35,851 bases of DNA from Elusimicrobiota bacterium. Its GTDB lineage: Bacteria; Elusimicrobiota; Elusimicrobia; Elusimicrobiales; UBA9959. The position numbers were made by a program, and so were the translations under genes. A model generated the notes under the pieces. That model saw nothing but the letters and a program-made list of their open reading frames with translations, was not told where the DNA came from and did no database searches. Where the stretch lies: positions 1-35,851 of the forward strand of contig WOVA01000024.1 of NCBI GenBank assembly GCA_009773155.1, in the 5' to 3' direction. Numbering within the stretch: the stretch's first letter is position 1; each line of letters begins with the position of its first letter. Shown here piece by piece: positions 1 to 35,851 of the stretch.

Positions 1-99
1 TACGGGTACTGCGGCAATACGAAAAGGAGGCCTAGCTAAAGAATTACGACGGAGTAACGCCGGGTGATTTCATGCTCATTCTTGGATTAGAAAATGCTT
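1..99 (+). other. Left-edge sequence with no assignable gene
   Basis: This stretch lies downstream of mnmA and before the first palindrome. On the plus strand one frame is open from the window edge to a TGA at 65-67 (21 codons, ending KELRRSNAG), and another is open to a TAA at 37-39. Either could be the end of a gene lying to the left, for example a transposase associated with the neighbouring palindrome, but neither tail is recognisable. An AAAAGGAGG string at 22-30 looks like a ribosome binding site but has no start codon at a useful distance. Confidence 0.15.
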
Positions 100-169
100 G
101 GGGACACAATACCTATTTCGCGGGGCGTTAAAGCGGGCATCCTGTGGATAAAATAGGTATTGTGTCCCC
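100..169. repeat. Palindromic element P1, 19-bp arms
   Basis: A perfect inverted repeat with arms at 100-118 and 151-169 surrounds a 32-nt loop. The outer ends read GGGGACACAAT and its complement. It begins 2 nt after the mnmA stop codon (172-174, minus strand). In RNA it would form a strong hairpin at the mnmA 3' end and may protect or terminate the transcript, although there is no T-run. Its GGGGAC ends are shared with most other palindromes in this window, which suggests one mobile family, possibly REP-like elements moved by a RAYT-type transposase. No transposase gene is visible. Confidence 0.85.
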
Positions 170-171
170 GA

Positions 172-1254
172 TTAAGGTTCGAGTATGCCGCCGCCGAGGA
201 CGCGGTCGCCGCGGTAGAACACCGCCGACTGCCCCGGCGCCGCCCCGAACACCGGCGGATCCAGCGACACTTCCAGTATATCCCCCCCGCGCTTCACGGA
301 ACACGGCACCGGCTTCTGGCGGTAGCGTATCTGCACCGCGGCGCCGGCGAGGCCGTCCCCGGACAGGTCGTTGTAGCCCGAGACGCGGAAAGAACGGACC
401 GAAGCCTCCTCCGCCGTGCCCACCCGCACCTCTTTGCGGGCCGGGTCTATGCCCGTCACGTACAGCCTTTCGCCGCCGGCGACATTTAGACCCCGGCGCT
501 GGCCGACCGTATAGAACGCCACCCCGCGGTGACGGCCCAGCGCCTTCCCTTCGCGATCCACTATATCCCCGGGCGCCCCTCCCCCGCCGCGGGCGGCCAG
601 CCACTCGCCGTAATCGCCCTCGCCGGCGAAGCAGATGTCCCGGCTCTCTTTCTCCCGCGCCGAGCGCAGGCCAAGCCCGGCGGCCCGGGCGCGGACCTCC
701 GTCTTTTTCATGCCGCCGAGCGGGAACCTCAGCATCCCGAGGCGCCCGCGCGGTATACAGTAGAGGAAATAGCTCTGGTCCTTGTCCGGATCGGCGCCGC
801 GCAGCAGCGCGCGTTCAGCCCCCTCCCCCTCCAAACGGGCGTAATGGCCGGTGAAAAGGGCCTCAGCCCCCATCTCCACGGCGAGGTCCAGCAGGTAGGA
901 GAATTTCATGTGGCGGTTGCAGGCTACGCAGGGGTTGGGCGTGCGGCCGGCGGCGTAGGCGGCCTCGAAAGGGTCTATCACGGCCTTTTTGAACAGCGGC
1001 GCGGCGTTCTTGTAATAGTGGCGCACGCCCAGCCGGCCGCAGACCTCCCTGGCCTTGTCGGCGGCGCTCCGTGCGCCGCAGCAGGAGGCCCCGCCGAACA
1101 GGCCCAGCGTGACGCCCACGGCGTCGTAGCCGGCCTCGAGGGCCAGGGCGCAGGCGACGGAGGAATCGACGCCGCCGCTCATCGCGACAACGGCCTTGGA
1201 CGCCCTGGGCGCCCTGGGGACGTTGTTTAGTTGTTTAGTTTTCAGGGAGGTCAA
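172..1254 (-). CDS. mnmA: tRNA-specific 2-thiouridylase MnmA
   Basis: MnmA makes 2-thiouridine at the wobble position (U34) of Lys, Glu and Gln tRNAs in the cytoplasm. It activates the uridine with ATP and receives sulfur as a persulfide. The 360-residue length fits the family. Visible motifs are the PP-loop SGGVDSS (residues 26-32), TPNPCVACNR with the likely catalytic Cys112, DKDQSYFL (158-164), and SRDICFAGEGDY with the second catalytic Cys208. The start is unusual. The frame begins with TTG at 1254, there is no ATG before the PP-loop except one inside it, and the first codons are derived from the arm of palindrome P2. Family members normally start only a few residues before the PP-loop strand, so the 24-residue extension is probably not native. 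The gene lies 80 bp after the lipoprotein gene and has no functional link to the motor genes upstream. It is flanked by two different palindromes. Confidence 0.96.
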   Translation of the reverse strand: MTSLKTKQLNNVPRAPRASKAVVAMSGGVDSSVACALALEAGYDAVGVTLGLFGGASCCGARSAADKAREVCGRLGVRHYYKNAAPLFKKAVIDPFEAAYAAGRTPNPCVACNRHMKFSYLLDLAVEMGAEALFTGHYARLEGEGAERALLRGADPDKDQSYFLYCIPRGRLGMLRFPLGGMKKTEVRARAAGLGLRSAREKESRDICFAGEGDYGEWLAARGGGGAPGDIVDREGKALGRHRGVAFYTVGQRRGLNVAGGERLYVTGIDPARKEVRVGTAEEASVRSFRVSGYNDLSGDGLAGAAVQIRYRQKPVPCSVKRGGDILEVSLDPPVFGAAPGQSAVFYRGDRVLGGGILEP

Positions 1255-1330
1255 GGTTATAAAAGGCTTGAACAGGAGAAAATACCGGTAAAAGATGGAG
1301 AAAAACTAAACAACTAAACAACGTCCCCAG
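1214..1330. repeat. Palindromic element P2, 29-bp arms
   Basis: A perfect 29-bp inverted repeat with arms at 1214-1242 and 1302-1330 encloses a 59-nt loop. The left arm contains GGGGACGTTGTTTAG. It fills the gap between the lipoprotein stop (1335-1337) and mnmA, and the left arm lies inside the first codons of mnmA. The arms share the GGGGAC start of the family, but the inner sequence differs from the other copies, so each palindrome seems to be its own subtype. The loop contains no recognisable gene. Confidence 0.9.
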
Positions 1331-1334
1331 CCCT

Positions 1335-2075
1335 TTACTCGCCGAAGCCGAAGGCCTTGAAGAGGTCGTCGTCAGCGGCGCCGGCCGGGGCCGCGGCGGG
1401 CTGAGCGGCCGGCGCGGGCTGGGCCGGCGCCCTGGCTCCGGGCAGGTTGTCCATGCGGCCCTTGCCCTCGCCGATCGGCTGGACTATGATCTTGCGCACA
1501 CCCTCGGCGAAAGCCAGGAAGCCGCTGTCGAGATTGTAGAAGAGGCGGAAAGGGGACTCCTTGAGCTGCGGCTCGTAGGCCTTGCCCAGGTTGAGCCTCT
1601 GCTGGTCCCAGCCCGGATTGTAGATAAGGCGGCCGCGCACGTCCACCTCGTCGTCAACGACCGGCAGCGAGAACCGTATCTTGAAAACCCCCAGGGTGTC
1701 GGTGATGCCGGGCGTGAAAGAGAGGGTTACGAAAGAGGTGGCGGTCTCCTCGATACCGAGCAGGTCCCCGCCGCCGAACCCTCCCTCGTCGGCTCCCTGG
1801 CGGCGGCCGGTCTCGGCCACTGCCCTCACGGTAACTCCCTCGATGGGGTTCCCCTGGTAATCGGTTATGGACCCCTGGATATTGCCCTCCAGGAACACGC
1901 CGGTCTTGGTGGTGGAAAAGAAGATGAACTCGCGCTTGCCGACCACCTTCTTGGTCAGCGTAAGGTCGGTTACGCGGGCGTCGGTATAGTCGACTACCTG
2001 GAGGGTCTTCATCCCGCCGAAGCAACCCGACAGGGAGACCGACAGGAAAGCGGCGGCCAATATTCTGGTTTTCAT
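1335..2075 (-). CDS. Outer-envelope lipoprotein with a carboxypeptidase-regulatory-like domain, linked to MotAB
   Basis: The protein begins with a lipoprotein signal peptide. From the ATG at 2075, a basic MKTR is followed by a hydrophobic run ending in the lipobox LSGC, so Cys18 would be lipidated. Around residues 60-85 it has a stretch typical of beta-sandwich carboxypeptidase-regulatory-like domains (GNIQGSITDYQGNPIEGVTV). The tail is Ala/Pro-rich and ends in an acidic/aromatic DDDLFKAFGFGE. I recognise no named family. A GTG at 2081 overlaps the motB stop by four bases and is an alternative start. I prefer the ATG because GGAG lies five bases upstream of it. The tight coupling to motB suggests a role in the same envelope complex, for example anchoring or positioning the stator; this is inferred from position only. 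Confidence 0.75.
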   Translation of the reverse strand: MKTRILAAAFLSVSLSGCFGGMKTLQVVDYTDARVTDLTLTKKVVGKREFIFFSTTKTGVFLEGNIQGSITDYQGNPIEGVTVRAVAETGRRQGADEGGFGGGDLLGIEETATSFVTLSFTPGITDTLGVFKIRFSLPVVDDEVDVRGRLIYNPGWDQQRLNLGKAYEPQLKESPFRLFYNLDSGFLAFAEGVRKIIVQPIGEGKGRMDNLPGARAPAQPAPAAQPAAAPAGAADDDLFKAFGFGE

Positions 2076-2077
2076 GG

Positions 2078-2806
2078 TCACTCCGTGATGCCCGCGCCCG
2101 GGGCTGGAACGGGGACACCATGCGGCATGGTGTCCCCCGCCGATGCGGGAGGGGCGGCGGCCTGCGCGGCGGTCATGGCCGGCGGGTCGGGATAGGGATT
2201 GTTCTTTACGAAGAACACTACGCGGCGGTTCTTCTGCCGGTTCTCGGGGCTGTCATTGGGCACGGACGGATGATACTCGCCGTAGCCCACCGCGGAAAGC
2301 CTCTTGGGGGCGAAATTTATGGCCAGCAGGTGCTTGACCACGCTGGTCGCGCGGGCCGTGGAGAGGTCCCAGTTGGACTCGAACTGCTTTGTCCTTATCG
2401 GGACGGCGTCGGTGTGGCCCTCCACCACTATATCATGCTTGGTGGAAAGGTTCTTCAGGATCGGGGAGATCTTCTCCAGCTTGGACTTCATGTCTTCGGT
2501 GATCTCGGAGCGCCCGCTCTCGAAGAACGCGACCGAGCCCTGCTCTTCCAGCGTTATGCGCAGGCCTTCCTTATCCATCTGGACCTGCCCCTGCAGCTCG
2601 CCCTTCTGCATCATCTCCTCGATCTGGCTCTTGGCCTCCTGCATGTTCTTGTTCAGGGCGGCGGAAAGGGCGTAGAGGATGACGAAGAAACAGACCAATT
2701 CGGTCATCAGATCGGCGTAGGCGGTCATCCACGGCGGGGCGGGGTGGCCGACCGCCGCCACCCTCGGATCATCCTCCCGTATCCAGCCCTTGACTTTTAT
2801 AGCCAT
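2078..2806 (-). CDS. motB: MotB-like stator subunit with OmpA peptidoglycan-binding domain
   Basis: MotB forms an ion channel with MotA and anchors it to peptidoglycan. This 242-residue protein has a short cytoplasmic N-terminus and one membrane helix (about 27-50). The proton-carrying Asp is at position 32 within WMTAYADLMT, the same number as in E. coli MotB. The OmpA/MotB domain spans about 83-200 and contains GHTD (130-133), NWDLSTARA (145-153) and the closing NRRVVFF. An extra acidic residue, Glu36, lies one turn after Asp32, where most relatives have a hydrophobic residue. The Pro/Ala-rich C-terminus contains the nine residues GDTMPHGVP (224-232), encoded by a 27-bp palindrome. The start is 4 bp after the motA stop, so the two are translationally linked. 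The family call is firm; whether it drives a flagellum is not. Confidence 0.93.
   Translation of the reverse strand: MAIKVKGWIREDDPRVAAVGHPAPPWMTAYADLMTELVCFFVILYALSAALNKNMQEAKSQIEEMMQKGELQGQVQMDKEGLRITLEEQGSVAFFESGRSEITEDMKSKLEKISPILKNLSTKHDIVVEGHTDAVPIRTKQFESNWDLSTARATSVVKHLLAINFAPKRLSAVGYGEYHPSVPNDSPENRQKNRRVVFFVKNNPYPDPPAMTAAQAAAPPASAGDTMPHGVPVPAPGAGITE
2111..2137. repeat. In-frame 27-bp palindrome, copy 1 (in motB)
   Basis: A perfect palindrome with 13-bp arms (GGGGACACCATGC and its complement) around one central base. It lies in the 3' part of motB and is read on the minus strand as GDTMPHGVP, followed by VP. Its 27 bp equal nine codons, so it leaves the frame intact. It is in the Ala/Pro-rich tail after the OmpA fold. 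Near-identical copies are at 6197-6223 and 6774-6800. Confidence 0.93.
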
Positions 2807-2810
2807 AAGC

Positions 2811-3596
2811 TCAGGCGGCGGCTTCCGCCGTCACCGTCTTGCGCTTTTGGGGCTCGAGGTAGGCCTTCAGATTGGCCTCTACCACGCTGGGCGTGGCGCC
2901 GCTCTGCAGCAGCAGCACGCCGCGGATGATTATCTCTTTGACGAAAAGTTCTTCTTCCGATCTGTGCTTGAGCTTGCCGGCCATCGGCAGGAAGAGCCAG
3001 TAGCCGGAACCCAGGCCGTAGAAGGCGGCAGCCAGCGCCAAGGCCATGCGCCGCGGCACGGCCGCCACGTCCTCGATGGTGGAAAGCATCATGATCATAC
3101 CCAGCACCGTGCCGATAACGCCGAAGGCCGGGGCATAAGTGCCCAGGGCATTGAAAATTTCGCGGCCGGCCTTATGCCGCTCGCGTATAAAATCCAGCTC
3201 GGTCTCGAGCATATTGCGGATGAACTCATGGTCGGAGCCGTCTATGACCAGCTGCACGCCGCGCTTGAGGAAATCGTTGTCGATGGTCTGCACGTCGGAC
3301 TGCAGGGCCAGGAAGCCCTCCTTCTTGGCCTTCTGCGCGAGCGAGACGAAGGTGGAGACGATCTTGGAGGTGTCCTCGCCCTTGGTGGTCAGCACCTTTT
3401 TCAGGACCTTGCCGGAGCTGATGACCGACGAGAGAGGAAAATTGATCAGCAGGGCGCAAAAAGTGCCGCCCATGACTATCAGGGCGGCCTCCATGTTCAG
3501 GAAAGGCAGGAACCCCTCTATGCCGCCGCCATGGTAGATGGCCCCGAATACGAAGCCCAGGAAAATAATTATGCCGGTGAAAGTCGCTATGTCCAT
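2811..3596 (-). CDS. motA: MotA-like stator subunit (ExbB/TolQ/MotA superfamily)
   Basis: MotA surrounds MotB in the inner membrane and converts ion flow into movement. This 261-residue protein has four membrane helices (about 1-21, 33-55, 153-172, 183-205) and a large cytoplasmic loop. The conserved prolines of helices 3 and 4 are present: Pro156 in TYAPAFGVIGT and Pro204 in LFLPMAGKLK. QLVIDGSDHEFIRNMLETE is typical of MotA from spirochaetes and Gram-positives. In the cytoplasmic loop, AKKEGFLALQ has Lys where E. coli has Arg90 and Gln (residue 99) where most MotAs have Glu (E98 in E. coli), so one torque charge is missing. GGAG lies nine bases before the ATG. It sits between flbD and motB in the order familiar from flagellar operons, but no fliL, fliM or hook genes follow. 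Confidence 0.94.
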   Translation of the reverse strand: MDIATFTGIIIFLGFVFGAIYHGGGIEGFLPFLNMEAALIVMGGTFCALLINFPLSSVISSGKVLKKVLTTKGEDTSKIVSTFVSLAQKAKKEGFLALQSDVQTIDNDFLKRGVQLVIDGSDHEFIRNMLETELDFIRERHKAGREIFNALGTYAPAFGVIGTVLGMIMMLSTIEDVAAVPRRMALALAAAFYGLGSGYWLFLPMAGKLKHRSEEELFVKEIIIRGVLLLQSGATPSVVEANLKAYLEPQKRKTVTAEAAA

Positions 3597-3693
3597 ATTA
3601 AAAAGCTCCGTTTAACTTCATCGCCCGGCCGGATCAGGGCGGCATTGTCCGCAGTCGGTGCCACGAGCTCTGCGAGTGGCCGGAGACCCGGGC

Positions 3694-3918
3694 CTATTTT
3701 TTCTCGTAATACTCGATCGGATTGACCGCTTTTTTCTCCGCGTACACCTGCTTCCTGTATTCAATGACCTTCGCCACCACCTCGTCCACCGAATCTTTCA
3801 CCAGGTAGCGGTTCCCCGTCACCAGGTTTATCACGGTGTCGGGGGCCGCCTCCAGGCTCTCTATGAGCTCGGCGTTGACCACGACCTCGGTGCCGTTAAG
3901 CTTGCAAAGGTGTATCAT
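3694..3918 (-). CDS. flbD: FlbD family protein
   Basis: A 74-residue cytoplasmic protein covering the whole FlbD family. It starts MIHLCKLNG, then NAELIESLEAAPDTVI, the glycine turn NLVTGNRYLV, and EVVAKVIEYR. FlbD is a small protein of unknown biochemical role, nearly always encoded just before motA in flagellar clusters of spirochaetes, clostridia and others. Its presence here supports descent of the cluster from a flagellar operon. Spacing to motA is 97 bp. No clear ribosome binding site precedes the ATG; an extended -10 box lies just upstream, so the message could be nearly leaderless. Confidence 0.93.
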   Translation of the reverse strand: MIHLCKLNGTEVVVNAELIESLEAAPDTVINLVTGNRYLVKDSVDEVVAKVIEYRKQVYAEKKAVNPIEYYEKK

Positions 3919-3925
3919 TCAGAAA

Positions 3926-3937
3926 GAATTATACCAA
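3926..3937 (-). promoter_or_regulatory. Possible extended -10 promoter for flbD-motA-motB
   Basis: On the minus strand TTTGGTATAATTC carries a TATAAT box (3929-3934) with an upstream TGG. No good -35 hexamer is seen at 16-18 bp. Transcription would begin only a few bases before the flbD ATG, giving an almost leaderless message, which fits the missing ribosome binding site. It lies between palindrome P3 and flbD. Confidence 0.3.
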
Positions 3938-3950
3938 AGGTGGGGTCAGC

Positions 3951-4035
3951 AATTCGGGGACAGTATACTTAATTCCGCTCGTAGCGACTTTACTTCCGTC
4001 CTGACTTGGGGAATTAAGTATACTGTCCCCGAATT
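3951..4035. repeat. Palindromic element P3, 26-bp arms
   Basis: A perfect 26-bp inverted repeat (arms 3951-3976 and 4010-4035) with a 33-nt loop. The outer ends read AATTCGGGGACAGTATAC. It fills the gap between the coiled-coil gene and flbD, and its right arm includes two bases of the coiled-coil gene's TAA stop. As RNA it would form a long hairpin between the two cistrons. It belongs to the same GGGGAC-ended family. Confidence 0.9.
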
Positions 4036-6277
4036 ATTTCCCCTTTATGGCCCACTTAAGGCGGTCGGCGAGGCTACCCTCGAGGGTGCGGTACTTCTCT
4101 ACCTCGGCGGCCAGCGCGGCCAGTTCCTGCTCCCGGGCGCCCAGCTGGGCGCCCCAGGCGGCGTCGGTCTCGGCGCGCGAGGCCCGCTCGGCGTCCAGCT
4201 GCGAGGCCAGGTCCTGCACCTGGAACTCCAGCTGCTGCGACTTCTGCTTGAGGAACACGACCTCTGATTCGAAGCGGGCGCGGTTCTCGTTCTCTATGCG
4301 GAAAGAATCTTTCAGGGCCGCCAGCTCCTTCTCGCGCTCGGCGGCATTGCCGGAAAGCTCGGCGGCCTGGCGGGCCAGGTCGGTTGAGCGGACCTTGAGC
4401 GCCTCCAGCTCCGCCTCCATGCGGCGGCGGGCGGCCTCGGCGGCTTCGGCGGCCGCGGCCTGGGCCTTCATGGCGCCTTCTATGCGGACTTTCTCCTCGC
4501 CCAGCATGGCGAGCCGCTCTTTCATGGCGGCCTCGAAGCGGTCCTTCTCCCCGCGGGAGGCGGCGGAGCTGGCCTGCAGGTCGGCCTCGCGGGCGCGCAG
4601 CTCGGCGGCGAGGCGCTGGGTCTCGGCGCGCAGCGTGGCGCCCTCCTCATCGGCGCGGTTCCGCGCGTCCTTCAATTTACGCAGTTCCTCGGAGTAATCG
4701 GCCTCCATGCGGGCCTTGAGATTGGCCTTCATGTCGGCCATCGCGGCCTCGTAAGTCCCGCGCAGTTCCATCGCGCGGCTCTCGGCCTGGATCTGCTTCT
4801 CGGAGGAGACGCGCTCCAGGTCCTGCTGATGGGCCTTCTGCAGATTGGCGGTTTCGGCGTCGTAGCGGCGCTGCAGCCGCGAGACTTCCTCCTGGGCGGC
4901 CTTGCGGGCCAGCGCCAGCTTCTCCTCGTAATCGCGGGTTATCTCCCCCGCCAGGTCGCGGCGGATCTTCTCCAGCTCCGCGGCGTGCGCGGCCGCCAGC
5001 GCCTCTATCTCTCCGGCGTGCCTGGCCGCGAAATTCTCGAGCTCCGACTTCAGGCGCTTGGTCTCCTCCATGCCGGCGGCCATGCCCTGGGCCAGCTGGA
5101 CCTTCTCCACGCGCATCTGGGAGCGCTCCTTCTCCAGCGCGGCGTTGACCGCCTGCACGCGGGAGATGAAACCCTTGAGCTTGACCAGCTCGGAGATGGC
5201 GCGCACCTTCTCGCCCGAGGCCTCCGCGAGTTTCGCCTCCAGGGAGTGAAGTTCGGCCTCGTGTTTATCACGGGCCTTGGCCAGCTCCTGCTCCTTCTCT
5301 GAATTCTTGCGGTCGGCTATGGAACCTATATCCCGCTGGAGCCTGTCGATATCGGCGTTGAGCTTGTCCTCGCGGGACTTGTATTCGGAGGAGGACTTCT
5401 CCTCCTTCATTTTCAGGATGGCGACCTCGGCCCGCAACTGCGCGAGCTCGCGCTCCTTATCAGGAATGCTTTTAATATAGCCTTCCACGGCGGCGCGCTC
5501 GCGCTCCAGGCGGGAGATCTCCTCGCGCAGCTTGCCGCTCTCGCGCTCGAGCAGCGTGCGCTCCATGCCCGACTCGCGCAGCTCCTGCTGCACCTCGGTC
5601 AGCCTCTCGGAGGAATTCTTCAGCGAGCGGACCTCGTCCTCTTTCTGGCCGATGGTCCGCTGCCACTGGGCCTTCTCCTCCAGCCAGCGGCGCTCCATCT
5701 CCTGGAGCCGGAAAATAAAATGTCCCTCGACGTCCTTGGATTGGGTCTCGCGCTCCAGCATCTGACCCTTGAGCGTCTGCATCCAGGTCTCGCGCTCCTG
5801 CACGATCCGGTTCTCCAGTTCCTTGACCTTGGATTTGAGAGTGAGCCGCTCCTCCTCGACCTCCTGGTCGCGGCGCTCGCGGCGGAGCTTATCCTGTATA
5901 TCTTTGAGGGAGGACTCCACCTTGGAAGAGAGGACTTCGTCCTGCTGGCTCTTGAGCGTGGCCAGCAGCGCCTTCTCCTTCTCCTGGGCGACGACCTTCT
6001 CCATTTCGAGCATCCGCTTCTCGAGCTTCTCCTTCTCCTCGCGGGCGGCCCGGAGCTCCTCCTCGGAGCGGTCGGGCCTGGCGGCGGGGGCCTGCTGGAA
6101 AGAGGGCATGGCCGGGCGGGGCAGGGCGGGACCGCCGCCGGGCATGGGAGGAAGACCGGGACCCCCGCCCCCGCGCGCAGGCGGGGCCGGCGGAATGGGG
6201 ACACCATGCCGCATGATGTCCCCGGGAAACGGGGGAGGAAGCGGCTTCTTGGGATCTTTCTCGTTCTTGTCGTCCAT
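4034..6277 (-). CDS. Large coiled-coil protein with proline-rich N-terminus
   Basis: A 747-residue cytoplasmic protein with no signal peptide. Residues 1-70 are Pro/Gly-rich (PLPPPFPG, PPMPGGG) and contain the palindrome-encoded GDIMRHGVP (19-27). From about 70 to 735 it is almost continuous heptad-rich coiled coil, rich in Glu, Lys, Arg, Ala and Leu, with Trp-bearing segments such as RETWMQTLKGQM. No enzymatic domain, response-regulator domain or membrane helix is visible. It could be a cytoskeleton-like scaffold, comparable in shape to AglZ or other motility and polarity coiled coils, but I see no sequence match to those. It lies between the FliF-FliG fusion and flbD-motA-motB, suggesting a structural part of the same machine. 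The ATG has no good ribosome binding site nearby; GAGGAG is over 20 bases away. Confidence 0.8.
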   Translation of the reverse strand: MDDKNEKDPKKPLPPPFPGDIMRHGVPIPPAPPARGGGGPGLPPMPGGGPALPRPAMPSFQQAPAARPDRSEEELRAAREEKEKLEKRMLEMEKVVAQEKEKALLATLKSQQDEVLSSKVESSLKDIQDKLRRERRDQEVEEERLTLKSKVKELENRIVQERETWMQTLKGQMLERETQSKDVEGHFIFRLQEMERRWLEEKAQWQRTIGQKEDEVRSLKNSSERLTEVQQELRESGMERTLLERESGKLREEISRLERERAAVEGYIKSIPDKERELAQLRAEVAILKMKEEKSSSEYKSREDKLNADIDRLQRDIGSIADRKNSEKEQELAKARDKHEAELHSLEAKLAEASGEKVRAISELVKLKGFISRVQAVNAALEKERSQMRVEKVQLAQGMAAGMEETKRLKSELENFAARHAGEIEALAAAHAAELEKIRRDLAGEITRDYEEKLALARKAAQEEVSRLQRRYDAETANLQKAHQQDLERVSSEKQIQAESRAMELRGTYEAAMADMKANLKARMEADYSEELRKLKDARNRADEEGATLRAETQRLAAELRAREADLQASSAASRGEKDRFEAAMKERLAMLGEEKVRIEGAMKAQAAAAEAAEAARRRMEAELEALKVRSTDLARQAAELSGNAAEREKELAALKDSFRIENENRARFESEVVFLKQKSQQLEFQVQDLASQLDAERASRAETDAAWGAQLGAREQELAALAAEVEKYRTLEGSLADRLKWAIKGK
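6197..6223. repeat. In-frame 27-bp palindrome, copy 2 (in the coiled-coil gene)
   Basis: Same element as at 2111 and 6774, with one mismatch between the arms (GCATGATGTCCCC on the right). It is read on the minus strand as GDIMRHGVP, followed by IP, in the proline-rich N-terminus of the coiled-coil protein. The reading frame relative to the element is the same as in the other two genes. Confidence 0.9.
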
Positions 6278-6360
6278 AGGAATTCGGCTAAAATCGTTAT
6301 TGCTCCTCTATATTCTACTTTCAGCCAGTTTCCTTTTAGTTAAATAATTGTTAATTCCCT

Positions 6361-6366
6361 ATTATA
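6361..6366 (-). promoter_or_regulatory. Possible -10 box upstream of the coiled-coil gene
   Basis: A consensus TATAAT on the minus strand, about 85 bp before the coiled-coil start and just after a row of hairpins. The sequence 16-18 bp upstream is GC-rich and does not resemble TTGACA. Transcription from here would give a leader of roughly 75 nt. Confidence 0.3.
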
Positions 6367-6387
6367 GGGGCCTGCTGCCTGCCGCCA

Positions 6388-6491
6388 CGGATAAGCAGCA
6401 TAGCTGCTTTCCGCGGCCCCACCTCGGCGTCCGTTTGCTGAGGCGGACGCCTCCGGTCTTGCGGACCGGACGTAAAGCGCACCGCGCTTTA
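6388..6491 (-). other. Row of four RNA hairpins between the FliF-FliG and coiled-coil genes
   Basis: Four inverted repeats lie side by side: 6473-6491 (TAAAGCGC, ACC loop, overlapping the fliFG stop codon), 6452-6470 (TCCGGTC, 5-nt loop), 6426-6451 (GGCGTCCG, 10-nt loop) and 6394-6408 (AGCAGC, 3-nt loop, extended by CGGA/TCCG further out). None is followed by a T-run in the minus-strand direction, so a simple intrinsic terminator is unlikely. They may act in mRNA processing or stability, or be decayed repeat elements. Confidence 0.6.
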
Positions 6492-8447
6492 CTCTCTGCC
6501 GGTCCTCACCTGCTGCTTGAAAGAGGCCAGCCATTCCGACGCGGCCGGGTCGCCGCTCAGCGAGGCGTATTTCTCATAGGCGGCCACGGACTCGTCAACG
6601 CGGCCCAGCGCGTAGTAAGCCGCGCCCAGGTACTGCTGCACCTCGGCCGAGCCGGGCGCCTGCGAGGCGGCGTATTCCAGGTACTGCAGCGATTCCTCGG
6701 CCCTGCCCTGGTTGTAGAGGTCGGCGCCGGCCGTTATGTACTGCTGGGCCTCCGCCGATACCGGCGCGGCAATGGGGACACCATGCGGCATGGTGTCCCC
6801 GGCGAGGCTGTCGAATTTCTTCTTGCGGTCGGAAGCGGAGGTCATGTCCACGCTGTCTACGATGTAGACCTCCTGCGACTGCTGACCGCGGGGAGTGATC
6901 TTGCCGCCGGCCTCCAGGGTCTTTATCGCGTCGAGGATCTTGCCCTGCGCCTCGTCTATCTGGAAAACGGATATTTCGCCGGAATAATCTATGATCTCCT
7001 TGATGGCGCTGGCGGCGCCCTGCGACATATTGGCGTAGAACTTCTCCACTATCGGCGGGTCCGCCTTGGCTATGGCGCGCGCCACGACCTCGTTGCTGAC
7101 GCTGCGTATGATCAGCTGCATATCCCTGTCCGGGAAAGTTACCACGTCCTCGAACATCAGCACGACTTTCTTTATCTTCTCGTAGATGTCGGGCTTCTGC
7201 GTCTTCAGGTAGTCCAGAATATTCTTCTTTATCGCCGGATCGGCCTCGTCGAGCATCTTTATGAGGCGCTCTATTCCTCCCATCACGAAATCCACGCTGT
7301 TCTTTATGTCCCGGTCTATAGCCTCTATCTGCTCCCTGGTGGCCTGGCGCACGGTCAGGGCCTCCAGCGCCACCTTGGACTGCACCTCTATCGGCAGCAT
7401 CGACAGCGCCTGCCGGGAGAGCTCCGGCCTGATGTAACTCAGCACCACGGCTATCACCCAGGGCTCTTCCTTGCGCATCAGGAAAAGATAGATGAGGCGC
7501 TTGAGGTTCTCCTCGTTTATATAGGTGAACGGCTCGAATTTCTTCATACTTTCGTCCTCTTCCTCTTCCCCCTTCTGCTCGAAGGTCATGTCTATGGCCT
7601 GGTGGCCCTCGGTCTCCTGTTTCCCCGCCTCGTCCCCGGAGCCGCCGCCCCCCTCCTCCATCTTCTGGTCTATGTTGACCTCGGCGCCGGGCTTGGCCAT
7701 CAGGGCCCTGATGTACTTGCGGAAGAAGCCCCAGAGCGGGCCGAAAAGGAACAGCAGCAGCAGCAGGAACAGCAGCGCGTAGAGCAGCGGCAGGTACACC
7801 GACGGCCGCTTGAGGTCGTCGAGGTAATTATAGCTTTTGAACCGGGTGGGCTTGAAAACCACGGTCGGGGCGTCCTGTTTTTTTATCTTGTAGGGCAGCA
7901 GGAAATCGTCCACCCTCTCGCGGGCCAGCGCCACCGGCTCCGGGGCCAGCGTCTCGTCGTGTATGACCGTGACCTGGAAGCGGTTTATCTCGGTCTCGGC
8001 GCCGTAGCGGGTCTCCTGTACGCCCCTCGACTGCTGGGCCTGCTGGCCGGTGGCCGCGGCGGGCGGCCCCGACTTTCCGCCCATTATCGACTTGGGCTTG
8101 GGTATGCCCGGCAGCAGAAACTCCGACTCCTGCCGGCCCGCGTCCTGCCCGCCCTTCTCCTTGTACTTCTGCATCACGCCGACGCCCTCGCGGCTCTGGT
8201 CGGCCTTGCGCGCGATGATCTCCAGCTCCACGTCGGCGAAGACGAAGGACTTCCCCTCCCCGAATATCGGGTCGAGTATCTCCTTCTTGATCTTGGTCTC
8301 GGTCTCGCGGCGCAGCGCGTCCTGCTTCTCGATGACCGAGAGGCCGGTGCCGGCGTCGGCCGCGTCCGGCTTTTCCTGTCCGCGGACCGGCAGGGCGAAG
8401 CAGGACAGCAGGGCCGCCGAAAGGGAGATGGCGCGATAGATGCTCAT
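6489..8447 (-). CDS. FliF(C-terminal)-FliG fusion with signal peptide and TPR tail
   Basis: A 652-residue fusion. Residues 1-23 form a Sec signal peptide. Residues about 35-205 resemble the C-terminal periplasmic domain of FliF, the MS-ring protein (LRRETETKIKKEILDPIFGEGK, then INRFQVTVIHDE and VFKPTRF). A membrane helix spans about 216-242. After an acidic linker comes FliG: the middle domain (about 305-365, FLMRKEEPWVIAVVLSYIRPE) and C domain (about 430-516, MFEDVVTFPDRDMQ, NMSQGAASAIKEI, IDEAQGKILDAIKTLE). A palindrome-encoded GDTMPHGVP (550-558) separates this from a TPR region (about 563-632). The predicted topology places the FliF part in the periplasm and the FliG and TPR parts in the cytoplasm, where MotA acts. 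FliF ring-building motifs 1 and 2, the usual first membrane helix and FliG-N are absent. Torque charges in FliG-C are largely replaced. It is probably the rotating or receiving partner of the nearby MotAB. Confidence 0.88.
   Translation of the reverse strand: MSIYRAISLSAALLSCFALPVRGQEKPDAADAGTGLSVIEKQDALRRETETKIKKEILDPIFGEGKSFVFADVELEIIARKADQSREGVGVMQKYKEKGGQDAGRQESEFLLPGIPKPKSIMGGKSGPPAAATGQQAQQSRGVQETRYGAETEINRFQVTVIHDETLAPEPVALARERVDDFLLPYKIKKQDAPTVVFKPTRFKSYNYLDDLKRPSVYLPLLYALLFLLLLLFLFGPLWGFFRKYIRALMAKPGAEVNIDQKMEEGGGGSGDEAGKQETEGHQAIDMTFEQKGEEEEDESMKKFEPFTYINEENLKRLIYLFLMRKEEPWVIAVVLSYIRPELSRQALSMLPIEVQSKVALEALTVRQATREQIEAIDRDIKNSVDFVMGGIERLIKMLDEADPAIKKNILDYLKTQKPDIYEKIKKVVLMFEDVVTFPDRDMQLIIRSVSNEVVARAIAKADPPIVEKFYANMSQGAASAIKEIIDYSGEISVFQIDEAQGKILDAIKTLEAGGKITPRGQQSQEVYIVDSVDMTSASDRKKKFDSLAGDTMPHGVPIAAPVSAEAQQYITAGADLYNQGRAEESLQYLEYAASQAPGSAEVQQYLGAAYYALGRVDESVAAYEKYASLSGDPAASEWLASFKQQVRTGRE
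6774..6800. repeat. In-frame 27-bp palindrome, copy 3 (in the FliF-FliG fusion)
   Basis: A perfect palindrome identical to the motB copy, with 13-bp arms and one central base. It is translated on the minus strand as GDTMPHGVP, followed by IA. It sits exactly in the linker between the FliG-C domain and the TPRs. Confidence 0.93.
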
Positions 8448-8520
8448 ATATATGCGTATTTATCTTATCTTTCGCGTATTACGGGGTTGTTTCATAAATA
8501 TTCACAGAGTGTTCCATAGA

Positions 8521-8570
8521 AGGGGGTCAGGTCTTTACTTTTGACGTCAAAAGTAAAGACCTGACCCCCT
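8521..8570. repeat. Perfect 50-bp palindrome P4
   Basis: Two 25-bp arms (starting AGGGGGTCAGGTCTTTACTT) meet with no loop, centred on GACGTC. It lies 3 bp after the PorV-TPR stop codon and 73 bp before the FliF-FliG start. It differs from the GGGGAC copies by beginning GGGGGTCAGG. In RNA it would form an extremely stable hairpin and may separate expression of the two genes. A perfect uninterrupted palindrome of this length is prone to deletion in cells, so it is probably recent or kept by selection. Confidence 0.95.
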
Positions 8571-8573
8571 CCC

Positions 8574-10136
8574 TCACAGCTGGCTCATGAACTGGCGCAC
8601 GATCCTGTTGTTGGGGTTGATCTCCAGGACCTTCTCCCAGATGATCTTGGCCTTGTCCTTCTGGTCCATCAGGAAGAAGGCGCTGCCCATGATCTCGAGC
8701 GCGGTCTCGTTGTTGGGCTCCAGCTCCAGGATGTCCTGCGCGCGCTTCATCGCCAGGTCGTACTTGCCCTCGTAGATGGCCTGGCGGGCGTCGTAGGTGC
8801 GCTGGTCGATATAGGTGAAGATCTCCGGACCCTCGGGCTTGCGGGTCAGCTCGCTGACGCCGGCCTCCTTTTCGATCATGTTCAGCAGCGAGAGGAGGCG
8901 GTCGTTGCGGGGCTCCTTGTTGAAAGCGTGGCGCAGGATATTGACCGAGTTGCGCAGGTCCTTGCCGTCCACGTAGGCGATGACGCCGCGGCGGGTCAGC
9001 GTGGGCACCTCGTCGCCGCCGGTGGCGTCGGGCACGAAGTCTATGGCGCCCTGCAGGCGGGTCAGCATGCGGCGGATCTCGGGGTTGCCGGGGTCGGCGT
9101 CCGTGGCGGCGCGCAGCCTGTCCATAGCGCGGGTGAAGTAGCCGGCCTTGAAGTACTGCAGGGCCTGGTTGACGATCTGGCGCACCTCGCGGGTGTGCTT
9201 GGCCTTGTTGCTCTGGCCCATCTTCATCGTGACCGAGAAGCGGGTGGTGCTGCCCAGCGCGTGCACGCCCTGCGCCACGTCGAAGCCGAAATTCTTGTAC
9301 TTAAGGCCGATGCCGAAGTCGGCCTCCTGGATGGCGGGCGAGCCCATGACGCCGAAGCGCAGGCCGGCCCAGTACATCAGCCAGTACTCTCCGCCGAAGC
9401 GCCAGTTCATGTCGGCCTCCTGGGCCTTGGTGAAGTCCAGGCCGAAGACCAGGCTGCCCTTGAACAGGCTCAGCGCCTGGCCGACCTTGAAGGTCAGCGG
9501 CAGCTTGTCGTCGGTGTCGCCGGAGGCCATCGAGAACACGTTCTGGACGCCGACGGAGAGGCGGTACATCTTGGAGAACTTATGCAGCATGGTGACGTCG
9601 ATGGCGTTGAAACTGTCGGTGGAGTCGTCGAGCGCGCGGGAGATGTTCTTGGCCATGAAGCCGAAGGCCAGGCTCTCGGAGACGTCGCGGCCCCAGGAGA
9701 AGGCCAGCGCGCGCTCCAGGCTGTCGAAAGTGCCGAGGGTCTGTATGTCCACTATCTCCTGGGTGTTGGGGTTGACGGTGATGCCGATCTTCTCGAAGCC
9801 CGTGGACTGCAGCTGGGTCATGCTGAAGGCCCAGGTGCCCCTGGAGGCGGTGGGATGCGCGTAGGTGAAGAAGCTGAGTGTGGTGTCCTCGAACAGGGTC
9901 GCCTGCATCGCGGAGAATTCCTTGCGCTCCAGCAGGGTCAGGGCCGCGGGGTTCCAGTAGGAGGCGCTGGCGTCGTCGGCCACCGCGAAGAAGGCGCCGC
10001 CCATGCCCAGAGCCCGGGCGCCGGCGCCGTAGCTCATGAAAGCGCCGGGGCGGCCGCCGCTCTGGGCGAAGGAGGCGGAGGCCAGAACGGCAATAAAAAA
10101 CCCCGCAAAGGCGCACGAGCGCGCGAAGCGGCTCAT
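8574..10136 (-). CDS. PorV/UPF0164-like outer-membrane beta-barrel protein with C-terminal TPRs
   Basis: From the ATG at 10136 the protein has a clear Sec signal peptide (MSRFARSCAFAGFFIAVLASASFA, then QSG). This is followed by the PorV/FadL-like opening GARALGMGGAFFAVADDASASYWNPAAL and beta-strand-rich sequence of about 290 residues. After MKMGQSNKAKHTREVRQIV come TPR-like repeats to the C-terminus, with NPEIRRML, EPNNETALEIMGSAFFLMDQ and NPNNRIVRQFMSQL. A start at 10184 is possible but would add 16 residues before the signal peptide and begin directly against the riboswitch. In Bacteroidota, PorV carries type 9 secretion substrates to the surface. Here it lies downstream of a giant protein with a FlgD/sorting-like C-terminus, so a similar partnership is possible. 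The riboswitch and promoter just upstream should control it and perhaps the following motor genes. Confidence 0.85.
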   Translation of the reverse strand: MSRFARSCAFAGFFIAVLASASFAQSGGRPGAFMSYGAGARALGMGGAFFAVADDASASYWNPAALTLLERKEFSAMQATLFEDTTLSFFTYAHPTASRGTWAFSMTQLQSTGFEKIGITVNPNTQEIVDIQTLGTFDSLERALAFSWGRDVSESLAFGFMAKNISRALDDSTDSFNAIDVTMLHKFSKMYRLSVGVQNVFSMASGDTDDKLPLTFKVGQALSLFKGSLVFGLDFTKAQEADMNWRFGGEYWLMYWAGLRFGVMGSPAIQEADFGIGLKYKNFGFDVAQGVHALGSTTRFSVTMKMGQSNKAKHTREVRQIVNQALQYFKAGYFTRAMDRLRAATDADPGNPEIRRMLTRLQGAIDFVPDATGGDEVPTLTRRGVIAYVDGKDLRNSVNILRHAFNKEPRNDRLLSLLNMIEKEAGVSELTRKPEGPEIFTYIDQRTYDARQAIYEGKYDLAMKRAQDILELEPNNETALEIMGSAFFLMDQKDKAKIIWEKVLEINPNNRIVRQFMSQL

Positions 10137-10156
10137 ATACGCCCGACCATGCGGGG
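10095..10156 (-). terminator. Possible riboswitch-controlled intrinsic terminator overlapping the PorV-TPR start
   Basis: On the minus strand CCCCGC (10156-10151) can pair with GCGGGG (10106-10101), which is followed directly by six T (10100-10095). GGCG/CGCC pairing could extend the stem inward. The ATG at 10136 would lie in the loop and the T-run would encode part of the signal peptide (GFF). This suits an expression platform for the riboswitch. No anti-terminator pairing was proven by eye. Confidence 0.4.
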
Positions 10157-10185
10157 CGAAAGCATTAGCAGTAATGCGTTCCATT

Positions 10186-10276
10186 TCGTTTTCGGCAGCC
10201 TGACCCCCGCTGACATAGCGGGTCTTAGCTTTGCGCCCCCGTCTTTCGACGGGTTTGCTATTATCGTAACACTAGG
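10186..10276 (-). promoter_or_regulatory. GEMM-I cyclic-dinucleotide riboswitch
   Basis: Read on the minus strand, this leader contains the GEMM-I hallmarks in order: GCAAACC; hairpin P2 with a GAAA tetraloop (CCCGTC-GAAA-GACGGG); the joining element GGCGCAAAGC; hairpin P3 (GACCCGCT, loop, AGCGGGGGTC); and the closing GGCTGCCGA. P1 is weak by eye. By alignment to the V. cholerae Vc2 aptamer, the position matching G20 is A here (ATAGCAAACC), and the ligand-pairing C92 is kept. In known variants A20 favours 3',3'-cGAMP over c-di-GMP. A small hairpin (AGGGCA/TGCCCT, 10274-10297) precedes the aptamer. It lies between a strong promoter and the PorV-TPR gene and so probably sets expression of the envelope/motor genes. 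Confidence 0.87.
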
Positions 10277-10311
10277 GCATTGCGAAACTGTTGCCCTTTT
10301 TTGCTCTAAAT

Positions 10312-10339
10312 ATTATAGCAGAGAATGGCGGGTTGTCAA
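10312..10339 (-). promoter_or_regulatory. Sigma70-type promoter for the riboswitch-led operon
   Basis: A consensus -35 TTGACA (10339-10334) and consensus -10 TATAAT (10317-10312) are separated by 16 bp on the minus strand. Transcription should begin near 10305, about 30 nt before the riboswitch core. It lies after the giant gene's stop codon (10455), so the giant gene and the PorV/motor genes are separate transcription units. Confidence 0.85.
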
Positions 10340-10454
10340 GGGGCAAAAGACTTGACAAGTCAATCCCTCAGCAAACTCCGGCCAGCCGGCCTCCCCCTCC
10401 CCCCGCGGCAAACCAGAAAAACCATAAAAAACAAACACTTTTCAGGCCGGGGCG

Positions 10455-11660
10455 TTAATGTATAACGCCGACCTTGCGCAGTATGGTCTTGCTGCCCTTA
10501 GGGCTGGAAGCCTTGATCCTGACTATATAGCCGCCCTTGGAGACTATGCCGCCCAGGCCGTTCCTGCCGTCCCAGGGATGGAAATTGGGGCCCTGCCGGG
10601 CGCCGGGCTGCCCGTGGGAGAGGCTCCACTCGCGCACGACGTAGCCCAGCAGATCGTAGATGGTTATGCTCACCTCGGCGTCACTGTTGAGGGTATAGGT
10701 TATCATGGTCCTGCCCTCGACCCCGCCCTTGCGCAGGTCGACGGGGTTCGGGTAATTGGAGACATTGGACAGCACCTCCGTCCCTATGGTGGTGCCGGCC
10801 GGCGCGGAGGTCTGCGACCAGGGCGAGTAATTGCCGGCATTATCCCAGGCGCGGACGCGGTAGGTGTAATAACTGCCCGCCGGGCGCGGCTTCTCGCCGG
10901 GGCTCTGGAGCGGGTCGCCGACCCAGTAGCTGAGGAAGTCCGCCGCGAGATACGGTATGGTGGACAACGTGCGCCAGACGGGGTTGGTCCCGGCGCGCTC
11001 CTGCAGCTCGTAAGAAATTATGCCGGACTCCAGGTCCTCCCTGTCGTTGGTGCGGGCCCACTTGACCAGGTACTTGAAGTTGTCGCCGGACTCCAGCTCC
11101 GGGGCGGGGTCGGCCGGCCGCGGCGGCGCGACGGTGTCGGGCCGCCTGACGACCAGCGGCGCGCCGTCCGTTTCGGGGATATACTGGCCGCCCAAGGTGA
11201 CGCCGCGCACCGAGACGACGTAAGCGCCCAGGCCGCCCAGGCCGCCCGAGACCGGCTCATTGGCGGCGTGCGGGACCCTGCGCGAGCCCATCGCCGCGCG
11301 CTTCACTATCGTGAACGCGGTGTGCGGCTCGGCGCCGTCCGAGGTGACCTCCATGATCTCGTTGCCCACGAAGACGAAGTAGGTTTTGCCGGTCAGGCTC
11401 TTATCAAATTTCTTGTTGACGCGGAAGCTGACCGTATTGTCGTCTATCCTGTCCAGCAGCCGGCCGACGGCGTAGGTGATCATCGAAGGCACGGAAATTT
11501 TGCCCGAGAGATTATCGCCGACCGGGATCCATTTCTTGGAATGGCTGATCGGGCTGTCGAAGTTCTCGCTGACCGCCAGTTCGTAGGAGGCGACCGGGCT
11601 GGAGGCCGGCGGCCACTTGGCGTAGACCGAAGTAAGCTCCGCCTGCCAGGCCGACGGCAC
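10455..11660 (-). other. C-terminal fibronectin-III-like and FlgD/sorting-like domains of the giant protein
   Basis: Two fibronectin-III-like domains are visible. The first begins ELTSVYAKWPPASSPVASYEL and the second ends YTYRVRAWDNAGNYSPWS. They are followed by a terminal domain with NYPNPVDLRKG, a VSITIYDLLG strand, and GGYIVRIKASSPKG close to the C-terminus. This layout is common for secreted proteins of diderm bacteria that use C-terminal sorting domains. It matches both FlgD Ig-like and type-A sorting families, which cannot be separated by eye. Confidence 0.7.
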
Positions 11661-14600
11661 CACCGCCTCGGCCGGGATCGGGCCGATGCCGCCCAGCGAA
11701 TAAACGGGCCTGCCGTCCACCATCTCGATGGAGTCGGCCACGCCGTCGTTGTTGAAGTCGTAGTCGAGGAAGCCGTAGGCGTCGTTATCCAGGTTGTACG
11801 ACGGGGTCAGCGAGCCGGTCAGGCTGACGTTCACGCATTTGCCGGCGCCCGTGAAGTCGAAATTATCCGGCACGCCGTCGCCGTTGAGGTCTATGAGCGG
11901 CTCGTCGGCCTTGCAGCCGGAGGCGGTGTAGCCGTATATCCAGCGGCTTGTGTCGGCCTGCGGCCTGCCGTTGGGGCCGGTCACCACATTGCCGCTGGAA
12001 TCGAGTATGGCGTAAGCCGGGTAGCCGTTGTCGGCAATGAAGATCCTGCCGTATTCGGCTATGGACCGTATCACGCCGGGCACCACCAGGACCTGGCCGG
12101 AAGCCTTCGGGAACGCGTCGTAGACGCTCTGGCCGGCCGCCAGCGCCAGGCCGTTGGGGCCCTTGAGGTTGAAGAAGTAATCCAGGTTCACGCCGGCGGT
12201 ATGCCCCAGCGTATCGGCGCCGGAGCGGTCGACGGAGCCTATGGAACCGGAGAGGTAAAAGACGGCCGGCGCGGTGGAGACCGCGACATAGGGGAGCTGG
12301 CCGTCGAGGATATCCAGGCTCACGCCGCCTTTGAAGGACATCGAGGAATTGAGCACTCTCGCGACGCGGCGGTCGCGCACGCTGGAGAACACCCTGTCGC
12401 CGTCGTCCTTCCAGAGGGCGAGCTCGGAGAAGTCGCCGTCGCCCAGGTTCGCCGTAGTGGTGCTTATCGTGCCGGTCTGACGGAGGTCCAGCCGTCCGAT
12501 ATTGACGTAGTCCGACTCGGTATTGAGCGTCAGCGTCAGCAGGTGGACATTGGCGGTGTTCCGCTCGGCCGAGCGCGGCGCCATGTCCGCGCCGCCGACG
12601 CGCAGCGTGACGGCCCGTATCGGCACCAGCGTGGAGGCGTAGGGATATTCGGAAGTGAAAGTCCCCTTGGGCAGCGTCCGCGAGACGTTCATGTAGATGA
12701 CCGGCGAGACGTCGTGCGGCGCGTTGACCGTCAGCCAGGAGCGGTCGCTGACGCGCACGCCCACCTTGTTGGCCTTCACCGCCGTCTCGCCGATGTCGTA
12801 GACCACGAAATAGGTCTGGGCCAGCGGCGAGAGCGTCTGCACCTGGGACAGATGTATCTGCGCCTGGGTATTGAGCGGGTTGTCCTGGTCGTAGAGGTCC
12901 ACCTTGACCGCCGCGACGCCCGCGGCGTGGTCCATTTTAGGCGTGTTGAGTTCGCCGAGCCTGCGGCCGCGCTCCGTGACGGTGAGATAAGGCTTGCCGC
13001 TGCCGGCGTCCAGACCCGTGCCGGAGTACTTCATCAGTTCGGCGCCCGCGAGGTAGAGGCTGCCGGCCGCGGGGAAGCCGGCCGTGGATTCCACCACCAG
13101 CTGGAACGGCGTGGTGTCGGTGCTGGTCACCACGCGCGCGACCCGGGTCTCGGCGCGGGACACGTTTATATCGTTGATGTCCAGCGTGTCGTTCTGGTTG
13201 GAATCCTGGTAGATGTGGATGAACTTGACGTCGGTGTTCCTGCCGAACGGGGAATTCGGGTCATTGGAGGCGCCGGTGCGCTGCAGCTTCATGCCCGACC
13301 AGCGTGCGTTGCCGGCCGCGGTGATCAGGTTGAAACGGACCATGGCCGCCCCCACCTGCGCCTGGCCGACGCCGCCCTGGTTGAGCAGGTCGTAAGCGCT
13401 GTCGTAAGCCCCCAGGACCACGTCGCTGGGGACCTCCTTCACTTTTATCGGAGTGGTGCGTATAGGCGCTGTGGTGAGGACAACCGTGTTGGGGATGCCT
13501 ATCCGGAAGTAGTCGGTGCCGCCGATGAACAGGCCCATCGTGCTGCCGATCACGGCGAACTGGGAGACGTCGTAGGAGATGAAGGCGCAGAGCGGAGTGG
13601 TGGTCACGATTATCGGCTTCTTGAGTACGATATTCACGTTGCCTTCCACGAAAGACTCGTTGCCGTAGCTCATAAGGTTCGGCGGCAGGCCGCTCGCGTC
13701 CACGGCCCTGTCCTGGGCGTCAAAGAGGCAGTTGCCGTTGGAATCCCCCCAGACCTTGATGAGGTCTATATCGCTGTCATTGGACGTGCCGGTGCGCCCG
13801 ATCCGTATCGCCTCGACCTTTGAAGAGGTGAGGTCGGTCTTCATCTTCATGGACAGCAGGCCCACGTTCCTGTCGGCCTGGGTCAGCTCGACGGGAGAGA
13901 TGTCCTCCGGCTCCAGCGTCATGATATTGATGGTGGGCATGACCACGTTGACCGGCGACCGCACCGGCTCCGGGAACCAGGCCGAGTGGCCCGAGCCCGC
14001 GGGGCCGAACGTGAAGTTCCCCTCCGTCTGCACCTCGAGGCCGAAGACGTCGTTGGGCGGCGTCATCGCGTTGTGGGAGAAATTCGACGCCTTGTCCAGG
14101 CTGACCGTCACGAAATACACCGTCGGCGTGGCGCTGACCACCACGTACTGCTGGCCGCGCAGGGCCGGGTCCACCACTTTTATCGTGGCGCGGCCGACCG
14201 GCTCGTTATTGCCGAAGACCCCGGAACCCACGATGGTGTCCGTCAGGTTGCCGCCGGTCACCGGGTCCCGGTCGAACACCCCGTTGCCGTTGTCCTTCCA
14301 GACCCGTATGACCGCGGCGTCGGCGTCATAACCGGCGAGCGGGGCGGGCTGGCGCCTGGCCAGGCGCACGGACTCCCACCTCACGCCGTAGCCATCGGTC
14401 GTCATAGTCAGTTTGAGCAGCGGCACGTTCACGTCGCCCTGGAACGACATCACGCCCAGGGCCGTACCGGAACTGTGGATCCCGGCGGGCGAGCCGAACC
14501 GGCCGCGCTCCACCAGGCTCAGCGCGGGCACGGTCGGATGTAGCGCGTTGTAGTACAGTATCTCGTTGCCGGCCGCCAGGTAGCCGGAGGTCGGCAGGCC

Positions 14601-17600
14601 GGCCGTGGAGGTGACCAGCACCGTGTCCTGCGGCCCGGTGGCGGTGATGTCCTGGGCGAGGCGGACGGAATTGGCGCTGCCGCCCGCGGGCGGGGCGAAG
14701 ACCGGCTGGGACTGCACGGTGACCGTGCTGGGCGCGGAAATTATTTCCCTTACCTTCGACTCGAACGGCAGCGGCGAGGCGGCGTCCAGCGCGTTAGGCA
14801 GCGAGAAGGCGTTCTTGGCCGGGTCGTCCACCGTCGGGCTGGTATTGGCGAAAGAATCAGCCTTCAGGTACGCCCCCAGGTAGCGCGGATTGCCGATCGC
14901 GTCGTTGGGCAGGGCCGAATCGGTGATATCGTAGGTGACGAAATACCGCTGGGAGATGCCCTGCAGCAGCGCGCGCCCCTCGGTATGCAGCGTTACGGGC
15001 GAATTGAGACTGACCCTGGCGACCAGCGGGCCGTAGACGGTATTGCCGAAGGTGCCGCTGCCGATCAGCACGTCGCTTCCGCCGAGGTAGGAGTTATTGT
15101 CGGCGTCGTACCAGATCTTGACGCGCGACACGTCGGGAACGGCGGTGCCGTCGGCCAGCGGGGTGCCCGAGGCGTAGACCAGCATCCAGCGCCACTGGGC
15201 GTCGGCCACGTCGGTCGCGGCCGTAAAGGCTATGATGGGCTGATCGACGGCTTTCTGCTGCAGCGTGGCCCCCGCCACGGTGTCGGTGGAAGTTATCCTT
15301 ACTTTGTCGGCGTACTCGCGGATGCGGCCGACCAGGGAGACGGACTTTCCGGGCGGCGTTACGCCGATATTCACGCCGCTGACGCCCTTGGTCGAAGGCG
15401 AGACGGCGAAATAATCCGTGCCGCGCATGGACAGGCCGATATTGGCCAGGCCGTCCACCGTGGCCAGCGGGTCTATGTCGAAGGTCACGAAATAATCCTT
15501 CTCGGCCGCGTAGATGGACTGGCCGTCCAGGTTGCCGCCGTCGCCGACGAGCGGCAGGACGGCCTGGCCGGAGACCACGGTGCCGCTGGACCAGGCCATG
15601 GCCGCGGTGCTCTCGGCGCCCCTGACGACCCCGGTGAAGGCGTTGAGGGCGTTGTCCACGCCCGTATAGTAGACGACCTCCTTAAGCGAGGGGTTCACCT
15701 GCGCGTCGTTGATTATAAGCCGGCCCGGGGCGCGCGGGAAAGGGCTGTCGGTGGAGAAATATTTCTGTATATCCGACACGTAGAAGGTCGTGTCCGACGC
15801 CAGCGCGGAGGACCTGAGCACGTCGTAGGGGAAGGTCCGGTTCTTCGCCCCTACCAGCAGCACCTCGGTGTCCCTGACGGTGCCGGTGGTCTGCAGCAGG
15901 CCGTCGCCGGTGGAGTCGTGCCAGAGGCTTATCTTGCCGACGTCGGTTACCTTGTTGTGGACCGGGCTGCCGCCGTTCTCGCCCGCGGTTATCCAGCGGT
16001 CGAGCTTCAGTCCCCTCCAGACCACGGCGCCCGTGTCGCCCTCCACCCGCATCGTGAGGCGTGCGACCGCCTTATCCCTGTCGTTCTGCGTCACGGCGGT
16101 CGGTTTCGAGAAGTCGTTGGGCGGCGACTTATTGACGTCGGCCAGCCGCAGCTTGTCGGCCGTGGCCTTTACGGGCACGGTGGAGGAGTTTATGGGGCTG
16201 AAGGCCGCGACCTGGCCGTCGAGCAGGCTGACGCCGGCGGTCTCCAGCCTGGCGCCGTGGGTCTGGTCGGGAACAGCGTCGGGGCTGAACTCATAGACCA
16301 CGAAATAGGTCCGCGTGGACTGGCTGATCTCACCGTCGACCTTGGGAGCCAGCAGGGGCAGGGTGAACTGGTCCGGGTCGTTGGGATTGAAAAGCGGCGG
16401 ATTGAGCGGATCGGTTATTTCCTTGTCTATACTGGGCTGGAAGTCGCCGTCGCCCAACGCGGGATTGCCGCCCGAGGAGTCGAGGAAGAGGCGCATGCTG
16501 CGCAGGTTGGCGCCCGAGCCGGAGCCGGTCTTGATGATCCTGAACGAGCGTATCGTGCCGATGAAATTATCGGTCCAGGCTTTTATCTTCAGCATGCCGG
16601 CGCGCCCGACGCCCTGGTCCACGTAGTTGTATTTGCCGAGCGGCTGCTGTACGCCGCCCACCGTCGGCTGCCACCAGGCGGCGATGTCCGAGCCGGAGAT
16701 CTTTATGGTCGCCGGCTGATTGCGCACCGGCGAGGTGGAGGTCTTGAGCGGGAAATTATTATAGGCTACGCCCACCAGCGCGGAATCGAGCACCACGAAA
16801 GAAGGGTTATCCAGCACCAGGGCCAGGCTGCGCGGCGTCGCGGCTACGGTCGAGATCCTGACCGCCAGGAAGAAGTTCTTGGGGGAATTGGTGATCAGCA
16901 CGGCGGTGGAGACCTTGATGTGGAGGTCGTCGAACTTCCACGAGCCGAGCCCGGTATCGTAAGTGCCGCTGGAAACGAAGAAGTCCACCGGCTCGCCGCC
17001 CAGCGTGCTCTCCACGTCGAGCATGCCGAGCTGGCCGGCGTAGGGATTGTCGGCGTAAAAGCCTATCCGGGTGACGTCGGACCAGGCCAGCGTGCCGGAG
17101 CTCTTCACCTGTATGGACTTCAGGTAGGCCGGCGGCGAGCCGGCGGGCGTGGTCTGCATGGTCAGGCGCAGCATCACCACCGGGCCGGGCACGTCGGCGA
17201 TATTGCCGTCGCCCTGGTAGAGCGCGATCTTGTTTATGCCTATCGACGTCTTGGCGCTGGGCAGCGGGTCCTCCGGCGCCATGTCGGTCGGGGTTATGAC
17301 CATGCCGCTGAGCACCACGTCGCCCGAGGAGCCCGCCGGCTTGCCGCGCGCCCCGTCGTTGGTGTAGCCGTGGATCTGCGGCCTGTTGTAATCCGTGACG
17401 CTGACCTTGAGCGTCTCGACGAAAGTATTTTCCAGGCGCAGCTCCCGCCGGCCCTGATCGGCCGGCGCGAAAGTGTAGTCCGTGGTGCTGGTCAGGTAAT
17501 CGCGCAGGTCGGCCGAGCCCCGGCTGTTGGTGGCCATGTTTATCTTGCCGGTATAATACCGGCCGTTGACAAGGTCGCCGGCGGCCTGGTTGCCGTAGCG

Positions 17601-20600
17601 GTCGCGCGCCAGCAGGGTCACGGTGCCGGGGGTGAGCACGCGCAGCGGGCTGGCGAGCGTGTAGCCGTGGTGGAGCGTGAAATAATCCGCCTCGTTCGGG
17701 GTTATGCGCTGACCCTGGGAGATCGGCGGGAAAGTGACGCCGTCCGCGGGGATGGAGCCCTGCGCGGTAACCGGCGCGGTCCCCACTACGGTGTCCCAGA
17801 CGTAGAGCGACGAATAGGACTGGCCCGCGAAGATGGTCATGTCTATCGGGCTGGTGTTGAGCAGCTTCCACGACGGGTTGGCGGATTCGGTCGGCTGGTC
17901 CGGGTCTATGCCGCCATAGGTGCTGTTGCGCGTCGCCGAGAAGCGCACGTTCACCGCCGAGCCGGTGGTCGTGATGTTCCCGTAGATGTCTTTGAGCGCC
18001 ACGGTGATCATCGTCGGAGTCGTCGTCCCGAGAGTGTAATCCGCGTACTGCACGGTCGTGCCGGCCACCAGCCGCCGCGGCGGCGTATGGAACGAGATAT
18101 GGTGCGGGGGCGCGGCGACCACGGTATAGGACGCGACGGCCGGGATCCAGCCTTTGGAGACCACGGTGTTGACGGTCAACTGATGGGTCGGGGCCGACAT
18201 CAGCGTGTCTATCAGGAAGAAAGACGTGGCCGACTCCCCCAGCTTGAGCGTCGCCGTCCCGGGCTGCACGACGAACCCGGAGGAGGCCTGCGGCGAGGCG
18301 AAGCGCACGCCCCCGGCCGAGTTGGAAAGCAGCGAGAACTTTATACCCTGGCCCGGGGCATCCTCCTGGCCGGGGCCGACAGCCGTGGGGTTGCCGTAGA
18401 GATCCTCCACCGCCAGGGTGAACATCTGGGAGGTAGCGCCCGCGGTGAGGATCTGCCCGGCGCCGGAGCGCACATTGACGCGGTAGGTATAGTCGGGGGT
18501 CACGGTCACCGACTGTGTGGAAGCGGTCCACTCCTGGCGCGCCGGCACCGAGAGCCCGATTATAGGCCTAGTCGGCACAGCCACCGCGTAGACCGACGAC
18601 GCCGTGGTGTCGAGGTAGTAGAACGTGGCGGAGTAACCGTCTATCGGTATCGTGACGAAAGAGATCGTGGACGCGAAGATCGGCGGGAAACCTCCGGCCA
18701 GCGTGGTGGAAGCGGAGAACCCGAAGGAATTGTTGACCGTGGAGTCCTGCCTTGTCACCGTGGAGAACAGTACCTGCACCGCCGCCGTGGTAATCCTGGG
18801 ATTATTGAATGTGTCGCGCAGTTCCGCCCTGAAGACCTGTGTCTCGCCCAGCGGATTGGTTATCTTGGCCGCGACCATGGCGCGCTGCTGATTGGAGAAC
18901 GAGACCTTCGCGATCGCCTGGGGATTCACCTGCAACTGATGCACGGCGGACTGCATGGTGCCGGACTGCGCTATCAGATGCCAAAAACCGGGCCTGCCGC
19001 CCTCGGCGGTGTTGGACGACGGGGAAATACCCGAATAGGACGCCACGCTGTCGTGGTAACGGTAGGAGGCCTGGCTCTGGCCGGGCAATATGCTGACCGC
19101 GGCGATGAACTGGTCGTTTATGATATTGCGGAAGCCGTAATCGCCGGCCGTGCCGAAGCTGCCCAGCGAGCGGCCCAGACCGGTATGCACGGCGACATGC
19201 GAGGCCAGCACCACCAGGTAGACGTCGGTCTGGCCCTGTTTGGTGATATTATCGAAATCGTCGCGCCGCTCCACCGTGAAGGCCGCGCCCGTGCCGGGGA
19301 ATTCCAGTATGCCCGCGTCGGCAGCGGCCTGGCTGGAGACGTAGAGCAGCTTTGTCGGGGTGCCGCCGGTGGTGGTCAGCCTGCCGGTGACGTTCTGCCG
19401 CCTGGCTCTGTAGTTGTCGAGCAGGTTTATGGTCACGGTGCCTACCCAGATCTGTGCCCAGTCGCCGGCCCTGGTGGAAATCCGGTAAGCCACGGCGGTG
19501 GATACGCCTATCCGGCCGAAAGAGTCGGTATAGACCAGCGTGGAAGTCCCCATATCGTACCAGGCGGGGTCGGAGTAGTATTCAAAGCGGCCCTGCGGGC
19601 CGGAGACTTCGGCGATCTGCATGTAGGCGGGCAGGCCGGCCGACGAGATATTGTTGTCGTACGCGTCGGTGAGCTGCGCGCTCAGGGCCTGGCGGCCGGG
19701 GCTGGAAAGCGAGCCGGCGCCGACCTCCTGGTCCGTGTCCGGCGTGACCTTGTAGACGCTGGGAGGGCCGGGGCTGACGTTTATGCTCACCAGAGGGGAG
19801 ACGTTGACGCCGTGAAACTGGGAGTCATGGGCCCCCAGCGTGTTGACCCCGGCCTTGCGGAAAGTGAACCAGTCCGTCAGCGCGCGCACGCCGGCCGAGG
19901 CGGAGGAGAAATAGACGCTGTTGGAGAGCAGCCCGGTCTGCTGGTTCGGATTGGGCTGCGTCTCTACAACGAAAGCCGCCGTGCCCACGTAGACATTGGG
20001 CCCCGTGGAGCAGATGTTACCGTAGGCGTCCAGCGCGTAGAGCGAGGCTGAGAAAGGCTGGCCGGCGACCGTGTTAGTGGATGGCAGGACATAGTTCAGC
20101 CGCGCGACGGGGCCGGGGTGAACGACCAGCGTGGAGACGCCCAGGGCGTAGGACGCCGCGGAAGCCGGGGTGGTGGCGGCCGTCACGGTATAGGTACTCA
20201 GCGAGGTGCGGGGCTCTATGGAGAAAGTCGCCGCGCCGGAGACCAGCGTCTGCGGCGGGGGAGACGCGGCCAGGGCGTCCTGCGGCATGGCTACTCTCAC
20301 CTCGGGCATGACGGCGACCGGATTGCTGTCCTGCGCCGCGCCGGTCTGCTCGCTGACTTTGTTATAGAACCGGTCGGTCAGGTAGACATTGGGGAACAGC
20401 GAGCCCGACCCTATAGTATACGGCGAGACCGTGCCCGAGCGGCCGGGACTCGAGAGCCCGGCGCGGCAGGGCGGCGAGCTATCGCAGCGGCCTTCGGCCA
20501 GGGCCTGGCCCGGCAGGACCACCTCCAGCCGCGTGCCGGTGGAGGCCCAGACCTTGAACGAGGCCCTCGCGGCGGCGTCGTCGTTGAGGCAGACGCCGGA

Positions 20601-23600
20601 CGGGAAATTGCCGCCGCAGACATTATTGTCGGCCGCGGCTACGGGCCAGACCTTGAGCCAGGCGGAGGCGGCCCTGGTCACCATGGTCAGCGGGATCTGC
20701 AGGACGCCGTTATTGAGCGCCTGGCTGGAAGGCTCGATGTCGTAAGCGTCGGAAGTGACCAGGTACACGGTCGGACCCACGGAGAGGTCCGTAAAGCGGT
20801 TCATGTAACTGTCGACCAGGTTCACCTGCGCGAAGAACGCCGCCCCGGCGGTCTGCGTGGAGGGCGTGACCGTCTTGCCGGGCGCGGGGTAAGTCCCGCT
20901 GCCGCCGAGGCGGATCTCGCCGGGCAGGACCACCTGCAGACCGACCGGGTCGGCCGGGCGTATGGTGAAGGTCGAGGACTTCGGGTCGTCGCCCAGGCCG
21001 GTGGCGCTGAAATCCATCGCGGTCAGGTGATGTGTGGCGGCCAGCTTCAGGTTCGCGTACATCAGGCCGGTATAGCCGACCGCGGTGTTCACCGCGGCGG
21101 TCGCCACCGCCGCGGCGTACGGATCGGTCGGCGTATTGACCCGGACGTCCGCGGCGCGGCCGGTCACCAGGTTGAAATAGTCGTCCACCACTCCGACGCG
21201 GACGCCGAAGCTGGAGCCGGCCCGCAGGGCCGTTGAAGGCGCGCCGCTCTTGCCGCCCGAGACCACCGAGCCTGGCGCGAAATTCTCGCCGGGCAGGACC
21301 AGCAGCAGCCGCCTGGCCGCGCCGAACGCGACATTGACGACCGTGGCGGTGTCCTTGGCCAGGCTGGGCCCCCAGTCTGGCGGAGAGCCGGTCATCTCGG
21401 CCAGCAGGTACAGCGGGCCGGAGCGTATCGGCGTTACCGTGAACGTGGCCGAGGTCGTGATCACCTGGGTGGAGGGCACGACGGAGGCGTAAGGGTCGTC
21501 GGGCACCAGGCGGATCTGCTGGCTGGCGCCGGGCACCAGGTTCCAGAAAGCGTCGGTGATATCCACCGTGACATTGAACGGAACGCCGGCCTGCTGGCCC
21601 GCGGGCGGGCCGGCGCGGCCGTTGGCGGTGGAACCCGGCACCCGCGACTCCCCGGGCGGCAGCGCGCGCAGGCGGGTCGGGATATTGGGCGAGACCGGGA
21701 CCTGGCCGGACTGGGCGTTGGACAGGACGGCGTCGGGGTCGGCGGCCGTCATGGCGCGGAGCCCGGCGGTCCTGAAGATCACGCCGGAGACCGTCGCCGC
21801 GCCGTCGGACATCGGGTAACTGCCGACGGAGGGGACGAACGGATCGTCGGAAGAGACCGGCACGCCCGCCCTGTTGACGCCGTAGACCCGGTTATAGCGC
21901 GAATCGGCCGCGTAGAGCATGGCCGTGAAGGCGTTGCCGGCGGTCTGGGTGGAGATGTTCCCGGCCACGCCGAAGGGAGAGACGGTCTTGCCCGGGACCA
22001 GGTACTGCGTGGGCAGGACGAACAGCATCCGCGCGGCCGCGCCGGCGTTCACCGTCACGCCGGCGGCGGTCTGGGTGGAGAGCTTCGGCGTAAGCGTATC
22101 GTCGTCCACGGCGTTTATTGCCAGGTAGCCGGTGGCCGCGCTGGGGACGAAGCCGTTTATTATGGCCTCGCCGCCGGCCAGGGGCTGCCGGGCCGGATGA
22201 TCGGCGTAAATATCGTTGGAGGTCAGTTTCACCTGCCTGCCGTCGGGCGACAGATTGTTGTAAGCGTCCACCGCCCGCACTCGTATCGTGTAGGCCGTGC
22301 CCGCGGTCAGCGGGCCCGGCGTGCCGGTCTTGCCGGCGATGGTACCCTCGGCGGGCTGCTCCCCGCCGGTGGAATCGGACGGGACCAGCAGTTGCAGCGC
22401 CACGGGAGCATCGGGGTTGACGATCAGCCCCGAAACGGTGTCGGTGCTGAATTTCGTGCCCAGGTTGAGGCCGGTGTCGATCACGCTCACGGAGAGGCCC
22501 GGCGACTGGTTCCGGGTGACCGGCGGAAAACTGAACGTGGTGGCGCCGGCCACCAGGCTCTTCTGGTAAGGCAAAGGCGCCAGGCCGCGCGCGACGATGT
22601 TCGGGTCGTTGTTGAAGCGCAGTTCGGCCACCGGCGTATTGGAAGAGACCGCGATGAACGGAGTGGTGCCGCGCACGACGTTGTAGTAGTCATCGGTCAG
22701 GTAAACCGTCACCTGCGTGGTCACGCCGGCCGTCAGCGTCGCGGCCGTGCCGGATTTGCCGCCCGGCGAGGGGTTGGAGCCGTAAGGCGGCAGGCCGGGC
22801 GCCAGGGCCCTGCCCGCCGGGACCATATGCAGCCTGACCGGCCTGTTCCACCAGACGGCCGCCGGATTGGGCGTCATATAGGAGGAAGTCGCGGAGGGGA
22901 GCGAGCCGCTCTGCGCCCTGATCGAGTGACTGGAGGCCGTCACGGGCGTGAAGGCGAAAGTCGTGACGCCGGCGGACAGACTGCGGGTCGCCGGGGTGAG
23001 ATCGTAGAGGTCGGTCGGGATGTCCGCCGCGACCTGGAAGACGGCCGTGGGATCGGTATTGTAATACGGGTCCACGCCGTAGACGATGACCGTGAAAGTC
23101 GAGCCGGCCTGCTGGTCGGCGGGCAGGCCGCTCTTGCCGAAAGGCTCCACCGAGTATTTGCCCTGCCTCCGCTCCTCGCCGGGCAGCAGGGCCAGCAGGC
23201 GGTCGGCGGCGTTGGCGATGACCGGCACCGGGCTTGACGGATTGGAGGCATTGGTGAATAGTCCCTGGCCGGAGGCCGAGACCGTCCAGCCGGCGGGATC
23301 GGCCGAGACGAAGACCCTGTTGAGCGTGGTGGAGCCGGTGAAGACCGAAACGCCGTCGGGCGAGGCCGCCGCGTTGTTGGGGTCGCTGTCCGTGACATAG
23401 ACCGAGGCGGCCGACGAGACCACCAGGTTCCAGAACTTGTCCGTGACCTGTAGCAGGAACGGTATCGAACTGCCCGCCGGCTTGGTCCTGGGCGAACCGG
23501 CGCGGCCGGCTGGGGTGCCGGGCGCCGGCATCTGACCGGCCGGGTCATAATCGGCTATAACCTGCACCCTGTCGGCCGATGTGGGATTGACGGTCACGTT

Positions 23601-26600
23601 CCTGGTGCCGTACACCGCCGGGTTATCCCTGTCCTCCACGCGCATACCCCGGGCCGCCGCCTTGCGCAGTTTGAACTGGAAAGTCTTTATGCCATAATCC
23701 GTGGAGGCGAAAGCGGTCTGCGGCGGCAGACCGTAGATGTCGTCGAGCACAGAGTCGGTGTCCATCGTCTCGGGGCCGCCGGGAACGCCGTCTATATAAA
23801 AGTTCACCGTGCCTTGGTACGCCGAGGCGCGGTTGCCGGTACCGTCGGGGCCGTCCCTGGCCTCCACGGTCATGCCGACGTCGGAGCCGGCCGTCATCGG
23901 GTTCTGCGTGACCGTGACCAGGAAGCTCTGGGCCGGGGCGGCTATATAGAACTTCGGGCCCTGGGAGAGGTTGGTCTGCACCACGCCGGCGTTATCCGTG
24001 GCGCGCACCCAGGCGGCGTAGGCGTCGCCGCGCACCCAGCAGGGAATACTGGTGGAGACGCAGACTAAGCCCGAATACTGCCAGTTGCCCAGCGAGTCGG
24101 TGTACTGCGCCTGCACCCAGACCGGGCCGCCAGAGACCGGCGTCCAGGTGGAGCCGTTCCAGAAATAGCCACTCGCGTCCCAGGAACCGTAAAGCAGCGG
24201 ACCGGCATCCGTCATGTAAGGCGCCGTGTCGCGGAAGACCAGCAGCTCGGCCTTGCCGGCATGCCAGCCCAGCGAGGGGTAAACGCCCGAGCCGGTGCCG
24301 TCTATGCCGCTGGTGAAGCCCGGGTCTACGGCGTTGCCCAGCACGACCTTATTGTCGTTATAGACCGCGCCGTTGAGCGGATTGAGCACGGTGGAGGACG
24401 GCGCGGTCACGTCGTAGAGGAAGCGCGATTGGCCTACGACCGACTGCACATTGCCGATGGAGTCGGTGGCGGAGGACTTCACCACATAGTGCCGTTTGTC
24501 GGTGAAAACCAGCAGGCCGTTGGTGTAGGTCCAGGACGAGGGATACAGGTTCGTCACCGGCAGCCAGGTCTCGGTCGCGTTGATAAACGAGGAGCCGTTG
24601 AAATATTTGGGGCCGCCGTCTTCATCCTGTCCGAGTATGGAGATGACCGCGCTCTGCACGCTGGTGACCTGGTCCACCGAGGTGCCCGAGAGCAGCGTTA
24701 TCTCGCGGTAGGCCCTGTCCGGTCCGGGAACGACGGGCCGCGACATGGGCGGCTCATTGTCGAAGATGAAGGTCCTGGTGGAATACATGACCTCTTCATT
24801 GGTCGTGGCGTCTATGGCCCGCGTGACGACATGGAAACGCTTGCCGTTGCCACCGTCATGCGTGCCTTCCTTCCAGGCGAAGTTTATGGTTCCCGGATTG
24901 GTGAAGTTCGAGTTAGTGTAGGACCAGGGATTATTGACCAGTTTGGGTCCTGGCGCGCCGGCTATGGACTGCCAGCCGGAATCGGAAGTGCCCCAGTGCG
25001 GAGCGACGGGCACCCAGTAATAGGTCGCGCCCCCCGAGAGGTACCACATCCTGATGCGCACGTCGTTTATGCCGGAGGTGAGGTCGAGCGAAGTGCCGCT
25101 GAGGGCCGCCATGGAGGAATAAAGGACCTCGTTCGCCGGCGGATAGAGTATGCGCGAGACCGGCGGCGTCCTGTCAAAGCTGAACGTGGAAGAGGCCACG
25201 CCGTAATTGCCCGCCTCGTCGTAGGCGCGCACGTCCATGCGCAGCTCATTGTCGCGGTCGGGCCAGGTCACCTGGGAGGACGGGTAGTTCCAGTTGAAAG
25301 ACCCGCCCGCCGAAGACGAAGAGACCGCCAGATTCCAGACATCCGGAAAACTGCCGCACTCGGTCCCCACCCAGTTGGGCAGCGCCGTACCGCCGCAGGA
25401 GCCGCTGCCGTCCAGCCAGTACTTGTTGAGGCCGATATCGTAGATCCTGACCCGCGGCCAGGTCACGTTGAAAGTATCCGCCGCCGTGCCGGCGATGAGC
25501 GTCAGGGAGTTATAGCGCAGATTGCCGCCCGGCGTCCCTATATGCGCCGTCGGGCTGGAGACGTCGAACCGGAACGAATTGCCGGCCAGCAGCACGCTCT
25601 GCGTGTTGCCGGCCACGTCGTAGGACCTGGCCTGCGCTATGTACTGCTGCCCGTCCACCAGGCCGGCGAAATTATCGGCCGGCGGCAGCTGCGTGTTCTT
25701 GGTCCAGGGCGAACCCGCGACGGCGCCCAGCCAGGCTTCGGGGCCGGTCCAGATGGAGCCGTTCCAGTGGTGGCCGTCGGAGACCCGCTGCACTTTCACC
25801 TGCGTCCCCGCCACGCCCGAAGGGTTGCTGTTAAGGTCCTGCGCCGTGCCGCTTACCGAAGGCAGGGAGCGCAGATAGGCGTTATCGGCCGGGGCCAGGA
25901 CGCGGCCGGCGGGCGGCGTGACGTCGTAGCGGATGACGGTCGGCGTCGGCGGCGTCAGAATATTGCCCGCGATATCCCCGGCGATGACCTGGAAGTTGTA
26001 GTTCCGGTTGTCCTGGAAAGGCGGCGCGGCCAGCGTCCAGGTATACGCCGGGCCGGAACCGGACAGCGCCGCGGTCAGCCAGACCTGGGACGCGGAGGAG
26101 AAAGTGGAGGTCTGCGCGCTGTAGTAAAGCAGCGTGTCGGCCTCCTGCACGCTGGCCGAGGCCGAGCGCACGCCGAACATATCGTAAGCGGTCCCGGCGA
26201 TCTGGGACAGCGCTTTGACATTGCCGCGGCTGTCCGGCAGGCCGGCCGGCGAGGTTATGGCGGCGTTGGGCGCCGAGGTATCAAAAGTGAAAGTGACCGA
26301 GGAGACGGCGGTCTCCTGGTTGGGCGGGGACACATCGTCGCGGGCGCGGATCTTTATCCGGTAGGCGTAACCGTCGCGCAGCGCCGGCGCCAGTATCGAC
26401 CAGTTGAACCCGTCGTAAGAACCGCCAAGCGAGCCGCCGCTGAGCGCGTAAAAACTCTCCGCGGTCAGCGTGAAGGTGCCGGGCGCCACGCCGTCCCAGT
26501 GGCCGGCGCCGGGCGAGATCTCCTGTATGGCCAGTTCTATCTGGCCGAGGGTCGAAATACCGGCCAGGTTGTCCAGCGCCGTGCCGGTTATGGACGGGAG

Positions 26601-29600
26601 AGACCTCCTCACCGAGTTATGGACCGGCGAGGTCACGCGGGAGACGGGCGGCGTGACGTCGTAAACGATGTTTGCGTTGGCGGAGACATTAGCCATCGGG
26701 TCCGCCGGGTTCGGCTGCGGCAGGGCATTGTCGCGCGCGCGCGCCGCGGCGCGGTAGACCCGGTTGGGTACCAGCGCCCCGGCCAGACCCGCGGGCGCGT
26801 AATACCAGGTGCCCGACGACGGCCCCTGGGCCGTCCACCCGGTGGCCGGCCACCAGGAATTAGCGTCGTTGAGCGTCGAGGAGGAGAACGCGGCCGCGTT
26901 GTCGTAGTAATAGGTATTGCCGGCGAACAAGTACGAGAGCTGCGCCTGTACATTGGCCGCGCCGGCTATGCCCGCGTTGGACGGCGGGTTGGGGTCCAGG
27001 GCCGTGCCGCTCAGGCCCGGCAGCGAGGAAAGCTTTGAGGCGGCCGCCGGGAACACGACCGCGGTCAGCGGGGCGGCCTTGTCGGTCAGGAAAGTCGCCG
27101 AAGAGCCGTTGCCGGAGAAGATGGTCTGGATATTGCCGGCCTTGTCCTCGGCCTCGGCCCAGAGCGTGTAATTGCCGTTGTCGGCCCAGGCCGGCAGCGA
27201 AACGGAGGACCAGGACGACTGGTGCACGGCGGCGTCCCAGTAGGAGGCGGCCGAGATGTTCCAGGCCGCGCCGGTCCAGTACTGGTTGAGCTTATTGTCT
27301 TTCAGCCGCAGCCGCACGGCGGCTATCTGCCCGCCCGGCGGCAGGGCGGCATTGGCCAGGACCATGGTCTCGCTGAGCGTGCCGGAAGCGATGTCCACCG
27401 CGGAGCGCACCTGCCCCCCCGCGACCGAGGCGACGGCGGCGGTGGGGACGGAGACGTCGTAGTGGAACTGCACGGCGCCGGAGAGCGCCGACGCGTTCCC
27501 CTCCAGCGCGCCGTTATTGTAGGTCCGGTCGGCCGCCATGGCCCTGGCGGAGTACTGGACGCCGTCGAGCAGCGCCGCCGTGGAATAGGAGAGTCCGAAG
27601 CTCCACGAGGAGCCGGCGACATGGAACGCTCCTTCGTTGTCGTCCCGCGTCCAGACGGCGGTGAACGTGGACAGGACATTGTTCCAGTATCTGCCGCCGT
27701 GCGGGCCGTTGTCGGCCTGCAGCTGCGCCCAGGCCCTGTCCACGCCGGCGGCCGGCGGCGAGGTCCCGGGCGGGTCGGCGACCGGGCCGCCCAGCTTAGG
27801 CAGCGAGCGGTAATAGACGGCGCCCGCGGCCGGCAGCGTCACGGAAGGCTCCGGCGGTTGCGTGTCGAAATAGATCTGGACGAGGACGGGGGAAAGCTCC
27901 TGCACGTCCGAGAAATTGGTGCCTATGGAGCGCAGCGTGTAGGAGGAGTTATGCGTCAGCGCAGGCAGGTTCAAGTTATGAGACCAGCTGCCGGCGGCGT
28001 GGCTCAGTCCGGCGGTGGAGACCGCCGTTCCCTGCCAGACCTGCGAGCCGAAGTTCCAGTAATTGTTATCCGAGAGCCTCCTGACCTCCAGGGCCAGCGA
28101 TTTGGTGTCGGCGTTGGCGGTGCCGCTGATTATAGTCATCGCCTTCTGGTAGCGCAGGTTGCCGGGCACCAGGACCCGCGTGACGGCCGGCGGCGGGGTG
28201 AACTTGAAGCGCCTGCTGCCGAAGGTGGATTCGCCGTTGCCGGCGACGTCCGAAGCGCTCGAGGTTATCACGTAGAAGCACTGCGGCTTGAAGGTCACGC
28301 CGCCGGAGCTGTAAGTCCAGGCCTTGGTGAAGGCGTCGTAGCCGGCGGCCGGCAGCCAGGCCGAACCCGCCTGCCAGGCCGAGCCGTTCCAGTACTGGCC
28401 GTTAAAGGCCGGCTCCGCACAGTCGGTCTGAGCCGTGTCCTGCTGTATGCGCAGCTGCACCGCGGCGACTCCGGACGTGACGTCGTCCGCGGTGCCCTCT
28501 ATGGAGGACAGCGTCTGGAGGCTGCCGTCCTCAACCGCCGGTATCGTGACCCTGGAGTCCGGCTCCTGCAGGTCCAGCGTGAACGTGGCCCGGTTTACCT
28601 GGAAAACCGACTGGTTGCCGGCCAGGTCGTATACCCTCACCCTGAGGGCGAAGGTCGCGCTGGAACGGCCCACGGCCCAGGAATTGGCGGCCAGGGGGTT
28701 ATTGACCGGCAGGGCGGTCATCGTCCAGTTTCCCGAAGGTGCCGTCACGCTCGAAACATAGCCCGGCTGCCAGGCCTGGGAATTGAAGTTCCAGTACTGC
28801 GCCGGCGAGCGGTCCAGGTCGGAGAGTTCGTACTCCACGGAGAGCAGTCCCGAGGCCCTGCCGCCGGGGCCGGCCGGGTCGGCCGCCGTGCCGTAAAGCG
28901 AGGGCATGCGGCTGAAGAAGCCGAGATGCGCGGGGCTGGATACGTGGACGGCCGGGGTGGAGCGGTCCAGCGTGAAGGTCGAGGTGGCGTAGGCGACCTC
29001 TATGTTCGGCCCCCCGTTGACCGGCCGGGTATTGTCGCGGGCCTCCGACTGTATCTCGAAGCGGTAGCCGTCGCCGTTGTTCACGCCGGTGAAGGCCGTG
29101 GGGGTCACGGCCTTGGACCAGTTGTCCAGCGCGCCGTCCACGTTCTCGAAGGTCCAGTCCGGGGGATTGGAGGACCAGCTGTTGAAGGTCCAGTTATAGT
29201 AAGTCCTGACCCCGCCGGAGTTGAGCCTTGAGAGCCGCATCCGGACATTGTTCAGGCCGGAGGGCACGCCGCCGCTCCAGTCGCTGGCCGTGCCCTCCAT
29301 GGCGGCTATGGGCGCGTTGAGGTAGGCCCCGCTGGAAGGGGCTACGACGCCGGAGACCGGGATTATCGGGTCTATGGTGAACGAGGCGTCGGGATTGGAC
29401 GGCGCCGCGTCCGACCTGGAGATATTGCCGGTGACGTCCTTGGCGCGGACGTATACCCGGTACTGGAGCGCGGCGTTGAGGCCCAGCAGGCTGTTGAAAT
29501 CGGCGTCCAGATTGGCGTCGGCGTGGCTCCAGTTCCCCCCGCCGAAGGAAGTGGCGTTCTTCCAGTGGCTGGCGGGGACGAAGGCCACGTCCCAGCCGGT

Positions 29601-32600
29601 GCCGTTCCAGTAGCGGTTGTCGCCGCGCTGCACCGCCACCTGCACGCCGTCCACGGGATTCAGCGCGGAGACGGCCTCCAGCACGGTGCCGGAGATCAGG
29701 GGCAGGGCCTTGTAGGCGAAATTGCCGGGCATGATCACGGTGGCCGTCGGGGCGGAAGCGTCGTAGCAGAACGAGGCCTGGACATAGTTCTCCAGGTTGA
29801 GCGAGCGGTCCAGGGCGCGAACGCGCACCGTGTAGGTGCTCTTCTCGGCCAGGGCCGGGGGCCAGGTATCGGGCGCGCGCGGGTAAGACCAGTCCACGGT
29901 GCGGATGATCTCGCCCAGTTGACTGTCGTTGACGACATTGGTCTTCGTAAAGACGGCCTTGCGCCAATTGCTGCCGCCGTCCCAGCCGGAGCCGGTGTAG
30001 GTGTTGCCGGCGGGGTCTACGACCTGTATCTCCACGCCGTCGGGGAGCAGGCCGGACCAGGCCTGGGTGGAGGTGAAGTGCACCCAGTCCTGCGCCGCGC
30101 CGGCGAGCGCCGCCACCTGCGAAGCGTTCCTGAAACCCGTCGCCGAGAGTCCCGTTATGGAGGACGAGGGCTTATTCACGTCGTAGATGAACTCTCTGAT
30201 ATAAGTGCCGGCCGGCGGCGAGTTGCCGGCATTGTCCGTGCCCGTCAGCTCCAGGCGGAACCTCTTGTTCTCCGGCCAGGCTGGAGCTGAGAAGGTCCAG
30301 GGCAGCTGGCCGGTCACGATCATCCAGGTCGAGGCTACGACGCTCCACTGCGAACCGTCCCATTTGGGCTTGACCGCGCCGTCCTCGGAGATGTTCGCGA
30401 GTTGCGCCAGCAGCGGCGGGGCTATGCCGGCCGGAGAATCGGCGGCGTCGCCGCGCAGCTGTGAAAGCGCCCTGGCCGGGCCGTAGAAAGCGTTCGCGCC
30501 GGCCATCGGCGTGGAGATGACGATGACCGGATAATAGAAGTCGGAGGTCACTGAGATGGCCGCGTAAGTCTCGGCGTTACCGGCCAGGTCCTGGCCGGAG
30601 ATCGAGAAGTTGTAGACCTGGTTGTTCGTCGAAATAGACGGCGGCTCATAACCCACGGGCGGATAATTCCAGGTCACCGTGGAAGCCGAGGCCGTAAAAT
30701 TGACGGGTAGGTCGGTCGGGGAATTGAGCGCCCAGCCCAGCGCCGCCGTGCCGCGCCAGTAGTAGGTATTAACTCCCTGAGTATAGTATACCCGCAGGCG
30801 CAGGCCGGAAGCGCCGGACTGCAGGCCCGAAAGACCGCCGAAGGAGGTGCCGGAGATCGCCGGCAGCGAGGCCTGTATATAGCTGCCGGCGGTGGGCGTG
30901 GAGACGCGCGAGACCGGCGGGGTGCCGTCCACCACGAACTTGACCCGCGTCCACGGCGACTCATTGCCGCCGTGCGCGCCCAGCGGCTCGGCCTTGTCGA
31001 AAGCCCGGACCAGCAGCGTGTACTCTTTATCGGAGACCCACTTCGCGCCGTCGAAGGGATAGCTCCAGCTGGCCGCGCCCACCACGTCCTGCCAGGCGGT
31101 GTCGAAGGTCACGGTCCAGGAGCTGAAAGCCGCGCCGGTCCAGTAATAGGTGACGGCGCTTTCAAGGTAGCTCAGGTTTATCTGCGCCTTGTTGAGCTGG
31201 TCGGTTATGCCGGGCAGCGGCGCGTCAGAGGCCGTCCCGTTGAGCGCGCTGACGCCGGTGAGCACGGACGGCCGGTACCGGCCCCCCTCCGCCGGCACGG
31301 CGAAGAAAGCCTGCGGCGGGGTGGTATCCCAGACGAAAGTGATGGAAGAGACCCCGTTGGTCACGCTGGTTTGCGGATTACCGGCGCGGTCCACGGCGCT
31401 GGAGCGCAATATGTAGTATTTGCCAGTCTCCAGCGAGGCCTGCAGGTTCGGGTGGGTGTAGGTCCAGGAATCCGTGCCGGAAACGATATTGAAACTGGAA
31501 CTCAGCACCGAGAAGGCGCCGGCGCCGTGATGCCACCACTTGACGCCGGCCTCGTCGTAGAGCTGCACGGCGACGCGGCCCAGGTCCGACTTGAGGTTCG
31601 GCGCGTACGCCCCGGCCGGGTCCGCGGCGGTGCCGGCGAGCGGGGACAGCGCGCGCAGCACCTGCTTCTGCGCCGGGTACACTATCCCGGAAACGGGCGG
31701 CGCTGTATCAAAAACGACGCCGAACTGCGGCATCGTGGCCTCGCTGTCGTCGCGGTTGCCGGCCTTGTCGTAGGGCTTGGCGAACAGGCGGTAATTACGC
31801 CCGTCGAGCAGGGCCGGATTGACCAGCGTTGTCGTGGACCAGTTCAGCGTCCCGGTCGCGGCCAGCTCGCTGGCGGGGCCGAAAGCGGCGAAGGAACTGC
31901 CGTTCCAATAGGTGCCGGCGAAGAGGTCCTTTATCATCACGCGGACATGGCTCATACCCTCGCGGTAATCCGAGGGCAGTTCGTCGCGCCCGGGGTCGGC
32001 GGCCGTGCCGGAGATGACCGGCATGGAGTTAAGGTACTGGCTGGAAGGCGAAAGCACAGCGCCGACGGGCCTGGTATTGTCCAGTATAATCGTGCGCAGC
32101 GTGGGCGGCGTTTCCTGTTCGTTGGCCGAGTTCCAGCCCGCGGCGGAGATGGTGTAAGAGGCATTGTCGATGTGGAAAGCGCTTGAGCCGCTTATACCCA
32201 TGGACCAGGAGCCGGCGGTATGCGCCACGAAAGTCCAGGTATCGTTATTGACCCAGTAAGGCCCCGGCTCGTACCACCAGCTGGCCGGCGTCTTAAGGCG
32301 CCTGATGTGTATCTCCACGCTGTTGGAGGCGCGCAGGTTGGTGCCGGTGCCCGCCACGGAGAGCACATCGCTGGGCCTATAGTTACCCATCTCCGCGGCC
32401 GGCTGGGTTATGGCGGTGTCGGCCGCGGGACTGACGAAACGGAAGGTGAGGTCCGGGGAGAGGGCGCCGGGCAGGGGCCGCCTGTTGCCCGCCTTGTCCT
32501 CCGCCAGCGCCTGCACGTCATAGTCCGCGTTATTGGCCCAGTTGATGTGGGCGGTGTCCCAGGTCCAGGCCGCCGGCTGGCCGGTGGGATTGCCCGTGGT

Positions 32601-35450
32601 GCCGGTGGAGAGCCAGAGGCGGTCGCCGGGATAGGCCGAGCCCGGGCAGGTGACGAAACCCGTCCCGTTGTAACAACTGACCACCGGCGCGATCTGCCGC
32701 AGGGCGACATAAACGACCCCAGGCGTCCGCAACTCGCCGGGCGGGGCGTCCTGCGCCGTGCCGGAGATAGTGTTGATCGTGGACTGCGTGCCGGTCGGCG
32801 CGGTGGCCCTGGAGTCGGGCGGCGTGGTGTCCCCGGTGAAAAAATTGGTGGTGTACTGCGTCTGCAGGTTGGCCACGATGTCGCGCACGCGGCTCATGGC
32901 ATAATAGGTGGTGCCGTTGGCGATGGCGCCGCCGGGCAGATTATAGGCCCAGGTGCCGGAAGAGGCTCCTGTGAAAGCGGCGGTATTCCATTGCCTTGAG
33001 GCCAGCGTGAAACCGGCGCCGTCCCACCACCGATTGTCGGACAGCCGCTGTATGGCCAGTTCAACGCCAGCGGCGGCGATACCGGCCTCAAAACTTCTGG
33101 CGCCCGACCAGCCGTGCAGGTTCTCCACGCTGTCGTCGGCCGTGCCGGTTATGGCGGGGACCGCGCCGATGAAGCTGTTATGCGCCGGGAAGGCGACGAC
33201 CGAGGCCGGCGTGCTGTAATCCACCACGAAAGTGAAAGTGGAGAAAAAAGCGCCGAGGTTGTTGTTAAGCGCCTGGTCCTTGGCGAAATGGTAGATATCG
33301 TAGCGGTAGCCGTCCTCCTGCGAGGCAGGGCTGATAGGTTTGGACCAGGGCTGGGTGCCGTCCACGCCGAAAGTGTCGGACTGGGTGGCGCTGGTCCAGT
33401 TGTTATTGATGAAGCTCCAGTAAGCGTTGTCGGAACGGCGGAAGCGCAGGCGGACCTCGCTGACGCCGGAAGGCTCGGTGCCGGCGTCAAAGGAAGTGCC
33501 GGTGATAAGCCCCGTGGCCACGGCCAGGGCATAGGAGGATGGCGCGGTGACGCCGGTGACGGGGATGGTATTGTCGAAAGTGAAGACATGCGCCGAACTG
33601 CCGTCGGCATTCTGGTTATTGTCGATCTGCGCGTTTGAGGGCGTCAGCTGCCAGTTGCCGGCCGCGTCTACAGCCCTGGCCCACACCGAGAAGCGCAGGT
33701 TGTTGACCGGCTGCAGGGACGGCAGCGGGATGGTCCAGGCGCCGTTGTTATAGGTCGCGGTGCTCCAGCGGGTATACTTGGCGGCGGTGTCGTCCCAGTC
33801 CGAGATGGCGTTATTGTAGGTGCCGAGCCAGGTGGCGTTGAACGAGCCGCGGGCCTTGACCATGACGTGTACGGCCGCAACGACGCCGGTGTCGGTGGCC
33901 ACGCCGTAAAGCGCCGGCACGCTGTTATAGTAGCCGCCGGTCACCGGCATGGTCGAGACGGCCACCGGCAGGATATTGTCGAACTTCACCAATCTGCCGA
34001 CGCCCGCGGGAATATCGGCATTGCCCGGTTCGGAGCCGCCGGGACCGAATTCCCGGTTTTGGGCCCGGTCATAAGCCCAGGGGACGGCCAGGTAATCCCT
34101 CCTGCCAAGACCGGCTATAACCGACTGCATGGCCGACGGGACGCTGTAGGTCCAGGTCAGGACCGCTCCGCCGGCGCCATAAGGCGCGGTGTCCACGGCG
34201 GTCTCGTACCAAAGCGGATTAGCGGCGTCGAACGCGGTGGCGCCGTTCCACCAGCCGCCGCCCACCAGCCGGACGGCCATTTTGACCGTATGCGTGCCCA
34301 GGCCGGCCTCGTATGTCCGCGCCCCGAAACGCTCATCGGAGGCGGTGCCGGTTATCGCCGGCAATGCCTTTACGAACTCCGCCGAAGGCGAAACGACCGT
34401 TGAGGTCGGGATCTCCAGATCATAGGCGGCCTCCGCCGTCGCCGGGGCCGAATGATTGCCGGCTATATCCGTGGCGCGGGCCAGGTAGCGGTATTTTTTG
34501 TCGTTGACGAAAACGATGTTGGGGTTGTTATAAGTCCAGTCGGCCGCTGTCCCCTGCGCCGGCAGCCAGACCGGCGCCGCGCAGCCGGTGAAAAGCGAGC
34601 CGTTAAAGCAGTTGAGATAATTGCCGCTGCCGTCTATCTCGCTTATGGCCACCGCCGCGGTGCTGGGCCCGGTAAAAGGCGAGGTTTGATTATTGGCCGA
34701 GACGCCGGCCAGCGGCGTGGAAACCGAGATGGCTGAATAAGTCGCGCCATGCTTGGGATGCGACATCGTCGCCAGCGGCCCGGTAATATCGTAGGTAAAT
34801 GTCTTCGTGGACCAGACGGACGAGAAATTATTGGCATAATCCACCGCGCGCGTTACGGCGGTATAAACGGTGTCGTCCCTCAGCATAGCCGGCGGCACGG
34901 TATAGTACCAGGAGGTCGGTCCGGCTTTCGTGGAATTTATCCAGATCTCGCCCGCCTGCCAGGCCGAGCCGGTCCAGTGGCGGGTGCCGTCAACACCCGA
35001 GGTGGAGATCTTTATTTCAGCCCTGTTGAACCCGGCCAGCTCGGCATTGGCGGTGCCGCGGATCTCGGCCAGCGCCCCGGCGGCATCAAAAGTCGGAAAA
35101 GTTATCAAAACCGAAGGCGGCGTGGTGTCAATTATAACCTCCACCGCCGCGCCGAAACCCCCGGAATTCTGCGGCACGGCATTATCCAGGCCGCGCGTCT
35201 GTATCATGTATTTCCGGTCGGAAACTATGTTAACCGCGCCAAGCGTAAAATCCCAGCTGGGCGCGGTAAAAGCGTCGGGTTCGAATTCGGAGGGCGTGAT
35301 AGACCAGGCCAGGCCGGTCCAATAATATGTGGTCTGTCCCTCAAGCCTGCCTATGCGCAGCTTTATATTGGCCACGGCGGTAACCCCGCCGGGCGAGTCG
35401 GCGGCGGTCCCGGTTATAGTCCAGGCGCCCGCGGGATTGACCGCGCCCAT
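10455..35450 (-). CDS. Giant multi-domain surface protein (adhesin-like), 5' partial and frameshifted
   Basis: This frame alone gives 8,331 residues, ending KVGVIH. The ATG at 35450 is not the true start: the repeat pattern continues upstream in another frame to the window edge, so the real N-terminus and signal peptide lie outside. Order from the N-terminus: about 30 Ig-like modules in this frame (to about 23,940), about 17 invasin/filamin-like modules (to about 17,330), about 7 modules with acidic D-x-N-x-G loops (to about 12,050), Asp-rich loops (DLNGDGVPDNFD, DFNNDGVADSIE), two fibronectin-III-like domains (about 11,650-10,820) and a final domain of about 110 residues (NYPNPVD, ITYTLNSDAEVSITIYDLLG, GGYIVRIKA) resembling FlgD Ig-like or type 9 sorting domains. 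No enzyme domain is seen. It is probably an extracellular fibre or adhesin. The stop lies about 115 bp before the promoter of the next operon. Confidence 0.92.
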   Translation of the reverse strand: MGAVNPAGAWTITGTAADSPGGVTAVANIKLRIGRLEGQTTYYWTGLAWSITPSEFEPDAFTAPSWDFTLGAVNIVSDRKYMIQTRGLDNAVPQNSGGFGAAVEVIIDTTPPSVLITFPTFDAAGALAEIRGTANAELAGFNRAEIKISTSGVDGTRHWTGSAWQAGEIWINSTKAGPTSWYYTVPPAMLRDDTVYTAVTRAVDYANNFSSVWSTKTFTYDITGPLATMSHPKHGATYSAISVSTPLAGVSANNQTSPFTGPSTAAVAISEIDGSGNYLNCFNGSLFTGCAAPVWLPAQGTAADWTYNNPNIVFVNDKKYRYLARATDIAGNHSAPATAEAAYDLEIPTSTVVSPSAEFVKALPAITGTASDERFGARTYEAGLGTHTVKMAVRLVGGGWWNGATAFDAANPLWYETAVDTAPYGAGGAVLTWTYSVPSAMQSVIAGLGRRDYLAVPWAYDRAQNREFGPGGSEPGNADIPAGVGRLVKFDNILPVAVSTMPVTGGYYNSVPALYGVATDTGVVAAVHVMVKARGSFNATWLGTYNNAISDWDDTAAKYTRWSTATYNNGAWTIPLPSLQPVNNLRFSVWARAVDAAGNWQLTPSNAQIDNNQNADGSSAHVFTFDNTIPVTGVTAPSSYALAVATGLITGTSFDAGTEPSGVSEVRLRFRRSDNAYWSFINNNWTSATQSDTFGVDGTQPWSKPISPASQEDGYRYDIYHFAKDQALNNNLGAFFSTFTFVVDYSTPASVVAFPAHNSFIGAVPAITGTADDSVENLHGWSGARSFEAGIAAAGVELAIQRLSDNRWWDGAGFTLASRQWNTAAFTGASSGTWAYNLPGGAIANGTTYYAMSRVRDIVANLQTQYTTNFFTGDTTPPDSRATAPTGTQSTINTISGTAQDAPPGELRTPGVVYVALRQIAPVVSCYNGTGFVTCPGSAYPGDRLWLSTGTTGNPTGQPAAWTWDTAHINWANNADYDVQALAEDKAGNRRPLPGALSPDLTFRFVSPAADTAITQPAAEMGNYRPSDVLSVAGTGTNLRASNSVEIHIRRLKTPASWWYEPGPYWVNNDTWTFVAHTAGSWSMGISGSSAFHIDNASYTISAAGWNSANEQETPPTLRTIILDNTRPVGAVLSPSSQYLNSMPVISGTAADPGRDELPSDYREGMSHVRVMIKDLFAGTYWNGSSFAAFGPASELAATGTLNWSTTTLVNPALLDGRNYRLFAKPYDKAGNRDDSEATMPQFGVVFDTAPPVSGIVYPAQKQVLRALSPLAGTAADPAGAYAPNLKSDLGRVAVQLYDEAGVKWWHHGAGAFSVLSSSFNIVSGTDSWTYTHPNLQASLETGKYYILRSSAVDRAGNPQTSVTNGVSSITFVWDTTPPQAFFAVPAEGGRYRPSVLTGVSALNGTASDAPLPGITDQLNKAQINLSYLESAVTYYWTGAAFSSWTVTFDTAWQDVVGAASWSYPFDGAKWVSDKEYTLLVRAFDKAEPLGAHGGNESPWTRVKFVVDGTPPVSRVSTPTAGSYIQASLPAISGTSFGGLSGLQSGASGLRLRVYYTQGVNTYYWRGTAALGWALNSPTDLPVNFTASASTVTWNYPPVGYEPPSISTNNQVYNFSISGQDLAGNAETYAAISVTSDFYYPVIVISTPMAGANAFYGPARALSQLRGDAADSPAGIAPPLLAQLANISEDGAVKPKWDGSQWSVVASTWMIVTGQLPWTFSAPAWPENKRFRLELTGTDNAGNSPPAGTYIREFIYDVNKPSSSITGLSATGFRNASQVAALAGAAQDWVHFTSTQAWSGLLPDGVEIQVVDPAGNTYTGSGWDGGSNWRKAVFTKTNVVNDSQLGEIIRTVDWSYPRAPDTWPPALAEKSTYTVRVRALDRSLNLENYVQASFCYDASAPTATVIMPGNFAYKALPLISGTVLEAVSALNPVDGVQVAVQRGDNRYWNGTGWDVAFVPASHWKNATSFGGGNWSHADANLDADFNSLLGLNAALQYRVYVRAKDVTGNISRSDAAPSNPDASFTIDPIIPVSGVVAPSSGAYLNAPIAAMEGTASDWSGGVPSGLNNVRMRLSRLNSGGVRTYYNWTFNSWSSNPPDWTFENVDGALDNWSKAVTPTAFTGVNNGDGYRFEIQSEARDNTRPVNGGPNIEVAYATSTFTLDRSTPAVHVSSPAHLGFFSRMPSLYGTAADPAGPGGRASGLLSVEYELSDLDRSPAQYWNFNSQAWQPGYVSSVTAPSGNWTMTALPVNNPLAANSWAVGRSSATFALRVRVYDLAGNQSVFQVNRATFTLDLQEPDSRVTIPAVEDGSLQTLSSIEGTADDVTSGVAAVQLRIQQDTAQTDCAEPAFNGQYWNGSAWQAGSAWLPAAGYDAFTKAWTYSSGGVTFKPQCFYVITSSASDVAGNGESTFGSRRFKFTPPPAVTRVLVPGNLRYQKAMTIISGTANADTKSLALEVRRLSDNNYWNFGSQVWQGTAVSTAGLSHAAGSWSHNLNLPALTHNSSYTLRSIGTNFSDVQELSPVLVQIYFDTQPPEPSVTLPAAGAVYYRSLPKLGGPVADPPGTSPPAAGVDRAWAQLQADNGPHGGRYWNNVLSTFTAVWTRDDNEGAFHVAGSSWSFGLSYSTAALLDGVQYSARAMAADRTYNNGALEGNASALSGAVQFHYDVSVPTAAVASVAGGQVRSAVDIASGTLSETMVLANAALPPGGQIAAVRLRLKDNKLNQYWTGAAWNISAASYWDAAVHQSSWSSVSLPAWADNGNYTLWAEAEDKAGNIQTIFSGNGSSATFLTDKAAPLTAVVFPAAASKLSSLPGLSGTALDPNPPSNAGIAGAANVQAQLSYLFAGNTYYYDNAAAFSSSTLNDANSWWPATGWTAQGPSSGTWYYAPAGLAGALVPNRVYRAAARARDNALPQPNPADPMANVSANANIVYDVTPPVSRVTSPVHNSVRRSLPSITGTALDNLAGISTLGQIELAIQEISPGAGHWDGVAPGTFTLTAESFYALSGGSLGGSYDGFNWSILAPALRDGYAYRIKIRARDDVSPPNQETAVSSVTFTFDTSAPNAAITSPAGLPDSRGNVKALSQIAGTAYDMFGVRSASASVQEADTLLYYSAQTSTFSSASQVWLTAALSGSGPAYTWTLAAPPFQDNRNYNFQVIAGDIAGNILTPPTPTVIRYDVTPPAGRVLAPADNAYLRSLPSVSGTAQDLNSNPSGVAGTQVKVQRVSDGHHWNGSIWTGPEAWLGAVAGSPWTKNTQLPPADNFAGLVDGQQYIAQARSYDVAGNTQSVLLAGNSFRFDVSSPTAHIGTPGGNLRYNSLTLIAGTAADTFNVTWPRVRIYDIGLNKYWLDGSGSCGGTALPNWVGTECGSFPDVWNLAVSSSSAGGSFNWNYPSSQVTWPDRDNELRMDVRAYDEAGNYGVASSTFSFDRTPPVSRILYPPANEVLYSSMAALSGTSLDLTSGINDVRIRMWYLSGGATYYWVPVAPHWGTSDSGWQSIAGAPGPKLVNNPWSYTNSNFTNPGTINFAWKEGTHDGGNGKRFHVVTRAIDATTNEEVMYSTRTFIFDNEPPMSRPVVPGPDRAYREITLLSGTSVDQVTSVQSAVISILGQDEDGGPKYFNGSSFINATETWLPVTNLYPSSWTYTNGLLVFTDKRHYVVKSSATDSIGNVQSVVGQSRFLYDVTAPSSTVLNPLNGAVYNDNKVVLGNAVDPGFTSGIDGTGSGVYPSLGWHAGKAELLVFRDTAPYMTDAGPLLYGSWDASGYFWNGSTWTPVSGGPVWVQAQYTDSLGNWQYSGLVCVSTSIPCWVRGDAYAAWVRATDNAGVVQTNLSQGPKFYIAAPAQSFLVTVTQNPMTAGSDVGMTVEARDGPDGTGNRASAYQGTVNFYIDGVPGGPETMDTDSVLDDIYGLPPQTAFASTDYGIKTFQFKLRKAAARGMRVEDRDNPAVYGTRNVTVNPTSADRVQVIADYDPAGQMPAPGTPAGRAGSPRTKPAGSSIPFLLQVTDKFWNLVVSSAASVYVTDSDPNNAAASPDGVSVFTGSTTLNRVFVSADPAGWTVSASGQGLFTNASNPSSPVPVIANAADRLLALLPGEERRQGKYSVEPFGKSGLPADQQAGSTFTVIVYGVDPYYNTDPTAVFQVAADIPTDLYDLTPATRSLSAGVTTFAFTPVTASSHSIRAQSGSLPSATSSYMTPNPAAVWWNRPVRLHMVPAGRALAPGLPPYGSNPSPGGKSGTAATLTAGVTTQVTVYLTDDYYNVVRGTTPFIAVSSNTPVAELRFNNDPNIVARGLAPLPYQKSLVAGATTFSFPPVTRNQSPGLSVSVIDTGLNLGTKFSTDTVSGLIVNPDAPVALQLLVPSDSTGGEQPAEGTIAGKTGTPGPLTAGTAYTIRVRAVDAYNNLSPDGRQVKLTSNDIYADHPARQPLAGGEAIINGFVPSAATGYLAINAVDDDTLTPKLSTQTAAGVTVNAGAAARMLFVLPTQYLVPGKTVSPFGVAGNISTQTAGNAFTAMLYAADSRYNRVYGVNRAGVPVSSDDPFVPSVGSYPMSDGAATVSGVIFRTAGLRAMTAADPDAVLSNAQSGQVPVSPNIPTRLRALPPGESRVPGSTANGRAGPPAGQQAGVPFNVTVDITDAFWNLVPGASQQIRLVPDDPYASVVPSTQVITTSATFTVTPIRSGPLYLLAEMTGSPPDWGPSLAKDTATVVNVAFGAARRLLLVLPGENFAPGSVVSGGKSGAPSTALRAGSSFGVRVGVVDDYFNLVTGRAADVRVNTPTDPYAAAVATAAVNTAVGYTGLMYANLKLAATHHLTAMDFSATGLGDDPKSSTFTIRPADPVGLQVVLPGEIRLGGSGTYPAPGKTVTPSTQTAGAAFFAQVNLVDSYMNRFTDLSVGPTVYLVTSDAYDIEPSSQALNNGVLQIPLTMVTRAASAWLKVWPVAAADNNVCGGNFPSGVCLNDDAAARASFKVWASTGTRLEVVLPGQALAEGRCDSSPPCRAGLSSPGRSGTVSPYTIGSGSLFPNVYLTDRFYNKVSEQTGAAQDSNPVAVMPEVRVAMPQDALAASPPPQTLVSGAATFSIEPRTSLSTYTVTAATTPASAASYALGVSTLVVHPGPVARLNYVLPSTNTVAGQPFSASLYALDAYGNICSTGPNVYVGTAAFVVETQPNPNQQTGLLSNSVYFSSASAGVRALTDWFTFRKAGVNTLGAHDSQFHGVNVSPLVSINVSPGPPSVYKVTPDTDQEVGAGSLSSPGRQALSAQLTDAYDNNISSAGLPAYMQIAEVSGPQGRFEYYSDPAWYDMGTSTLVYTDSFGRIGVSTAVAYRISTRAGDWAQIWVGTVTINLLDNYRARRQNVTGRLTTTGGTPTKLLYVSSQAAADAGILEFPGTGAAFTVERRDDFDNITKQGQTDVYLVVLASHVAVHTGLGRSLGSFGTAGDYGFRNIINDQFIAAVSILPGQSQASYRYHDSVASYSGISPSSNTAEGGRPGFWHLIAQSGTMQSAVHQLQVNPQAIAKVSFSNQQRAMVAAKITNPLGETQVFRAELRDTFNNPRITTAAVQVLFSTVTRQDSTVNNSFGFSASTTLAGGFPPIFASTISFVTIPIDGYSATFYYLDTTASSVYAVAVPTRPIIGLSVPARQEWTASTQSVTVTPDYTYRVNVRSGAGQILTAGATSQMFTLAVEDLYGNPTAVGPGQEDAPGQGIKFSLLSNSAGGVRFASPQASSGFVVQPGTATLKLGESATSFFLIDTLMSAPTHQLTVNTVVSKGWIPAVASYTVVAAPPHHISFHTPPRRLVAGTTVQYADYTLGTTTPTMITVALKDIYGNITTTGSAVNVRFSATRNSTYGGIDPDQPTESANPSWKLLNTSPIDMTIFAGQSYSSLYVWDTVVGTAPVTAQGSIPADGVTFPPISQGQRITPNEADYFTLHHGYTLASPLRVLTPGTVTLLARDRYGNQAAGDLVNGRYYTGKINMATNSRGSADLRDYLTSTTDYTFAPADQGRRELRLENTFVETLKVSVTDYNRPQIHGYTNDGARGKPAGSSGDVVLSGMVITPTDMAPEDPLPSAKTSIGINKIALYQGDGNIADVPGPVVMLRLTMQTTPAGSPPAYLKSIQVKSSGTLAWSDVTRIGFYADNPYAGQLGMLDVESTLGGEPVDFFVSSGTYDTGLGSWKFDDLHIKVSTAVLITNSPKNFFLAVRISTVAATPRSLALVLDNPSFVVLDSALVGVAYNNFPLKTSTSPVRNQPATIKISGSDIAAWWQPTVGGVQQPLGKYNYVDQGVGRAGMLKIKAWTDNFIGTIRSFRIIKTGSGSGANLRSMRLFLDSSGGNPALGDGDFQPSIDKEITDPLNPPLFNPNDPDQFTLPLLAPKVDGEISQSTRTYFVVYEFSPDAVPDQTHGARLETAGVSLLDGQVAAFSPINSSTVPVKATADKLRLADVNKSPPNDFSKPTAVTQNDRDKAVARLTMRVEGDTGAVVWRGLKLDRWITAGENGGSPVHNKVTDVGKISLWHDSTGDGLLQTTGTVRDTEVLLVGAKNRTFPYDVLRSSALASDTTFYVSDIQKYFSTDSPFPRAPGRLIINDAQVNPSLKEVVYYTGVDNALNAFTGVVRGAESTAAMAWSSGTVVSGQAVLPLVGDGGNLDGQSIYAAEKDYFVTFDIDPLATVDGLANIGLSMRGTDYFAVSPSTKGVSGVNIGVTPPGKSVSLVGRIREYADKVRITSTDTVAGATLQQKAVDQPIIAFTAATDVADAQWRWMLVYASGTPLADGTAVPDVSRVKIWYDADNNSYLGGSDVLIGSGTFGNTVYGPLVARVSLNSPVTLHTEGRALLQGISQRYFVTYDITDSALPNDAIGNPRYLGAYLKADSFANTSPTVDDPAKNAFSLPNALDAASPLPFESKVREIISAPSTVTVQSQPVFAPPAGGSANSVRLAQDITATGPQDTVLVTSTAGLPTSGYLAAGNEILYYNALHPTVPALSLVERGRFGSPAGIHSSGTALGVMSFQGDVNVPLLKLTMTTDGYGVRWESVRLARRQPAPLAGYDADAAVIRVWKDNGNGVFDRDPVTGGNLTDTIVGSGVFGNNEPVGRATIKVVDPALRGQQYVVVSATPTVYFVTVSLDKASNFSHNAMTPPNDVFGLEVQTEGNFTFGPAGSGHSAWFPEPVRSPVNVVMPTINIMTLEPEDISPVELTQADRNVGLLSMKMKTDLTSSKVEAIRIGRTGTSNDSDIDLIKVWGDSNGNCLFDAQDRAVDASGLPPNLMSYGNESFVEGNVNIVLKKPIIVTTTPLCAFISYDVSQFAVIGSTMGLFIGGTDYFRIGIPNTVVLTTAPIRTTPIKVKEVPSDVVLGAYDSAYDLLNQGGVGQAQVGAAMVRFNLITAAGNARWSGMKLQRTGASNDPNSPFGRNTDVKFIHIYQDSNQNDTLDINDINVSRAETRVARVVTSTDTTPFQLVVESTAGFPAAGSLYLAGAELMKYSGTGLDAGSGKPYLTVTERGRRLGELNTPKMDHAAGVAAVKVDLYDQDNPLNTQAQIHLSQVQTLSPLAQTYFVVYDIGETAVKANKVGVRVSDRSWLTVNAPHDVSPVIYMNVSRTLPKGTFTSEYPYASTLVPIRAVTLRVGGADMAPRSAERNTANVHLLTLTLNTESDYVNIGRLDLRQTGTISTTTANLGDGDFSELALWKDDGDRVFSSVRDRRVARVLNSSMSFKGGVSLDILDGQLPYVAVSTAPAVFYLSGSIGSVDRSGADTLGHTAGVNLDYFFNLKGPNGLALAAGQSVYDAFPKASGQVLVVPGVIRSIAEYGRIFIADNGYPAYAILDSSGNVVTGPNGRPQADTSRWIYGYTASGCKADEPLIDLNGDGVPDNFDFTGAGKCVNVSLTGSLTPSYNLDNDAYGFLDYDFNNDGVADSIEMVDGRPVYSLGGIGPIPAEAVVPSAWQAELTSVYAKWPPASSPVASYELAVSENFDSPISHSKKWIPVGDNLSGKISVPSMITYAVGRLLDRIDDNTVSFRVNKKFDKSLTGKTYFVFVGNEIMEVTSDGAEPHTAFTIVKRAAMGSRRVPHAANEPVSGGLGGLGAYVVSVRGVTLGGQYIPETDGAPLVVRRPDTVAPPRPADPAPELESGDNFKYLVKWARTNDREDLESGIISYELQERAGTNPVWRTLSTIPYLAADFLSYWVGDPLQSPGEKPRPAGSYYTYRVRAWDNAGNYSPWSQTSAPAGTTIGTEVLSNVSNYPNPVDLRKGGVEGRTMITYTLNSDAEVSITIYDLLGYVVREWSLSHGQPGARQGPNFHPWDGRNGLGGIVSKGGYIVRIKASSPKGSKTILRKVGVIH
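12050..17330 (-). repeat. Acidic-loop (probably calcium-binding) repeat array in the giant protein
   Basis: Seven modules of about 190-270 residues share the pattern: core strand, then a W/Y/F-x-D acidic loop, then a strand ending YFV-x-(Y/F)-D-I. Loop examples are WHDSTGDGLLQ (about 15,910), WYDADNNSYLGG (about 15,100), WKDNGNGVFDRD (about 14,290), WGDSNGNCLFDAQD (about 13,730), YQDSNQNDTLDIND (about 13,190) and WKDDGDRVFSS (about 12,400). LFLDSSGGNPALGDGDF near 16,470 is the most diverged. The loops resemble dockerin or EF-hand calcium sites. Confidence 0.75.
17330..23940 (-). repeat. Invasin/filamin-like repeat array in the giant protein
   Basis: About 17 modules carry the signature AG-x4-V-x3-D-x(Y/F)-x-N, for example AGTAYTIRVRAVDAYNNLS and AGSSFGVRVGVVDDYFNLV. 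This pattern is typical of bacterial Ig-like (invasin-type) domains in adhesins. Between about 20,400 and 23,200 the modules are joined by a linker of the type LPGE...PG...GKSG...AG. Confidence 0.8.
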
Positions 35451-35851
35451 ACCGACCGCGTCCTCATAACCCGCCTGGCGCGGACAATGTAGGAATAACC
35501 GTGCGTAAACGCGGCGGCCGGCGGCATAATGGAATGGGTCCAGGACGATACAGTCACATTCGGCGCGTGTACCGTGGATGTACCCCAGTAAACTTCGGCC
35601 TCTTCGGTCTGCGCGGCGTCCCAGGCAGTTGTATCCCAGCGCCAGTATCTTAAACCGTCCCCGCCCTGGGCCGGCCTTCTTACATGGACCAGCGCCTTAT
35701 CCAGCCTGCCGGCGCTGCCGCCGGGGCCGGCAATATCCCAGGCGGTGCCGACAATGGCGCCGAGCGAGGACCTGACCTGGTTGTTCGCGGCCGCGACCGT
35801 GGAATTGACAGCCACAAAATCCGTTATCCTGGCCGTCGGCGAAGTTCTGTC
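23940..35851 (-). repeat. Ig-like repeat array at the N-terminal side of the giant protein
   Basis: About 31 modules of roughly 128 residues follow one pattern: D-x-x-(P)P, x-S-x-V, then SLP-x-I-x-GTA-x-D, then an aromatic YWNG-x-x-W, then W-x-Y, then YxxxxRAxDxAGN and FxxD. Copies have diverged at DNA level and I see no long identical nucleotide tracts, so the array is old or under diversifying change. The count includes the module in the other frame at the right edge. Confidence 0.8.
35414..35851 (-). CDS. Upstream part of the giant surface protein in a shifted frame, 5' partial
   Basis: This frame is open from the window edge and contains one more Ig-like module: RTSPTARITDF, then SLGAIVGTAWDIAG, YWRWDTTAWD, SSWTHSIM and HGYSYIVRAR, which are the same landmarks as in the neighbouring modules. 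It then runs into a stop at 35414, while the module's expected continuation appears in the giant frame (QAGYEDAVGMGAVNPAGAWTITGTA). The two frames join if one base is missing near 35,470-35,480. This is either a sequencing or assembly error or a real disrupted gene. A GTG at 35815 is not a real start. Confidence 0.8.
   Translation of the reverse strand, partial: DRTSPTARITDFVAVNSTVAAANNQVRSSLGAIVGTAWDIAGPGGSAGRLDKALVHVRRPAQGGDGLRYWRWDTTAWDAAQTEEAEVYWGTSTVHAPNVTVSSWTHSIMPPAAAFTHGYSYIVRARRVMRTRSVWARSIPRAPGL

Follow-up and report, generated by a model that had tools for sequence, protein, structure and literature searches.

The analysed stretch of DNA, hereafter called the window, comprises 35,851 nucleotides of the Elusimicrobiota contig WOVA01000024.1 (assembly GCA_009773155.1) and carries three genes in which the same 27-bp palindrome is read as part of the protein (Table 1). 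The two perfect copies have the sequence GGGGACACCATGCGGCATGGTGTCCCC and the copy with one mismatch reads GGGGACACCATGCCGCATGATGTCCCC, the palindrome itself being GGGGACACCATGCNGCATGGTGTCCCC. No match was obtained in 100 trials with shuffled sequence. All three copies fold into hairpins, of which the one at 6197 is less stable. The initial annotation had described a common reading frame for the three copies and their placement in linkers or tails, and both statements were confirmed. In the MotB-like protein the peptide forms residues 224-232 of 242 and thus lies past the OmpA domain (residues 94-194), and in the FliG-like protein it follows the FliG_C domain (413-518) and precedes the TPRs, which begin at about residue 574. 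Compared with the two congeners G001 and G002, the FliG-like protein of the window has a linker shorter by one residue. The copy in the MotB-like gene has a 42-bp extended form, as have half of the copies in the genome.

Table 1. Palindrome copies in the window and the genes that contain them.
Feature	Position	Strand	Description
27-bp palindrome, perfect copy	2111..2137	-	Read GDTMPHGVP, in MotB-like gene
42-bp extended form of the MotB-like copy	2105..2146	-	GCATCGGCG + core + GTTCCA, read ASAGDTMPHGVPVP
27-bp palindrome, one mismatch, core-only	6197..6223	-	Read GDIMRHGVP, close to the N-terminus, in coiled-coil gene
27-bp palindrome, perfect copy, core-only	6774..6800	-	Read GDTMPHGVP between FliG_C and TPR
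Host gene, MotB-like (MotB_plug + OmpA)	2078..2806	-	Pfam
Host gene, 747-aa coiled-coil protein	4034..6277	-	Without Pfam family
Host gene, FliG-like protein with C-terminal TPRs	6489..8447	-	Pfam

Two other hairpins adjoin these genes. A further hairpin with a GGGGACA foot (GGGGACAGTATACTTAATTC...) is located at 3956-4030, immediately 3' of the coiled-coil gene, and a nearly perfect one about 50 bp long (GGGGGTCAGGTCTTTACTTTTGACGTC...) at 8521-8571 separates the FliG-like gene from the next gene. Comparison of the latter with Rfam returned miRNA matches only, all under gathering scores.

The palindrome is widely distributed in the genome to which the window belongs (G000; 93 contigs, 2.76 Mb), where 138 copies were detected at up to three mismatches, while a reversed control sequence gave no match. 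The congeners G001-G003 contain 11-15 copies each. Of 341 genomes of the phylum, 12 contain the arm pattern, in which two constant arms of nine bases enclose nine unconstrained bases; it occurs 55 times in the window's genome and at most six times elsewhere. Outside the phylum the exact 27-mer was detected in a MAG of Candidatus Poribacteria and, as a single copy, in one of Acidobacteriota. Searches of viral contigs and of phage and plasmid collections yielded nothing or partial matches at chance level, and a search of Rfam gave no sensible match. Of the 2.76 Mb, 1.43 Mb were read, which contain 108 copies at up to five mismatches; as this sample is skewed toward contigs known to carry copies, no copy density was estimated.

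Each of the 108 copies was given to the ORF that scored highest under a home-made codon model, which had been trained on the window's genome and took the place of a standard gene finder. By this assignment 86 copies are inside called ORFs and 22 have no confident ORF. Frame 0, which encodes GDTM[RP]HGVP, accounts for 66 of the 86 copies, where one third would be expected (p=2e-16); the 20 copies in other frames (frame 1, 9; frame 2, 11) probably include some assigned to shadow ORFs, as we read the case of C66:37495, where the frame-0 reading terminates as ASAGDTMRHGVPVP-stop. The in-frame copies are spread over 56 ORFs. With a composite query of 26 sites, orthologous proteins were found in G002 and G001. 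At 24 sites, those of the window among them, a homologue could be aligned on both flanks of the element in frame 0, which supports this frame independently of the codon model.

Two forms of the element can be distinguished, with 57 extended and 51 core-only copies among the 108. The extended form carries GCATCAGCG 5' and GTACCG 3' of the core, comprises 42 bp in total and is read ASAGDTM[RP]HGVPVP. Conservation falls abruptly beyond position -9 and fades more slowly on the opposite side. Within ORFs, 37 of 46 extended copies are both sense-oriented and in frame 0. Since three sense and two antisense frames of the 42-bp consensus are open, that is five of six, stop codons alone fail to explain the bias in orientation and frame. 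The alternative readings of the extended form are peptides of the HHAAWC or TPCGMV type. In one copy, at C18:10251-10328 (L040), about 51 bp lie between the two arms, and this copy is still in frame within a 2074-aa protein; tandem dimers of 30 bp at C18:18065-18121 and C34:36841-36897 are read SAGDTMPHGVSAGDTMPHGV, and their junction GGTGTATCAGCG is found again at several loci.

The host proteins are unrelated to one another, and the sites are Ala/Pro-rich linkers and termini. They include proteins which, from their peptide sequences and without database hits, we take to be KsgA-, RimO-, Hcp-, TsaD-, UvrA-, RarA- and NadB-like. In the flanks of in-frame copies Pro is enriched 2.2-fold, Ala 1.4-fold and Ser 1.3-fold, and most hydrophobic residues are depleted. 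Moreover, 25 of the 66 in-frame copies are located within 40 residues of a protein end, compared with 13.1 expected.

Comparison with homologous genes of the congeners revealed empty sites. In G002 the element is absent at 24 of 26 comparable sites, shared at one (C20:43379) and ambiguous at one, three sites that could not be compared being left out of this count. A reciprocal case, with the element in G003 and absent from the window's genome, was also found. G001 and G002 agree on the length of the site at 15 of 23 sites, and relative to these the net change ranges from -1 to 13 codons. At all 15 sites the gain is smaller than the element's own 9 (core) or 14 (extended) codons, from which it follows that at most sites native linker residues were apparently lost at the entry of the element and that the change is not a clean insertion. 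In a KsgA-like protein, for example, AAFGGEKEKAAAAL has been changed to AAGDTMLHGVPRIAAAAAL. The claim that 27 bp keeps the frame was therefore incomplete, as the sites differ in net length by anything from a slightly negative value to about 14 codons. The loss of residues may reflect a single replacement event or an insertion with subsequent shrinkage of the linker, between which congeners at this distance do not discriminate.

The initial annotation had also proposed that a mobile element was domesticated as a peptide tag. The first part, a dispersed palindromic element, holds, but the second does not agree with the pattern of substitutions. According to the tag explanation GDTM[RP]HGVP(VP) would serve processing, localisation or interaction and would be kept by selection at the protein level; the strong bias to one frame and one orientation and the location of several copies directly past signal-peptide-like N-termini are in its favour. 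Within the core, however, 38 synonymous and 56 non-synonymous changes were counted, and 20 of the 38 fall at position 27, where they largely represent a subfamily difference. When this position is set aside, 18 of 74 observed changes are synonymous, compared with 18 of 75 possible ones, so that the core changes carry no mark of peptide-level selection, which speaks against domestication as a tag. The position between M and H varies freely among R, P, L and Q, and the apparently orthologous copies shared with the congeners have drifted to ARDTMPHDVPV in G002 and GGAILNGVP in G001. An excess of third-position changes within the 42-bp flanks could be cited for the tag, being found in 66 of 100 cases for in-frame copies, but it reaches 30 of 47 for the other copies. 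As it is common to both groups and involves few polymorphic sites, we read it as inherited subfamily variation, which perhaps traces back to master copies sitting in genes; the group of other copies may itself include some unrecognised coding copies. Double changes which preserve the hairpin are slightly overrepresented in the core (6 versus 2.2 expected), a weak signal. Considering further that housekeeping as well as exported proteins with no relation to one another serve as hosts, that most comparable sites of the congener lack the element and that additional copies are intergenic or read in other frames, a domesticated tag appears very improbable.

A different arrangement was found in the Poribacteria MAG (JACRIR01), where 2 of 114 distinct copies examined are inside ORFs, as judged by a two-sided test stricter than the one applied to the window's genome. 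These copies (L064-L143) consist of the 27-mer within palindromes of about 45 bp with dozens of different complementary arms, nearly all of them intergenic. Most are central in the longer palindrome, the mean arm extension being 7.5 bp versus 2.2 for shuffled partners. A corresponding central position was rejected for the in-gene core-only copies of the window's genome (mean extension 0.37, null 0.53). The intergenic location of the Poribacteria copies within longer hairpins would be expected of a recognition site for a chromosomal DNA-binding protein or of an RNA hairpin regulator placed by selection. We give this explanation little credence, as most copies of the window's genome lie inside ORFs with a strong frame bias, and the congeners have few copies at sites that are not shared. 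The occurrence of one and the same 27-mer within genes in one phylum and between genes in another helps to tell mobility from selection.

Palindromes which encode protein are known from Rickettsia, Wolbachia and Methanocaldococcus jannaschii (PMC2229807, PMC10969869, PMC2996958). The element described here belongs with these protein-coding palindromic repeats, as it is dispersed, in frame, located in unrelated genes and absent from the homologues of relatives, but it does not share the features that define the named families with which it was compared. The resemblance to Rickettsia palindromic elements (RPE) pointed out previously was substantiated: copies are dispersed, mostly intragenic, read in one frame in non-structured segments of unrelated proteins and missing at the sites of congeners, and in both cases an interpretation as selfish DNA has been offered. 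RPEs, however, are described as 105-146 bp long (PMC2229807), whereas our element has a core of 27 bp or an extended form of 42 bp, is GC-rich, occurs in another phylum, is more abundant in frame, with 66 such copies in 1.43 Mb, and apparently entails the loss of native residues. No RPE model was among the matches listed for the host proteins of the window (NCBIfam, E<=1; the first 25 for the MotB-like protein). The named RPE1-10 are thus set apart by length and NCBIfam, the shorter RPE-4 and RPE-6 being presumably distinct in sequence. Repeats of the GTAG and CGTC superfamilies of REPs are likewise palindromes of 20-40 bp, some of them intragenic with uvrA among the hosts, and intragenic examples have been reported from Opitutus terrae and as RPE-4 and RPE-6 of R. 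conorii (PMC3733652). They differ in being mostly intergenic, whereas about 80% of the copies studied here lie in called ORFs, and in their terminal tag, which is absent from our element with its extended edges GCATCAGCG...GTACCG. The palindromic amphipathic repeat coding elements (PARCEL) are also translated, apparently mobile palindromic DNA (PMC2996958), but they form tandem amphipathic repeats of about 25 amino acids, and here single short linker peptides are encoded. A literature search, covering few subscription journals, found no published description of this palindrome. Genes are avoided by the majority of REP-like repeats. Of the copies sampled here, about four fifths are in ORFs, where one frame accounts for three quarters of them, and the congeners are without them gene by gene. 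The lineage therefore offers a natural experiment in the conversion of mobile DNA into protein sequence and in the tolerance of different linkers to it.

We consider the element, with a probability of roughly 0.8, to be a short non-autonomous REP-like palindromic repeat which multiplied in a single Elusimicrobia lineage, both in genes and in intergenic DNA. Survival within genes would be determined by selection, which would purge copies that break the frame or hit folded parts of the protein and also those read in the two frames giving Cys/Trp/His-rich peptides. GDTMPHGVP would accordingly be a tolerated flexible linker and not a signal.

With less confidence, a hairpin-recognising Y1 transposase of the RAYT type is regarded as a plausible mover of the palindrome in trans, because Y1 transposase genes of the genus have other hairpins with the same GGGGACA foot on either side, a trait shared with RAYT-associated REPs and REPINs. 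Three Y1_Tnp genes are encoded in the window's genome. One of them (L018) and its counterparts in the congeners (L180, L183) are bracketed by GGGGACACAATACCTATTTC hairpins, which have the GGGGACA foot in common with the palindrome, and another (L016) is bracketed by a GGGGACAGGCTACTTTT inverted pair. In contrast to RAYT-associated repeats, the palindrome itself flanks none of the Y1_Tnp genes at loci from G000, G001, G002, G003, G011, G016 and the Poribacteria and Acidobacteriota genomes, and in the 1.43 Mb read, about half of the genome, there was no autonomous element sharing its terminal repeats, such as would accompany a MITE. Solitary arms are rare in this sequence, with six unpaired arms, two of which are one split element. 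In the window, an inverted pair (GGGGACACAATACCTATTT...AAATAGGTATTGTGTCCCC) is found at 100-169, and the same family brackets the Y1 transposase gene at L018.

To judge from the native residues lost, copying may have been imprecise, so that a short tract would be replaced instead of a clean insertion being made. Such replacement could also proceed without any transposase: short hairpin DNA might anneal at G/C-rich linkers, or gene conversion or template switching might be at work. Net gains below the length of the element point in this direction, as do the neighbouring copies C27:46962 and C27:51110, which share extra 3' flank, the nested copies of a UvrA-like gene and the fact that no cognate transposase was found. 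Microhomology at the junctions was judged by eye alone, though, linker lengths also change for other reasons, and a burst of copies confined to one lineage is what spread by a transposase typically produces; we therefore rate transposase-free replacement as possible but on the whole unlikely. Within the interpretation as a REP-like repeat, it is a rather doubtful further step that a selfish repeat adapted to translation by settling in a mild linker reading, and that by replacing short tracts it has been rewriting linkers in dozens of proteins. The copies in the UvrA-like gene (C27:48115; L020) are arranged like a ladder, and this gene differs from that of G003 by coupled gains, 13 bp on one side and 14 bp on the other.
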